Below, in pieces: positions 1-64,000 of a stretch of 64,000 nucleotides of DNA (positions are counted from its first letter, which is position 1; each line of letters begins with the position of its first letter). This DNA comes from Aliiglaciecola sp. LCG003. GTDB lineage: Bacteria; Pseudomonadota; Gammaproteobacteria; Enterobacterales; Alteromonadaceae. Made by a program: the position numbers and the translations under genes. The notes below the pieces were generated by a model. That model was not told the origin of the DNA and did not search any database. It was given only the letters and a program-made list of their open reading frames with translations. The stretch is taken from assembly GCF_030316135.1 (NCBI RefSeq), contig NZ_CP128185.1, forward strand, positions 2,418,001 to 2,482,000, read 5' to 3'.

Positions 1-32
1 TTTTTTAATTTTCCTTGCACAGGACACCATAA

Positions 33-1271
33 ATGAGTTTTGCTTCACTTGGCCTTAGCCAAAATATTGTTAACGCAGTCATAGAAAAAGGTTACGACAC
101 CCCTTCTCCCATCCAAGCGCAAGCTATACCTGCAATCATTGAGGGCAAGGATGTGATGGCTGCCGCACAAACCGGCACAGGAAAAACCGCTGGATTCGTA
201 TTGCCGATGTTACATCGACTAGAACATGGTGCTAAGCCCAAAAGCAATCATGTTAAAGCACTAGTATTGACCCCTACCCGCGAATTGGCTGCCCAAGTAG
301 CTGAAAACGTGCTGCAATACAGTAAAAACCTTAATTGTAAGCATGCTGTTGTATTTGGTGGAGTAAGTATCAACCCACAAATGTTAGCGCTTCGTAAAGG
401 TGTAGATATTTTAGTGGCAACACCTGGTCGATTATTAGATTTATATAGTCAAAATGCAGTGAAATTTGAGCAACTTGAAGTACTGGTTTTAGATGAAGCG
501 GATCGTATGTTGGATATGGGTTTTATCCATGACATCAAACGTATTATTAAACTGTTACCCAAAGAGCGTCAGAACCTGCTGTTTTCTGCGACATTTTCAG
601 ATGACATTCGCCAATTGGCCAAAGGGATGGTCAATAATCCGGTTGAAATTTCGGTCGCACCAGCGAATAAAACCGCAGACGCAGTTGAACAGTGGGTTTA
701 CCCTGTCGACAAAAGTAAAAAGTCTAATTTGTTAACCCAAATTATCAAACAGCAGGACATGCAGCAAGTTTTAGTGTTTAGCCGCACTAAACATGGCGCT
801 AATCGTCTCGCTAAGCAACTAACAGCTCGCGGTTTAATGTCAGCGGCCATACATGGCAACAAGAGTCAGGGTGCACGTACCAAAGCCTTAGCTGATTTTA
901 AATCATCAAAAATAAGAGTTTTAGTTGCTACGGATATTGCCGCTAGGGGCTTGGATATCAGCCAACTACCCAACGTAATAAACTATGATTTACCCCATGT
1001 CGCGGAAGACTACGTGCACAGAATTGGACGTACTGGCCGTGCAGGCGCAACCGGTCTTGCCATCTCTTTGGTCACTCAAGAGGAATACAAATTACTCAAA
1101 GATATTGAAAGAGTGATAAGACAGGTCATTGAACGCAAAATTATTCCAGGTTTTGAGCCACAAGAAGTCGTACCTGAATCAAAACTTGATAGTCGACCTA
1201 TTAAGCCGAAGAAAGCCAAAAAGCCTAGAAGCCCGCAATCACGTTCACAAGCTCCGAGAGCCAACGGATAG
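33..1271 (+). CDS. rhlE: DEAD-box ATP-dependent RNA helicase RhlE
   Basis: Cytoplasmic RNA helicase that unwinds short duplexes, in relatives during ribosome assembly and RNA decay. The 412 residues hold the complete helicase core: Q motif around residue 21-30 (PSPIQ), Walker A AQTGTGKT at 45-52, [19 protein letters not shown] near 154, SAT, ARGLDI and HRIGRTGR. The N-terminus MSFASLGLS closely matches Escherichia coli RhlE. A short basic tail rich in K, R, P and S follows the core, as is common in RhlE and helps bind RNA. The ATG has an AGGA Shine-Dalgarno 8-12 bases upstream. The promoter is mostly outside the window. It converges with yaiI, 11 bases away. The family call is firm; RhlE against another DEAD-box paralogue is likely but not absolute. 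Confidence 0.93.
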
Positions 1272-1282
1272 TCAGCTCTGCG

Positions 1283-1732
1283 TCATGGATGATGTTGGGT
1301 AAGTAGGCGATCAAGGTGATTGGCAAAATTTTGTCGATCACTTTGATTTAAGGCCGGAGGACCACCGGTATTAACGCCACTGGCACGCATGGTGTCCATA
1401 AAATCACGAATATTTAATCGTGAACGAATATTTTCTTTATCGAACAATTCACCCCGCGGGCTCAATGCCATACCGCCTTGCTCGATGATCTCAGCCGCCA
1501 ATGGTATATCACTAGTGATAACCAAATCCCCTGCTTGACTGCGTTTAACGATTTCATCGTCTGCCACATCAAAACCAGCCGCAACCTGCAAAGAAGTGAT
1601 ATTTTTATTCGCCGGTACGCGAACAAATTGGTTCGCCACCAAAGTCATTTCGATGCCTGTTCGCTGGGCCGCTTTGAATAAAATGTCTTTAACTACGTTT
1701 GGACACGCATCTGCGTCAACCCAAATTTTCAT
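1283..1732 (-). CDS. yaiI: UPF0178 family protein YaiI
   Basis: A 149-residue protein of the YaiI/YqxD family (UPF0178, DUF188), which has a PIN-like nuclease fold but no established role. The N-terminus [11 protein letters not shown] carries the family's acidic WVDADACP signature, and ITSDIPLA and LSPRGE in the middle are also family hallmarks. Length is normal. It lies 38 bases downstream of the DUF2058 gene on the same strand, so the two may be cotranscribed. It converges on rhlE with no clear terminator between them. The family is certain and the function is unknown. Confidence 0.9.
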
Positions 1733-1770
1733 CGACTTACCTTATGCTATAGGATTATTGCTAACCCAGC

Positions 1771-2334
1771 CTACCAAACCATATCATCAGGAATTTGATA
1801 CTCTGCGTACCATTCATCTTCTTCGGTTGTACTGGTTTTCTGGGCTTCTTGTTGCTCGGCGGCATCGGCACGATAAACCACTGCCGATTCATTTCTCAAT
1901 GCAATTTTTTCCGCCACTGGCATGGGCACGATCTCATAACCACTGCCAAAGGTAGCAATTGCTAATTTACCCTGACTAATACGATTACGGGTTTTCTGAT
2001 CTACGTAAATACGTTTAATGATATTGTCATGGGTGAAATTACAGGGAATATCACCATTGTCTTTAGGCTGTTTATTTATTTCAATAAGCTGTTTAATTTG
2101 TGCCGCTATAGATTTTTGTTCTGCTACTTTTTTGGTTTCTAGATTCAGCAAACGATCTTTTTCCCGTTTATCTGTTTGAGCTTTTTCAGCGGCTATTTTT
2201 GCTTCATCAACATTAGCAACTTTATGTTTTTGCTGATGTCTTGCTTTTTTATGTTGTTCTTTTTTGGCTTGATTCGCTTTCTTTTTATTAGTTAAGCCGG
2301 CTTGCAGTAATTGGTCTTGAAGTGAGAGTGCCAT
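1771..2334 (-). CDS. yaiL: DUF2058 family protein (YaiL-like)
   Basis: A 187-residue DUF2058 protein, the family of E. coli YaiL, described as nucleoprotein/polynucleotide-associated. The first third is strongly basic and helical (many K, Q and A, residues about 15-90), suited to binding nucleic acid or ribosomes. The compact C-terminal half includes FTHDNIIKRIYV and GKLAIATFG. It opens with MALSLQDQLLQAGL, typical of the family. It reads in the same direction as yaiI and topA, but two hairpins at 2389-2448 separate it from topA. No enzymatic motif is visible and the biochemical role is not established. Confidence 0.88.
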   Translation of the reverse strand: MALSLQDQLLQAGLTNKKKANQAKKEQHKKARHQQKHKVANVDEAKIAAEKAQTDKREKDRLLNLETKKVAEQKSIAAQIKQLIEINKQPKDNGDIPCNFTHDNIIKRIYVDQKTRNRISQGKLAIATFGSGYEIVPMPVAEKIALRNESAVVYRADAAEQQEAQKTSTTEEDEWYAEYQIPDDMVW

Positions 2335-2388
2335 GAAAAATCCGCATTGTTAGTGAAACTGAAAACTGTTCAGCAATTGTAAACTGAA

Positions 2389-2411
2389 AACGGCAGTTTA
2401 ACACTGCCGTT
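2389..2411 (-). terminator. topA rho-independent terminator
   Basis: A perfect 9-bp stem (AACGGCAGT with ACTGCCGTT, 5-base loop) is followed on the minus strand by TTTT. A second hairpin, GCTGGTC/GACCAGC at 2427-2448, lies between it and the topA stop. Together they should end topA transcripts before the DUF2058 gene. Confidence 0.7.
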
Positions 2412-2457
2412 GACGGAACGAAATATGCTGGTCAATTTGCCGACCAGCTAATTGCGA

Positions 2458-5094
2458 TTATTTAGATTTCTTGCGTTTATCCTCCGCGACCCACTTACCG
2501 CCTGCATACCATGCAGACCAGCCTGTAGCCTTGCCCTCAGCATTTTCTGAAGTCACATACTGTTGTTTGGTTTTACGGCTAAATCTTACCATAGTCGGAT
2601 TACCATCAGGATCCTTGGCTGGTGCATCAGCTAAGTAGTAAAACTTCGACGAAATCCTATCTCTGAATCGGGCGAGCTCATGCACCATAGGGGCACGTGT
2701 TTCACGGGATTTAGGGAAATTGTGCGCCGCCAGAAAAATCCCAGCCGCGCCATCTCGTAAGACAAAATGCGCATCTGATTTTTCACAGTCAAGCTCAGGT
2801 AAGTCCACCGGATCTTCCTTCGGAGGCGCAGCTTCACCGCTCTTCAACAGCTTGCGGGTATTCTTACACTCTTCATTGGTACATCCGAAATACTTGCCAA
2901 ATCGACCGGTTTTCAGTTCCATGTTAGAGCCGCATTTATCACACTCAATAATCGGCCCATCATAACCTTTTATTTTAAAGGTGCCCTTTTCAATGAAGGT
3001 GCCTGGACAAGTAGGTGTGTTACCGCAAACATGCAATTTATGCTGCTCGTCGACAAGATAGCTATCCATTGCCGTACCGCAAATATCACAGCGACGTTTT
3101 GAGCGTAATGCTTCAGTTTCCAACTCCTCCTCATCTTCAACTTTAAGAACTTCATCACCAGGGGTGAGATTCTTAGTACCAGTACAGCGCTCTTTAGGTG
3201 GTAGATTATAACCTGAACAGCCCAAAAACACGCCAGTCGAAGCGGTTCGAACATTCATTGGGCGACCACATATGTGACACTTTATACCTGTCTCTATCGC
3301 TTGGTTGAGACGCATACCACCTTCTTCTGGAGGTAATTCTGCTTTCAACAAACGTTGATAAAAATCATCATAAAATTCATTCAACACTTCTTTCCAGTTG
3401 CGTTTGCCATTAGCAACGTCATCCAACTGCTGTTCCATGTTTGCGGTAAAATCAAAACTGATCAGGTCGGTAAAATTATCGACCAATCTATCATTGACAA
3501 TTTCGCCCATTTTTTCAGCATAGAAACGTTTATTGTCCAATTTGACATAACCGCGATCCTGAATGGTTGAAATGATACTGGCATAAGTTGATGGACGACC
3601 AATTCCACGTTTTTCAAGTTCTTTAACTAAAGATGCTTCATTAAAACGAGCAACAGGCTTGGTAAAGTGTTGCTTAGGATCCAGTGCTTTAAGATCAAGT
3701 TTTTGACCTTCTTTCACATCTGGCAAGGTTAGCTCGTCTTCGCCTTTTTTCTTCACTTGGGTTTGGACCCGAGTCCAACCATCAAATTTTAAAACTCGAC
3801 CTTTAGCTACAAGCTCGTAATCCGCTGCTTTAACGCGAATAGTACTCGCATCGTACTTGGCAGGTACCATCTGACAAGCAACAAATTGACGCCATATAAG
3901 CTCATATAGACGCTGAGCATCACGTTCCATATCGCTTAGTGATTCAGACTTAATCGCTACATTTGAAGGACGAATCGCTTCGTGAGCTTCTTGAGCCCCC
4001 TCTTTACTGCCGTAGGAAACCGGTCCGTTAGGGAGATATTTGGCACCAAAACTATCTTCGATAAATCCACGACAAGCCTCAACCGCATCTTTGCTTAGAT
4101 TGGTTGAATCTGTACGCATATAAGTGATGTGCCCCGCTTCATAGAGTCGCTGGGCCATCATCATGGTTTTCTTCACGCCAAACCCTAAACGGGTGCTGGC
4201 GGCTTGCTGCAAGGTTGAGGTGATAAAGGGCGCTGAAGGACGACTCTGAGTTGGCTTTGATTCACGACTTATTACTTGATAGTCAGCGTTTTCCAAGTCC
4301 TTAGTGGCTTTATCAGCTTGGGCTTGATTGACCGGTTTAAAGGCTTTGTCTGCGTATTTTGACACTAGCATCCGCAGCGCTGTCTGTTGAGCAGTCAAGT
4401 CTGCATGGATATCCCAAAACTCTTCGGGTACGAAAGCTTTTATTTCGCGTTCCCGCTCAACCACCAATCGAACTGCTACGGATTGAACGCGGCCCGCTGA
4501 AAGGCCCCTGGCGACTTTTTTCCACAACAGTGGTGAGACCATAAAGCCCACTACCCGATCAAGGAAACGTCGAGCTTGCTGAGCGTTTACTCGGGCCACA
4601 TTGACCACGCCGGGGTCGGAAAAAGCCTCTTGAATGGCATTTTTAGTGATCTCGTTGAACACCACCCGTTGATAAGTTTTACCTTCGCTGCCTAATAGCT
4701 CCTGCAAATGCCATGCAATCGCTTCTCCTTCTCTATCCAAATCCGTCGCGAGATAGATAGTGTCGGCATCTTTAGCCAGTTTTTTCAGTTCAGCAACGAC
4801 TTTTTCTTTACCTGCCAAAATATCATAATGGGCTTCCCAATCATTTTTTGGGTCGATTCCCATCCGGTCCACGAGTTTTTGATATTCAAACTCTCGCAGG
4901 TAAGTTTCGCGTTTTTTCTCAGGCCATTGATTTAGTTCTTTGGCTGGTTTTTTGGGCGCAACATGCCCCAAAGCCTTAGTTGGGAGATCTCGAACGTGCC
5001 CAACACTCGATTTCACAATAAAATTTTTGCCGAGATATTTATTTATTGTTTTTGCCTTTGCTGGCGATTCGACAATAACCAGTGATTTTGCCAT
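2458..5094 (-). CDS. topA: DNA topoisomerase I (type IA)
   Basis: Relaxes negatively supercoiled DNA by transient single-strand cleavage. The 878 residues are full length for gammaproteobacterial TopA. The Toprim domain shows the catalytic Glu9 (VIVESPAKA) and the DxDxE metal triad D118/D120/E122. The nucleophile is Tyr325 in [10 protein letters not shown]. The C-terminal third has three four-cysteine zinc ribbons, starting at CHICGRP, CDICGTA and CDKCGSN, then a basic tail ending in KRKKSK that is typical of the RNA-polymerase-contacting end. It is divergent from astB across 328 bases, and hairpins follow its stop. All key residues are present, so it should be active. Confidence 0.98.
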
Positions 5095-5422
5095 AAATTA
5101 CACATTAACCTTTGATTTATATGGGTTTAATTGATTTTTAAAGGAGCGGCACCTACGTTCTCCTCCCATAATCCTTTTTTAACATATATCGGCAAAGTGA
5201 ATAGAAAACAAGTTCTTATTCATACTTATCTACTTTAGTACAATTTACCAACAGCAAAACTGTATACATAATGACCAACTAGATTGGCAAGACACATAAA
5301 AGACGTATAATCATTCGAATACAAATAAGTGACTGTGTCTTAAACTGACCAGAAGCAGATGTTACAACATCATCACACTTATCTTTTATCACAGTACACG
5401 TTGTCTATTTCTGAGGTTATAA
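5095..5422. other. topA/astB divergent intergenic region
   Basis: 328 bases without a gene. It must carry the topA promoter (minus) and the astB promoter (plus). Apart from the plus-strand promoter candidate listed separately, I see AT-rich sequence and several loose TTATTCA/TCATTCGAAT half-sites that could be ArgR-like. None is good enough to call an ArgR box. Confidence 0.5.
5284..5311 (+). promoter_or_regulatory. Candidate sigma70 promoter of astB
   Basis: TTGGCA at 5284-5289, a 16-base spacer, and a perfect TATAAT at 5306-5311. Transcription would start about 105 bases before the astB ATG, leaving a leader long enough for regulation. This is a consensus match only. Confidence 0.5.
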
Positions 5423-6760
5423 ATGAAGCAAGTAGAAGTTAATTTCGACGGTCTTGTCGGACCTACCCATAATTACGCCGGATTATCATTTGGCAACGTG
5501 GCGTCGTTAAGCAATGCCAAGGCATTCAGTAGTCCGAAGCAAGCTGCCTTGCAAGGCTTACAAAAAATGAAAGCGCTACACGATATGGGCATGACTCAGG
5601 GTGTGCTTGCTCCTCAAGCTCGTCCTGATTTAGATACTCTGCGTCGTCTGGGGTTCACTGGTTCAGATCAAACCGTACTTGAACAAGCCTCTAAGCGCGC
5701 TCCTGAGGTTTTCAGAGCTTGCTGCTCCGCTTCTAGCATGTGGACTGCAAATGCTGCCACAGTGTCTCCTAGCGCTGATACCGCAGATGGGAAAATTCAT
5801 TTCACCCCGGCCAATTTGACCAATAAGTTTCACCGCTCATTGGAACCAGAAGTTACTGGGCGAATTCTGCAGGCGACTTTTAGTAATGAAAAGTACTTTA
5901 ATCACCATGCACACCTACCTGATAATGAACATTTTGGTGACGAAGGCGCGGCTAACCATACTCGACTTTGTACCGATTATGGTCATGCCGGAGTAGAAAT
6001 ATTCGTTTACGGTCGCCACGCTTTTGATGGCAGTAAGCCTGCACCGAAGAAATACCCTGCCCGTCAAACCCTTGAAGCCTCACAGGCCATTGCCAGATTG
6101 CATGGGTTAAGCGATGAGACAACGGTTTTTATTCAGCAGAATCCAGATGTGATTGATCAAGGTGTATTCCATAATGATGTTATTTCTGTGGGGAACCAAA
6201 ACGTATTGTTTTACCATCAAGAAGCGTTTCATGATACGCAAAACGCACTCGATGAAATTCAGCGTAAATTTGGTCAACAGCAAGTACATTTCATTCGAGT
6301 CGATACTGATATTGTGCCAGTACAGGATGCTATTAAAACCTATCTATTCAATACTCAGATCATTACTCTCCCCAATGGCGAGATGGCTATTATTGCTCCG
6401 ACAGAGTGTCAGGAAAATGAAAGAGTAGCCGACTATTTAAGTCACCTAATCACCCTTAATACGCCCATCAAAGCGGTGCATTATTTTGATGTTAAGCAAA
6501 GTATGCGAAATGGTGGCGGACCCGCTTGTTTGCGCTTACGGGTGGCCATGACCGATCAAGAAGTAGCCGCGGTTAATCAACAAACATTAATGTCTGATGC
6601 CGTTTTCAAGCGGTTAAACCAGTGGGTTAATAAACACTACCGTGAACAACTTAGTGTCGATGATTTGCGTGACCCTGCCCTGTTGCTGGAAACCCGGGCT
6701 GCACTAGATGAGCTCACCCAGCTACTCAATCTGGGTTCTATCTATCCCTTCCAAAGATAA
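5423..6760 (+). CDS. astB: N-succinylarginine dihydrolase
   Basis: Second enzyme of the arginine succinyltransferase (AST) pathway: hydrolyses N2-succinylarginine to succinylornithine, CO2 and two NH3, so arginine can serve as nitrogen and carbon source. The 445 residues match the family length of about 447. The N-terminus [17 protein letters not shown] is a family hallmark, and the catalytic cysteine of this amidinotransferase-fold enzyme is Cys369 in [11 protein letters not shown]. The ATG is preceded by GAGG. Other ast genes are not adjacent, so astB is separate from the rest of the pathway here. It ends at a strong hairpin shared with the convergent lipoprotein gene. Confidence 0.97.
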
Positions 6761-6761
6761 A

Positions 6762-6789
6762 AAAAATGCGCTCATATGAGCGCATTTTT
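6762..6789. terminator. Bidirectional terminator between astB and lipoprotein gene
   Basis: Perfect 28-base palindrome whose outer arms are AAAAA and TTTTT around a GC-rich TGCGCTCATATGAGCGCA core. It gives a stem followed by a T run on both strands, and sits between two convergent genes. Confidence 0.9.
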
Positions 6790-6807
6790 AAATTCTATTT
6801 TACAATT

Positions 6808-8991
6808 CTAGTCCGGATCAGTACAAAATGAGCTGCTACCGAAAGGGTTAGATGGAGGCTCTGAAGCTTCATCATCTAGATCAGCTACCGCAGCGGATAA
6901 TCTAAAGGATTGTGATTCTAGTGATTCGCTGCCTGAAGATTGTCCAAACACGCTAATTTCCACATCTGTCCAAAAAGCGTAGGACTTTGGATATCGTATC
7001 TCTAACTTAGCCTGACCATTTACATCTGTGCTATTCACATCATCTTCGAAACTGATGGTTCCGACAATCCCAGGGGTCAAGCGTCCATCACCATTGGTAT
7101 CTTCGCCAGCATCTAAGGAGCCATTAGCGTTAATGTCTTCGTTGGGGCAAGTGGCTGTAATGTTACCCACCCACACATCAAGGTCAATATTGTAGCTCCA
7201 AAATCCTTTACGATAAACACCTCCAACGGCGCGTTTTATTGGTGTTGAAGAGGCTGTCAGTTGCACATTGCTAACCGGCCGACCTGCTGCATCACTGACA
7301 AATACTGAGAACTGCTTGAGATAACTTGACTCATCTGGAGCTTCAAGGCTGTTACCGGTGCCTAAGGAGATATCAAAGGCACGATCACCAACGGTAAGCG
7401 TGGTAAAATTACTGACACTAGTGTTATTAGCAACATCGGCGTGGACCATTACCGCGTCTTCACTGCTAACAGCATTTGAGGTATACACAGTAGAAGCAAT
7501 ACCATTGCTATCCGTGGTGGAAGAGTTGGGTAACACAAATCCACCGCTGACATCGTCAACCCGGAAATTCACTACTTGCCCTTTAACCAAATTCCCAGAG
7601 GCATCTCGCACTATTGCTGAAATCGTCGAGGTTTGCCCTTCGGGGCCGATTAGATCCGGTGACGCATCGACAAGAATAGTAGCTGGTGTAATGGCGATAA
7701 ATTCAAATTGAGTTCTAGAGCTAACCGTTTGTCCGTTACCATCAACCCCTTCGGCGGTAATGGATGTCAAACCCGCGTTGTTTGATTGAATCGTAAAAGA
7801 CGCAACACCATTTGCATCGGTAACTGTGGTTGGCGCAACAATAGTCCCTCTGGATGAGCTTAAGGTAACTGTGCCACCGACGAAGGCGACATTGTCTTTT
7901 AACCAAGTTACCTGCAAGGTTGTGTTAGTGCTAAGGGGCACATCTTGGACAGGTATAGTGGTAAAGCTAAAACTATCTTCTTGCACGGTAAAGACTAAAC
8001 TTCCTTGCGCATTAAGGGCACTCGCGGTAATAGTGTTGCTACCGGTTTGCGAGGCTTGATATTGGACTGTAACCTGCCCTTCTGCGTCTGTGGTAGCGCT
8101 AGAATCAATAGTGCCCTGCGATGTAGTCAAGCTGACCTCACGGTTTGCTAAACCATTACCATCGGAATCAGCCACTTTAATGGTGACATCTATCGTATCG
8201 CCTAACACGACAGATGAGGGACCGTCCACATTCACTTCAGTACCGACTATTTGTATATCTACGGTCTGACTAAATGTACCTGACGACACGGTCGCGGTAA
8301 CAACACGGTTTTCAGGGTTGTTACGGCTGGTCAGTAATGCTCGTGCGGTACCATCAGCTGCGGACGTACCTTGGACGATTTGCAGTTCAGCTGCGTTATT
8401 AGCGGCAAAGGACACATCAACGCCCTCGAGTAAAATATTCTGGGCGTTTTTTACCACTGCAATCAATTCGATTTCATCCGAGCCGCTAGAAGCTAACTGC
8501 GTAGAGTTAGCAAACAACTCAAGGGAGGCGGGCGTACTGCCAGTATTCGTTGAGCCCGCCGAGCTAAACCCAACCTGACCTTGTACCCCTGAGTCAAGAG
8601 CGCCTAGGACCAAGCTATCACCTGAGCTAGCCCCTACAAGTAAACCTATAGTGGCGATACCGTCTGCATTGGTTAAAGCAGTACCCGTATCATTGGAGAA
8701 GGTGGCTAATCCCGTTTGACTAAAGCTAAAGGTAACCAGTTGGTCGGCCACATTGCCCCCATCTGTGCTGGAAACAGTAGCTGTCACTGATAATGGAGAG
8801 GTCGAGCTTAATAAGTTAGTTGCCTCGCCATTTTGACCGGCAATACTCAAAGAAACATTATAGGTAGGATCCGTGGTTCCTCCACCAGTACCGCCACCCG
8901 TAGAGTCCCGTTCTACTGAGCCACCGCCGCCACATGCTGCGACTGCTAACAGCAGAAAACAAGTGATCAATATTCGAAAGCGTGAAGTCAT
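6808..8991 (-). CDS. Large Ig-like-repeat lipoprotein
   Basis: Predicted envelope lipoprotein of 727 residues. I place the start at 8991 (MTSRFRILIT) rather than at an upstream in-frame start at 9021, because 8991 gives a clean signal peptide ending in the lipobox VAAC (Cys20), followed by a flexible Gly/Thr-rich linker. The body holds about five invasin/Big_1-like bacterial Ig domains of roughly 80-100 residues, each with a recurrent pattern like TTDAEGQVTVQYQAS, TVTDANGVASFTIQS or TTDSNGIASTVYTS. Near the C-terminus is a calcium-binding loop cluster (DINANGSLDAGED, TNGDGRLT). Such proteins act in adhesion or as surface scaffolds; the specific role is unknown. It is a single gene, divergent from the symporter gene. 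Confidence 0.85.
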   Translation of the reverse strand: MTSRFRILITCFLLLAVAACGGGGSVERDSTGGGTGGGTTDPTYNVSLSIAGQNGEATNLLSSTSPLSVTATVSSTDGGNVADQLVTFSFSQTGLATFSNDTGTALTNADGIATIGLLVGASSGDSLVLGALDSGVQGQVGFSSAGSTNTGSTPASLELFANSTQLASSGSDEIELIAVVKNAQNILLEGVDVSFAANNAAELQIVQGTSAADGTARALLTSRNNPENRVVTATVSSGTFSQTVDIQIVGTEVNVDGPSSVVLGDTIDVTIKVADSDGNGLANREVSLTTSQGTIDSSATTDAEGQVTVQYQASQTGSNTITASALNAQGSLVFTVQEDSFSFTTIPVQDVPLSTNTTLQVTWLKDNVAFVGGTVTLSSSRGTIVAPTTVTDANGVASFTIQSNNAGLTSITAEGVDGNGQTVSSRTQFEFIAITPATILVDASPDLIGPEGQTSTISAIVRDASGNLVKGQVVNFRVDDVSGGFVLPNSSTTDSNGIASTVYTSNAVSSEDAVMVHADVANNTSVSNFTTLTVGDRAFDISLGTGNSLEAPDESSYLKQFSVFVSDAAGRPVSNVQLTASSTPIKRAVGGVYRKGFWSYNIDLDVWVGNITATCPNEDINANGSLDAGEDTNGDGRLTPGIVGTISFEDDVNSTDVNGQAKLEIRYPKSYAFWTDVEISVFGQSSGSESLESQSFRLSAAVADLDDEASEPPSNPFGSSSFCTDPD

Positions 8992-9111
8992 GTTTCTTTT
9001 CCCACAAAGTAGATTATTCAATTCAAGATCTCGTTGTTGTTGCTTTTATGGTTTTGCTTGCGCTGTAAACTTGCTACGCTATCCAAAATAATTATAAATT
9101 TTAGGACAATT

Positions 9112-10476
9112 ATGCAGCAGTCCCCAAAAAAGCTAGGTCTCACCGCTAAAATCTTTATCGGCATGATAGCCGGAATTATTACCGGTGCTTTTCTACAATT
9201 CTTGTTTGATGATAGCGGAGATTTACAATTTAGTGTATTCGGCATAGAAGTTTCTACGTATGCTGTTTTAGTCGAAGGTATATTTCACGTTTTAGGACAG
9301 ATATTCATTAACAGCTTGAAAATGCTGATTGTTCCTTTAGTTTTTATCTCTTTAGTATGCGGTATTGCTAATCTATCTGATCCAAGTAAATTGGGACGCT
9401 TAGGCGGAAAATCTGTTGCGCTATACGTAGCTACAACAGCACTAGCGATTACCGTAGCTATGGTTGCAGCGATTATATTTCAACCTGGCGCTGGGGTGGA
9501 TATCCCAAGCGATGCTACCTATGCCGCCGCGACGGCTCCTGCATTGTCACAAGTTATTATTGATATTTTCCCGTCCAATCCCTTTGCTGCCTTCACTAAC
9601 GGTAAAATGCTCCAGGTAATTACTTTCGCAGTATTATTCGGTGTGGCTATGGCCATGTCCGGTGAGCCAGGTAAGCGCGTTGCAACCTTATTTGATGATT
9701 TAAACACAATTGTTATGAAGCTGGTCACTATCCTGATGAACTTGGCCCCCTATGGTGTTTTTGCCTTGCTAGCTAAACTTTTTGCACAAATCGAGGTTTC
9801 CACCATATTTGCATTAGGCAAATACTTTGCGTTAGTTTTTGGCGTGTTACTGTTCCATGCTTTTGTCAATTATTCGCTGATTTTAAAACTCTTAAGTGGC
9901 TTAAACCCTATGCCGCTATTTCTTAAAATGCGCGAAACTGTGGTGTTTGCATTTAGTACCGCAAGCAGCAGCGCAACCTTACCTATCACTTTAGAAACAG
10001 CGACCAAAAAACTTGGCGTGAGTAATTCAGTAGCATCTTTCACTATTCCCCTTGGTTCGACTATCAACATGGATGGTACGGCCATTATGCAGGGTGTTGC
10101 CACGGTATTTATCGCCCAAGTGTTTGGTATAGATTTGACTTTATCAGACATGATGATGGTGGTCCTAACCGCTACCCTGGCATCTATAGGTACGGCCGGT
10201 GTGCCCGGAGTTGGCCTGCTAATGCTGGCCATGGTGCTTGCTCAAGTTGGCTTGCCTGTTGAAGGAATCGCCTTGATCATTGGGGTTGATCGTTTGTTGG
10301 ATATGACCCGCACTGCTGTGAACGTTACAGGGGATTGTATGGTGGCTTGTATCGTCGGTAAAAGTGAAAACGAATTTAATTCTGCAGTGTATTATGATCC
10401 TGAGGCAGGAGTGGCCGATGAAGAAGTGGACCTTGATGATTTCGAGTCTACCTCAATTCATCACAAGGCTGACTAA
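9112..10476 (+). CDS. Dicarboxylate/amino acid:cation symporter (DAACS family)
   Basis: Inner-membrane secondary transporter that takes up acidic amino acids or C4-dicarboxylates with Na+ or H+. The family signatures are complete: the serine-rich hairpin SSSATLP near residue 285, NMDGTA near 319, GTAGVPG, and the substrate/cation site DMTRTAVNVTGD near 393. About eight hydrophobic segments plus two re-entrant loops fit the GltP/GltPh fold. I start it at the ATG at 9112, which has AGGACA 4-9 bases upstream; an in-frame start at 9034 would add an implausible leader. Length is 454 residues. It is closest in style to GltP-like glutamate/aspartate carriers, but substrate cannot be fixed from sequence. 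It ends at a strong terminator. Confidence 0.93.
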   Translation: MQQSPKKLGLTAKIFIGMIAGIITGAFLQFLFDDSGDLQFSVFGIEVSTYAVLVEGIFHVLGQIFINSLKMLIVPLVFISLVCGIANLSDPSKLGRLGGKSVALYVATTALAITVAMVAAIIFQPGAGVDIPSDATYAAATAPALSQVIIDIFPSNPFAAFTNGKMLQVITFAVLFGVAMAMSGEPGKRVATLFDDLNTIVMKLVTILMNLAPYGVFALLAKLFAQIEVSTIFALGKYFALVFGVLLFHAFVNYSLILKLLSGLNPMPLFLKMRETVVFAFSTASSSATLPITLETATKKLGVSNSVASFTIPLGSTINMDGTAIMQGVATVFIAQVFGIDLTLSDMMMVVLTATLASIGTAGVPGVGLLMLAMVLAQVGLPVEGIALIIGVDRLLDMTRTAVNVTGDCMVACIVGKSENEFNSAVYYDPEAGVADEEVDLDDFESTSIHHKAD

Positions 10477-10507
10477 TCACAAATCTAGTCAATTTATTAA
10501 TGCGGAG

Positions 10508-10541
10508 AAACCCCAGAAGCGGAAACGTGCTGGGGTTTTTT
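10508..10541 (+). terminator. Terminator of the symporter gene
   Basis: Stem AAACCCCA/TGGGGTTT around a 15-base apical region, with the descending arm running into TTTTTT on the plus strand. It sits between the symporter stop and the convergent lolE stop. Confidence 0.85.
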
Positions 10542-10550
10542 ATTGGATGC

Positions 10551-11792
10551 TTAATGCTGGCCGAGGGCAACCGCTGGATTGATCTTGGTGGCTTTTATGG
10601 CTGGATAGATGGTCGCCAATAGACTCAATAAAATAGCGATAGCGGCTGTCATAGCCACTTCTTGCCACGCCAATTCCGAGGGCAGAAAATTAATAAAGTA
10701 GACATCCCCGGAGAGGAATTTGCTGCCAGTAAGGTTTTCAATAAACTGCGCGATAGCTGTCAGATTTAATGCCAACAAGACCCCAAGCGCAACCCCCACC
10801 GTAGTCCCAATTAAGCCATTCACAGCACCTTGCAAAACGAATATTTTAATGATCATGCTATCTCTTGCACCTAAGGTTTTGAGCATAGCAATTTCTGCTT
10901 GTTTCTCATTTACAGCCATCACCAAGGTCGAAATAATATTAAAGCACGCCACCGCGATCACTAAACTAAGAGCTATATAGACAACGGTGCGGACTAACTG
11001 AATATCTTGATATAAATGGCCCTGAGTGCGGGTCCAATCGGACATATAAACATGTTGGGCAAAACTATAGCCTATTTGTCTCATCACCTCTGGCGCAATG
11101 AAGGCATCATCGAAACGAAAACGTAGTCCTTGTGCCCCACTGGCAGTGCCCAGGGTCTCGGCGGCGCGCTGCATGTGCATGAACCCAATTTGCGCATCTA
11201 ATTCTCCACCTATGCTGACTTCACCTGCAACATTTAACCAAAGATTTTTCGGTGCTTGAAAGGACATATCATCGGAAATTTGTGGCAATAACAGCTGTAC
11301 TTTATCGCCCACTTTCAAATCCAACTTTTCCATTATAGCTCTGCCCAATATCAAGGCATTAGGGTCCTCAACAAAACGCTGCCAGCTGCTTCGCTCTATT
11401 CTTTGTATCACTGAGTTCTGGGCAGAAAAATGCGTATCTAAGCCAACCAATTGGGGAATAGCCTTCATTTGATTGCCTTTTTGCAACAACACTGACGCCT
11501 TGGTATAGGGTTCAATATCAATAATGCGTTTATCATTTTTCAAACGCTTGATTTCACCCTGCCAATCCACCAAGCCACCACTATCATAAGCATAGATTTC
11601 GCCATGTGGAATGACACTTAATAGTTTATCTTTAAGCTCACGTTCGAAGCCGTTCATAACCGATAGCAGCAAAATAAGCACTAAACACCCAAGTGCTATA
11701 CCAAATGTAGAGGATGCGGAGACAAATGATATGAAGCCATTTTGGCGTTTGCCTGAGCGAAATCGCCAAGCTAATTGAGCCACTAAATTCAC
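10551..11792 (-). CDS. lolE: Lipoprotein-releasing ABC permease (LolE/LolC-like)
   Basis: Inner-membrane permease of the Lol system, which extracts outer-membrane lipoproteins from the inner membrane and hands them to LolA. The 413 residues follow the MacB/LolCE layout: one N-terminal TM segment ([20 protein letters not shown]), a periplasmic domain of about 220 residues, then three C-terminal TM segments. The stretch [20 protein letters not shown] followed by PHGEI resembles E. coli LolE more than LolC. Its start overlaps the lolD stop by 4 bases (ATGA), showing translational coupling. Only one permease gene is visible here, where E. coli has lolC-lolD-lolE; the partner may lie elsewhere or the permease may work as a homodimer (LolF type). 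Confidence 0.9.
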
Positions 11793-12478
11793 AAAACTTG
11801 CCCTTGTTCAGACAAATGTCCATCAATAATATTTAGCGTGCGGTCAAGTTTGCTGGCAAGTTCAATGTCATGGGTAACTACGATGAAGCTAGTCGACATT
11901 TGGTCTCGTAAATCATTCAACAAAGCGTAAATACTTTGGCCGCTTTTATGATCCAAGTTGCCAGTAGGCTCATCAGCCAACACTAACGCCGGTTCAGTTA
12001 CTAAGGCTCGGGCGATGGCCACCCGTTGGCGCTCTCCGCCAGACATTTCAGAAGGCTTGTGAGTTAAACGATGGGCCAAACCAACTCGCTCTAACATCTC
12101 ACTGGCACGATGCTTTGCTGTACTGCTGTTTACTTTGCCGATAAGTAACGGCATGGCGACATTTTCAACCGCATCAAATTCAGGCAACAAATGATGGAAT
12201 TGGTAGACAAAACCTAGTGAGCGGTTACGAAATTGCGCTTGTTGAGCATCATTGAAGGTGAAAATATCCTCTCCATTGAACAACACTTGACCCGAACTGG
12301 GCGTATCCAGTGCGCCAAGAATATGCAGCAGTGTACTCTTGCCGGAGCCTGAACTGCCCAAAATTGCAATTTGCTCTGCTTTATTAACTTGAAAGTTAAC
12401 CTTGTCTAGCACTGTTACATCCGTATCATTATCTTGATAGGATTTACTCACATTAATACATTTTAACAATTCAGACAT
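11789..12478 (-). CDS. lolD: Lipoprotein-releasing ABC ATPase LolD
   Basis: ATPase that powers the Lol lipoprotein-release transporter. In 229 residues it has the full ABC set: Walker [11 protein letters not shown]-loop ([18 protein letters not shown], with the LLPEF typical of LolD), signature [14 protein letters not shown], Walker [13 protein letters not shown] and the H-loop THD. It overlaps the downstream permease by 4 bases and follows the DUF21-CBS gene after 45 bases, so all three may be cotranscribed. The assignment to LolD rather than another MacB-type ATPase rests on LLPEF and on the adjacent permease. Confidence 0.95.
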
Positions 12479-12523
12479 ACACGCCTACTACCTCAGTCCT
12501 ACCAGTGCTTATTAAGCTTAATT

Positions 12524-13579
12524 CTAATTATCTTTTTGTTGATTGAACAACATTCTTTCCCGGCGTTTCCACATCAATTTTGCTACTTTTTTCATACTGA
12601 TATTTTTGTCTTTCTCATCGACAATTTCAAATCCTAGCAGACTCTCGAGCAGGTCTTCCATTGTTAAAATCCCTTCCATCCCCCCATATTCGTCAATTAC
12701 CAACAACATATGCGCTCTGGTGGTAATGAAATGACTAATGGTTTCAGATAGAGGTGTGCTGGCTAATAACGCAATCATATCTTTGCGATAAGCTGATAAT
12801 GGCTTATCACCATTGCCTCTGGCTTGCGCCAACAATAAATCTGACTTCATGACAAAACCGCTAATTTTTTCAGATTCATTATCTTCATAGATGGGTATGC
12901 GTGAAAAAACTTCACTGGCATATTTATGATAGAAGGCCTCAACGGTCATATTCTCAGACACTTTAAACACCACGGTCCGGTGTGTCATGGCATCTTTCAC
13001 CCGCAAGTCATCGAGACTTAGCAAACTTTGTAAGATATTGGCTTGTTGATGATCAAGTTGACCTTCCTGTTGAGAAAGCTCAGCCATAGCATGCAATTCC
13101 CCCCGACTAAGTCCCTTCAACGGACTATCTTCAGTAAATCCACTGGTCAGCTTATTAGACATCTTGACGAACGGATACAAAACAATCACCAAATACTTTA
13201 GGAAATAAGCCGTAGCCGGGGCCAACTGACGCCAGAATGTCGCACCCAGTGTTTTCGGAATAATCTCAGAAAACACCAATATCAAGAAGGTTAAAATAGC
13301 TGATGCTACGCCTAAATATGCATCGCCAAACACCACAGCAGCTTGCGCCCCTGCACCCGCTGCTCCCATGGTATGGGCTATAGTATTCAAGGTCAAAATC
13401 GCCGATAACGGTTTATTAATATCAGCGGTAAGATCATGCAAAATTTGGCCGGATTTTTCGCCTTTTTTCATCGACACAGAAATATGCGCCGAAGATATAC
13501 TGAGTATCACCGCTTCAGCCACAGAGCATAAAAATGAAAATCCAAGTGCAATAAAAACATATATAAAAAGTAGTAACAT
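12524..13579 (-). CDS. CNNM-type DUF21 and CBS-pair membrane protein
   Basis: Membrane protein of the CNNM/CorB/hemolysin-C group, linked to magnesium or cobalt transport. The first ~150 residues form the DUF21 domain with about four hydrophobic segments, including the SVAEAVILS helix and SEIIPKTLGA, a hallmark of this domain. Residues about 195-315 form a CBS pair (DAMTHRTVVFKV, LLVIDEYGGMEGILTMEDLLE) that usually binds adenine nucleotides. At 351 residues it lacks the C-terminal CorC_HlyC domain of longer members and ends in a short basic tail. It starts 3 bases after the S9 peptidase stop, so the two are almost certainly cotranscribed, though a functional link is not obvious. Confidence 0.88.
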   Translation of the reverse strand: MLLLFIYVFIALGFSFLCSVAEAVILSISSAHISVSMKKGEKSGQILHDLTADINKPLSAILTLNTIAHTMGAAGAGAQAAVVFGDAYLGVASAILTFLILVFSEIIPKTLGATFWRQLAPATAYFLKYLVIVLYPFVKMSNKLTSGFTEDSPLKGLSRGELHAMAELSQQEGQLDHQQANILQSLLSLDDLRVKDAMTHRTVVFKVSENMTVEAFYHKYASEVFSRIPIYEDNESEKISGFVMKSDLLLAQARGNGDKPLSAYRKDMIALLASTPLSETISHFITTRAHMLLVIDEYGGMEGILTMEDLLESLLGFEIVDEKDKNISMKKVAKLMWKRRERMLFNQQKDN

Positions 13580-13582
13580 CGG

Positions 13583-15643
13583 CTATGGCTTTTCTTGTTG
13601 TTGACTATCAGGTTTATTTTGCTCAAACCACCATAAAATATACTCGACTTTTGTCATCAGGTTACTGGGTTTGCGGTAGATACTGTGTGATGCATCAGGG
13701 ATCCTAACCATAGCTGTTTTGACACCCTCAATTTTTAGTGCTTGATAATACTGTTCCGTTTCAGAGATGGGCGTTCTATAGTCCGACTCGCCGGCTAATA
13801 ACATAGTCGGTGTGGTAACATTGCCAACATAACTAATGGGTGAATATTTCATATATCCTTGTGGATCTTCCCACGGTTTTTTAGAAAACCAATATTGATA
13901 AAAATACGGATAAAAATCAGCGGTTAACACAAAGCTGTACCAGTTAATTACCGGTTTAGCCACAACTGCAGCGGCAAATCTGTTGGTGTGCCCTATTGTC
14001 CAGGCAGTCAACACTCCCCCTCCAGAGCCTCCAGTCACGAACAGTTGCTTATCATCGATGAAACCTTTAGCCAGCAGCGCATCAACCCCTGACATCAGAT
14101 CATCATAATCTTGACTTGGATAGTTTTTATCAATGCTATTGGCGAAAGCTTTACCATAACTAGAGCTGCCCCTTGGATTGGTATACAGCACAACATTACC
14201 GGCAGCAGCGAACAGTTGAATCTCCATAGAAAAATGCGGGCCATAAGCCGTCACTGGCCCACCATGTATTTCTAATATCAGAGGGTATTTTTTATTTTTA
14301 ACAAACCCAGGTGGGTATGCTATCCAACCTTGAATATCGTGACCATCGGCAGAGGATTTAAACCAAATTTCCTCGATATTAGCGAGAGATTTGTGAGCTA
14401 ACGCATCTTCATTTAAATTGGTTAACTGATCTACCTTGTTGTTGGATATGACTGCCACGTCTGCAGGGCGAAGAGGATTGGAAAAAGTAATTGCCACATT
14501 CCCGGCGTCACTAGCTGAAAACTCAGCGCTGGTGTATGGACGTCCGTAAGACTGCCCGCCAAGCTTATCACTCAGTATAGTGCGCTTTTCGGCATTATTG
14601 AGTGATTGTAATGCCAACAATGTTTTACCTTGGTCATCATACTGAATATAAATATTCTTGCCTTTTTTATCCCAGGCAATGGCATTAATACTGCGATCTA
14701 AACCTTTGCTGACTTGTCTTGACTTGCTTCCGTCAGTGTTCATTACATATAGTTGTGCATTTTCATAATTACTGCGTTTATCATCAAAACCTAAATAGGC
14801 TATATGTTTGCCATCAGGCGATACACTGGGGTTGCTATCAGGTCCGTCTCGTTGGGTGAGTTGGACAATCTTTGAAGATGGGATGGAAACCTTAAAAATA
14901 TCTGAGTTTAACGGTGCAAAATCACGGTTTTCACTTCGGTTAGCGGAAAAGTAGATAGCCTTGCTGTCGGCTCCCCATGCTAATGGACCGCCGTTATCAT
15001 ATTCATCGTTAGTGATTTGGCGGGGCGTTCCCCCTTGAGCAGAAAGTATAAAAATTTGCGTCTTGCCTTTGGTAGCATAACCACCGCCATCGAAGCGATA
15101 ATACACATCATCGATATACACCGCCGGATCTGCCCAGTTTGCGCCCTTTGGCTTTCCTGTCAAGCTAACCGGCGTTTTTGCTTGGCCTTCCACGAACATC
15201 GAAAATGCCAAATACCTACCATTAGGTGACCAGGATAATCCTGAAGGTGCAGCGCTCAGGTTGGTTAGCTTAGCGACTTGACCAGTTTGCAGCCACTTCA
15301 TATAGATTTGTGCTTTACCCGTGCGGGTGGAAATGAAGGCCAGGGTTTTACCGTCGGGTGAAAGTACTGGGTTATAATCAGCATGATCACCGGTGGTCAC
15401 CGGCAATAAATTTTTTGATTGGGTATCTACCGACCAAATATTGCCTAACTTTCGATCGCTTTGTATATCCATGAATTGCCGTACAAAATAGACTTTTTTA
15501 CCGTCCTGGCTAATAGCCAAATCAGCCGCATACTCGATATCGAATATATTTTGTGATTTCAGTACGTCTGTGGCTTCAGTTGCTTGCCCATTAGAGGTCA
15601 TTACTAGCAGCGAAACGGATAGTAAAGTGTTACGTAAATTCAT
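13583..15643 (-). CDS. S9 family serine peptidase (prolyl oligopeptidase type)
   Basis: Secreted or periplasmic serine peptidase of the acylaminoacyl-peptidase/dipeptidyl-peptidase group. The 686 residues begin with a signal peptide (residues 1-22, cleavage near NGQA-TEA). Then comes a TolB/WD40-like beta-propeller with repeats such as LSPDGKTLAF, WSPNGRYLAF and VSPDGKHIAYLG, and a C-terminal alpha/beta-hydrolase domain. The catalytic triad is Ser540 in GGSGGG, Asp621 in GESDYRTP and His653 in SHSIYRKP; HGGP near 460 forms the oxyanion region. It probably trims short peptides during protein scavenging, like related enzymes in marine heterotrophs. The next gene starts 3 bases after its stop. 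Confidence 0.94.
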   Translation of the reverse strand: MNLRNTLLSVSLLVMTSNGQATEATDVLKSQNIFDIEYAADLAISQDGKKVYFVRQFMDIQSDRKLGNIWSVDTQSKNLLPVTTGDHADYNPVLSPDGKTLAFISTRTGKAQIYMKWLQTGQVAKLTNLSAAPSGLSWSPNGRYLAFSMFVEGQAKTPVSLTGKPKGANWADPAVYIDDVYYRFDGGGYATKGKTQIFILSAQGGTPRQITNDEYDNGGPLAWGADSKAIYFSANRSENRDFAPLNSDIFKVSIPSSKIVQLTQRDGPDSNPSVSPDGKHIAYLGFDDKRSNYENAQLYVMNTDGSKSRQVSKGLDRSINAIAWDKKGKNIYIQYDDQGKTLLALQSLNNAEKRTILSDKLGGQSYGRPYTSAEFSASDAGNVAITFSNPLRPADVAVISNNKVDQLTNLNEDALAHKSLANIEEIWFKSSADGHDIQGWIAYPPGFVKNKKYPLILEIHGGPVTAYGPHFSMEIQLFAAAGNVVLYTNPRGSSSYGKAFANSIDKNYPSQDYDDLMSGVDALLAKGFIDDKQLFVTGGSGGGVLTAWTIGHTNRFAAAVVAKPVINWYSFVLTADFYPYFYQYWFSKKPWEDPQGYMKYSPISYVGNVTTPTMLLAGESDYRTPISETEQYYQALKIEGVKTAMVRIPDASHSIYRKPSNLMTKVEYILWWFEQNKPDSQQQEKP

Positions 15644-15770
15644 TATGTATCCATTTGGTCACAATCCCGAATGGCTAGCTTAGCGCATTTGGCGATGATT
15701 TATTATGGTTTGAGGCGAAGAAATCGAAAATATAAGCAAACAGTTGTAACTATTAATAACATCTACAAAG

Positions 15771-17111
15771 CTAGTTGTCCAAAATCACCAATTGCCCCTC
15801 TAACACGGCGGCCTGAATCCCATCAGCATCGCGGATCAACCAACTTGGTGACAAGCCTTTGCGCCGATATTGAGCCGGGCAAGACTCCCCTATCGCTCTA
15901 ACAATGGGCCGACGGGTTAAATTATTTATTAACGATAAATCACCAGTGAATCGGCAATAGCCTTGTCTTAGCAAAAAGTCGTAACGGTTGTTAGTTAACT
16001 CTAAAGGATGTGTTACTGGATAGGCCAAGCCCGCCTCGAACAGCATTCCTTTGGCATCAAAGGTATTGTAGCCACCTAAATGGTGCAGGTCGCCTACTTC
16101 ATCGACCGAGGCTACTCCGAGATTATCACGCTTGATACTAACATCTATTTGATACTGCTTAGAATGAGTCTGAATATTCAAATTCCTGATTAGTACATCT
16201 GTCATACCCTCCGCCTTGTTTTTGGCCAGTGCATGATATTGTGCTTCTGCCTGAACAGCAAACCTCCCCTGGGCGATCCGATAAAACGCCTGAAGCAAAG
16301 CCACATAATTTAATTCTCTAGCGCACTGGCGGTTCATATCATCAGCGACAAAACCCGATTCAATTAATATACAAGCACTGCCTTGTTGAGCTGCAAAGTC
16401 ACCGAAAGCGCGGACCGAGAAACCGTCTTCATAGCGAGCAAAGTTGGCGTTGCCGAGGGTGTTTAGATCTTCAATCAGGCTACCGATAAGTTGCATCGCT
16501 AAGCGTCTGCTGTCCGTAATAGACTCCCCTTTATCTCCTGATGGCGCCAACCAAGCCAAACTGACTCCATGACGTGTGTTGCCCTGAGCATAATAGCGAC
16601 TTTGATCATGTAAATTAAACGCGAATTGCGGTTTTATCTGACAGATTAGTTGATTGAGTAATTGCCCCTCAGGTGACTGCAAAGCATCAGCATCACGATT
16701 GATATCAATACCTTGAGCGTTTTCCCGAGTACTCTCATCCGCGCCATCGGGATTCAGCATAGGTACAAAATGCAGGGTGACTTTTTGTGCTAGCGCCCGA
16801 CAGGATTCGGGATCACAACCACTGCTGAAATAATTGATAACATCCAGTAGCGCAGCGGTCGCTGTAGGCTCGTCGCCATGCATCTGCGACCAGCATAATA
16901 TATGTAAAGGGCCGGAACCCATAGTCCACTTGTATATCTCTTTTCGGTTATGTGAAAAGCCGATGATATCTAATTGCATTGAGGAATTAAAATTACCAGC
17001 TAGTTGTTGCAAGCTACTCTCAATATCAGCGTGCACAATTTGCGGTTTATCTAACCCTGCTACCTTGCTAGTTTGATAAGATTGGAGGATCTGCTCACTG
17101 TTAATCAGCAC
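15771..17111 (-). CDS. M14 family zinc carboxypeptidase-like protein
   Basis: Predicted zinc metallopeptidase of 446 residues with no signal peptide, so probably cytoplasmic. Zinc ligands are His78 and Glu81 (HGDE) with His168 (NLHDQ). Substrate-site residues include NPDGADES (120-127) and NRD at 138-140, and the catalytic base is Glu251 in ILIESGF. These match the M14 carboxypeptidase/succinylglutamate-desuccinylase-like fold; the exact substrate is unknown, with cell-wall peptides or modified amino acids possible. The start is a GTG with a weak ribosome site, so the N-terminus may be off by a few codons. A C-terminal extension of about 150 residues follows the catalytic domain. Confidence 0.87.
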   Translation of the reverse strand: MLINSEQILQSYQTSKVAGLDKPQIVHADIESSLQQLAGNFNSSMQLDIIGFSHNRKEIYKWTMGSGPLHILCWSQMHGDEPTATAALLDVINYFSSGCDPESCRALAQKVTLHFVPMLNPDGADESTRENAQGIDINRDADALQSPEGQLLNQLICQIKPQFAFNLHDQSRYYAQGNTRHGVSLAWLAPSGDKGESITDSRRLAMQLIGSLIEDLNTLGNANFARYEDGFSVRAFGDFAAQQGSACILIESGFVADDMNRQCARELNYVALLQAFYRIAQGRFAVQAEAQYHALAKNKAEGMTDVLIRNLNIQTHSKQYQIDVSIKRDNLGVASVDEVGDLHHLGGYNTFDAKGMLFEAGLAYPVTHPLELTNNRYDFLLRQGYCRFTGDLSLINNLTRRPIVRAIGESCPAQYRRKGLSPSWLIRDADGIQAAVLEGQLVILDN

Positions 17112-17179
17112 AGGTGTTCAGCATCTTATTTGTCTCCAGTACTTTGCCCATACAAAGATTACTCCGGGGAAGAGTTAAT

Positions 17180-17488
17180 TTAGCTGCATCCGCCTTTTTG
17201 TGCCTGACGTGCGTCATACGCGGCTAACTGTTCTGGGGTAGCCTTGGCTTGATACTTTTCTTTCCATTGGCTATAGGGCATACCGTAGATTCTCGCACGA
17301 GCCTCTTCGAAATCTATTTCTACACCTTTATCATCAGCCGCGGCTTTGTACCACTTACCCAAACAATTACGACAAAAATCAGCAAGGATCATCAAATCAA
17401 TGTTCTGCACATCTTTATTATCATCCAGATGTTTTAATAGTCGTCTAAACGTAGCTGCTTCTATTTCAGTTTGAGTATTTGAGTCCAT
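17180..17488 (-). CDS. DUF1244 family protein
   Basis: A 102-residue protein of the DUF1244 family, small helical proteins common in proteobacteria with no assigned function. The core shows FRRLLKHLDDNKDVQNIDLM, then LADFCRNCLGKWY and YGMPYSQWKEKYQ, the conserved signature with paired cysteines (CRNC) that might hold a metal. It ends in KGGCS. It lies between pnp and the M14 gene on the same strand and is separated from pnp by a strong terminator. Confidence 0.88.
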   Translation of the reverse strand: MDSNTQTEIEAATFRRLLKHLDDNKDVQNIDLMILADFCRNCLGKWYKAAADDKGVEIDFEEARARIYGMPYSQWKEKYQAKATPEQLAAYDARQAQKGGCS

Positions 17489-17530
17489 AATTTATTACCT
17501 TAATCATTCTATTCATCAATTATATAGCAT

Positions 17531-17555
17531 AAAAAAAAGGAGCCTAGGCTCCTTT
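17531..17555 (-). terminator. pnp rho-independent terminator
   Basis: A 20-base perfect palindrome (AAAGGAGCC/GGCTCCTTT around TA) at 17536-17555, followed on the minus strand by a run of eight T. It lies 19 bases after the pnp stop. Confidence 0.93.
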
Positions 17556-17574
17556 CTTTGTATTTCTAGAAAAC

Positions 17575-19686
17575 TTACTCGTCAGCAGGCGCTTCAGTAG
17601 CAGGTTTTTCTAACAACTCTTTGATACTTAAACGAACACGGTTTTGACGGTCAATTTCCATTACCTTAACGTCAACCATTTGACCTTCAGTTAAGTAATC
17701 AGATGTTTTATTCACACGCTCATGAGCGATTTGTGAAATATGCACCAAACCTTCTTTACCAGGCAAGATTTCAACGAAAGCACCAAAATCAACAATACGA
17801 GTCACTTTACCGTGATAAGTTTTGCCAGCTTCAACTTCTGCTGTTACTTGCTCAATCTTAGCAATAGCGATTTCAGCTTTAGCTAATTCAGTAGCAAAAA
17901 TCTTAATCGTACCATCGTCTTCGATTTCGATGTTGGTATCAGATTCTTCAGTTATTGAGCGGATCATTGCACCACCTTTACCGATTACATCACGGATTTT
18001 GTCCTGATCAATCTTAAGAGTGTAGATACGTGGAGCAAATTCAGACATCTCATCACGGTGACCGCCAAGAGCCTGATCCATAACACCAAGAATATGCAAA
18101 CGAGCTTCTTTAGCTTGCTTAAGCGCCTTCTGCATGATTTCTTGCGTGATACCTTCAATTTTGATATCCATTTGAAGTGCGGTAATACCTTCGGTTGTTC
18201 CCGCTACTTTAAAGTCCATATCACCTAGATGATCTTCATCACCCAAGATATCTGAAAGTACTACGAAGTTGTCATCACTCTTCACCAAGCCCATTGCTAT
18301 ACCAGCAACAGAAGCCTTGATTGGAACACCTGCATCCATAAGCGCCAAAGAGGTACCACAGACAGATGCCATTGAAGACGAACCATTAGATTCAGTGATT
18401 TCAGACACGACACGAACCACATACGGGAATTCAGCTTCAGATGGCATAACAGCTTGAATACCACGTTTAGCTAAACGACCATGACCAATTTCACGACGCT
18501 TAGGAGAACCAACAAAACCAGTTTCGCCTACACAGTATGGAGGGAAGTTGTAATGCAACATAAAGCGGCTATCAGTTTTACCATTAAGACCGTCTATCAT
18601 TTGTGCATCACGCTCTGTACCCAATGTAGCGGCAACTAAAGCTTGAGTTTCACCACGGGTGAACAAAGCAGAACCATGGGTACGCGGTAACACACCTGTA
18701 TTTACGTGAAGTGCACGGATCATGTCCGGGTCACGACCATCAATACGCGGCTCGCCAGCTAAGATGCGTGAACGTACAACGTCACTTTCTAAGTCATGCA
18801 GTAACTCGGACACTTCTTTAGCATCTTGCTCTGGATCAGCAGCTAAGATTTCAGCAGTGGCTTTTTCAGTCACAGCAACAACAGCGTCTTTACGCTCCAT
18901 CTTATCAGAAATCTGATAAGCCTGAGTCATACCCGCTTCAGCAAGCTCTTTAATTTTTGTTTTCAGTGCAGTATTTTCTGCAACTGGCTGCCAATCCCAT
19001 TTCTCAGTACCAACTTCACTGGCAAACTCTGAGATAGCATTAACAACAGTTTGGCTTTGCTCGTGACCGAACATAACCGCACCTAACATCACTTCTTCAG
19101 ACAATACGCTGGCTTCAGATTCAACCATCAATACTGCACTTTGGGTACCGGCAACAACTAAATCCAATTCACTTGTTTCAAGTTCAGAGTTTAGTGTATT
19201 AAGAATGTATCCACCGTCTTTATAGCCCACACGAGCTGCGCCAACAGGACCATTAAATGGCATGCCAGAAATGGCTAATGCTGCTGAGGTACCAATTAAA
19301 GAAATGATATCCGTTGGGATTTCAGGATTAGCCGAGACCACAGTAATAATTATTTGAACTTCATTCATGAAGCCATCTGGAAACAATGGACGGATTGGGC
19401 GGTCGATTAAACGCGCCGTTAACGTCTCACTTTCAGAAGGACGACCTTCACGCTTGAAAAAGCCACCAGGAATTTTACCTGCAGCGTAAGCTTTTTCTTG
19501 GTAATTTACTGTTAGAGGGAAGAAGTCTTGATCATTCTTAACTTCCTTTTTACCAACTACAGAAACTAATACCGATGTATCGTCCATACTTGCCATTACA
19601 GCTGCAGTTGCTTGACGAGCAATAACGCCCGTTTCGAGAGTTACAGTATGCTGACCATACTGAAATGTTTTAGTAATAGGAGTCAC
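17575..19686 (-). CDS. pnp: Polyribonucleotide nucleotidyltransferase (PNPase)
   Basis: Phosphorolytic 3'-5' exoribonuclease, a trimer in the RNA degradosome that also adds tails to RNA. The 703 residues contain two RNase PH domains (about 1-230 and 310-545), a KH domain ([18 protein letters not shown]) and a C-terminal S1 domain ([20 protein letters not shown]). The start is GTG at 19684-19686, with AAAGGA seven bases upstream; rare pnp starts (TTG in E. coli) fit its autoregulated translation. In most gammaproteobacteria rpsO lies immediately upstream, but here the upstream flank holds an unrelated divergent gene, so pnp must have its own promoter or a displaced operon. The function call is certain. 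Confidence 0.98.
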
Positions 19687-19998
19687 TATTTATCCTTTCT
19701 TTGATTTCTAATCGCTTTTAATTGCGGCGCATAGTATAGCGGTAAGTAAGCAGAATCGACAGGAAATTTTCGCCTATTTATCGGTTATTTACAGTAAACT
19801 AGCGCATATCTGATACTCAAGTTAAAGGTGCTGCCAAGAATAGGCCTTGTTCTGATAAAAGATTTTTAAATAATTAGCTTAAACGCCATAGTGGTTTCAA
19901 TCGATTAGACCTTCAACATCCCTTTTAACTACATATTTTTGTTGATAAAAAGTTTACTGCTATAATTAGGGATTATTTTGACACTACGAGTACCTAGA
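19687..19998. other. pnp/OMP divergent intergenic region without rpsO
   Basis: 312 bases where rpsO would normally sit. I find no rpsO remnant on the minus strand. A plausible -10 (TATAAT, 19961-19966) lies 32 bases before the plus-strand barrel gene. The rest is AT-rich and featureless to the eye. Confidence 0.5.
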
Positions 19999-20727
19999 AT
20001 GTTAAAAATCTCCAGTTTACTAGTAACCAGCGTCAGTCTGCTATTAATCCCCATGACGGCTTCTGCAAACAACGTTGGCGGGGTCTTTGGTCCGGTGATA
20101 AATCCGACCGATAAGTCTTTGATGTTTCGCTATGCCACCTCACCAGGGGAAAATGGCGGAGAAGATGCTATAGCCACCCGCTTGCATTATCAACAAGCAC
20201 TGAATACAGACTTCAGGCTTAGGTTGCTAGCCCAAGGGCGGGACATTAGTAATGATTTTCAATATGATAGCGCCGCTGTAGAGTTGTTATGGCAGTTTCA
20301 ACATCGTCAGCAAGGGGATTGGGATAGTGCACTGCGCTTTGATTTTCGCACTCGCAGAGGTGATCGTGCCGAAAGTGTTGGTGTTAATTGGACTAACCAA
20401 TGGAAGCTCGCCGATAGCTGGTCAGCCAGAGCAGTAGGTTCCCTTGCATGGCAATTTGGTAGCGACAAAGCGGCCACAGGCACAAGTTTCAGCACAAGAG
20501 CGCAGATCAGTTATAAAACCGAATCAAAGCTTACGCTAGGTATGGATATGTTTAACAGTTTTGGAAAAATCGGTGACTTTGGTAGTTTCAACGATCAAAA
20601 CCATGCAATTGGACCCACTATTTCAGGTAAAGCCGCCAATATGAAATATATGTTTGGTTATTTAAAAGGAGTCTCCGACGGAGCCCGTGATGATGTGTTT
20701 CGTTTCTGGTTAGGCACTTCGTTTTAA
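19999..20727 (+). CDS. Predicted outer-membrane beta-barrel protein
   Basis: Exported protein of 242 residues. I choose the ATG at 19999, not the upstream TTG at 19978, because a TATAAT at 19961-19966 would start transcription only a few bases before the TTG, and the ATG gives a clean signal peptide (MLKISSLL...TASA, cleaved near residue 23). The mature part alternates polar and hydrophobic residues with many aromatics (RLHYQQAL, RLRLLAQG, LRFDFRTRRG, RAQISYKT) and ends with phenylalanine (FWLGTSF), the outer-membrane assembly signal. I do not recognise a specific family and no function can be given. A strong hairpin follows. Confidence 0.72.
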   Translation: MLKISSLLVTSVSLLLIPMTASANNVGGVFGPVINPTDKSLMFRYATSPGENGGEDAIATRLHYQQALNTDFRLRLLAQGRDISNDFQYDSAAVELLWQFQHRQQGDWDSALRFDFRTRRGDRAESVGVNWTNQWKLADSWSARAVGSLAWQFGSDKAATGTSFSTRAQISYKTESKLTLGMDMFNSFGKIGDFGSFNDQNHAIGPTISGKAANMKYMFGYLKGVSDGARDDVFRFWLGTSF

Positions 20728-20741
20728 TCTTATTCCTGATT

Positions 20742-20775
20742 GACCGGAAACAAGCTGACTACAGCGTTTCCGGTC
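20742..20775 (+). terminator. Hairpin terminator after the barrel gene
   Basis: Perfect 10-bp stem GACCGGAAAC/GTTTCCGGTC with a 14-base loop, followed by GTCTTATAT. The T run is weak, so termination efficiency is uncertain. Confidence 0.65.
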
Positions 20776-20827
20776 GTCTTATATAAATAAATTCATTCCT
20801 GTTGCAACCAACGTCATAGTAATTTAA

Positions 20828-22480
20828 TCAAAAAACCAATGCCTCGGCACGCCCCCCCTGCTCTGAGCCTGCATCTAAACCTTGTTCATTTCGTATAATC
20901 ATCTGAACCTCACCAAATCTTTTTTTGAGCATGCCATAGCCTAACTTTTCGAGACCTGAAATCGTATCCATGGAAATACCACCATAATATTCAATTTGAT
21001 TTTTAGGCCACAACTGGTGGTGGGTACGAGGTGCATTTGCAGCATCCTGTGCATTCATACCAAATTCCAACGCATTGAGAATAGATTGGTAAACTGAGCT
21101 GATGATTGTGGTGCCGCCCGGTGAGCCTGTTACCAATTTAATCTGTTCATTGTGCAGCACTATCGTAGGTGACATGGAGGACAACATCCGCTTGCCTGCT
21201 TGTATTTCATTGGCTGAACCACCAATTGCACCATACACGTTGGCGCTACCTGGTTTGACGCTGAAATCATCCATTTCATCATTTAGGATAAAACCAGCGC
21301 CCTCTACAATTACCCCGCTGCCAAAGGTATAATTAATTGTAGTGGTGTTGGACACTGCATTGCCCCATTGGTCGACAATTGAAAAATGGGTGGTGTCGCG
21401 ACTTTCCTGTAAACCGCGTTGGATATTGGCAGTTACCGATATTTCACTCAATGACACCTCTTTGCTACGTTGCACTAAATAGTCATGGTCAAGAAGTTGT
21501 TGTTGCGGTACTTCAACAAAATCGGGATCACCTAAATACTCTGCTCGGTCTGCAAACACACGTTTTCCAATCTCAGCCAGTAGATGAATATACGCGCCTG
21601 AATTGTGGCTCATCTGTGGGGTTTTACGCAGGTCAAACATGGTGAGCCATTGTAGTACTGCAATACCACCCGAACTTGGCGGAGGGGCGGTTAAAATCTG
21701 ATATTCCCGCCAGGATTTTTGAATCGGTGCACGCCATTTAGAGCGGTAATCAGCCAGATCCTGTAAATCAATGATACCGCCTTTGTCAGCCATAAATTTA
21801 GTGATTATGTTGGCAGTTTCACCACTATAAAAACCCTCTCTACCATGCTCCGAAATACGCCTTAAAGTAGCAGCCAACTCCGGTTGCTTAAACACACTGC
21901 CAGTTTTTAGCTTGCCAAAATAGTCAGCAAAATTGACCTTTACTTGGTCTTGCTCGAAACTGTTAAGTCTCCATTCAATATTATCAACCAAATTTTGATG
22001 CACAACGAAGCCCTGCTCGGCTAATTTTATTGCCGGCGCTAATAAGGTTTCCCAAGGTTTGGTAGCATATTTTTTGTGAGCTTGCCACATGCCATCAACC
22101 GTTCCAGGGACACCTGCAGATAGGATCCCGTACAACGATAAATTCTCTATTACATTGCCCTTTTTATCTAAGTACATATCGCGATGCGCTTTGCTAGGCG
22201 CGACTTCCCTATAATCCAGAAAGTCAGCCAGCTTATCTTTATAGACCAACATAAAACCACCACCACCAATATTGCCCGCCTCAGGCAAGGTAACCGCCAG
22301 AACAAACTGTGCGGCTATTGCAGCATCAATGGCATTGCCCCCGTCAAGCATTACTTGCTTGGCTACCTCAGCACTATATTTGTCAGGCATGGCAACGGCA
22401 GCCTGAGAATTAGCTGGTGTTGCAATTGTCGAGGACGCAATAAAATAACTGAACAAAAAAAGACTATAAATTGATCTCAT
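20828..22480 (-). CDS. ggt: Gamma-glutamyltransferase (glutathione hydrolase)
   Basis: Periplasmic N-terminal nucleophile hydrolase that removes or transfers the gamma-glutamyl group of glutathione. The precursor of 550 residues has a signal peptide (residues 1-20) and is expected to cleave itself before Thr363 in DTTHFS, which becomes the nucleophile of the small subunit. Other family marks are GGNAIDAAIAAQFVLAVTLP, GNIGGGGFML, APPPSSGG, and SMSPTIV/TGSPGGTTI in the substrate pocket. Length is normal. It stands alone in the accessory block, with an intergenic repeat upstream. The family is certain. Confidence 0.95.
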   Translation of the reverse strand: MRSIYSLFLFSYFIASSTIATPANSQAAVAMPDKYSAEVAKQVMLDGGNAIDAAIAAQFVLAVTLPEAGNIGGGGFMLVYKDKLADFLDYREVAPSKAHRDMYLDKKGNVIENLSLYGILSAGVPGTVDGMWQAHKKYATKPWETLLAPAIKLAEQGFVVHQNLVDNIEWRLNSFEQDQVKVNFADYFGKLKTGSVFKQPELAATLRRISEHGREGFYSGETANIITKFMADKGGIIDLQDLADYRSKWRAPIQKSWREYQILTAPPPSSGGIAVLQWLTMFDLRKTPQMSHNSGAYIHLLAEIGKRVFADRAEYLGDPDFVEVPQQQLLDHDYLVQRSKEVSLSEISVTANIQRGLQESRDTTHFSIVDQWGNAVSNTTTINYTFGSGVIVEGAGFILNDEMDDFSVKPGSANVYGAIGGSANEIQAGKRMLSSMSPTIVLHNEQIKLVTGSPGGTTIISSVYQSILNALEFGMNAQDAANAPRTHHQLWPKNQIEYYGGISMDTISGLEKLGYGMLKKRFGEVQMIIRNEQGLDAGSEQGGRAEALVF

Positions 22481-22606
22481 ATTATTCCTGATAGCTTAAT
22501 TGGATAAAGTTGTTATTCGACATTACTACACTTGTGCAAATTAGCCATAGCAACAATTACCCCTCAAAGAAAATAATTATGGGTGACTTAATAAATCTTA
22601 TATACC

Positions 22607-22634
22607 TGTCGAATTCTATACCGCCTTCTCGACA
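22607..22634. repeat. Dispersed hairpin repeat, copy 1
   Basis: Stem TGTCGA/TCGACA with a 16-base loop. A second copy at 25752-25779 has the same stem length and loop length, 12 of 16 identical loop bases, and one stem pair changed from G-C to T-A. Short flanking blocks (GACACC.ATGTTAAA and TGTCTTGATA) are shared in permuted order, at 22665-22706 here and at 25695-25747 there. Probably a REP-like intergenic element; function unknown. Confidence 0.55.
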
Positions 22635-22638
22635 AACA

Positions 22639-22664
22639 ATTAACGAATTAACGAAAATTAACGA
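22639..22664. repeat. ATTAACGA short tandem repeat
   Basis: Three copies of ATTAACGA at 22639-22646, 22647-22654 and 22657-22664, beside copy 1 of the hairpin repeat. Confidence 0.7.
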
Positions 22665-22824
22665 GACACCCATGTTAAACGCATAAAATAATCGTGGATG
22701 TCTTGATAAATAATGCTGATAAATATTTTTCAAAAAGGATAGTTTTCCAGTGTTTTCCAAATAATTGGAGAAGACCGCTTGTTGGTTAGCTTTTGGAAAT
22801 CGTATAAGTCGAGAGTGCTTTTAG

Positions 22825-24420
22825 TTATCTAGCAATGTTCGGAACGTACAGTGTAATTTTTGTGCCCATATTGATATTGGATTCAGCAGTGATTTTTCCT
22901 TCCATATTTTGTGTCACGAGATTATAGACAATATTCATCCCTAAGCCGGTTCCACCATTATTTCGCTTAGTCGTGAAAAACGGATCGAATAAATGCTTCA
23001 AAGTATCTACCGTCATACCTACGCCGTTATCGACAATTTCTATGATCGTCCACATCTCATTTTGTGTGAGAGATAACAATATATTTTTGTTTTCGATTCC
23101 TTCGAAAGCATGCAAAACCGCATTATTAATAATATTATTAATCACTTGAGCCAGAAATCCCGGGTCAATAAATGTATTAGTTTTTTCCCCCTGAATGCGC
23201 CAGCTAATTTTATTCTTTTTAAGCATTACGGCCATGGTCAGCATAACTTCATTTAGATACTGATGAACATCGACATTACGCCTTTGACTTAAAGTTTGAT
23301 CCGTAGAAACTTGTTTAAAGCTTGCAATTAAATCCACGCAACGTTGCAGATTTCTTGTCGCCAATTCTTGCGCTTGATCCAGTTCTTTTAAAAAACTGAC
23401 CAGTTCACTCTTTTTAATGCTATCGCGAAGGATATTCTCTGACAATTCTTTGGATTTAGACTGAATAAAGGATGCGCTGGTGATTGCGATACCCAATGGC
23501 GTATTTAATTCATGTGCCACGCCAGCAATGAGCTGACCTAATGCTGCAAACTTCTCTTGTTCAACTAACTGAGTTTGCAATTGTTGGAGTTGTTGATAAG
23601 AATTTTCCAGTTCACTTTTATCCTTTTGAATTTTAATGCTATTACTGATTATTTCTTGGTTAGCTTCCTCTAGCTCCTTAGTTCTTTCTTTAACTGAAAT
23701 TTCGAGATGCTGCTGATGATTTTTGATCGCAATTTCATTCTTTGTCAAAATACTGAGTGTCGAATCCAGATCTCTACTGAGGCTTCCCAGTTCGTCATTT
23801 CGTGTTATGCGAAAAGAAACATCCCTTTTACCCTGACCGACTTTATGTGCTACATGGGCTAAAAAACGAATGGATGATGTTAGCCTTCGGGCCGTAAAGA
23901 TCGCAAAGATGATACCTATAAAAATGGCAATAAGGGTATAACCAAGTCCATGCCAAGTAGCAACTTCTAAATTATCAACAATCTCTTTGCGACCAATCCC
24001 CACTCTGGCCCAACCAATTTGAGAATCATTTACAAAGACGGGGGCCGCAACATCTATAAGTATTGGATTCTCAGCTAATATTTGAATACCTGATTGCGCA
24101 TTAAGCAATGTCAGACTGACGTCATCGGTTAAATATTTTCCGACTTTGTCTCGCTGAGTATAGCCTAGTACCTTATTATTCATATCGAGGAAAAGAGCAT
24201 ATTTCAATTTTGGAAAATCACTTTGAGAGGTGATGAGTTCTTCCATCCCCATATAATCATTGGAGAGTATCCAGTAGCTGCCATTGGCAGCGAACACTTT
24301 TGCTAATGCTATCGCTTCTTGTTTATTTTGCTCGGTTAAAAACAGTTTTTGCCGATTGACCAGATCAAAAATAAAGATAGTCATTAAAATGGCATGCACA
24401 AGAGTGATTCCCAGGATCAA
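22825..24420 (-). CDS. Membrane sensor histidine kinase
   Basis: Histidine kinase with an N-terminal TM helix, a periplasmic sensor of about 130 residues (Cache-like, with YALFLDMNNKVLGYT), a second TM near 157-177, HAMP, a long coiled coil (about 225-290), HisKA with His303 in GVAHELNTPLG, and an ATPase domain (NNIINNAVLHAF, DNGVGM, GGTGLGM). No receiver domain and no response regulator are adjacent. It follows the binding-protein gene by 50 bases on the same strand, suggesting that protein presents a ligand to this sensor. The start is uncertain: the TTG at 24418-24420 falls inside the first TM helix, while the open frame extends up to 24468 without ATG, GTG or TTG, so an unusual start (ATT at 24466-24468) is possible. 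Confidence 0.88.
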   Translation of the reverse strand: MILGITLVHAILMTIFIFDLVNRQKLFLTEQNKQEAIALAKVFAANGSYWILSNDYMGMEELITSQSDFPKLKYALFLDMNNKVLGYTQRDKVGKYLTDDVSLTLLNAQSGIQILAENPILIDVAAPVFVNDSQIGWARVGIGRKEIVDNLEVATWHGLGYTLIAIFIGIIFAIFTARRLTSSIRFLAHVAHKVGQGKRDVSFRITRNDELGSLSRDLDSTLSILTKNEIAIKNHQQHLEISVKERTKELEEANQEIISNSIKIQKDKSELENSYQQLQQLQTQLVEQEKFAALGQLIAGVAHELNTPLGIAITSASFIQSKSKELSENILRDSIKKSELVSFLKELDQAQELATRNLQRCVDLIASFKQVSTDQTLSQRRNVDVHQYLNEVMLTMAVMLKKNKISWRIQGEKTNTFIDPGFLAQVINNIINNAVLHAFEGIENKNILLSLTQNEMWTIIEIVDNGVGMTVDTLKHLFDPFFTTKRNNGGTGLGMNIVYNLVTQNMEGKITAESNINMGTKITLYVPNIAR

Positions 24421-24470
24421 TTGTCTAGTTATTGATTTGCTAAAAAACTGATTTATCCAAGATAAAATTT

Positions 24471-25409
24471 TTATTGGGTTCTCACTTCTTTATTAAATAT
24501 TTTAATAAAGTCACGAATTGACTGATAAGTATCATTATCCGCGCCCTCGAACCTAGACAATTCCATTCGCGCTAAAACATTTTTTCCTTCTTCAGTTTTG
24601 TGCAAGTTTATTAATAAGAACCTAACTTTTTGTACTAATTCTTCCGGTACACTAGGCAATACTACCAGAGCATTATTTAGCAATGGCTCTGTTTGCCATT
24701 TAATGAATAATTGGTCTGCGAGTTCCGGACGTTCTTTGATTAGCGCTTTCCAGGGAGGAGGCCAGGTTGCCGCGGCACTAGTTTGTCCTAAAAAAACACT
24801 CATTATTGATGATTCCTGTGAACCAACGTAACGGTTGTCCAATTCAGTCAAAACATTAACACCATTTTTTTGCAAGAAATATTGTGGCAACATAGTGGCC
24901 GCCAAGGCACTAGGGGCAGGATAACTAATCGACTTTCCTTTAAGATCAGTAATATTTTTAATATCACTGTCTCGTCTAACTAAAATAATACCTTTAAAGT
25001 TTTCATCATCACCCATTTTGGCAAAAACATTATATCCCCGGTCAATTGCATTGATAGTTTGGTAAGGATTTGGCAATGAGAAATCGAATTTATGCGTATA
25101 TAATTTTTCGTTGTAAGATTCATAATTGCGCGAAGCCTCAAGCTTAAAATTGACTCCGTCGATATTTTTTGACAAATATTCCATTAAAGGTGAAAACACT
25201 TCAAACAGCAGTTGTGGATTGTGTAATGGATGTACTCCGAATACATATTGTGTATCTGCACTGACTGAGATATCCGAAAAGGTTGGCTTATAGATGGGTG
25301 TTGATTCAGGTTCACACCCTAGCAAAAGACTTGCTATTAGCAATAGCCCAGTATTTAGCAAGCATTTTTGAAAGTTCTTTAATGGTTGATTTAAAAAAAT
25401 AAAAATCAA
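24471..25409 (-). CDS. Phosphonate-type periplasmic binding lipoprotein (PhnD-like)
   Basis: Substrate-binding lipoprotein of 312 residues in the PhnD/SsuA/transferrin-like superfamily. A basic n-region and hydrophobic core end in the lipobox LLGC (Cys32). FGVHPLHNPQ, FSLPNPYQTINAI, DLKGKSISYPAPSALAATML and a C-terminal helical lobe are typical of phosphate/phosphonate-type binding proteins. No ABC permease or ATPase is nearby; the next gene downstream is a histidine kinase. The likely role is therefore ligand sensing rather than import, as in other PhnD-kinase pairs. The start codon is TTG with a weak ribosome site. The ligand cannot be assigned. Confidence 0.85.
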   Translation of the reverse strand: MIFIFLNQPLKNFQKCLLNTGLLLIASLLLGCEPESTPIYKPTFSDISVSADTQYVFGVHPLHNPQLLFEVFSPLMEYLSKNIDGVNFKLEASRNYESYNEKLYTHKFDFSLPNPYQTINAIDRGYNVFAKMGDDENFKGIILVRRDSDIKNITDLKGKSISYPAPSALAATMLPQYFLQKNGVNVLTELDNRYVGSQESSIMSVFLGQTSAAATWPPPWKALIKERPELADQLFIKWQTEPLLNNALVVLPSVPEELVQKVRFLLINLHKTEEGKNVLARMELSRFEGADNDTYQSIRDFIKIFNKEVRTQ

Positions 25410-25751
25410 AATTTATTAAGCCTGTAAATGACGAAAAATACAAAAATGGTTGGATAAAATATAACAGATTATCCGCACTTCATATATTGTAGACTAAATA
25501 ACTTACCTGTTTTCTATTAATAGACCATTAGCGGTTTGCCAGCAAACAATGGTGTCAGCATTAATTACTGCCAATTATATAAATCACAAAGACTCCAAAC
25601 AAAACTCAATCCTATGAATTACAGCCTTATTTTTCCAGCCTCATCTAAGAGATGAGGTACAGCCATGCGCTACTCAAGCTTGGTGAATTACCATGACACC
25701 TATGTTAAAGAATTACTAACAATTACCAAGACATATATGTCTTGATAGTGC

Positions 25752-25779
25752 TTTCGAATCCTGTGCTGCCTTCTCGAAA
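25752..25779. repeat. Dispersed hairpin repeat, copy 2
   Basis: Stem TTTCGA/TCGAAA with a 16-base loop. See copy 1 at 22607-22634: same geometry with one compensated base pair. It is preceded by the palindrome CAAGACATATATGTCTTG at 25727-25744. Confidence 0.55.
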
Positions 25780-25804
25780 TAACAATGCAATGGTTAAATA
25801 TTTA

Positions 25805-25837
25805 GTGACTAGAAAATAATACTGTATATAATAACAG
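25805..25837 (+). promoter_or_regulatory. umuDC promoter with LexA (SOS) box
   Basis: CTGTATATAATAACAG at 25822-25837 is a near-consensus gammaproteobacterial LexA box (CTGT-N8-ACAG). It contains TATAAT (25827-25832), and GTGACT at 25805-25810 is a fair -35 with a 16-base spacer. LexA would cover the -10. The predicted start point lies at or within two or three bases of the umuD ATG at 25841. Confidence 0.88.
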
Positions 25838-25840
25838 TGT

Positions 25841-26245
25841 ATGTTGAAGTTTATTCCTATTAAAGCCCATGCGGGCATCATCGGTTTTGAGTCTCCTGCA
25901 GCTGAATATACCCAGCTTGGACTTGATTTAGACCAACTCCTTATTGATCATCCATCCGCAACCTACATTGGTATTGCTGATGGTGAATCAATGAAAGGTG
26001 ATGGTATTTTTTCAGGTGACTTACTGATCGTCGATCGTGCTCAGTCTATAAAAGATCAAGATGTAGTGGTCGCTAATCTCAATGGTGTGTTTGTCTGCAA
26101 AAAAATAGATAAGATACAAAGGTGTTTAGTGTCATCTAGTATTGGCTTCGCACCGTATTTTTTACGTGAAGGTGATGAGTTTCAAATCGAAGGCGTCGTT
26201 ACACGCTCTGTAAGATTGCACCGTCCGTTTAAAAAGAGACTTTGA
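25841..26245 (+). CDS. umuD: SOS mutagenesis protein UmuD
   Basis: S24-family self-cleaving protein; after RecA-stimulated cleavage UmuD' joins UmuC to form DNA polymerase V. Of 134 residues, the catalytic dyad is Ser50 (GESM) and Lys87 (FVCKKI). The cleavage site is probably Ala11-Gly12 (AHAGI), a LexA-type Ala-Gly bond instead of the Cys-Gly of E. coli UmuD, leaving a short leader. SPAAEY and LLIDHPSATY match the family. The ATG lies 3 bases after a LexA box with no Shine-Dalgarno sequence, so the mRNA is probably leaderless. The stop overlaps the umuC start (TGATG). Confidence 0.95.
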   Translation: MLKFIPIKAHAGIIGFESPAAEYTQLGLDLDQLLIDHPSATYIGIADGESMKGDGIFSGDLLIVDRAQSIKDQDVVVANLNGVFVCKKIDKIQRCLVSSSIGFAPYFLREGDEFQIEGVVTRSVRLHRPFKKRL

Positions 26246-27510
26246 TGTACGCGTTATGTGACGTGAACAGCATGTATGCCAGCTGTGAAAAAGTGTTTGA
26301 CCCATCTATACGGAAAAAGCCTGTAGTTGTATTAACCAATAACGATGGTTGTATATGTGCTGCATGCGGTATTGCAAAAAGTCTGGGAATTGGCAAAAAG
26401 TTTGTGCCCTATTTTCAAATGAAAAAAGAGCTTAAAGCGGCTGGGGCGATAGTACGCTCTAGCAATTACGAGCTTTATGCCGATTTAAGTAAGCGACTCA
26501 TGGACACCTGCGCTCGCTTTGCTCCTGAAATTAATGTTTATTCAATTGATGAGTGTTTTCTGTATTACGGCAAAAACAAATCTGCCCCACCCCAAGGATG
26601 GCAGGAACTTGCATCAAGTATAAGAAAAACGGTGTGGCGTGAGGTCAGATTACCCATAGGTATTGGCATGGGAGAAACCCCCACGCTGGCCAAGGCAGCA
26701 AATCATGCTTCAAAAAGAATCGATGGTTTTAGCGGTATAGCGGTTATTGATGATGATGCTAAGCGAAAGCTGATCCTTTCCCAAATGGCGGTAACTGATA
26801 TTTGGGGAATTGGCCAGAGACTGGGCAGACGACTCAAGGTAATGGGAATCGATACTGCGCTGGATCTAGCCAATCAGGATCCAACAAAGATCAGAAAAGA
26901 CTTTTCTATTTTAGTGGAAAGTACAGTTCGGGAGCTAAACGGCGAAGTTCGTCATAGCTGGGATGATGCCAGAGCTGCAAAAAAGGAAATATATAGCACC
27001 CGAAGCTTCGGGCAGCGTATTACAGAGCTTGAGCAACTGAAATTTGCCATCGCATCACACGCTGAAGTCGTAGCCGCAAAACTAAGAAAACAAAAAAGCT
27101 TAGCCAGTGCAATGACTATCTTTGCATCTAGCTCGCCCCATGATAATGACGGTTATTTTAGCGAGTCGTTTTTTCATCGATTCATGGTACCAACCAATGA
27201 CACGTGCAATATCATCAGTGCAGCGCAAGCCGCAATTCCAAAACTTTTTCAACAGGGTGTACGCTATTATCGCTGTGGAGTGGGATTACTAGATTTGCAT
27301 CGAGAACAACTTTTCCAGTACGACTTATTCAACCCATCGAAGGATAACCCCAAATTGATGACATGCATGGATAGTATCAACGCCAGATTCGGTCGATCAA
27401 CAGTCCATGTTGCGGCAAAAGGGATTGAGCAAAAGTTTGCTATGCGCCGTGCATTCTTGTCACCCCAATACACCACAAAATGGGCAGATATTCCTAAAAT
27501 CATTTGTTGA
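26245..27510 (+). CDS. umuC: DNA polymerase V catalytic subunit UmuC
   Basis: Y-family translesion polymerase acting in SOS mutagenesis. I start at the ATG at 26245, which overlaps the umuD stop, giving 421 residues, the normal length. Catalytic carboxylates are Asp6 (ALCDVNSMYASCE) and Asp-Glu near 101-102 (YSIDECF). VVVLTNNDGC, SSNYELYADLS and GIGMGETPTLAKAANH are the expected palm and fingers motifs, followed by helix-hairpin-helix (IWGIGQRLGRRL) and the little-finger domain. It is translationally coupled to umuD under one LexA box. A plasmid- or phage-borne origin is possible for such operons, but nothing in the sequence proves it here. Confidence 0.95.
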   Translation: MYALCDVNSMYASCEKVFDPSIRKKPVVVLTNNDGCICAACGIAKSLGIGKKFVPYFQMKKELKAAGAIVRSSNYELYADLSKRLMDTCARFAPEINVYSIDECFLYYGKNKSAPPQGWQELASSIRKTVWREVRLPIGIGMGETPTLAKAANHASKRIDGFSGIAVIDDDAKRKLILSQMAVTDIWGIGQRLGRRLKVMGIDTALDLANQDPTKIRKDFSILVESTVRELNGEVRHSWDDARAAKKEIYSTRSFGQRITELEQLKFAIASHAEVVAAKLRKQKSLASAMTIFASSSPHDNDGYFSESFFHRFMVPTNDTCNIISAAQAAIPKLFQQGVRYYRCGVGLLDLHREQLFQYDLFNPSKDNPKLMTCMDSINARFGRSTVHVAAKGIEQKFAMRRAFLSPQYTTKWADIPKIIC

Positions 27511-27705
27511 ATGTATATATCACTTTCAATCCCCTAGCCTAAAGTAATTATATTCACACTTTGCTTACTTAGCTGTGCTGAACATTTAATCACACCGCTG
27601 TGCGCCCTGATAAGACTATGGTGAAAAAACTCTAGAACCCAGTATCAATTTTATATATTTCCGGTTAAGGTTTATAACTTGTTGAATTTAATAGTCTAAT
27701 AAACA

Positions 27706-29139
27706 ATGAAGGCAGACCTTTCTGAGAAGTATTGTACCGATTATCTAGTTATCGGAGCTGGCGCTAGCGGCTTAGCTTTTGTGGATACTTTGGTAAGTGA
27801 ATCCGATGCCACCGTTATTATTATTGATAATCGACACAAGCCTGGCGGACATTGGGTAGACAGTTACTCATTCGTAACACTCCATCAGCCATCCTCGTTT
27901 TATGGCGTTAATTCGAAGGAGCTCAGTAATGGTCGAATCGATGATGCAGGCTTGAATCAGGGGCTAAATGAATTAGCCACAGGTGCGGAAGTTCAAGCTT
28001 ATTATGACAATGTGATGCGTGACACCTTACTGCCTAGTGGCAGGGTAAAGTATTTTCCTTTGTGTGAATATTTAGGTAATGGGCGGGTGAAACACCTGAT
28101 AACGGGGCACGAATTTAGTGTGCAATACAAACAAAAATTAGTCGATAGCACCTATTATAAAACCAGCATCTCCGCTACTCACACTCCTCAATTTGAAATT
28201 GATTCGTCATTGACAATGATACCGCCAAATACATTACCTAGTACCCTTAGCAAAGCTAACCACGGATTTAAGCACTTCACCTTGTTAGGAGGTGGAAAAA
28301 CAGCCATAGATACCTGTTTATGGTTACTGCAAAATCAAGTAGCCCCTGAAAACATCAGTTGGTACATGCCAAGAGATGCATGGTTTCTTGACCGTAAAAA
28401 TACTCAGCCAACGGCAGATTTCTTCACTGATTCTATTGGCGCACAGGCAGCACAACTAGAGTCACTTGCTGAATCTACATCAATTGAAGATTTGTTTTTA
28501 AGGTTAGAGAAGTCTGGAGTGTTATTGCGCCTTGACGGCAATATTATGCCGAGAATGTTTCACGGAGCGACCATCTCTAAAGCTGAATTAGCCCAAATAA
28601 AACGGGTCAAACATATTATCCGCAGAGGTCGTATAACCAAGCTCACTCCGAGCGAAGTAATCTGTACCCAAGGTACCGAGACACCTATCGCGAACAGCCT
28701 CTATATTGATTGCACCGCAAGTGCGATCACTAATTTAGCCATCGAGCCAGTGTTTCAGGGAGACAACATAAAACTGCAAACGGTTAGAGCTTACCAGCCG
28801 ACGTTTAGCGCGGCGTTTATCGCCCATCTAGAGATAACCTATCCTGACAATGAGAAAAAGAATCAACTGAGTAAAGTTGTGCCGCTACCAAACACTGTGG
28901 AAGATTGGATTGAGATGACTTATCGCAATATGATGAATCAGTTTTTCTGGTCTAAAGAACCTGGACTCAAAGAATGGATGCTTAAGCAGCGTTTGGATGG
29001 CTTTGCAAAATTGGTAAGCGAAGTAAGGTTTTATCAATTGGATAAATTAAAAGTACTGAACAGGATGCGCAAGGCAGCCAAACCAGCAATAGCAAAACTA
29101 AAGGTTTACCGAGAATTAATTGCATCTTCAACAAACTAA
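27706..29139 (+). CDS. FAD/NAD(P)-binding oxidoreductase, monooxygenase-like
   Basis: Predicted flavoprotein of 477 residues. The N-terminal dinucleotide fold has GAGASGLAF at about 18-26 with the acidic strand end IIIDNRHKPGGHW. This GGHW and the following TLHQPSSFYGV resemble flavin-containing monooxygenases. A second nucleotide-binding motif, LGGGKTAID near 195-203, fits NAD(P)H. The C-terminal ~100 residues are helical and basic (RMRKAAKPAIAKLKVYREL). No substrate can be assigned, and neighbours give no clue because it sits alone between umuC and a broken kinase. The weak ribosome site leaves the start slightly uncertain. Confidence 0.83.
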   Translation: MKADLSEKYCTDYLVIGAGASGLAFVDTLVSESDATVIIIDNRHKPGGHWVDSYSFVTLHQPSSFYGVNSKELSNGRIDDAGLNQGLNELATGAEVQAYYDNVMRDTLLPSGRVKYFPLCEYLGNGRVKHLITGHEFSVQYKQKLVDSTYYKTSISATHTPQFEIDSSLTMIPPNTLPSTLSKANHGFKHFTLLGGGKTAIDTCLWLLQNQVAPENISWYMPRDAWFLDRKNTQPTADFFTDSIGAQAAQLESLAESTSIEDLFLRLEKSGVLLRLDGNIMPRMFHGATISKAELAQIKRVKHIIRRGRITKLTPSEVICTQGTETPIANSLYIDCTASAITNLAIEPVFQGDNIKLQTVRAYQPTFSAAFIAHLEITYPDNEKKNQLSKVVPLPNTVEDWIEMTYRNMMNQFFWSKEPGLKEWMLKQRLDGFAKLVSEVRFYQLDKLKVLNRMRKAAKPAIAKLKVYRELIASSTN

Positions 29140-29227
29140 TAGGATGGTTTGACAACTGCATCGGCAATGAATAAACGATTTATCAGGCTTGAATTGGCTT
29201 GATATAGAATCTCGAGAATGGCAACTG

Positions 29228-31079
29228 TTAATTCGGCGCTCCTTTAGTAAGGCGCAAAATGCAGGCTATGATTTTGCGGGTATCTAGGGGTTTAGCCAAA
29301 TGGGCACTCATCCCTAGATCACTATATTTTTGCTTATCTTCAGCTAGCACATTAGCGGTGAGGGCAACAATAGGTACATGGTTAAACGCAGACTCCTGTC
29401 GTATGGCTTTAAATGCAGCGATACCGTCCATCACTGGCATTTGAATATCCATTAAAATCAAATCAACTTGCGGATTTTTATGCAGTTGATTTATACAGTC
29501 TTGTCCATCTTCACTAAGAATCACTTTAGCCCCGTTATGGGCCAACATTTCATAAATAATCTCTCTATTTATCTCATTATCTTCAGCGACAAGGATGCTC
29601 AAGCCCTGCAGCTCTAGCTGGGGTTCATTAAACTCAACCAGCTGTTTTCTTCGCTCAAGTAAATTATATAAATCAATAGGGTAACAAGGTTTGGTGATAA
29701 CTTTTTCTATGGATAACTTGCTGCTTTCTTGCTTTACACTTTCGAGTTCATAAGCAGTAATGACGATTATCCTAGGTGTAAAGGATAAATTAGCCTGCTT
29801 TACTCTAGTTAAAAATTCATAGCCATTGCACTCTGGTAACAACCAATCCAGTAACACAAAATCAAAATTGGAGGGTGCGACTAATAAACACCCTAGCGCG
29901 GCCTCTGCGCTCTGAAAACAGCTAACTTGAGCGCCCATATTGCGCAGCTCATCAGCCACTGAGCGCAAAGTTTCAGCATTATCATCTAGTAATAGAATGT
30001 TGGGTGTGTAACTCAGAGTAAGGTTCTGTGTATCACCCTCGATGATGGCGTCGTTTAATTGCAGGTCGAGCTCAGCAGTAAAAGAACTACCTTTACCTAA
30101 CTCGCTAGTGACACTAATTTCACCACCCATCAATTGACATAACTGCTGACTGATGGTTAAACCGAGTCCGGTGCCACCGTAGCGGCGGGTAGTTGACGTG
30201 TCGGCTTGGGTGAAGTTATCAAATAAAAATTGAATATATTCAGACGCAATCCCAATACCGCTATCAATCACTTTGAATTTGAATCGATAAACAGTAGGCA
30301 CAACACCATGCGACGATTTTCGCTGGGCTTCAACCTTGAGCAACACTTCCCCATGCTCAGTAAATTTTATCGCGTTGGAGCATAAATTTAGTAATATTTG
30401 ACTAAGCCTAACTTTATCACCGATAATATCTGCAGGTATGTCTTTGCCCAAGCTAAGCTCAAATTTTATCCCTTTATCTTGAGCATCTTTGCTCAACATT
30501 GCACGTAAATTGTCAATGATACTTAATAGTGAAAAGGGTCTCTGTTCAAGGGTTAGCGAACCTGAATTGACCTTAGCGTAATCCAAAATATCATTAATAA
30601 TAGTCGCTAAGTGATTAGCAGATAATTCAATTTTCCTAAGATAATCAGCTTGTTTGGGGTTTAAATCAGTTTTGAGACAAAGCTGGGTCATGCCAATAAT
30701 GCCGTTAATAGGAGTACGAATTTCATGGCTCATATTTGCCATGAATTGCTGCTTGGCTACAGCACTTGACTCAGCACCTTTTATCGCAACGCCCAATTGT
30801 TGGTTATTGATGGTAAGTCGCCTAATCATACTATTCAATTCTTTAGTCTGTTCATTCACCTGCTTCTTCAATTGACTTTTTTGCAAAAGCAGCAGACGTG
30901 CAATAAAACCAATTCCTAAGGACAATAGTATGCCTAAAGTCAACAAAACCTTATACACAGTACCGACTTGGTATTGTTGCTGATTATTAGGGTAAAAATA
31001 AAGTGTCCACACTTGCTCATTTACGTTTATGTCAAATGTGTATGCAGCAGGTAGGTTATTGGGTAATGCATTTATAATT
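29228..31079 (-). pseudogene. Hybrid histidine kinase, 5' end lost at IS21 junction
   Basis: Remaining 3' part of a hybrid sensor kinase. Intact parts, in order: end of a sensor domain (frame open to 31081), a TM helix, coiled coil, HisKA (MSHEIRTPINGIIGM), ATPase (NLCSNAIKFTEHG, DSGIGIA, GGTGLGLTISQQL), and two receiver domains (VLLDWLLPECNG; LMDIQMPVMDG). The reading frame runs into the IS left end at 31080 and stops there at TAA 31082-31084. The residual sensor sequence just before the TM (QVWTLYFYPNN) looks like the end of a CHASE-type domain. No ATG restores a full sensor; a GTG at 31012 could only express a truncated kinase. The missing 5' part is not on the other side of the IS. Confidence 0.85.
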
Positions 31080-31083
31080 TGTT

Positions 31084-31141
31084 AATTTGCATCCAAAACT
31101 GATCCACTTTACCCCCTAATTTGCATCTAAAACTGATCCAC
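31084..31141. repeat. Left multiple terminal repeats of the IS21 element
   Basis: Two direct 24-base copies at 31084-31107 and 31118-31141, differing at one base (ATCC/ATCT before AAAACTGATCCAC). They are the inverse of the two copies at the right end (33485-33507, 33509-33532) and are presumed IstA binding sites. Confidence 0.88.
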
Positions 31142-31183
31142 ATATTTAATACCTCCTGCCGCCTCTAAGCAGGAGAATGTGGA

Positions 31184-32701
31184 GTGATAGATGTGTCATT
31201 ATTAAGTGTTATGCGTCGATGGTATTTTCGTGACGGTTTGTCCCAACGAGAAATTACTAAACGCACTGGATTGTCTCGCAATACAGTACGTCGTTATCTC
31301 AAAAAGGACATTGCTGAGCCTGTTTACACTAAGCGGCAGACCTTGGGCAAAGTCGACGAGTTCGAAGAACTGCTTATTAGCTGGCTTAAACGTGAAGCCA
31401 GGCGGCGCAGGAAAGAGCGCAAAACCGTTAAAAACCTTTATGAGGACTTATTGCCGCTTGGCTATTCAGGCTCATATGACAGGGTTGCTGCGTTTGCACG
31501 CAAGTGGCGTGAAGAGCAGCGACTAGCTGCATCTAATCAGGTTTACGTGCCATTAGAGTTTGCCGCAGGTGAAGCCTTTCAATTCGATTGGGGTGAAAAC
31601 TATGCCTTCATCGATGGCCGTAAAACCAAGCTGCAAGTCGCTCATTTCAAACTCAGTCACAGCCGAGCCTTTATCCTGCGAGCCTATCTTACCCAAAGCC
31701 ATGAAATGCTGTTTGATGCCCATAATCATGCGTTTAGGGTGTTCAATGGCGTGCCCGAGCGTGGTATTTACGACAACATGAAAACAGCGGTTGATAAGGT
31801 GCAAAAGGGGAAAGAGCGCATTGTTAATCGCCGCTTCCTGACCATGGTTAGTCATTATCTGTTTGAAGCTGACTTCTGCAATCCGGCTGCGGGGTGGGAA
31901 AAAGGCCAAGTAGAAAAGAATGTACGTGATGCTCGCTCGGTTATCTGGCAACGCCTGCCTCGTGTTAGTTCACTCACTGAGCTTAATGATTGGCTGGAGA
32001 ATGCGTGTATAAAAGACTGGCAAACACGTAAGCACCCGCAGTTTAGAGATAGCACCATTGAGGATGTGTGGTATCAGGAGTAGCGGCAGCTGATGAAGGT
32101 GAATGCTCCATTTGATGGCTTCATTGAGCACACGAAAAAGGTATCTTCCACCTGCCTAGTCAACTTCGACCGCAATAAATACTCTGTGCCCGCTAGCTTC
32201 GCTAACCGGCGTATCAGCCTGCAAGTTTATCCAGGCCGACTTGCCTTCATTGCACAGGGCCAGAAAATAGCGGAGCACAACCGCGTGTTCATGAGCAGTC
32301 ATGATATACCGGGTAAAGTCGTGTATGACTGGCAGCACTACTTGCTCGTCGCGCAGCGTAAACCGGGCGCACTTCGCAATGGCGCACCGTTCAACACCAT
32401 GCCCGATAGCTTTAAACACCTGCAATCCATTCTATTGCAACGTGAGCGTGGAGATAAGGAGATGGTTGAGGTGTTATCGCTGATATTACATCACGATGAA
32501 GCCGATGTCGTGAAGGCGGTTGAAATGGCCTTAGATGTGGGATGTCCTTCCAAACAACATGTTATGAATTGCCTGAGTCGGCTACTTGCCCCTTCAGCCC
32601 CTGCGCCAGTCCCCATTATTAACGGCCTGCAATTAGTCACCGAGCCGACCAGCGACACATCACGCTACGACACATTAAGAGGAAAACGTCATGCACACTG
32701 A
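31184..32701 (+). pseudogene. istA: IS21 transposase IstA, interrupted by in-frame amber codon
   Basis: DDE transposase of about 504 codons split by a single TAG at 32081-32083; both halves are in the same frame. The N-terminal half starts at a GTG with AGGAGA upstream and carries a helix-turn-helix (GLSQREITKRTGLSRNTVRR) and the DDE residues in FDWGE, YDNMKT and WEKGQVEKN. After the stop, translation resumes as RQLMKVNAPFDGF, the usual start of the C-terminal beta domain. Only one substitution (for example CAG or GAG to TAG) is needed to explain it. Unless the codon is suppressed, this copy cannot transpose by itself. Confidence 0.88.
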
Positions 32702-33446
32702 AGCCTTATTACACACCCTTAAGATACTTAAACTACACGGCATGGCAAGCAGTGTTGCAGAGTTAACCTCGCAAGATTCACCCGCCTATAAACAAGCCTT
32801 ACCGATACTCGACACCCTCGTAAAAGCAGAGGTGGCCGATAGAGAAGTGCGCAGCATCGCCTATCAAATGAAGACGGCCAGATTCCCTGTTTACCGAATA
32901 ATTTATGGCTTCGACTTCAGCGAAAGTGAAGTCGATGAATACCTCATCAGAGGTTTACATCGTTGCGAGTTCATTGAAGATTGTCAAAATGCGGTGTTCG
33001 TTGGTGGCCCTGGCACAGGAAAAACCCATTTGGCGACAGCACTTGGTGTGCAAGCCATTCAACACCATCAATACCGCGTACGCTTCTTATCCACCATTGA
33101 ACTGGTCAATACGCTTGAGCTAGAGAAACAAGCGGGCCACGTTGGCCGCATGGCAAATCTTTTAGCTAATTGTGATCTAGTCGTGTTGGATGAATTAGGC
33201 TACGTGCCCTTTAGTCAGGCAGGCGGCACCTTACTGTTTCACTTATTAAGTAAACTCTACGAAACAACCAGCGTACTTATCACCACCAATCTGAACTTCA
33301 CTGAATGGTCAAACGTGTTTGGTGATGCAAAACTGACAACGGCCTTGCTAGACAGATTAACCCATCATTGCCACATCATCGAAACGGGTAATGACAGCTA
33401 CAGATTTAAAGAATCTACGAAAAAATCAAAGGATAAAAAGCGCTAG
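32691..33446 (+). CDS. istB: IS21 helper ATPase IstB
   Basis: DnaC-like AAA+ ATPase that assembles with IstA and selects the target DNA. Its 251 residues are intact: Walker A GGPGTGKT at about 104-111, Walker [14 protein letters not shown] near 163, sensor region [12 protein letters not shown] and the arginine-finger region [13 protein letters not shown]. The ATG overlaps the istA end by 11 bases, the usual coupling in IS21. Without functional IstA it would be idle unless it helps a related copy elsewhere. Confidence 0.95.
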
Positions 33447-33484
33447 AATCTAAAACATGATTATGGTCATATAAGACTACTTGG

Positions 33485-33536
33485 GTGGATCAGTTTTAGA
33501 TGCAAATCGTGGATCAGTTTTAAGTGCAAATTAACA
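33485..33536. repeat. Right multiple terminal repeats of the IS21 element
   Basis: Two copies, 33485-33507 and 33509-33532, each beginning GTGGATCAGTTTTA and in inverse orientation to the left pair. The outermost ACA at 33534-33536 marks the IS end. Confidence 0.88.
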
Positions 33537-33748
33537 GTCAATAACAGAGCGGAATGCACGATCAAAAGCGAATACAACGAGCGATTCTCCGTTTGTTAGT
33601 TCTTTAGTTATTTGCCTTTAGCTTGGGCGATTTTTGCTTCGTGCGGACTTTCCTTTTTCGATTACCACCTTGTCACAACAAGTCTTTAGCTCATTTATCT
33701 ATCTGTATGCTGCTTATTTGTAGATGTTCTTACATAGCCAATCCGCAT
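33537..33748 (-). pseudogene. Serine recombinase (resolvase/invertase) remnant
   Basis: Minus-strand ATG at 33746-33748 opens MRIGYVRTSTNKQHTDR, the N-terminus of a serine recombinase with its catalytic-serine motif (YVRTSTNKQ). The frame then hits TAA. Two bases out of frame, similarity continues as NELKTCCDKVVIEKGKSARS and, after another stop, GESLVVFAFDRAFRSVID, which matches the ..LVV..LDR..RS... core of the resolvase domain. The IS21 right end cuts it there. So the gene is frameshifted, carries at least one stop, and lacks its 3' half. It was a site-specific recombinase from a mobile element; its partner DNA is unknown. Confidence 0.72.
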
Positions 33749-34626
33749 GATGAATACCTTTCCCTGACGGCCAAAAAAGCAAGTGATTTCTGCGTTAAGT
33801 GTAGACAAATCGAACGATTTTTTACGTGTGTGAAATTCAACATGCTCTCTGGAGTGCACGTAATCAACACCTAACAACATACCTTTAGGTGAGGTGGACA
33901 GCAAGCGTTACAGCCTCACTTACCATCCATACCGCAAATTTCATGGCGCCCCCCGACTTTTCTACGCTTGGAAGTAGGTCGAACCGTAATATGCCCACTC
34001 CATTTCCAGCCCCGAAATAGTACACGGATCCATTTAAAAGCGAGTGATATGAATATAGTTTCGTGCAGCTTTCCTTTGGATTATTGTTGTTTGTAATAAG
34101 CTTTGCCCAAAACGGATATCTGATAGGCAACGCTGCTGCCTATTAAACAAAGGTATATCTTAATAATTTGGTGCATGAATATCGCCAATGTATCCGACCT
34201 ATTTTACCTCTGTGCTATATGACTGATTCGATTCCTGCACATTATTCTATTTCTTCTGTCGAGTTATAGCGGTCCCGATTTGTACCCAATGCTGCGATTT
34301 AATCTCAACATCGAAACGACTGATAGCCAACAAGAATTTATTAATTGTGGGATCAAGCATTCAATTAATAACAAATTGCGAGCAATGATGGTGACATCAT
34401 TGCTTAGAGGCTCTACTTGCTGAATTTTTTTATACCAATTTAATAAACGCCAGGTTAGCGAACATAATTTAAATTAGAATGAGATAACACAATAAAATTT
34501 GGATATTTTTTCTCAAATAATGAATAACTAAATAAATATCTAGAAATAGATAAAATTTACAATGCAAATAAAGATAAAAATATGGGTATAGTTTTACAAC
34601 AGTTTTACAACAGTTTTACAACTCAC
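33749..34626. other. Gene-poor region between recombinase remnant and tRNA-Leu
   Basis: About 0.9 kb with no convincing gene. Two minus-strand frames of 69 and 81 codons (33695-33904, 33885-34130) match nothing I recognise. It contains an ATAGGCA/TGCCTAT hairpin (34123-34143) and the 11-bp tandem repeat at 34591-34622. This is where metY-rimP-nusA would be expected after tRNA-Leu. Confidence 0.5.
34591..34622. repeat. GTTTTACAACA tandem repeat
   Basis: Three head-to-tail units of 11 bases: 34591-34601, 34602-34612, and a third lacking its last base (34613-34622). They lie just beyond the tRNA-Leu terminator. Confidence 0.9.
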
Positions 34627-34663
34627 AAAAAAAGGGCTGTAACGTAAAACGCTACAGCCCTTT
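34627..34663 (-). terminator. Terminator of the secG-tRNA-Leu transcript
   Basis: Stem AAAGGGCTGTA/TACAGCCCTTT with an 11-base loop, followed on the minus strand by seven T. It lies 8 bases past the tRNA 3' end. Confidence 0.92.
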
Positions 34664-34670
34664 ATTTATA

Positions 34671-34756
34671 TGGTGCGGAAAGCGGGACTTGAACCCGCAC
34701 GAGCTACGCTCACCACCCCCTCAAGATGGCGTGTCTACCAATTCCACCACTTCCGC
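34671..34756 (-). tRNA. leuU: tRNA-Leu (anticodon GAG)
   Basis: 86-nucleotide class II tRNA read on the minus strand. Acceptor GCGGAAG pairs with TTTCCGC, with a G-U pair at the base. D-arm GGTGGAATTGGTAGACACG, anticodon loop TTGAGGG (anticodon GAG) on a CCATC/GGTGG stem, a variable arm, and T-arm GCGGG-TTCAAGT-CCCGC are all present, and CCA is encoded. Its place just after secG is that of E. coli leuU. Confidence 0.97.
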
Positions 34757-34774
34757 GTGATTTGTTAAATCTGA

Positions 34775-35125
34775 TTAGTTAGGGATATCGCTTTTTGGCT
34801 GTTGCTTATCGGCTGCCGGAATATCAGATACCGGCTGTTCGATTCCTGGCACGCCTAACAATTCAAGTTCATCGATGTCTTTTTCTTTATCCGCTGTTTG
34901 GTTACCCAAAATCAGACTGATCACAAAAAACAAAGTGGCAAGCACTGCAGTAGTTCGAGTCATAAAGTTGCCCGACCCAGTGGAACCGAAGACTGTATTT
35001 GAGCCTCCACCGCCAAAAGAAGCGCCCATATCAGCACCCTTACCTTGCTGGATCAACACCATACCAATCAACATAAGTGCAACAACTAGGTAAACTACTA
35101 TCAAAATTTCGTAAAAATACGTCAT
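34775..35125 (-). CDS. secG: Protein translocase subunit SecG
   Basis: Small integral membrane subunit of the SecYEG translocon that eases SecA-driven export. The 116 residues include two TM helices (about 3-23 and 54-74) flanking the conserved cytoplasmic loop QQGKGADMGASFGGGGSNTV, then FGSTGSGNFMTRTTAVLA. A hydrophilic, Pro- and Asp-rich tail of about 40 residues follows, as in other gammaproteobacteria. It lies 9 bases after tpiA and just before tRNA-Leu, the usual order. Confidence 0.97.
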   Translation of the reverse strand: MTYFYEILIVVYLVVALMLIGMVLIQQGKGADMGASFGGGGSNTVFGSTGSGNFMTRTTAVLATLFFVISLILGNQTADKEKDIDELELLGVPGIEQPVSDIPAADKQQPKSDIPN

Positions 35126-35134
35126 GTTATTTCT

Positions 35135-35881
35135 CTAACCCTTTGCTGCTAAGCAAATATTTAAAAATTCTTGCGGATCCAAACTGGCTCCACCTATCAA
35201 CCCACCATCAACGTCAGGTTGTGAAAATAATTCTTTTGCATTAACCGCTTTCACGCTACCGCCGTATAGTATACGGAGTTTGCTAGCGACTTCGCTATCT
35301 AAATTAGCTAAATATCCACGGATAAATGCGTGAACTTCTTGTGCTTGTTCTGGACTGGCTGTTTTTCCAGTACCTATAGCCCAAACGGGTTCGTAAGCTA
35401 CTACTATGTGGGCAAACTCAGCAATTCCAACTAGGTTTAACACCGCATCGAGTTGCGCCGCGATAAAATCAAAAAACTCACCGCTATCTCGAATATCTTC
35501 TGCCTCACCAACACATAAAACAGGGGTTAAGCCTTGTTCAAGTGCTACTTTAACTTTAGAAGCGACTAACTCATTGCTTTCTGCGTTATCACTACGGCGT
35601 TCAGAATGTCCAACTAGCACATAACTGCACCCAACCGATTTAAGCATCTGTGCAGATACTTCACCAGTATGCGCGCCAGAGTTATACTGACTAAGGTTTT
35701 GACCACCTAAGGCAGAAACGCTTACATCAAACCCTTGTAGATAAGGAAAAGGTGGACAGACTAACACATCAATATTTTGCAGTGACGCTTGTTGAAACGT
35801 TTGCTGGAGTTCTGCGGCCAGTTCAAGACTGCCGTTCATCTTCCAATTCCCTGCTACCAGAGGACGACGATTATTCTGCAC
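35135..35881 (-). CDS. tpiA: Triosephosphate isomerase
   Basis: Interconverts dihydroxyacetone phosphate and glyceraldehyde 3-phosphate in glycolysis and gluconeogenesis. The 248-residue TIM barrel has Lys14 (NWKMNG), His92 (VGHSERR), the catalytic Glu164 (AYEPVWAIGTG) and the phosphate-binding loops YGGSVK and GGLIGGASL. It sits between glmM and secG, an arrangement found in several marine gammaproteobacteria but not in E. coli. No unusual feature. Confidence 0.98.
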   Translation of the reverse strand: MQNNRRPLVAGNWKMNGSLELAAELQQTFQQASLQNIDVLVCPPFPYLQGFDVSVSALGGQNLSQYNSGAHTGEVSAQMLKSVGCSYVLVGHSERRSDNAESNELVASKVKVALEQGLTPVLCVGEAEDIRDSGEFFDFIAAQLDAVLNLVGIAEFAHIVVAYEPVWAIGTGKTASPEQAQEVHAFIRGYLANLDSEVASKLRILYGGSVKAVNAKELFSQPDVDGGLIGGASLDPQEFLNICLAAKG

Positions 35882-35979
35882 TTTGTTCTTCCTTAACTGG
35901 GTGAAAAAGCGGGCGTGATATTAACTAACCCGCAACTAATATACAAGTAGGCTTGACGTAAATTATCGCAATCAATAGC

Positions 35980-37320
35980 CTACTTGGTTAATTTACGCAC
36001 GACATCGGCAATATATTCTGCCCATTTAGTTGAATCTTCATTATTTTCAGCTTCAACCATGACCCTAATCAAGGGTTCGGTTCCGCTTTTACGTAACAAC
36101 ACTCGACCTGTTTTTCCGAGCTGTTTTTCAGCCTCAACCACAGCGGCTTTTACTTCAGGATGCTCTATAGGATCTGCACCTTCAGTAAAGCGCACATTAA
36201 TTAATGTTTGAGGATACATGTCCATACCCTGACACAGCTCAAACAAAGACATATCCGCCCGCAACATTGCGGTAAGAACTTGCAAACCAGCCACTATGCC
36301 ATCACCGGTAGACGTTACATTTAGATTCAGTACGTGGCCCGAATTTTCGCCACCGATAGCCCAACCACGCTCTAGCAGCATTTCCATTACATAGCGATCA
36401 CCCACTTTACTGCGTAAAAAGGCCACACCGAGTTTATTCAAGGCAATTTCAAGACCAAGATTACTCATTAGTGTACCTACCACACCACCATTCAGGCGAC
36501 CTGATTTGAGTGAATCGCGAGCAATGATATAAATCAGTTGATCACCATCGACAATATTGCCTTTGTGATCAACCATCATGATGCGATCACCATCACCATC
36601 AAGGGCAAAACCTAAATCGGCTTGATGCTCTAAAACAGCCTCACGGACGGCTTTCATCGCCGTAGCACCCACTTGATGGTTGATATTCAAACCGTCTGGC
36701 TTAGTACCAATTTCAATGACTTCGGCACCCAGTTCAGACAAAACATTAGGTGCGATGTGGTAGGTCGCACCATGAGCACAATCCACTACAATTTTCAGAC
36801 TTTTTAGCGATAGCTCTGATGGGAAGGTACCTTTACAAAACTCAATATAGCGACCGGCAGCGTCTTCAATTCGGTAGGCTTTACCAAGTTTATCGGATGC
36901 GACACAGACCATAGGTTTTTCCATCTCAGCTTCTATAGCCAATTCGATGTCATCATCTAGTTTATAACCATCAGCAGAGAAAAATTTGATTCCGTTGTCG
37001 TAGAATGGATTGTGTGATGCGCTGATCACGATTCCGGCTTCAGAACGGAAGGTTTTGGTTAAATACGCAATGGCAGGTGTTGGCATAGGGCCTAGTAAAC
37101 CAATATTGATACCGGCAGCCGACAACCCAGCTTCCAAGCAAGATTCAAGCATATAGCCTGATATACGAGTATCTTTGCCAATCATCACTTTATTGGTACC
37201 TTGACCAGCAAGTACCTTGCCTGCAGCCCAACCGAGTTTAGTGACGAATTCGGGATTAATCACGCTTTCACCCACTTTTCCACGGATGCCGTCAGTACCA
37301 AAATATTTTCTTGAGCTCAC
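35980..37320 (-). CDS. glmM: Phosphoglucosamine mutase
   Basis: Converts glucosamine 6-phosphate to glucosamine 1-phosphate on the route to UDP-GlcNAc for peptidoglycan and LPS. The 446 residues match the family. The phosphorylated serine is Ser102 in [15 protein letters not shown], the metal site is DGDGDR, and GGENSGH and [14 protein letters not shown] bind the sugar and phosphate. It starts 12 bases after folP, so they form one unit, and 98 bases separate it from tpiA. Confidence 0.98.
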
Positions 37321-37332
37321 TTTTTTATCCTT

Positions 37333-38151
37333 CTAAGCACTCAGTGCTGAAACAATTTTCACTGCGTCAACGGTTTCTTTAACATCATGTACACGTAAAA
37401 TTCGTGCACCTTTTAATAACGCAATAGTTGCTGCAGCTATGCTGCCAGACAATCTATCTTCAACAGCTTTATTTAATATGTCACCAATCATCGATTTGCG
37501 TGACATACCGATTAACATGGGAAATGCTAAAGCCTGCAATTGCTCTAGCTTATCAAGCAATTGATAATTATGCTGCAAGGTTTTACCAAAGCCAAACCCA
37601 GGATCTATCAATATTATATCTTTATCTATGCCCTGCTCTATACAGGCCTTTGCTCTAACCTGTAAAAACGAACTCACCTCGGTGACCACATCTGAATATT
37701 GAGGCGTCTGCTGCATAGTTCTCGGTTGACCTTGCATGTGCATTAAGCAAACCGCAGCTCCGCTGATGTAAGCAGCATGCAACGCGCCCTCTTCTTGTAG
37801 CGCACAGACATCGTTTATCAGTCCTGCGCCGGCTTTGACCGCTTCGAGCATAACCGCTGCTTTGTTGGTATCAATGGAGATAACGCTATCAAAGCGTTGA
37901 TGGAGTGCTTCAACAATGGGAATAGTGCGTTCAAGCTCTAAATCCAATGAAACTGCGGCTGCGCCAGGCCGGGTTGACTCGCCCCCTACATCAATAAAAT
38001 CAGCACCGTCCTGGATCATTTTTTCAGCTTGGTACATGGCATTATCAAAAGAATTGAACTGACCCCCATCTGAAAAAGAATCCGGAGTGACATTCAAAAT
38101 GCCCATCACCTTTGGTGAGGTCAAATCGAGGAATTTAGCTTTGAAATACAT
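37333..38151 (-). CDS. folP: Dihydropteroate synthase
   Basis: Condenses para-aminobenzoate with the pterin diphosphate in folate synthesis; the sulfonamide target. The 272-residue TIM barrel shows MGILNVTPDSFSDGG, DVGGESTRPGA, SIDTNKAAV, LINDVCAL, IDPGFGFGKTLQHN and GMSRKSMI, all the substrate loops. It follows ftsH after a strong hairpin and runs into glmM, the standard order. No defects. Confidence 0.98.
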   Translation of the reverse strand: MYFKAKFLDLTSPKVMGILNVTPDSFSDGGQFNSFDNAMYQAEKMIQDGADFIDVGGESTRPGAAAVSLDLELERTIPIVEALHQRFDSVISIDTNKAAVMLEAVKAGAGLINDVCALQEEGALHAAYISGAAVCLMHMQGQPRTMQQTPQYSDVVTEVSSFLQVRAKACIEQGIDKDIILIDPGFGFGKTLQHNYQLLDKLEQLQALAFPMLIGMSRKSMIGDILNKAVEDRLSGSIAAATIALLKGARILRVHDVKETVDAVKIVSALSA

Positions 38152-38200
38152 AATAACTTCTGTTGGTAGTTCTAACCCAAATTAACTTGGCAATGAATAA

Positions 38201-38234
38201 TAAAAAGGTCGAGTCAGACATGCTGACTCGACCT
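38201..38234 (-). terminator. Hairpin terminator between ftsH and folP
   Basis: Perfect 12-bp stem AGGTCGAGTCAG/CTGACTCGACCT with a 5-base loop, followed on the minus strand by TTTTT. It should end or attenuate ftsH transcripts before folP. Confidence 0.92.
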
Positions 38235-38254
38235 AATATAACTGGCGAAACAAT

Positions 38255-40189
38255 TTAATGTGGTAAATCGCCTGGCTTGCCAACTGTTGGAGGGCTGACT
38301 GGCTCATCTGGTTCAACTTTAACTGATGCGCCACCGGTTGGTTTATCGTTAGAGTTTGAATCACGAGTTTCCCAATCTGCTGGCTGACGAACAGGCTGAC
38401 GAGCCATTAGATCATCAATTTGTTTGGCGTCAATAGTTTCATATTTCATCAACGCATCTTTCATTGCGTCCAAAATATCCAAATTATCTTTTAGAATATG
38501 TTCAGCACGTTCATAGTTACGGTCAATGATAGCTTTAATTTCAGCATCTATCGCCCGAGCGGTATCATCTGACATATTCTTAGCTTTGGACATACTGCGG
38601 CCTAAAAATACTTCCCCTTCTTCTTCAGAATATAGCATTGGACCCATTTTGGTCGACAAGCCCCACTGGGTAACCATTTTACGGGCGATGTCTGTTGCCC
38701 GCTCAATGTCATTAGATGCGCCTGTAGTAACACCATCTTCACCTAGAGTCAGCGCTTCGGCAATACGACCACCAAACAAACTGGAAATCATACTTTCAAG
38801 ATGCTGTTTACTATGACTGTATTTATCCTGCTCTGGCAAATACATGGTTACCCCTAGCGCTCGTCCCCTAGGAATGATCGACACTTTATAAACCGGGTCG
38901 TGCTCTGGCACCATTCGGCCAACAATAGCGTGACCCGCTTCATGGTACGCCGTATTAGTTTTTTCTTCTTCAGACATCACCATAGATTTGCGCTCAGCAC
39001 CCATCATGATTTTATCTTTGGCTTTATCAAACTCTTCCATCGACACAGTACGCTTGTCGGATCTGGCAGCAAACAATGCCGCTTCATTGACCAAGTTAGC
39101 TAAATCTGCTCCAGAGAATCCTGGTGTACCACGGGCAATAAGAGATGGCTCAACGTTGTCGGAAATTGGCACTTTACGCATGTGTACTTTAAGGATCTGC
39201 TCACGGCCACGGATATCCGGCAAACCAACAACAACTTGACGGTCAAAACGACCCGGACGCAATAAGGCTGGGTCAAGCACGTCAGGACGGTTAGTCGCTG
39301 CGATCACTATGATACCTTCATGACCTTCGAAACCATCCATTTCAACCAACATTTGGTTTAACGTCTGTTCACGCTCGTCATGACCACCACCTAAACCAGC
39401 GCCACGTTGGCGACCAACAGCATCTATTTCATCAATAAAGATAATACAAGGTGCCGACTTCTTCGCTTGCTCAAACATGTCGCGCACACGAGATGCGCCT
39501 ACACCGACGAACATTTCAACGAAATCAGAGCCTGAAATGGTGAAGAATGGTACTTTTGCTTCTCCGGCAATAGCCTTAGCAAGCAATGTTTTACCCGTCC
39601 CAGGAGGACCAACCATCAATACGCCTTTGGGGATCTTACCACCTAACTTTTGAAATTTAGTCGGGTCTCGTAAAAAGTCTACCAATTCAGAAACATCTTC
39701 TTTTGCTTCATCACAACCTGCCACATCAGCAAAGGTTGTTTTAATTTGGTCTTCGCCTAACAGGCGCGCCTTACTTTTACCAAATGACATGGCTCCACGA
39801 CCACCGCCACCTTGCATCTGACGCATGAAGAAAATCCACACACCAATCAGCAACAACATGGGGAACCAGGAAATGAAAATTTGCGACAAAAACGATTGCT
39901 GTTCAGGGGGCTCGCCTCTTAACACAACACCATTATTTAGAAGCACGTTTACCAGTTCATCATCAGGATAAGGAATGTAGGTAGAAAAAGGTTCGTTATT
40001 AGTTGTTACACCAGTAATCTCACCCGTACTGCGGTTGATAGTGACTTCTCGCACTGACTTTTGATCTACATTACGCATGAAAGTGGTGTAGTCGGTCTGT
40101 GCCTTTTTCGATTCTCCCGGAGAAAAACTATTAAACACGGACATCAACACTACTGCGATGACCAACCATAAGATTAGATTTTTTGCCAT
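38255..40189 (-). CDS. ftsH: ATP-dependent zinc metalloprotease FtsH
   Basis: Membrane-anchored AAA+ protease that degrades misassembled membrane proteins and regulators such as LpxC and sigma32 in relatives. Two N-terminal TM helices flank a periplasmic domain. Then come Walker A GPPGTGKT, Walker B IIFIDEID, the second region of homology ([19 protein letters not shown]), and the zinc site HEAGH near residue 418. The start ATG at 40189 gives [18 protein letters not shown], matching E. coli; a TTG nine bases upstream has the better ribosome site (GAGG) and may also be used. rlmE, normally just upstream, is absent. Confidence 0.97.
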
Positions 40190-40970
40190 ATCGCTCAACG
40201 CTTTTAACCTCTATAAGTAAGAATCTGTTACTAAGGACATATGCCCCGTTGTAGTGACCTCAGGGTACTACAGTTTATATCCAGTCGCCACCAGATAAAC
40301 TTATCTGACAAGCGCTCTAAACGAATCTGGTTGACGAATGTTCACTATTTTTAGCTATTACCTCAAATAGCTAAACAATTCGTCGGGCTACAACTTTCAA
40401 TACTTTCACTACAAGCCATTTTATTCTGAACACAGTTTTAAGGGTTTGTAGCTGGCTTATATCGCCGATAAACCTTTAACGTGCTTAGTCCAAAGACCAC
40501 CTCATCTATACGATGGTTCCACCTATTAAGCTCACAAATGTGTAACCTTATGTGTCTTTTTAAACTATTCTTGCGACAAATCCTTTGCGATGCTAGTTAG
40601 CTTAAGTAAAGTGTCACAAACTATTACCACTGTTGTTTAACTGCCCTACGGCTATCAGTTACCACATACTAAAACTATTGTGACAAGATGCTCAGTACGA
40701 AAATCTCCATCTAAAAAGCCAAGCATTTGTGAAATGCTGATATCCAGATTGCGCTGTCACAATTTAATTATCCCACGAAAACAGCAACCTTGTTTTTTCG
40801 CCTCGCCAGCATATAGTTCATTTTGCCATCCTTTTAATTAGCATGTTGAACTGACTGATTAAGGATTTTTTGTCATCGGCCGCGTTTCTAATTAGGTATA
40901 AAAGCAAGATGGCGTTAGAATAACGCTTTTCAACCATCCTATATCAATTAAATTGTAAGAATTAATCTAA
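40190..40970. other. Long ftsH/yhbY divergent region (rlmE position)
   Basis: About 780 bases without an open frame of 60 codons. rlmE, expected here upstream of ftsH, is missing, and I find no trace of its GAAPGGWSQ or SDMAPN motifs in any frame on the minus strand. Small perfect hairpins are present: CAGATAA/TTATCTG (40292-40307), TTAGCTATT/AATAGCTAA (40351-40374) and AGCATTT/AAATGCT (40722-40738). The two nearest ftsH could lie in its leader. Confidence 0.6.
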
Positions 40971-41267
40971 ATGAAGCTATCTAATAAACAAAAACAATAC
41001 CTTAAAGGACTCGCCCACCCTATCAAACCCGTAGTGCAACTCGGTAATAATGGTTTGACTGAAGGTGTGTTAGCTGAAATTGAAAACGCACTGGCCCATC
41101 ACGAGTTAATTAAAGTGAAAGTGCCTACCGACGACCGTGACGAAAAAGCTTTGATCATGGATGCGATTATCCGTGAAACAAAAGCAGAAAAGTTACAAAC
41201 CATTGGGCATGTAATGGTCATGTTCCGTCAAAGTGATGAGAAAAAAATCAGCATCCCCAAGGTTTAA
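40971..41267 (+). CDS. yhbY: CRM-domain ribosome assembly protein YhbY
   Basis: RNA-binding protein that associates with pre-50S ribosomal subunits. The 98 residues are one CRM domain: LSNKQKQYLKGLAHPIKPVV, then LGNNGLTEGVLAEIENALAHHELIKVKV, including the GxxG-type loop. Length and sequence are typical. It is divergent from ftsH, as in E. coli. No fault is visible. Confidence 0.95.
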   Translation: MKLSNKQKQYLKGLAHPIKPVVQLGNNGLTEGVLAEIENALAHHELIKVKVPTDDRDEKALIMDAIIRETKAEKLQTIGHVMVMFRQSDEKKISIPKV

Positions 41268-41312
41268 CTCGTATTTTCATAATATGAAATCTGTGGTCAT
41301 CCCTTTGAGTAA

Positions 41313-41854
41313 CCTCTATGCGAGCGGAGAGTTAACCGCTCAATTGCCTTAAATGGGTTAGACAGAATAATAAACCTAATCGGTGATCCAGGCAGCATCG
41401 CCTTAGTATTAGATGGAAAATTCAGTGTCCACACAGATGGACTGCAACTGCGTATGCCCAGAGTTTTTCCTACTCTAAAGGTTCCTTGGGATGGGCCACT
41501 TTATATTGCTCAAAACAGCCCTTTCAACCAAAATTCGCATACTGTGCCAAATCTTGACGTATCTAGTGCGCAAACCCGTTTTCAATGCGCACCCTTTAAT
41601 GCCGATGGCAGTCTAGACTTAGTCTTCGAGGGACTTTATGCTGCATTTGAGATTTCCATTCGAGCACAGAATTGTGTAACAATCTCCCTTTCCCCGACCA
41701 AATCGTTTTAAGCCAGACACTATTCAATCGTATATTAGCGCGAGATGCTGTTCGGTTTGGACTGATTGAATTTGCTGCTAAAGTACTCTATCTTCATAAA
41801 CTTAAAACAGAAATACACGACAACGCCTCTGAATTAGAAACTTACTTTGAATAA
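41313..41854 (+). pseudogene. Frameshifted hypothetical gene after yhbY
   Basis: A frame open from 41313 to 41711 encodes a plausible protein (INLIGDPGSIALVLDGKFSV, VPWDGPLYIAQNSPF, LDLVFEGLYAAFEISIRAQ). It loses sense after residue ISIRAQ, while the frame two bases over (from about 41672) continues as LPFPDQIVLSQTLFNRILARD and FGLIEFAAKVLYLHKL to a stop at 41854. A single indel near 41648-41680 would join them. There is no ATG in frame before 41454. I therefore read it as one decayed or mis-sequenced gene of about 180 codons. I do not recognise the family, and two separate small genes cannot be ruled out. Confidence 0.5.
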
Positions 41855-41874
41855 TAAGGACACAATATTTACGC

Positions 41875-42414
41875 ATGTCTAGTGTGCAACAAGATTATCA
41901 ATCACGGCGATTAAAGTTTATCGCCCTCAATCCAACTATGCAGCAGCATTTTACCGCACTATATCGAAACGAGATTGTGATGAGTAAAATCATGCCCTGC
42001 TTATCAACTGATCAAGCAGCCAAGCTATTTGAGCGTTTATATCGTCATAAGCCAATTACGTTTTGGGGAATATATCTCCAGTCGGACCTCTCATTCTTAG
42101 GGGTGCAGGGGTTTCTTCCCGAAACTAAAGGGCTACCTGAGTCAAACAGAGAGTTTGGAATTCTGCTTGACCCTGCTGCTTTTGGTAAAGGAATTGCATT
42201 TGAATCTGTTAGCCGTATGCTGGCATTTGGTTTCCAACGAATGAGCTTGACTAAGGCGTATGCGTATTTTGATAGGCACAATATCGCTATTGAGAAAATT
42301 GCTAAGCGGCTAAACTTCAAGGTTAACACTTCCCCTCGCAGTCCAATAGAATGCTATTGCAGCATATCATCTGCAGATTTTTTGGCATATAACCCTGAGG
42401 TTTACCTTGACTGA
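41875..42414 (+). CDS. GNAT family acetyltransferase
   Basis: Predicted acetyl-CoA-dependent N-acetyltransferase of the RimJ/RimL-like GNAT group, 179 residues. The acetyl-CoA loop and helix are FGKGIAFESVSRMLAFGF near 102-119, and the last core strand region has KAYAYFDRHNIAIEKIAKRL with the Asn that usually marks this group. It is the first gene of the putative borosin operon: its last eight bases overlap the TTG start of the N-methyltransferase. It could acetylate the precursor, a product or a ribosomal protein; which one is unknown. A ribosome site (AAGGA) lies rather far upstream. Confidence 0.82.
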   Translation: MSSVQQDYQSRRLKFIALNPTMQQHFTALYRNEIVMSKIMPCLSTDQAAKLFERLYRHKPITFWGIYLQSDLSFLGVQGFLPETKGLPESNREFGILLDPAAFGKGIAFESVSRMLAFGFQRMSLTKAYAYFDRHNIAIEKIAKRLNFKVNTSPRSPIECYCSISSADFLAYNPEVYLD

Positions 42415-43213
42415 ATTACATGACAAAGCCCTCGCAGGTAGCATAGTTTGTGTTGGATTAGGGATGACCTTAGGCGCGCATATCAGCCAACTTACCCGAA
42501 ATTTCATTGAACAAGCCGATGTGGTATTCGTTGGGGCATCTGATGCTTTGGTGGAAAATTGGGTCATGCAAATGAACGGGAATACCATCAGCCTACAGTC
42601 TTTTTATGCCGAAAACAAAGACCGCAAAGTGAGTTATCAACAAATGGTCGATGCGATGATGAATGAGATCCGCAAAGGGCATAAGGTTGTTGGTGCTTTC
42701 TATGGTCACCCAGGTGTGTTTGCATGGGCACCCCACCAAGTCATTGCCACTGCTAAACAACAAGGATTTCATGCCCATATGGAACCAGGTATTTCGGCAG
42801 AAGATTGCATGTATGCTGATATGTCTATCGATCCCGGTACCTTTGGAATACAACATTATGAAGCCAGTCAATTCATGATGTATCAACGACACCTCGACCC
42901 AACAGCATATTTGATATTGTGGCAGTTGGGATTCGTGGGGGACCTAAGCCGCTCTCAATATAAAACCGGTCACCATCATCGCCAGTTGCTAATCGATGTT
43001 TTAGCAGAATCTATTCCGCTGCAGCATCAAGTTGCCATTTACGAATGCCCCACTCTACCCACCCAAAAATGCAGAATTGAGTGGGTGAATTTAGCTGATT
43101 TGAATCACGCCACTGTCTATCACCACTCCACCTTGGTGATACCGCCGATAGTTAAGAAAAAGTATGATTTAGCGACTTTAGCCAAATTAAATGACCTAAA
43201 TTCACCAAACTAG
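42407..43213 (+). CDS. Borosin-type peptide backbone N-methyltransferase
   Basis: SAM-dependent methylase of the tetrapyrrole-methylase fold, 268 residues. Beyond the fold motif VGLGMTLGAH (16-25), it has signatures of the borosin alpha-N-methyltransferases (OphMA in fungi, SonM in Shewanella): FYGHPGVF (98-105), PGISAEDCMYAD (127-138), IDPGTFGIQHYEAS (141-154). From remembered OphMA sequence, catalytic Tyr66, Arg72, Tyr76 and Tyr98 align with Tyr67, Arg73, Tyr77 and Tyr99 here; OphMA Tyr63 is Gln. Unlike OphMA it has no fused substrate tail, so it would act on a separate peptide. The start is TTG with GAGG upstream, overlapping the GNAT stop. A generic SAM methylase is the alternative, but similarity is too broad for that. 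Confidence 0.88.
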   Translation: MTELHDKALAGSIVCVGLGMTLGAHISQLTRNFIEQADVVFVGASDALVENWVMQMNGNTISLQSFYAENKDRKVSYQQMVDAMMNEIRKGHKVVGAFYGHPGVFAWAPHQVIATAKQQGFHAHMEPGISAEDCMYADMSIDPGTFGIQHYEASQFMMYQRHLDPTAYLILWQLGFVGDLSRSQYKTGHHHRQLLIDVLAESIPLQHQVAIYECPTLPTQKCRIEWVNLADLNHATVYHHSTLVIPPIVKKKYDLATLAKLNDLNSPN

Positions 43214-43297
43214 CGATAAATTAATCGATATCGCTTTTCACCAAGCTCATAAGTGGTTAATAATGTTCAGGTACTTTTATTAAAAATGGAATTCACT

Positions 43298-43576
43298 ATG
43301 TCGACAACTCAGTTACTGGAAGAAATCGCTATCAATCCTTCATTTAAGCTTGATCTTTTATCTGAAAACGAAAACGCTCAACAGCTAGCAACGAGAGCGG
43401 AATCGGAGATTGAAAATCGTATAGCGGAACAAGGTAAGATTTGGTGCGCTCTATTTCCAAATGAGGAAGAAGAGAAAGATCCAGATGGTGGCCAAAATGA
43501 AGACGACGCACCAGAAGAGGATGACAAGGAAAATAAACCTACTGAAGTCAATCCGACAAAGACTACAGATAGCTAA
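43298..43576 (+). CDS. Putative split-borosin precursor peptide
   Basis: Small protein of 92 residues, 84 bases after the methyltransferase gene and overlapping the next gene by one base (TAATG). Residues 1-54 are helical and resemble the borosin-binding domain of OphMA: TQLLEEIAINPSFKLDLL aligns with MTKLALDPKALADY, and EIENRIAEQGKIWCALF with the segment ending in GDSWAIRCAM. Residues 55-92 are a low-complexity tail with 16 Asp/Glu among 38 residues, several Pro and Gly, and a TKTTDS end; this would be the core. An ATG at 43298 with GGA upstream is the likely start; 43286 and a GTG at 43253 are alternatives. No RiPP with such an acidic core is known to me, so the role is inferred from position and domain likeness. 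Confidence 0.62.
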   Translation: MSTTQLLEEIAINPSFKLDLLSENENAQQLATRAESEIENRIAEQGKIWCALFPNEEEEKDPDGGQNEDDAPEEDDKENKPTEVNPTKTTDS

Positions 43577-45345
43577 TGATGCGATTCACCCTTGTATTGT
43601 GCTTAATCATTGCTTTTAATATTAATGCACAAAGCAGCAAAGTAGACGTTCAATTACTAATTGAAGAAGCCGAGCAAGTCAGAAGTTCTGACTTCGCTCA
43701 CTTCGAAGTTATTATGGCGGAGATCCAACAAAATAGCAGCGCGTTAACTCCCCAACAGAAGCATTTTTATCAGTATTTAACGGGTTACCAAAATACCTTT
43801 AAAGGCAAATTAGAAGAAGCCAATGCTATTTACAACGCTTTGCAAGAAAGTGATGCATCTGAAGATTTAAAACTAAGAGCGCTAGGCTCATTAGTAAATA
43901 ACTATGCCGTCAAACGAGATTTTTACCTCGGTGCTAAAGCCGTCAATCGCTTATTCGAACAACGTGAAAAAGTCACTGACAAAGACATCATCGATAGTAG
44001 CTTCTTGGTGGTTAGTATTTTTTATAACCAAGCCCGCCAATTTGAGCTTGGACTTAATATTGCCAATCGCCTTTTAGCGCGAGATATTTCGCCTCGAATT
44101 GAGTGTTTTGCCCGACAAATTAAAATAGAATCCGAGTTTGAATTGTCGGTGATTTTGTCCAGTTATGATTATGCTAATCAAAGTGCTGAGTTTTGCATGG
44201 ACAACAATGAATTACTGGTTGCCAATATCATCAAGACCCACATTGCCGAATCTCTCACAAACGAAAATAGAGTAATCGAATCACAGAAGCTATTATCTGA
44301 TAATCTGCAGAAAACCTTAGATTCAAAGTATCCTCCCCTGATTGGCATGCATTACGCTTTAATGGCCAACAACTATTTATTACTTGAGCAACCAGCCAAA
44401 GCCACTGAATATGCTCTAGAAGCTAAAAGCCATATCGAGAATTTTGGGTTAACAAAAGCATTAGTTAAAGCATTGGATGTACTTTACCGAGCAGCTGAAG
44501 AACAAGACAATTACATACAAACAATTGCTTATTTGAAAGAGTTTAATGAATCAGATAAAGCCTATTTGGACGAAACTAAAGCTAGGAATTTAGCGATACA
44601 GCAAGCAAAATATGAGTACAGTGAACAGCTCAATAAAATATTCTTGCTGGATAAACAAAACGCCCTACTAGTAGCCAAAGCGGAACTTGCACAACAGCAT
44701 TCACAAAATAACCGCATGGCATTGGCGCTGTCTTCAGCATTACTGATTTTACTATTTGCCTGGTTATATCGTAGTCGCAAAATTCAAGTGAAATTACGCT
44801 ATTTAGCCGAAACCGACGATTTAACCGGTATTAGTAACCGGCATAATTTCAATGACAAAGCTATCCAACAAATTCATCACGCAGAGCGACATTATCAGCC
44901 CGTCAGTTTCATATTGTTTGACCTCGACCACTTTAAAAGAGTTAACGATAATTATGGTCATCAAATTGGTGATTGGGCGCTATGCAAGGCTGTCTCTGTA
45001 GCCAAGAACATTTGTCGCAATAACGATTTGATTGGCCGTATGGGGGGCGAAGAATTTGCCATATTGCTGCCATCCTGTGACATTGACGAGGCATTGAAAA
45101 TCGCTGATATCTGCCGACAAGCGATTGAACATATTGATTCATCAGAAACAAATTTTGAGTTCAAAATTACTGCAAGCTTTGGTGTGTCTGATTCACAGAC
45201 CTGTGGCTATTCGTTGGAAAAACTGTTTGGCGGGGCTGACGCGGCTCTGTATCATTCGAAAGATTGTGGACGGAATAAAGTGTTTCAGTTCTTCGGCAAA
45301 AAAATGGCGTTAAAACCAACTAGTGGTTTAACGCCCTTTGGATAA
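43576..45345 (+). CDS. Membrane TPR-GGDEF diguanylate cyclase
   Basis: Predicted inner-membrane diguanylate cyclase of 589 residues. A signal peptide (1-18) leads into a periplasmic helical-repeat (TPR-like) domain of about 330 residues, then a coiled coil, a TM helix at about 382-398 and a cytoplasmic GGDEF domain (about 412-580). The active site is GGEEF at 490-494, with the inhibitory I-site RxxD at 481-484 (RNND), so it should make c-di-GMP with product feedback. Its ATG overlaps the stop of the putative borosin precursor, so the two are translated together, and the periplasmic domain may sense the peptide or its target. The slyD terminator lies inside its 3' end. Confidence 0.93.
   Translation: MMRFTLVLCLIIAFNINAQSSKVDVQLLIEEAEQVRSSDFAHFEVIMAEIQQNSSALTPQQKHFYQYLTGYQNTFKGKLEEANAIYNALQESDASEDLKLRALGSLVNNYAVKRDFYLGAKAVNRLFEQREKVTDKDIIDSSFLVVSIFYNQARQFELGLNIANRLLARDISPRIECFARQIKIESEFELSVILSSYDYANQSAEFCMDNNELLVANIIKTHIAESLTNENRVIESQKLLSDNLQKTLDSKYPPLIGMHYALMANNYLLLEQPAKATEYALEAKSHIENFGLTKALVKALDVLYRAAEEQDNYIQTIAYLKEFNESDKAYLDETKARNLAIQQAKYEYSEQLNKIFLLDKQNALLVAKAELAQQHSQNNRMALALSSALLILLFAWLYRSRKIQVKLRYLAETDDLTGISNRHNFNDKAIQQIHHAERHYQPVSFILFDLDHFKRVNDNYGHQIGDWALCKAVSVAKNICRNNDLIGRMGGEEFAILLPSCDIDEALKIADICRQAIEHIDSSETNFEFKITASFGVSDSQTCGYSLEKLFGGADAALYHSKDCGRNKVFQFFGKKMALKPTSGLTPFG
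45298..45335 (-). terminator. slyD terminator inside the end of the GGDEF gene
   Basis: Stem GGCGTTAAAACCA/TGGTTTAACGCC (one bulged A) at 45306-45335, followed on the minus strand by a run of eight T after one A. It lies within the last codons of the convergent GGDEF gene. Confidence 0.8.
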
Positions 45346-45369
45346 ATCCTATTTATTATAACTAGATAA

Positions 45370-45852
45370 TTAGTGGTGATGTCCACCTACACCGTGGGCA
45401 TGACCATGAGCAATTTCTTCTTCAGTGGCATTACGCACATCGACAACCTTCAAATCAAACTTTAAAGCTCTGCCAGCTAAAGGATGATTGGTATCTACAG
45501 TAGCCATAAATTTGCCAACCTTGACAATGGTAACTTCCATTGCGCCATTTTCAGTTTGTAACACAGCGGTCATACCTGGAGCCCATTTGTCAGAGCCTTG
45601 CAGGTGCTTAATCGAAATTCGCTGTTGGGCATTTTCTTTAAATTCACCAAAGGTATCAGCAGCTGGTAACTCAACGCTAAATTCATCACCTTGCTGTTTC
45701 CCTTCCAGGGCTTTCTCAATCCCTACCATCATATTATTATGTCCGTGCAGATAGGCTGCTGGATCATGCTTAAAACTACTCTCTAATTCATGGTTTTCTA
45801 GGTCATTGATACGATAATGAAATTGAACTACTTTATCTTTGCTAATTGTCAT
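45370..45852 (-). CDS. slyD: FKBP-type peptidyl-prolyl isomerase SlyD
   Basis: Cytoplasmic prolyl isomerase and chaperone with a metal-binding tail. The 160 residues show the split FKBP domain (VQFHYRINDLENHELESS; NHPLAGRALKFDLKVVDV) with an inserted IF chaperone domain. A histidine-rich C-terminus (HGHAHGVGGHHH) can bind nickel, though it is shorter than in E. coli SlyD. Relatives assist hydrogenase nickel insertion and folding; nothing nearby points to hydrogenase here. Its terminator is embedded in the convergent GGDEF gene. Confidence 0.95.
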   Translation of the reverse strand: MTISKDKVVQFHYRINDLENHELESSFKHDPAAYLHGHNNMMVGIEKALEGKQQGDEFSVELPAADTFGEFKENAQQRISIKHLQGSDKWAPGMTAVLQTENGAMEVTIVKVGKFMATVDTNHPLAGRALKFDLKVVDVRNATEEEIAHGHAHGVGGHHH

Positions 45853-45882
45853 TTTATGTTTCTCTAAGCTTTAAAAATTTAA

Positions 45883-48267
45883 TTATTCGTCTGAGCCATT
45901 TACAATGTTGGCGATATTATACAACCGATTAACGGCTAAGTAATTCATACTGCCTTTTGGATAACGACCTTTACTATTTAATTGTCCAGCATCTTTTTCG
46001 GTTAATAATTCTAACGCTTGATCAACAGTCGCAACAGTATAAATATGGAACAGGCCTTTTTCCACCGCGTCGATCACTGCCCGATTGAGCATTAAATTAA
46101 TCTGATTAGATTGGGGGATCACCACCCCTTGAGTACCGCTCAACCCACGATGTTGGCAAAGGGTGAAAAAACCTTCAATCTTTTCATTTACACCGCCGAC
46201 TGCTTGAACCTCACCATATTGGTTTATTGAACCGGTAATCGCTAAGTCTTGTCTTGCAGGCACATCGGTAAGACCCGAAATCAAAGCGACCAACTCCCCT
46301 AACGAGGCACTATCGCCATCGATATGCCCGTAGGACTGCTCTAGCGCGATATTAGCGGATAACGTCAGCGGGAAATATTGTGCATATTTGTGGCCGAGGT
46401 ACCCCGTTAACAACATGACTCCCTTGGAATGGATAGGTTGACCTAACTCCACTTCCCGTTCAATATCGACCACTCCATTTGCACCTGCGTACACGGTTGA
46501 GGTAATCCGCGCGGGGGTTCCAAACACACTGTCACCAACCTCTAATACCGTTAAACCATTAACTTGGCCCACGGCTTTACCCTGGGTGGCAATCAAAATT
46601 TGCCCTTGCTTAATGTCTTCTAACAAAGCTTGGCTCACCCTGCCAGTGCGAATAGTTTTAGCATTTAACGCTATCTCTATGTGAGCAACGTCCATTTCTG
46701 CTTTTTGATCTTTTACACAAAAGTAATGGGCTTCATTAATCAGTTCTATTACATCAGAAAAACGTGCTGATAAGTTCTGCTGATGTTCGGCCAAACGCAA
46801 ACTGTATTCTACTAAGCGATACATCGCCTTGGCATTTATGCCAGACAAGCCTAAATCTTGCACATGGTGGCGAACTCTGCCGACAAAATCGTACAAAGTC
46901 TGTTTATTCAGACTGATTTCATGATCAAAATCGACCAAAACGCGAAACAACTCATCGAATTCTTCATCATAGTCTTGCAGCAGATAATATAAATCTCTGG
47001 AGCCTAATAATATGACTTTGACATTAAGTGGAATACGCTGGGGGATCAGTGTCATAGAATTGACCATACCCACATCAGTTTGCGGCAGCTCCATTTTTAA
47101 TTCACCGAACTTTAAGGCCAATTTTAAGGTATCCCAGACGAAAGGTTGATCGATCATCTTGTCAGCATCTAATAGCAGATAACCGCCATTGGCCTTATGT
47201 AAAGCGCCAGTTCTTATCATCCGATAATTGGTAAACATGGAGCCTTGCAGGTTAGTGTATTCAACTTTTCCGAATAAGTTTTGATGAGTTGGATTGGGCT
47301 CGTACACCACAGGTGCACTATCGCCCACACCGTAAGACACCAAAATATTGGGCAAATATTGCTCTTCTAGTATTTCCCGTTTGTCGTATTCGTCTTGTTT
47401 GTCTTCTTTGTTATCAGGTACCAATATTTCAATAATGGTATCAATTAGGTGAGGTCGCAGTTGACGCAAAAACTTGAGTACGCCCAACTCGGTGGCATAT
47501 TTATGTTCAAGGCCTTTAAGTAGGGGCTTAATCCCCTGCTCTGCGGTGTCACGCTTCAGTTGGCGTAATTGTTCAGAGGAATGCCGCTTCCATTGTGGCA
47601 GTTCGATTAAGGCTTCACTGAGTCGGTCTTCCAATTTATCTATAAGTTGGTAGTAGTGTTGACGTTGACTATCATCGAGTTTGGCAAAATCTGCATCGGT
47701 TAGAGGTTTACCATCAACTATAGGTGCAAAACTAATCGTTCCAGTTTCTTCATATAAAGCCACATTTTGTCCTTGGGCTTCTTGCTCAAGTTGGTCAATC
47801 GCTTTGTCATAGCGCTGATCGAATTCTCGAGCAATTGCAGCTTGTTTGCGCTGATAGCCAGGATTGTCATAGGCTGCAGGAAACGTATCCATCAACTCAT
47901 CGATTAAGCTTTCGACCTCCTTGTGCAACTTTTTGCTTTCACCCGGACGTAAGCGTAACGCGATGGGCTCGCGCTCCTCTTCGAAATTATTGATGTAACA
48001 CCACTCATCTGGTGTTTCTACCGTATCCACCGACTTGGCAATATGCTCATGTACCAAGGTATAACGACCCGTAGCATGTTCCCCCATCACATAAAGGTTG
48101 TAACCTTTGGCTTGGATCCCCAAACCGAATGTCAAGGCTTCACGTGCTCTCTCTTGACCGATGAAAGTAGCGAGTAAGGTAGAGTCATCCTTCAACGCTT
48201 GATTGATCAAACGTCTACTGGGAATTGCGGTCAATTGTTTAGCGGACAGAGCAAGATATTGAGACAT
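45883..48267 (-). CDS. Lon-like ATP-dependent protease (S16 family)
   Basis: Protein of 794 residues in the YcbZ/LonC-type Lon-like family. The C-terminal S16 domain is complete: Ser653 in GDSAS and Lys696 in NEKIEGFF form the dyad, 43 residues apart as in Lon. The N-terminal part begins LINQALKDDSTLLATFIGQERAREAL, a hallmark of this group. The Walker A position reads GEHATGRYT, lacking the lysine, while a Walker B-like LLLDADKM remains, so ATP binding may differ from classic Lon. A long coiled coil is inserted in the N-terminal half. The substrate is unknown. It is divergent from leuS and followed at 31 bases by slyD. Confidence 0.92.
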   Translation of the reverse strand: MSQYLALSAKQLTAIPSRRLINQALKDDSTLLATFIGQERAREALTFGLGIQAKGYNLYVMGEHATGRYTLVHEHIAKSVDTVETPDEWCYINNFEEEREPIALRLRPGESKKLHKEVESLIDELMDTFPAAYDNPGYQRKQAAIAREFDQRYDKAIDQLEQEAQGQNVALYEETGTISFAPIVDGKPLTDADFAKLDDSQRQHYYQLIDKLEDRLSEALIELPQWKRHSSEQLRQLKRDTAEQGIKPLLKGLEHKYATELGVLKFLRQLRPHLIDTIIEILVPDNKEDKQDEYDKREILEEQYLPNILVSYGVGDSAPVVYEPNPTHQNLFGKVEYTNLQGSMFTNYRMIRTGALHKANGGYLLLDADKMIDQPFVWDTLKLALKFGELKMELPQTDVGMVNSMTLIPQRIPLNVKVILLGSRDLYYLLQDYDEEFDELFRVLVDFDHEISLNKQTLYDFVGRVRHHVQDLGLSGINAKAMYRLVEYSLRLAEHQQNLSARFSDVIELINEAHYFCVKDQKAEMDVAHIEIALNAKTIRTGRVSQALLEDIKQGQILIATQGKAVGQVNGLTVLEVGDSVFGTPARITSTVYAGANGVVDIEREVELGQPIHSKGVMLLTGYLGHKYAQYFPLTLSANIALEQSYGHIDGDSASLGELVALISGLTDVPARQDLAITGSINQYGEVQAVGGVNEKIEGFFTLCQHRGLSGTQGVVIPQSNQINLMLNRAVIDAVEKGLFHIYTVATVDQALELLTEKDAGQLNSKGRYPKGSMNYLAVNRLYNIANIVNGSDE

Positions 48268-48532
48268 AACCTAAAGTGTGGAGTGTATTTTGCAACAGTG
48301 AAACCTTTATGCGCATGTGTGTCAACCGCTACTCTACATCGATGTATATTATTCGGCTAAATATTATCCACAAAGGTCAAATTCCTAGTCTAAAAGCGCA
48401 TTAGCTATTGTTAGCCTATAGCTTGCTAAGGTATTCTTCCCCGAATAATAATTTAAAATTCAGATTGAAGTGTACATTTGCTTCAGCGCAGTTTTATGAA
48501 TTAACCTTTTTATCTTTTGGAAGTCCGTTTTA

Positions 48533-51136
48533 ATGGCCGAAAATCAGTACGACCCGCAAAAAATTGAATCTCAGGTACAAGCGCATTGGGAAAAAAATAA
48601 TGTTTTCACCGCAGTAGAAGACCCTTCCAAGGAGAAATTCTACTGTCTTTCAATGTTTCCTTATCCTAGCGGTCGACTACACATGGGCCACGTGCGTAAC
48701 TACACCATCGGTGATGTGATTAGCCGTTTCCAGCGCATGCAAGGTAAAAACGTACTCCAACCCATGGGGTGGGATGCCTTTGGTTTACCCGCTGAAAATG
48801 CCGCACTAAATAACAATACTGCTCCGGCCAATTGGACCTATTCAAATATTGAATATATGAAGCGCCAATTGAAAACTTTGGGATTTGGCTACGACTGGAA
48901 CCGTGAGGTCGCCACTTGCAAACAAGATTATTACCGCTGGGAACAATGGTTCTTTACCCGTTTGTACGAAAAAGGCTTGGTTTATAAAAAGAATGCCACG
49001 GTTAATTGGGATCCAGTAGATCACACAGTGTTAGCTAACGAGCAGGTAATTGATGGCAGAGGATGGCGTTCAGGCGCTCTAGTTGAACAAAAAGAAATCC
49101 CCCAGTGGTTCATTAAAATCACTGATTATGCGGAAGAATTATTACAAGACTTAGATCAACTAGATGACTGGCCTGAACAGGTTCGGACCATGCAGCGGAA
49201 TTGGATTGGTCGCTCCGAGGGTGTTGAAATTACCTTTCAATTAGCCCAAGCCATCGCCAATATTGGTAGTTTTGATGTGTATACCACACGACCAGATACG
49301 CTTTTAGGTGTGACTTATGTAGGTATTGCCGCCAGCCACCCGTTGGCCATCGAAGCTGCGCGCACTAATCCCCAATTAGCCGCCTTCATCGAAGAATGTA
49401 AAAACACCAAAGTGGCTGAAGCGGACATGGCCACCATGGAGAAAAAAGGCTGTGCAACGGGCCTTTACGCCATTCACCCGATCTCTGGTATCAAAGTGCC
49501 CGTATGGGCAGCCAACTTTGTGCTAATGAACTACGGCTCCGGCGCTGTCATGGCTGTTCCTGGACATGACCAACGTGACTTCGAGTTTGCCAAAAAATAC
49601 CATTTGAGTATTACCCAAGTTATCAAACCCTTGGAAGATTGCGACCAAGTCTGTGACTTGTCTGAGCAAGCTTTCACAGAGAAAGGCATCTTAGTAAATT
49701 CTGGTCAATTTGACGGCTTGACCTCAGAACAGGCATTTGAGCAAATTTCTCAGGATTTGGAAGTACAAGGTAAGGGTAAACGCAAAGTAAATTATCGTCT
49801 GCGGGATTGGGGGGTGTCACGACAGCGTTACTGGGGTACACCTATCCCTATGCTTAACTTGGAAAGCGGAGAGTCGGTTCCTGTGCCTGCGGATCAACTG
49901 CCGGTGGTGTTGCCTGAAGATGTTGTTATGAATGGTGTTGTATCGCCGATCAAAGCTGACCCCCAATGGGCTAAAACCGAATATAAGGGTCAGCCTGCTC
50001 TGCGTGAAACTGACACCTTCGATACCTTTATGGAATCGTCGTGGTATTACGCTCGATATACCTGTGCCCCTAATGATCAGGCAATGTTGGACCCCGAAAA
50101 GGCTAATTACTGGTTGCCGGTTGATCAATATGTCGGCGGGATTGAACACGCTATTTTGCATTTATTGTATTCGCGTTTCTTCCACAAATTATTACGTGAC
50201 GAAGGCTTAGTAGAATCAAGTGAGCCCTATAAGCGCTTGCTATGTCAAGGCATGGTATTGGCCGATTCTTTTTACCGAGAAGATGATAAAGGGAAAAAGG
50301 AATGGTTCTCGCCAGCAGACGTCACCACCGAAAAAGATGATAAAGGTAGAGTAGTCAGTGCAACCTTGGCAGCAGATGGTCAGCCAGTTGAATTTGGTGG
50401 CATGACAAAAATGTCCAAGTCTAAAAATAACGGTATCGATCCGCAGCAGGTTATTGATATTTATGGCGCAGATACCATCCGCCTCTTCACAATGTTTGCT
50501 GCGCCACCAGAGCAAACATTGGAATGGATAGATTCTGGCGTTGAAGGAGCCAACCGTTTCCTAAGACGTTTTTGGAAACTGGCACAGGAGCATATGGCTA
50601 CAGGTGAGACAACAGCCCTAGATCTTAGCCAGCTCACTCCTGCGCAGAAAGATTTGCGCCGCACTTTGCATAAAACCATTGATAAAGTAACTGATGACCT
50701 AGGTCGCAGACAAACCTTTAACACCGCTATAGCAGCCATAATGGAACTATTGAATGCGTTGCAAAAAGCCCCACAACAAGCGGCTCAAGACAATGCGCTT
50801 ATGTCTGAAGCTGTGCATGCTATGGTACTAATGCTAAACCCAATCACACCGCATATTTGCCATGTACTGTGGCAGCAATTAGGCCATGACAGTGAAATTG
50901 CCAGCCAAGATTGGCCAAAGGTTGATCAAGCAGCTTTGGTAGAAGATGAGAAGCTAATCATTGTGCAGGTTAACGGCAAAGTTCGAGCAAAAATCACAGT
51001 GGATGCTGATATCGATGAAGCTACTATCAAGCAAATTGCCGTAGATCAGCACAATGTTAGTCAGTTCATTGAAGGCAAAACCATTCGCAAAGTGATATAT
51101 GTTGCGGGTAAATTAGTTAACATTGTTGCCAATTAA
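48533..51136 (+). CDS. leuS: Leucyl-tRNA synthetase
   Basis: Class Ia aminoacyl-tRNA synthetase. The 867 residues match the bacterial enzyme. HIGH is HMGHVRNY near 48-55, KMSKS is KMSKSKNN near 625, and the CP1 editing domain carries [12 protein letters not shown] and the conserved Asp in the GHDQRDFEF loop. WYYARYTC and the C-terminal anticodon domain follow. It starts the long gene run leuS-lptE-holA that continues to the cell-wall genes. The ATG is preceded by TTTTGGAAG, a reasonable ribosome site. No anomalies. Confidence 0.98.
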
Positions 51137-51140
51137 GCGG

Positions 51141-51659
51141 ATGAAAACCTTGAAACTAACCAACTGGAGTTTAATGATTATTGCGGCGATAATGCTCACT
51201 GGATGCGGCTTCAAGCTGCGTTCAGGCCAAGCCTTACCGGCAGGCTATAATCAGATTTACCTTAGTGGAACACAAGATTTCTCGCCATTGAAACGCTCGA
51301 TGGAAGAATATTTAAACCGCTATGAAATTCCATTTGTGTTATCCGAACCACAAACCCACCCTTATAGCACGGTGGCGATTTACTTAATGCCAGATACCCT
51401 TGACCGCAGATTGCTGTCCTTGTATCCCACCGGACAGGTCGCTGAATACGAGCTGGTATTATCCATTCGCTACCAAGTAATCTTCCCAGGCAAAGAAGCT
51501 CAATTTATTGAATTTGATGTTACCAGAGAATACCAAGATGACCCTGATGCCATCCTCGCCAAATCGCGGGAGTTAGAATTGGTATTAAGTGAGTTGCGTC
51601 AACAAGCAGCGGATCGCATTATTCGGATGTTACCCAGTCAGGGAAGCAGCAACCTCTAA
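51141..51659 (+). CDS. lptE: LPS-assembly lipoprotein LptE
   Basis: Outer-membrane lipoprotein that plugs LptD and helps insert LPS in the outer leaflet. I start at the ATG at 51141; an upstream TTG at 51123 would lie inside leuS. The 172 residues begin with a signal ending in the lipobox LTGC (Cys22), followed by GFKLRSG, a family hallmark. It starts 4 bases after the leuS stop and its stop overlaps the holA start (TAATG), so all three are tightly coupled. Confidence 0.96.
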   Translation: MKTLKLTNWSLMIIAAIMLTGCGFKLRSGQALPAGYNQIYLSGTQDFSPLKRSMEEYLNRYEIPFVLSEPQTHPYSTVAIYLMPDTLDRRLLSLYPTGQVAEYELVLSIRYQVIFPGKEAQFIEFDVTREYQDDPDAILAKSRELELVLSELRQQAADRIIRMLPSQGSSNL

Positions 51660-52681
51660 TGCAGATTTATCCAAATCGCTTCGCCGCCCACATCAGTAAA
51701 TCAATAAGTCCTTTTTATCTGGTTTTTGGTGATGAGCCATTGCAAAAATTACTCACCATTGAGCATATCAGGCGAGAGGCTTTGACCCTAGGGTTTGATG
51801 AGCGACAACAACTAAGCGTAGACAATCAGTTCAACTGGAACAGCTTGGTAGAGGCGACGCAGACACTCTCCTTGTTTTCGTCTAAACAGTTTATTGAAAT
51901 TGAATTGCCTACGGGCAAACCAGGTGCAGAAGGTAGCAAGATTTTAACCGCGCTGGCTGAACATGCCAACCAAGATACTATTATTGTTTTGCATGGCCAA
52001 AAAATTGGCAAAGATGTACAAAATGCCAAGTGGTTTAAAGCATTAGACAAACAAGGGATATATGTTCCTTGTTTTCCATTGGAAGGTAACAACCTCCAGC
52101 AATGGATTTTGAATTACATGCGCGACACTGGCATTCACGCCACCCCTGGTGCCAGCAAGTTGCTTAGTGACTATTGCGAAGGTAACCTGCTGGCCGCTAA
52201 ACAAGAAGTAGATAAATTATTGCTGCTCTACCCTGATGGCCAGATAGACGAAAGCATTGTCGAAAAAGCAGTAGTAGACCAATCCCGCTTTACCGTATTT
52301 CAATTGATAGATGTCATTTTGGAAGGTGACGGCCACAAAGTCGTTAAAATGCTATATCGACTCGAAGCAGAAGGCATTGAACCCACCATAGTAGCTTGGG
52401 CACTGGTAAGGGAATGGCAAACATTAAATCATTTGATGGCCGCACAAAAAACTGGCCAGGCTATCAACTGGAACCAACACAGAATTTGGAAAAATCGCCA
52501 AGGTTTCTATATATCAGCGTTACGTCGACTGAACCAAGCTATGCTAGACGCTATCCAAGCAAAATTACAAATTTTTGACCAACGGATTAAACAGACTCAA
52601 GTGATAAGACCCTATGTAGAGTTGTGCCATATTTGTTTGTTATTTATACCCTATGATCTGCAATCCCTCCCTATGGATTAA
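51659..52681 (+). CDS. holA: DNA polymerase III delta subunit
   Basis: Clamp-loader subunit that opens the beta sliding clamp. The 340 residues have the delta architecture: YLVFGDEPLQKLLTIEHIRR at the N-terminus, AAA+-like domains without a working Walker A, LLSDYCEGNLLAAKQEVDKL and the C-terminal collar region with REWQTL. It overlaps the lptE stop by one base. In most gammaproteobacteria nadD follows immediately, but the next gene here is rsfS after 225 bases. Confidence 0.97.
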   Translation: MQIYPNRFAAHISKSISPFYLVFGDEPLQKLLTIEHIRREALTLGFDERQQLSVDNQFNWNSLVEATQTLSLFSSKQFIEIELPTGKPGAEGSKILTALAEHANQDTIIVLHGQKIGKDVQNAKWFKALDKQGIYVPCFPLEGNNLQQWILNYMRDTGIHATPGASKLLSDYCEGNLLAAKQEVDKLLLLYPDGQIDESIVEKAVVDQSRFTVFQLIDVILEGDGHKVVKMLYRLEAEGIEPTIVAWALVREWQTLNHLMAAQKTGQAINWNQHRIWKNRQGFYISALRRLNQAMLDAIQAKLQIFDQRIKQTQVIRPYVELCHICLLFIPYDLQSLPMD

Positions 52682-52906
52682 AGCCCCAATTTGCGCAAAA
52701 AACATCACCTTGCCAGCGGTTGCCCCTGAATCAGATTGGCAATAATTTAACGTTATAACCCTCTGAGGCTAAATTTCCTACTCAAACATTTCATTTATGC
52801 TTAGTGAAGGCGCAACTATTTTTGCAATACTCGTGCGCGTTAACCCCTAAGTCTGGTACAATATATGGTTGTAAGCATAGACTAGTGTTCATCAAGAGGA
52901 TCCAAA

Positions 52907-53224
52907 TTGGATAGTAAAGAATTTAAGCAATTCGTCATCGAAAAGATGGAAGATTTAAAGGCCAGAGATATTATAGAAATTGACGTATCGGGAAAATCAA
53001 CCGTTACCGATACCATGTTAATCTGCTCCGGTAATTCAAAACGCCATGTGGCTTCAATCGCTCAAAACGTTGTATATGAAACCAAGCAAGCAGGTCATCC
53101 AGCACTCAGTATTGAAGGCCAATCCGAAGGTGAATGGGTATTGGTTGATTTAGGTGACGTGATCGTCCATGTAATGCAAGACGAAGTACGTGACTTTTAC
53201 CAATTAGAGAAGCTTTGGAGTTAG
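52907..53224 (+). CDS. rsfS: Ribosomal silencing factor RsfS
   Basis: Binds ribosomal protein uL14 (L14) and blocks subunit joining when nutrients fall. The 105 residues include the family motif WVLVDLGDVIVHVMQDEVRDFYQLEKLWS in two parts (DLGDVIVHVM; EKLWS). The start is TTG at 52907 with AGAGGA about 8 bases upstream; this gives an N-terminus aligning with E. coli RsfS, and the next ATG would remove a conserved helix. It is followed by rlmH, 12 bases away. Confidence 0.96.
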   Translation: MDSKEFKQFVIEKMEDLKARDIIEIDVSGKSTVTDTMLICSGNSKRHVASIAQNVVYETKQAGHPALSIEGQSEGEWVLVDLGDVIVHVMQDEVRDFYQLEKLWS

Positions 53225-53236
53225 ACCTTTTACTGC

Positions 53237-53707
53237 ATGCGAATTCAAATTATTGCCGTAGGCACCAAAATGCCGCAGTGGGTAGAAACGGGCTATCGGG
53301 AGTATGAGCGCAGATTTGGCGCTGATGTCAGCCTTAGTTTAACCGAAATATCCGCTGGGAAACGCGGCAAAAATGCTGATATTAAAAGAGTTTTACACAA
53401 AGAAGGGGAACTTACCCTCGATGCTGTACCCAAAGGGAATAAGATTGTCACCCTTGAAGTTACAGGTAAACCCTTGACCACCCCTCAATTAGCACAAAAT
53501 TTAGCCAAATGGCAAATGGACGGGCGAGACATCAGTCTATTGATTGGTGGACCTGAAGGCTTGTCCCCAGATTGTATCGCGGCCAGTGAGCAGAAATGGT
53601 CGCTGTCTGCGCTTACCCTTCCCCATCCATTAGTTCGTATTATCGTTGCCGAAAGTCTTTACCGCGCATGGTCATTGAATGCTAACCATCCTTACCATCG
53701 AGAATAA
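53237..53707 (+). CDS. rlmH: 23S rRNA pseudouridine-1915 N3-methyltransferase
   Basis: SPOUT-class methyltransferase that modifies pseudouridine 1915 in helix 69 of 23S rRNA. The 156 residues include the knotted SAM site [12 protein letters not shown] and [14 protein letters not shown]-type sequence ([23 protein letters not shown] in two parts) and end in NHPYHRE, the family C-terminus. It lies between rsfS and mrdA with a gap of 2 bases to mrdA. Confidence 0.97.
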
Positions 53708-53709
53708 TC

Positions 53710-55623
53710 TTGGCGCCTAAACGGATTACTATCAAAGATCATTCGGCCGAGGCAAACCTTTTTACCCGCCGCACCTTCATCGCCATGATATTGGTTTTGG
53801 TAATGATGCTATTACTGATCAGTAATCTCTATTATTTGCAAGTTGAACGTTTTGATGATTATCGAACCCGGTCTAATGGTAATCGCATCAAAGTATTGCC
53901 AGTAGCGCCTAATCGTGGACTAATTTACGATCGCAATGGTATTTTATTAGCTGAAAATCGTCCGGTTTTCTCCTTAGATGTGATTCCTGAGGAGTTAGAT
54001 GATTTAGAACAAACCCTGAGTGAATTGGCCGATTTGTTAAGCATCGAACAAGATGAAATTGACGATTTTAAAAAAAATATGCAGCGTAAGCGGCGCTTCA
54101 AGCCAGTTTCTTTGCGCAATCGCTTAAACGCTCGTGACGTTGCATTATTTTCTGCCAACCAACACAAATTCCCAGGTGTTTCCATCGAAGCCAGACTCGC
54201 ACGACATTATCCCTACGGTAGTGCTCTAACTCATGTATTAGGCTATGTGGCTCGCATAAACAAAAAGGATCTGCAAAATCTATCTGAAGCGGGACAAGAA
54301 GCTAACTATGCTGCCACCCATGATATTGGTAAATTAGGCATAGAAAAATTCCATGAGGCTTTACTACATGGCGAGGTCGGTTACCAAGAAGTTGAGATTA
54401 ATAGCAAGGGTCGGGTGATCCGCACTCTTAACTTTCAACCTCCCGTGCCAGGGCAAGATTTAGTCTTAAACATCGACATTAAATTGCAACTTGAAGTTCA
54501 GCGGTTATTGGATAAAGCCAGAGCGTCAGTGGTGGTGTTAGACAATAGGGATGGTGGCGTGCTAGCGCTATACAGTAACCCAAGTTACGATCCCAATTAT
54601 TTCGTGCATGGCATTAGCAGCAAACGCTATTCTTATTTGTTGCAATCTACCGACCGTCCATTGATTAACCGCGCGACTCAAGGTCAATATCCGCCGGCTT
54701 CAACCATAAAACCTCATCTGGCCTTAGCGGGTTTAGAAGAAGGCGTAGTCACACCCGAAACTCGGATGTTTGATAACGGTCGCTATCAACTGAAAAATGT
54801 TAGTCATGTTTGGCGTGACTGGATCCCTTGGGGACATGGTTGGGTAGACGCACAAAAATCAATTGAAGTATCCTGTGATTTCTATTTTTACGATCTTGCC
54901 TATTACCTAGGGATTGATCGTATTAATGAATCTATGACAAAGTTTGGTTTTGGCGAATACAGCGGTATCGACTTGTATGAAGAATCGGATGGTAATATGC
55001 CCAGTCGCGGCTGGAAGCGAGCTCGTTATAACGAGCCTTGGTATATTGGTGACACAATTTCCGTTGGCATTGGCCAGAGTTACTGGACAGCCACCCCGCT
55101 GCAGCTTGCTCGGTCTTTGAGTACTTTAGTTAACAAAGGCAAACGCATAGTGCCGCAAGTACTGCGGGGTAAAATGCACGACGGAAATATTATCCAAGAG
55201 CCGATTAAAGAACTACAACCCATAGTTATTAAAGATATAAAAAACTGGAATCTGTCACTAAAAGCGATGCGTGGCGTGGTGCACTCTCCCCATGGAACTG
55301 CGCGCAGTGCATTCGCAAATAGTCGATATATAGCCGGTGGTAAAAGTGGTACGGCGCAGGTTGTCAGTATTGCGCAGGATGGTAAATATGATGCGGAGAA
55401 ACTGTCTGAAAAGCACCGTGACAATGCAATGTTTATTAGTTTTGCTCCCTTTAACAACCCAGAAATTAGTGTGGCTGTGGCGCTTGAAAATGCTGGAGGC
55501 GGAAGTAGTCAAGCCGGGCCTATTGCACGACAAATTATGGACTACTATTTTAGAGACAGAGAGTTTGAACCGCCGGTTTTCGATTTTCTTGACGAATATG
55601 ACACAGAACAAGATGCACATTAA
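53710..55623 (+). CDS. mrdA: Penicillin-binding protein 2 (elongasome transpeptidase)
   Basis: Class B PBP that crosslinks peptidoglycan during rod elongation, partnered by RodA. The 637 residues have one TM helix (about 22-42), a dimerisation domain with APNRGLIYDRNGILLAENRP, and the transpeptidase domain. Motifs: nucleophile Ser331 in ASTIK, SCD at 388-390 in the SxN position, and KSGT at 545-548. The start is TTG at 53710, 2 bases after the rlmH stop; it matches the E. coli N-terminus (SAEANLFTRR). The stop overlaps the rodA ATG. Confidence 0.97.
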   Translation: MAPKRITIKDHSAEANLFTRRTFIAMILVLVMMLLLISNLYYLQVERFDDYRTRSNGNRIKVLPVAPNRGLIYDRNGILLAENRPVFSLDVIPEELDDLEQTLSELADLLSIEQDEIDDFKKNMQRKRRFKPVSLRNRLNARDVALFSANQHKFPGVSIEARLARHYPYGSALTHVLGYVARINKKDLQNLSEAGQEANYAATHDIGKLGIEKFHEALLHGEVGYQEVEINSKGRVIRTLNFQPPVPGQDLVLNIDIKLQLEVQRLLDKARASVVVLDNRDGGVLALYSNPSYDPNYFVHGISSKRYSYLLQSTDRPLINRATQGQYPPASTIKPHLALAGLEEGVVTPETRMFDNGRYQLKNVSHVWRDWIPWGHGWVDAQKSIEVSCDFYFYDLAYYLGIDRINESMTKFGFGEYSGIDLYEESDGNMPSRGWKRARYNEPWYIGDTISVGIGQSYWTATPLQLARSLSTLVNKGKRIVPQVLRGKMHDGNIIQEPIKELQPIVIKDIKNWNLSLKAMRGVVHSPHGTARSAFANSRYIAGGKSGTAQVVSIAQDGKYDAEKLSEKHRDNAMFISFAPFNNPEISVAVALENAGGGSSQAGPIARQIMDYYFRDREFEPPVFDFLDEYDTEQDAH

Positions 55624-56741
55624 TGTTACGAACTAAGCTTGAACCCAACAAAAAGTCCATCTTGGCCACACTGCATATAGACGGTGCACTGCTACTCGGC
55701 TTACTCGTACTTATGGCCGTGGGTATTTTTACCATTTACTCAGCAGGGGGCCAAGATTTAGATTTGATCCAACGGCAAGTCACCAGACTTTGTGTGGCCA
55801 TGGTGGTGATGTTCGCCCTAGCCCAAGTGCCCGTTCTAGCATATCAACGCATATCGATTTATTTTTATATCGTTGGTGTACTGATGTTGGTGGCAGTATT
55901 ATTTTTCGGCGTAAGTGGAAAAGGTGCACAGCGTTGGCTTGACTTAGGGTTTATGCGATTTCAGCCGTCTGAAATTTTGAAATTAGCCGTGCCAATGATG
56001 ATTGCCTGGTACATCAGTAAATTTAACCTTCCACCGAGAATCTGGCATGTATTTTGGGGCTTTATATTCGTAGCGGTACCTACTTTGCTAATCGCCAAGC
56101 AACCTGATTTAGGCACGTCATTATTGATTGCCAGCTCTGGCCTATTTGTATTGTTTTTAGCCGGTATGAGTTGGAGTTTGATTTTAGTGGTAACTGCACT
56201 GGCCTCTGGGTTTGCCCCTGTCATGTGGTTTTTCTTAATGAAAGAATACCAAAAGCAAAGGGTTCTCACTTTCTTAAATCCTGAGAGTGACCCCTTAGGA
56301 TCTGGATATCATATTATTCAATCTAAAATTGCCATTGGCTCTGGTGGCTTGGAAGGCAAAGGTTGGTTGCACGGCACTCAATCCCAGCTAGAGTTTTTGC
56401 CGGAACGACATACAGATTTTATCTTTGCGGTATTTAGTGAGGAATTTGGCTTATTTGGTATTATAGGGCTGCTAGCCATCTATAGTTATATCATAGTCGT
56501 TGGGTTACTTATTGCGATGCGCGCGCAAGACGCATTTGCAAAATTACTGGCCGGCAGTATTACTCTGACCTTCTTTGTGTATGTATTTGTCAATATCGGC
56601 ATGGTATCTGGCTTGTTGCCAGTGGTGGGTGTTCCACTGCCTTTAGTTAGTTATGGTGGCACATCAATGGTGACATTATTGGCTGGATTTGGCATTCTAA
56701 TGGCTATCAGTACTCAAAAGCGTCTGCTTTCCAGACAATAA
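55623..56741 (+). CDS. rodA: Rod-shape glycosyltransferase RodA (MrdB)
   Basis: SEDS-family peptidoglycan glycosyltransferase of the elongasome. The 372 residues form about ten TM helices. Conserved spots include the region RFQPSEILKLAVPMM, the catalytic-loop region FLPERHTDFIFAVFSEEFGL and LPLVSYGGTSMV. The ATG overlaps the mrdA stop by one base, showing coupled synthesis of the PBP2-RodA pair. Length and topology are normal. Confidence 0.97.
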   Translation: MLRTKLEPNKKSILATLHIDGALLLGLLVLMAVGIFTIYSAGGQDLDLIQRQVTRLCVAMVVMFALAQVPVLAYQRISIYFYIVGVLMLVAVLFFGVSGKGAQRWLDLGFMRFQPSEILKLAVPMMIAWYISKFNLPPRIWHVFWGFIFVAVPTLLIAKQPDLGTSLLIASSGLFVLFLAGMSWSLILVVTALASGFAPVMWFFLMKEYQKQRVLTFLNPESDPLGSGYHIIQSKIAIGSGGLEGKGWLHGTQSQLEFLPERHTDFIFAVFSEEFGLFGIIGLLAIYSYIIVVGLLIAMRAQDAFAKLLAGSITLTFFVYVFVNIGMVSGLLPVVGVPLPLVSYGGTSMVTLLAGFGILMAISTQKRLLSRQ

Positions 56742-56789
56742 TAAATCGGCAGTGCGCGACTCAAAGGCGTAAATGTCAATGGAGAGATA

Positions 56790-57782
56790 ATGCGTAAACT
56801 ATCCAAGGCGATATTAATGGCAGGGCTGAGCTTAGCTTTGCTTCCAGTCATAGCGGTATCACAACAAGCAAAAATTGACGAGTTTGCACAGATGATGGCG
56901 CAAAAGCATCAGTTCGATGCGCAGTCAATCAAGCAAACACTGGCCAAAGCCAACAAAAATCAAACCATTCTTGACGCCATTGCTAAGCCTTGGGAGGCTA
57001 AACCCTGGTATCAATATCATCCCATATTTTTGACTCAAAAACGGCTGAATAAAGGCGTGGAATTTTGGCAACAACATCGGCATGCGCTGGAAAGAGCGCA
57101 ACAGAAATCCGGGGTTCCAGCTGAAATTATTGTTGCTATTATTGGAGTTGAGACCTTTTACGGCAACTATAAAGGCAAATATTCGGTATTAGATGCCCTT
57201 TATACTCTTGGATTTCACTACCCACCACGCGCTAGCTTTTTTAGCAGTGAATTAGAACAATTTTTTCTACTGGCCCGGGAAGAAGGGTTCGATATGTCCC
57301 AACTACAAGGCTCTTACGCTGGTGCTATGGGATGGGGGCAATTCATTTCATCTAGTTATCGCCATTATGCAGTAGATTTTGATGGCGACGGCGTTCGGGA
57401 TTTATTTAACAATCCTGAAGATGCCATTGGCAGTGTCGCGAACTACTTCAAATTACATCATTGGCAAGCCAATCAGCCTATAGCATACAAAGCTAGCATC
57501 GAAGATAAAAACCCGGCTATCTCTGGCTTGGTCAGCAAAGATCTCAAATATAAACATCAATGGCAGCAACTTATCGACGCCGGCGTGGCAATAGATGCTT
57601 CGACTACTATCGAGCCTCAGCAAAGTGTCAAGCTACTGGAGTTTGAATTAGATAATGGCGCTGAATATTGGGTCGGATTGCCCAATTTTTATGTCATTAC
57701 GCGCTACAATCACAGCCCCTTGTATGCCATGGCGGTGTACCAGTTTAGTCAACAATTAAAACAGGCTATGGCTGAAAAATGA
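56790..57782 (+). CDS. mltB: Lytic murein transglycosylase B
   Basis: Cleaves peptidoglycan between MurNAc and GlcNAc with formation of 1,6-anhydroMurNAc. The 330 residues carry the catalytic Glu121 in GVETFYGNY, and GYAMGWGQF-type sequence (GAMGWGQFISSSY) plus a calcium-loop motif DFDGDGVRD. The signal peptide (1-24) lacks a lipobox cysteine, so this is a soluble periplasmic form, unlike the E. coli MltB lipoprotein. Its stop overlaps the rlpA start by 4 bases. Confidence 0.94.
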   Translation: MRKLSKAILMAGLSLALLPVIAVSQQAKIDEFAQMMAQKHQFDAQSIKQTLAKANKNQTILDAIAKPWEAKPWYQYHPIFLTQKRLNKGVEFWQQHRHALERAQQKSGVPAEIIVAIIGVETFYGNYKGKYSVLDALYTLGFHYPPRASFFSSELEQFFLLAREEGFDMSQLQGSYAGAMGWGQFISSSYRHYAVDFDGDGVRDLFNNPEDAIGSVANYFKLHHWQANQPIAYKASIEDKNPAISGLVSKDLKYKHQWQQLIDAGVAIDASTTIEPQQSVKLLEFELDNGAEYWVGLPNFYVITRYNHSPLYAMAVYQFSQQLKQAMAEK

Positions 57783-58594
57783 GAATACTATGCATTACTC
57801 TATGCTGTATTTTACTGGTTTCCTGTGCCAGCAGCGGCCGTTATTCGCAGCATTCCGACTCTAAACCCAAGCGCATTAGCGCTGACATTGACTTTAAAGA
57901 TGTTGTCCCACGTTATGAACCCTATTTACGCGCTTCAATGCGCCCATATCGAGTACTAGGTAAACATTACATCCCGCTCAAAACTGGTAAAGGTTATGCC
58001 AAGTCTGGTATTGCCTCATGGTATGGGCAAAAATTTCATGGCCATTTAACCGCTAATGGTGAAACTTACGATATGTTTGCCATGAGCGCAGCCCACAAAA
58101 CCTTGCCCCTGCCCTCATTCGTATTGGTGACCAACCTTGATAACGACAAACAAGCCATTGTAAGAGTTAATGATCGCGGACCCTTTCACGAAAATCGTAT
58201 TATTGATTTATCCTACGCAGCGGCAATGAAATTAAATGTCTTGGACACTGGCACCGCCCGCGTCAAAGTTGAGGTGATGCATGTTGATGAAGCGGGAGAG
58301 TTAACCGTTGGCTTAATTCAACCAGCGCCTCCTGCTTCTCTGCTTGAGTCCCCTTCTACCCAGCAAAAACGTTGGTTCGTGCAAGTTGCCGCCCTGCAAG
58401 ATCAGTCTCAAATTGAAAAAATGGCGCTAGGGCTGAAAAATGCGTATCAAGTCGCAATCAACACCCCCAATGAAAATGGCTTGTTCAGATTACATTTGGG
58501 CCCATTAGATGACGAGTTCCATGCGAATCAATTACTCGAAAAGCTTAAACTTGATGGCTTCAACAACGCATTTCGTGTGTTTACTGCCCCTTAA
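57779..58594 (+). CDS. rlpA: Septal-ring lytic transglycosylase RlpA
   Basis: Outer-membrane lipoprotein with a double-psi beta-barrel that acts on denuded glycans at the division site in relatives. The 271 residues begin with a lipobox LVSC (Cys16). The barrel has GIASWYGQKFHGHLTANGE, then AMSAAHKTLPLPS and the catalytic-loop VRVNDRGPF, and a C-terminal SPOR domain (about 195-270, WFVQVAALQDQ) binds septal glycan. It overlaps mltB by 4 bases. Confidence 0.95.
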   Translation: MRILCITLCCILLVSCASSGRYSQHSDSKPKRISADIDFKDVVPRYEPYLRASMRPYRVLGKHYIPLKTGKGYAKSGIASWYGQKFHGHLTANGETYDMFAMSAAHKTLPLPSFVLVTNLDNDKQAIVRVNDRGPFHENRIIDLSYAAAMKLNVLDTGTARVKVEVMHVDEAGELTVGLIQPAPPASLLESPSTQQKRWFVQVAALQDQSQIEKMALGLKNAYQVAINTPNENGLFRLHLGPLDDEFHANQLLEKLKLDGFNNAFRVFTAP

Positions 58595-58739
58595 CTTTTC
58601 TGCAATAGAGTAAAACTTATCGCAAATACGATAGTCTGATAGTCACGCACGATAATTACACAGCATCGCGTGTCCGAAAATGGTATATTACGCGGCGTTA
58701 ATTTAATTCATTTTTAAACCAAATATTTACGGTAGGTCA

Positions 58740-59912
58740 ATGGGCAAAATCAAATCACGTTTTCTAAATATCTTTACTTGTGCAGCACTAACAGTTTTCA
58801 CCGTCAGTGTAAGTGCTGCTGTGGTAATTCCTCCTCCTCCATCGGTGGCAGCCAAAGGCTATATCCTGCTCGACCATAACACCGGCCACGTGATAGCCGA
58901 GATGAATGCCGATATTCAAATGGCGCCCGCAAGCTTAACCAAAATGATGACAAGCTATGTTATTGGCAATGAAATTAAGCTCGGAAATATTAAAGAAAGT
59001 GACGTGGTAACTATATCCGAAACTGCTTGGGCGAAGAACTTCCCAGATTCGTCAAAAATGTTTATCGAAGTGGGTAAGCAAGTCTCTGTAGGCGACCTAA
59101 ACCGCGGCATCATAGTTCAATCTGGTAATGACGCTTGCGTAGCCATAGCAGAACACATTGCTGGCAGCGAAGATGCCTTTGTTAGTATGATGAATGCTCA
59201 TGCCGAAAAGATTGGTATGAGCTCTACACACTTTGTGAATAGTCACGGTTTGCACGATGCAGATCATTATACGACGCCTCGTGACATGGCGACTCTAGGC
59301 AATGCCTTGATTACAGACGTACCAGATGAGTACGCTTTGTATAAAGAAAAAGAATTCACCTATAACGACATCAAACAATACAACCGTAATAGTTTATTGT
59401 GGGACAAAAGCCTAAATGTTGACGGTATCAAAACCGGGCATACTTCTGATGCCGGTTATAGCTTAGTGACATCCGCTACCCAAGGCGATATGCGTTTGGT
59501 TGCTGTGGTGATGGGCGCTGACAGCGAACGGGCACGTAAAAATGAGAATAAAAAGCTTTTAAAATACGGTTTTCGCTTTTTTGAAACTGTAACACCTTAC
59601 AAAGCCGGTCATTCTTTTGTCTCTCATCGTATTTTTATGGGTGATAAAGAGCAGGTAGACTTGGGAATTAACCAAGACACCCCCATTACTATTCCCCGTG
59701 GACAGGTGAAGAATCTGAAGGCCAATTTTGAACTCGATAAAAAATTGGAAGCCCCTATTGCCAAAGGCGAAGTGGTCGGAAAGTTATATTTGCAACTTGA
59801 AGGTGAAGATATTGCAGAATATCCACTGGTAACCTTGCAAGAAGTTCAAGAAGGCGGCCTGATTGATCAAGCCTGGGATTATATTAAGCTACAATTAGGT
59901 TTTGATAGCTAA
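58740..59912 (+). CDS. dacA: D-Ala-D-Ala carboxypeptidase (PBP5/6 type)
   Basis: Removes the terminal D-Ala from peptidoglycan stem peptides. The 390 residues have a signal peptide (cleaved near residue 26), SxxK with Ser65-Lys68 (ASLTK), SGN at 128-130 and KTG at 231-233. A C-terminal beta-rich domain and a final amphipathic helix (QAWDYIKLQLGF) anchor it to the inner membrane. It has its own 145-base upstream gap and is followed by the ybeD-lipB-lipA group, the E. coli order. Confidence 0.97.
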   Translation: MGKIKSRFLNIFTCAALTVFTVSVSAAVVIPPPPSVAAKGYILLDHNTGHVIAEMNADIQMAPASLTKMMTSYVIGNEIKLGNIKESDVVTISETAWAKNFPDSSKMFIEVGKQVSVGDLNRGIIVQSGNDACVAIAEHIAGSEDAFVSMMNAHAEKIGMSSTHFVNSHGLHDADHYTTPRDMATLGNALITDVPDEYALYKEKEFTYNDIKQYNRNSLLWDKSLNVDGIKTGHTSDAGYSLVTSATQGDMRLVAVVMGADSERARKNENKKLLKYGFRFFETVTPYKAGHSFVSHRIFMGDKEQVDLGINQDTPITIPRGQVKNLKANFELDKKLEAPIAKGEVVGKLYLQLEGEDIAEYPLVTLQEVQEGGLIDQAWDYIKLQLGFDS

Positions 59913-59940
59913 TTAACAATTATTCTTGGTAGAGAGCGAG

Positions 59941-60204
59941 ATGGAAACAAATTTTGACCAATTGTTGGATTTTCCAACATTCCAAACCTTTAAGGTAATG
60001 GGCGTCGCCCATGAGCGCCTGCCTGATGACGTGGTTGCTTGCTTACAGGAGCATGCTCCAGGTGATTACAACCCAACCATAAAACCCAGTTCAAAAGGGA
60101 CATATCACTCCATCTCGATCAGCGTCAAGGTGGTGAGTAAAGAACATATGGAAACCATATATACCGAGTTGTCCTCGTTAGAGTTGGTCCGCGTTGTACT
60201 CTAA
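59941..60204 (+). CDS. ybeD: DUF493 family protein YbeD
   Basis: Small conserved protein of 87 residues (DUF493) with an ACT-like fold and no fixed function. I start at the ATG at 59941, which has GAGAGCGAG upstream, rather than at 59926. [13 protein letters not shown] and [19 protein letters not shown] are family signatures. It always sits between dacA and lipB in related bacteria, as here, hinting at a link to lipoate or the cell wall, but this is unproven. Confidence 0.94.
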
Positions 60205-60226
60205 ATCCACTTGCAGGTAGAAGACA

Positions 60227-60880
60227 TTGTCGCAAGGTAATTCACTTATAGTTCGGCAGTTAGGGGTACAAGCATACGAGCCAGTTTGGCAAGAGATGCA
60301 ACGCTTTACGGACGAGAGAGACGAGTCAGTAGTAGATGAAATATGGCTGGTTGAACATCAGCCTGTTTTCACCCAAGGTCAAGCAGGCAAGGCCGAGCAT
60401 ATTTTAGCCGCCGGTGATATTCCAGTAGTACAGGTCGACCGTGGTGGACAAGTAACCTATCACGGCCCCGGTCAACAGACCTTATATGTGTTGTTGAATA
60501 TTAAACGTCGTAAAATCGGCGTGCGCCAATTGGTAACCGCGTTGGAATCTTGTGTGGTTAACACCTTAGGGCGCTATGACATTAACGCCTATCCCAAGGC
60601 CGATGCACCTGGTGTTTACGTAGACGATAAAAAAGTCTGTTCGGTTGGCCTGCGGATCCGCAAAGGCTGCTCATTCCATGGACTGGCGTTAAACGTGAAT
60701 ATGGATTTATCGCCTTTTCAACGGATTAATCCTTGTGGCTATGCGGGGCTCGAAATGATAAATTGCGCCAGTATTGGCGGTCCATCTAATGTTACCGTAG
60801 CAGGCAAACAATTAGTCGAAGACTTATGCACCTTGCTAAGTATCGACAATAGAGAATATAAAGAAGGTTTTGATGAGTAA
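60227..60880 (+). CDS. lipB: Octanoyl-ACP:protein transferase LipB
   Basis: Transfers octanoate from acyl carrier protein to lipoyl domains, the first step of lipoate synthesis. The 217 residues include [25 protein letters not shown] with Lys136, and catalytic Cys170 in [10 protein letters not shown]. The start is TTG at 60227 with AGGTAG upstream. lipA starts 8 bases before its stop. Confidence 0.96.
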
Positions 60881-61835
60881 CGCACGTCCGCAAGCTGGAG
60901 TTAAACTTCGTGATGATGAGAAAGTAAAACATATACCTATCACCATTATCCCCACTGAAAAAGAACAGATGTTGCGCAAGCCAGAGTGGATCAAAATCAA
61001 ACTGCCGCGCACTACAGACAAGATTGAACACATCAAAAAAACCTTACGCAAAAATAATCTTTTTTCGGTGTGTGAAGAAGCCAGTTGCCCAAATTTAGCA
61101 GAATGCTTTAATCACGGTACCGCTACCTTTATGATTTTGGGTGATATCTGTACACGTCGTTGCCCATTTTGTGATGTCGCTCATGGTAAGCCTTTACCGC
61201 CAAGTGCAGAAGAGCCGGTTAAATTGGCAAAAACTATAGCAGAGATGAACCTCAAGTATGTGGTGATTACCTCTGTTGACCGTGATGATTTAAGAGACGG
61301 CGGAGCGCAGCACTTTGTGGATTGTATTAATGCTATTCGCGAGCACAGCCCAACCACAAAAATAGAAGTGTTAGTACCAGATTTTCGTGGTCGTATGGAC
61401 AAAGCCCTAGAAATCTTCAAGCAAGGCGTACCTGATGTGTTCAATCACAATTTGGAAACCATTCCGCGCTTGTATCGCGAATGTCGCCCTGGTGCTAATT
61501 ATCAATGGTCTCTAGACTTATTGCGTAAATTTAAACAACAACACCCTGAAATCCCCACTAAGTCTGGCTTGATGATGGGCATGGGTGAAGACAAGCACGA
61601 AATATCCAAAGTGTTGGATGATTTACGAGCACACAATGTGGATATGCTCACCCTTGGGCAATACCTACAACCGAGTAAACATCACTTCCCGTTGAAGCGT
61701 TATGTCCACCCTACCGAGTTTGATGAGCTGGGTGATTATGCACATAGCATAGGGTTTACCCACGCAGCCTGTGGCCCCATGGTACGCTCCAGTTACCATG
61801 CCGATAAACAAGCCGCTGGTGAAGAAGTCAAATAA
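60873..61835 (+). CDS. lipA: Lipoyl synthase
   Basis: Radical-SAM enzyme that inserts two sulfurs into the octanoyl chain. Starting at the ATG at 60873 (320 residues), the auxiliary 4Fe-4S cluster ligands are Cys67, Cys72 and Cys78, the radical-SAM CxxxCxxC is Cys93-Cys97-Cys100 (CTRRCPFC), and the C-terminal serine ligand motif RSSYHAD is present. It overlaps lipB by 8 bases and ends at a strong terminator. Confidence 0.98.
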
Positions 61836-61839
61836 TCTA

Positions 61840-61868
61840 AAGCTCGCATTTTCTGCGAGCTTTTTTTT
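61840..61868 (+). terminator. lipA rho-independent terminator
   Basis: Stem AAGCTCGCA/TGCGAGCTT with a 5-base loop, followed by six more T (61863-61868) after the stem's own TT. It lies just after lipA. Confidence 0.94.
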
Positions 61869-61880
61869 GGAGTCACAAAA

Positions 61881-62732
61881 ATGAAATCACCCTTTATTGG
61901 ATTACTGTGCTGTTTGCTGTTTAGCAATATTGCCCTTGCCCAAGCTGAATCGGGCTGGCGCTCACCAGACATAAGGGATCTGGTCTATATGCAAACCAGT
62001 GAAGGTTTAGTGATAATTGAATTAGCGCCTTTTATGGCGCCGAAGCATGTTCAACGCTTTAAAGATTTAGTCGCCAGCGGTTACTATGACAACTTGGACT
62101 TTTATCGGGTGATCGATGGATTTGTAGCTCAAGCTGGTGATATGTCAGAGCAAAAAGCGACTAAGTTTAAGCGACCTCTTAAAGCCGAGTTTAGCCGCCC
62201 TACTCCTGCAGATTCTGATTTTAAACTGGTTCAAGATGGTGATTTTATGGCACCGCAAACGGGTTATTTGCATGGCTTTTCCGCCGGTCGCGATCCGCAA
62301 GCTAAACAAGAATGGTTGCTCCATTGTCCCGGCACAGTTGCCATGGCTAGAAGCAATGAAAAAGACAGCGCAACCTCCGATTTTTATATTGTTATCGGTC
62401 AAGCCACACGACATCTAGATCGCAATATGAGCTCGTTTGGAAAAGTCATATATGGTATGCCTGCTATTCAATCCCTTAACCGTGCTTCGGTCAACCAAGC
62501 TAGCGGCGTGATTGATACACCCGCCCAGCGCAGTCTGATTAATTGGGTTAAGTTGGCCGAAAATATCGCTATTGAAGACAGAATATATGTGCAGGTACAA
62601 GAGCAGAATTCTGCTGATGTTCAGCAGCGGTTAGATAGTGCTAAGAAATTAGACAATCCCTTCTTTCATTACAAAGGTAATGGTAATTTAGATATGTGTT
62701 ATTACCAACTAAAAACTCGTATCAAGGTATAG
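61881..62732 (+). CDS. Periplasmic cyclophilin-type peptidyl-prolyl isomerase
   Basis: Exported cyclophilin of 283 residues. A signal peptide (cleaved near ALA-QA, residue 20) leads into a cyclophilin domain of about 170 residues: MAPKHVQRFKDLVASGYYD, LDFYRVIDGFVAQAGD, PGTVAMARSNEKDSATSDFY and SSFGKVIYGM. The insertion KATKFKRPLKAEFSRP marks a subfamily found in gammaproteobacteria and relatives. The last ~60 residues are unique. It probably assists folding of envelope proteins. No link to its neighbours is evident. It has its own hairpin terminator. Confidence 0.92.
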   Translation: MKSPFIGLLCCLLFSNIALAQAESGWRSPDIRDLVYMQTSEGLVIIELAPFMAPKHVQRFKDLVASGYYDNLDFYRVIDGFVAQAGDMSEQKATKFKRPLKAEFSRPTPADSDFKLVQDGDFMAPQTGYLHGFSAGRDPQAKQEWLLHCPGTVAMARSNEKDSATSDFYIVIGQATRHLDRNMSSFGKVIYGMPAIQSLNRASVNQASGVIDTPAQRSLINWVKLAENIAIEDRIYVQVQEQNSADVQQRLDSAKKLDNPFFHYKGNGNLDMCYYQLKTRIKV

Positions 62733-62737
62733 AACAG

Positions 62738-62763
62738 ACAGCGCATACACAAGTGTGCGCTGT
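62738..62763 (+). terminator. Hairpin terminator after the cyclophilin gene
   Basis: 11-bp stem (ACAGCGCATAC with GTGTGCGCTGT, one T-G pair) and a 4-base loop, followed by GTATTTC. The T run is weak. Confidence 0.65.
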
Positions 62764-62989
62764 GTATTTCATCCAGCATTTAGCGTTAGAAAGCCCATCT
62801 GATTTCTCTAACTCCCTCCTTTGTTAATTAACTTTTCATTTCTAACCAGTTTTTTCGATTATGTGGTTCTATTTATCTAATTATCTTTCTGTTAGGCAAG
62901 TCATTAATATACTCCCAAGTCGCAAGGATTCATTCTCAAGCGATGAATGAACAAACAAATTTTATTAACTAAACGTTGGAGAACTCAAC

Positions 62990-63553
62990 ATGGCACTAAT
63001 TAATACCGTAATTAAACCTTTCAAGGCAAACGCATTTAGAAACGGTGAATTCATCGAAGTAAGCAGTGACGACGTAAAAGGCAAATGGGCTATTTTCTTC
63101 TTCTACCCAGCTGATTTTACTTTTGTTTGTCCAACAGAGTTAGGTGATTTGGCCGACAAATATGAAGAGCTACAATCTCGCGGCGTAGAAGTGTATTCAG
63201 TGTCAACTGACACTCACTTTACTCACAAAGCATGGCATGACACGTCCGACACAATCGGCAAAATCAACTACACCATGATTGGTGACCCAACAGGTGAAAT
63301 CACTCGTAACTTCGATTGTATGCGTGAAACCATGGGCCTTGCAGACCGTGCAACATTTGTAGTTGACCCAGAAGGTGTTATCCAAGCAATGGAAATCACC
63401 TCTGAAGGTATCGGTCGTGATGCTGACGATTTAGTCCGTAAAGTGAAAGCGGCTCAGTACGTTGCATCTCACCCTGGTGAAGTTTGCCCAGCAAAATGGA
63501 AAGAAGGCGAAGCAACATTAGCCCCTTCTTTAGATTTAGTAGGCAAAATCTAA
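62990..63553 (+). CDS. ahpC: Alkyl hydroperoxide reductase peroxiredoxin AhpC
   Basis: Typical two-cysteine peroxiredoxin that reduces H2O2, organic peroxides and peroxynitrite. The 187 residues have the peroxidatic Cys47 in DFTFVCPTE and the resolving Cys166 in [10 protein letters not shown], with [12 protein letters not shown] and a C-terminal extension like that of E. coli AhpC. A strong GGAG ribosome site precedes the ATG. It is followed by ahpF, its dedicated flavin reductase, across a hairpin. An OxyR-controlled promoter is expected; I see no convincing OxyR site in the 257-base upstream gap, only loose ATTAT/CTAT repeats. Confidence 0.98.
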
Positions 63554-63577
63554 GCTAAGCGTTCACCATTTTAGGTC

Positions 63578-63601
63578 AGGCGCAGATTCTTTTCTGCGCC
63601 T
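63578..63601 (+). terminator. ahpC-ahpF intercistronic hairpin
   Basis: 9-bp stem AGGCGCAGA/TCTGCGCCT, 6-base loop, followed by ATTTCTGA. Its poor T run suggests partial termination, leaving less ahpF than ahpC message. Confidence 0.75.
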
Positions 63602-63633
63602 ATTTCTGACACATTTCAAGAGGCAGATTAACC

Positions 63634-64000
63634 ATGTTAAGCAAAGAAATATTAAACGCATTGAAAGGTTATGCCGAGTCAATGCAAAAGAGCGTCACGT
63701 TTGTGCTGCAAAACGGCGAACACAGCAAGCGTGAAGAATTAAAGACGTTTTTATCCGACATTGCTAGTGTTAGCGACAAACTTAAAGTGGAAGAACGTGA
63801 CACCAACGGCCAATTACGCAGTGCAATCAGCTTTTTAATTGAGGCAGACGGCGTAGATACTGGCATTCGCTTTTCAGGGATCCCAGGTGGTCATGAATTC
63901 AATTCCTTAGTTTTAGCCATGTTGCATGCATCAGGTACTCAGCTAAAACTAGACGATAGTATTAAGGGCATCGTAAAAGGTGTCAAAGATAAACTACACT
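63634..64000 (+). CDS. ahpF: Alkyl hydroperoxide reductase subunit AhpF (5' part)
   Basis: Start of the flavoprotein disulfide reductase that recycles AhpC using NADH. Only the first ~122 residues are present before the window ends: MLSKEILNALKGYAESMQ aligns with the N-terminal thioredoxin-fold domain of E. coli AhpF, as do FSGIPGGHEFNSLVLAML and the surrounding helices. The catalytic CxxC and FAD parts lie outside. The ATG has AGAGGCAG upstream. Confidence 0.93.
   Translation, partial: MLSKEILNALKGYAESMQKSVTFVLQNGEHSKREELKTFLSDIASVSDKLKVEERDTNGQLRSAISFLIEADGVDTGIRFSGIPGGHEFNSLVLAMLHASGTQLKLDDSIKGIVKGVKDKLH

Follow-up and report, generated by a model that had tools for sequence, protein, structure and literature searches.

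A sensor diguanylate cyclase gene adjoins a SonM-type split-borosin pair in Aliiglaciecola sp. LCG003 and many of its relatives

A four-gene operon with a SonM-type methyltransferase

The window analyzed here is a stretch of 64,000 nucleotides from the genome of the marine bacterium Aliiglaciecola sp. LCG003 (contig NZ_CP128185.1). Reading of its open reading frames (ORFs) revealed a four-gene operon on the + strand, encoding in order a GNAT acetyltransferase, a methyltransferase, a precursor and a sensor diguanylate cyclase. The GNAT gene (41875..42414, + strand; 179 aa; Pfam Acetyltransf_3, E 1.9e-13; nearest solved relative the PA3944 acetyltransferase, E 2.3e-5) overlaps by 8 bases the gene of a SonM-type borosin peptide backbone N-methyltransferase (42407..43213, + strand; 268 aa, TTG start). 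A gap of 84 bases separates the latter from the precursor gene (43298..43576, + strand; 92 aa), whose stop codon overlaps the start codon of the cyclase gene (43576..45345, + strand; 589 aa; ORF and Pfam) in the sequence TAATG. From the start of the methyltransferase gene to the stop of the cyclase gene no terminator-like site was listed on the + strand, and a promoter and terminator scan of the operon region gave the same site counts as shuffled sequences. The original prediction was of a two-gene split-borosin system: both genes stand, and the operon is larger than that, as the upstream GNAT gene and the downstream sensor-GGDEF gene had no place in it.

The methyltransferase, single-copy in this 4.41 Mb one-contig genome, is identified by its ORF (268 codons, 42407-43213), by Pfam (TP_methylase, E 1.8e-15), by phmmer searches of the PDB and by an active-site alignment. 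Its best PDB match is SonM (7ltc, E 3.1e-73); fungal OphMA-type enzymes rank second at about 1e-42, and cobalt-precorrin-4 methylase trails at E 0.2. Residues Y58, R67, Y71 and Y93 of SonM, mutants of which are described as impaired (PMC8429565), align with Y67, R73, Y77 and Y99 in the window, the four residues that had been named as catalytic, rightly by this alignment. NCBIfam models of tetrapyrrole enzymes score far under their cut-offs, the best reaching 48 of 525 required bits. These scores argue strongly against a cobalamin, sirohaem or RsmI methylase, the identity that had been singled out as fatal to the borosin assignment, and the window is confirmed to carry a separate SonM-type borosin methyltransferase, with catalysis predicted. 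Together with its precursor it is a new member of the known split-borosin family. As had been proposed, the arrangement resembles that of the type IV system SonM/SonA of Shewanella oneidensis (PMC8429565), in which methyltransferase and precursor are likewise separate and the enzyme has the same family and active site; in OphMA-type fused fungal borosins the methyltransferase domain is alike, whereas here enzyme and substrate are encoded by separate genes.

The precursor and its relatives

The predicted 92-residue gene is present as an ORF running from the ATG at 43298 to 43576; an alternative in-frame GTG at 43253 would give a precursor of 107 aa. Judged by its ORF, its relatives and an AlphaFold2 model, the product is a precursor-like protein with a short helical leader, a hydrophobic segment and an acidic tail. 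The putative core, KIWCALFP (residues 47-54; 43436..43459, + strand), is defined by an alignment in which the window precursor is joined by eight further short-leader ones, five from its own genus and three from two other genera; M1, E8, K47, C50 and P54 are invariant in all nine. The core would be the methylated segment. The AlphaFold2 model (mean pLDDT 63.5) has helices at residues 3-12 and 14-52, not five helices, and a tail (residues 55-92; 43460..43573, + strand) that is predicted to be disordered.

The first half of this protein had been likened to a borosin-binding domain. No such likeness could be shown for the window protein itself; indirect support comes from its longer-leader relatives, with which it has gene position and core motif in common. 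When the PDB was searched with a profile of 24 longer-leader precursors, from which the window's was excluded, the seven top-ranking matches were all SonA chains (E 2.3e-7 to 1.9e-6), and the first non-SonA match followed at E 0.03. The window protein has no phmmer match in the PDB and scores E 0.017 as a whole and 9.8 by its leader alone against the profile of the 24 longer relatives; its leader is too short or too diverged for a borosin-binding domain to be called by profile. As a family, the precursors appear on these matches to be related to SonA. Compared with SonA, the window precursor is acidic-tailed and has a KIWCALFP-type core and a short leader.

Relatives were taken from 155 loci, comprising all 92 distinct methyltransferase regions of the window's own family, 60 regions drawn at random from 123 in other families of its order, and 3 from Marinicella. 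Small genes in the same position encode a common leader, a segment near [IV]xC.[ILV].PAEDDE and an acidic tail; two Marinicella precursors stop just after the core and lack the tail. Precursors were recognised by profile in 82/92 own-family, 56/60 other-family and 3/3 Marinicella loci, and a candidate was found by eye in 12 of the 14 loci that had none recognised in this way. The core cysteine was considered as an essential residue and rejected, as some precursors have another residue there.

The sensor diguanylate cyclase

By Pfam and a hydropathy scan, the product of the last gene consists of a sensor region (residues 21-379; 43636..44712, + strand), one predicted membrane segment (residues 380-398; 44713..44769, + strand) and a GGDEF domain (residues 411-568; 44806..45279, + strand; Pfam E 6e-40). 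With GGEEF at residue 490 and RNND five residues before it, the GGDEF domain is intact and the protein is identified as a diguanylate cyclase, its catalysis being predicted. Membrane sensor diguanylate cyclases likewise combine a sensor region, one membrane segment and GGEEF with an RxxD site; what sets the present protein apart is a nearly invariant pair of cysteines together with genetic linkage to a RiPP pathway. Among cyclase-type sensors longer than 500 aa, GG[DE]EF is kept in 139/153 and the RxxD site in 116/153, and 126/153 combine a hydrophobic stretch at the N terminus with a segment ahead of the GGDEF domain.

The cysteine pair lies within the sensor region of the window protein (Cys177, 44104-44106; Cys207, 44194-44196; + strand). 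Its two positions are kept in 155/155 and 154/155 cyclase-type sensors, and the pair in 17/19 stand-alone sensors and 2/33 kinase-type sensors. A mark of all sensors, as which it was considered, it is therefore not: it marks the cyclase type and most stand-alone ones. The simplest reading of Cys177 and Cys207 would be a disulfide outside the cytosol, and the start of the window sensor resembles a signal sequence by eye, although it falls under the threshold of the hydropathy scan. The sensor region is probably periplasmic.

The sensor region is of TPR type by family profile only: a Pfam scan of the window protein showed no TPR, and among its relatives Pfam found TPRs in L197 and L212 and not in L211. 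A profile built on 32 sensor regions picks up TPR proteins of known structure, including the Rap and AimR peptide receptors (RapJ E 7e-7, RapF 6e-5, AimR 5e-4), with unrelated TPR proteins scoring better than these. Rap and AimR are cytosolic TPR peptide receptors; the window sensor region, in contrast, precedes a membrane segment and a GGDEF domain (a kinase in other loci) and is probably periplasmic. Since the sensor profile started from the window sensor and came from a single search of the fetched ORFs, and the kinases lack the cysteine pair, the match of the kinase type may be mere TPR similarity; with the pair in 2/33, the kinase-type sensors appear to share TPRs rather than the specific domain.

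Linkage of sensor and methyltransferase across genomes

The sensor region and the methyltransferase were searched separately in 196 genomes of the window's own family. The methyltransferase was found at 97 places in 78/196 genomes and the sensor region at 104 places in 68/196, and both were present in 62/196 (Fisher p 1e-28, uncorrected for ancestry). Sensors within 6 kb of a methyltransferase account for 85/104, all except one of them (84/85) on the methyltransferase strand; the other 19/104 are far from any methyltransferase match. At genus level, both genes occur in 21 genera, the methyltransferase without the sensor in 3, the sensor without the methyltransferase in 1 and neither in 27; of the seven loci fetched from the three methyltransferase-only genera, six encode a sensor of the kinase type and the seventh (L050) has none. 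Six genomes have the sensor without the methyltransferase (best trace E 0.03, in one of them); these may be listeners only, or may respond to another ligand. Both these genomes and the 19 remote sensors suggest that the sensor may have other ligands.

Among the 155 loci, 152 encode a protein matching the sensor profile on the methyltransferase strand at a distance of up to 4 kb (90/92 own-family, 59/60 other-family and 3/3 Marinicella), the exceptions being L050, L055 (which has a cyclase on the other strand) and L150. The output domain is GGDEF in 110 loci, a histidine kinase in 31 and neither in 11; own-family sensors comprise 71 GGDEF and 19 kinase proteins, and those of other families 36 GGDEF, 12 kinase and 11 with neither. 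Given 42 GGDEF matches in the 4.41 Mb genome of the window, the adjacency of a cyclase is unlikely to be due to chance. All six kinase-type proteins scanned with Pfam have TPR, HisKA, HATPase and receiver domains, and 4/6 also Hpt; a separate GGDEF gene follows the kinase in 8/31 kinase loci, and is of the REC-GGDEF type in L056, the one scanned. The methyltransferase tree implies 10 or more changes of output class (loci without a sensor counted in), with some sensor nearly always kept.

In a class-wide search, 10/369 genomes carried the methyltransferase, 8 of them outside the order. The two nearest of these eight enzymes (53 and 43% identity) are accompanied by a sensor-GGDEF protein and the other six are not; among these six, the one with 24% identity is possibly no borosin enzyme at all. 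The sensor tie thus belongs to the SonM-like clade.

Two further arrangements were observed. At L215 and L216, distant borosin-like methyltransferases (31 and 33% identity) lack a sensor, and the gene after each encodes an MFS transporter (Pfam E 2e-22 and 6e-43); they may represent a different kind, one that is exported. In eight loci from small genomes (L157, L162, L167, L169, L171, L178, L179 and L186), a stand-alone sensor domain of about 360 aa, with neither GGDEF nor kinase and often in two copies, lies near the methyltransferase; in L167, the one of its group that was scanned, Pfam sees only TPR.

Pairing of precursor and sensor, and the GNAT association

Of 157 profile-recognised precursors, 138 have a sensor as the next marked gene, no more than 600 bases away; for the others it is another precursor (10), the methyltransferase (7) or a GNAT gene (2). 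Seven loci each contain two precursor-sensor pairs, and in Marinicella two pair types keep their partners though L036 has them in another order around the methyltransferase than L034/L035. Comparisons of two-pair loci were concordant in 14/21, the weak ones being at noise level, and in 5/5 where both differences exceeded 0.1, a threshold set after the data had been seen. In the three comparisons within Marinicella, covariation with the precursor is as strong, or almost as strong, for the GGDEF half as for the sensor; the concordance is therefore evidence of joint inheritance and not of binding. In L130, L131 and L133 a GNAT, an acid-type precursor and diguanylate cyclases are encoded with no methyltransferase in the fetched region; the genomes have one elsewhere, which may act in trans.

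A same-strand GNAT gene no more than 1.5 kb away accompanies the methyltransferase in 53/92 own-family and 16/60 other-family loci. It is present in 70/86 loci with an acid-type precursor and in 0/55 SonA-like loci, a further difference between the window operon and SonM/SonA. As a strict partner of the acid-type core, the GNAT was rejected: the methyltransferase tree holds 3 supported independent pairs (5 when all branches are used), with a sign test p of 1, and shared ancestry explains the association equally well.

Relation to published borosin systems

According to PMC11285071, which cites Cho 2022 and Imani 2022, type IV split borosins occur widely among bacteria. As of 2021, no type IV pathway had been tied to a final natural product (PMC8429565). 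The arrangement of the window extends to a close relative of the SonM/SonA system: the L197 locus, whose host we infer to be Shewanella, encodes a methyltransferase, a 71-codon precursor orthologous to SonA (E 2.7e-37 against the SonA chain) and a TPR-GGDEF protein, in that order. In phmmer this SonA orthologue (L197:6217-6429, - strand) additionally matched a large number of TAL-effector repeat chains, at E-values that reach 5e-21 when summed over the repeats and that probably reflect an artefact of helix pattern.

At least in part, the GGDEF neighbour has already been published: the legend of Figure 1 in PMC11395268, on borosin architectures, defines 'GGDEF, GGDEF-sequence-containing domain'. 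Going by the legend alone, one borosin type or more is shown with such a domain, whether fused or neighbouring. Neither that legend nor the Introduction and other passages of the paper give it a function. The main text of PMC8429565 makes no mention of GGDEF, c-di-GMP, diguanylate, TPR, sensor, tetratricopeptide, acetyltransferase or SO1480, nor do parts of PMC11285071 mention GGDEF, c-di-GMP, diguanylate or tetratricopeptide. No literature joining borosin with 'diguanylate cyclase' was found, and no signalling role of borosins was recognised among the matches listed. The constancy of the sensor across output types, its pairing with the precursor and a signalling role were not found stated, and may be so in Imani 2022 or Cho 2022.

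A possible signalling role

Enzyme class, active site, gene order, sensor architecture and the constancy of the neighbour can all be read from the sequences. A sensor as near-constant neighbour, mostly one that is predicted to make c-di-GMP, suggests that borosin peptides of unassigned purpose may be signals. We lean, with some reserve, towards the hypothesis that the methylated peptide is the ligand of the adjoining sensor, such that a split-borosin operon would encode both the maker of a signal (the methyltransferase) and its receptor (the neighbour). The methyltransferase would dock on the helical leader of the precursor and N-methylate backbone amides of KIWCALFP, by homology with the action of SonM on SonA. 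A protease from outside the operon would release the core segment, the GNAT may cap the amine of the released peptide, and the short, methylated, hydrophobic peptide would reach the periplasm by diffusion or through an unlinked exporter. There it would bind the sensor region of the protein encoded by the adjoining gene, and the state of the sensor would pass across the one membrane segment to the GGDEF domain, changing cyclase activity and with it c-di-GMP. In a second clade the receptor would be a TPR hybrid histidine kinase, followed in 8/31 such loci by a separate GGDEF protein. The weakest point of this hypothesis is release and export: the operon was found to encode neither a protease nor an exporter, and no secretion signal was recognised in the precursor. 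PMC8429565 describes backbone methylation as favourable to membrane permeability, and a peptide lacking an exporter could profit from this. Against it also stand the distant borosin-like enzymes (31-35% identity) without a sensor.

Operon linkage alone is no proof of a ligand, as it does not separate one from a co-regulated product, and the peptide could be an ordinary split-borosin secondary metabolite that acts on other cells, metals or enzymes, with the cyclase or kinase as a regulator sensing something else. Borosins of known activity are natural products, among them the nematocidal omphalotin (PMC11285071), and the sensor is kept without the enzyme in six genomes. We nonetheless consider this unlikely in view of the same kind of sensor in 152/155 loci, its position directly after the precursor in 138/157 cases, the three output types with which it occurs and the joint duplication of precursor-sensor pairs. 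A purely intracellular control, in which an uncleaved and unexported precursor, its methylation state set by SAM supply, governs the cyclase or a membrane partner, would fit both an operon that has no protease or exporter and the overlap of the precursor stop with the cyclase start. It is rendered quite improbable by the hydrophobic stretch and pre-GGDEF segment of 126/153 cyclase-type sensors and by their cysteine pair (155/155 and 154/155), which suggest a periplasmic sensor region beyond the reach of a cytosolic protein.

GNATs are known to inactivate peptide antibiotics, and their presence in 70/86 acid-type loci would agree with a toxin-and-guard system in which the peptide is an inhibitor, the GNAT provides self-protection and the sensor detects peptide stress. 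Such a system is very doubtful, as the SonA-like loci have the same sensors and no GNAT (0/55), and the acid-type core motif is conserved, not diversified. That a cobalamin-, sirohaem- or RsmI-type methylase merely lies beside an unrelated small gene is hardly conceivable: such methylases have the TP_methylase superfamily in common with the window enzyme, but the SonM and precorrin methylase scores (E 3e-73 against 0.2), the NCBIfam scores and the conserved borosin active site already speak strongly against it.

Extending the ligand hypothesis, we propose more tentatively that backbone N-methylated ribosomal peptides might form a class of Gram-negative signals. Each precursor of the SonM clade, SonA included, would be the cognate ligand of its neighbouring sensor; methylation, with acetylation in the acid-tailed type, would permit membrane crossing, and the output would be c-di-GMP or a phosphorelay. 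The near-constant tie to a sensor offers a concrete and cheap hypothesis for the function of split borosins, which if true would add a chemically unusual class of ligands to the control of c-di-GMP; should the tie reflect co-regulation only, it still shows where a phenotype should be sought.

Other features of the window

Elsewhere in the window, an IS21-type insertion element occupies 31184-33446 (+ strand), with IstB at 32691-33446 (Pfam E 8e-78). Its transposase appears to be interrupted, as it reads as two ORFs (31184-32083 and 32093-32701), and at the cut-off applied Pfam recognises the second half alone. On the - strand (22825-25409), a gene for a phosphonate-type periplasmic binding protein (24471-25409) is followed by one for an sCache sensor kinase (22825-24420). 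A UmuDC-like pair, formed by the overlapping genes of an S24 peptidase and a Y-family polymerase, lies at 25841-27510 (+ strand).
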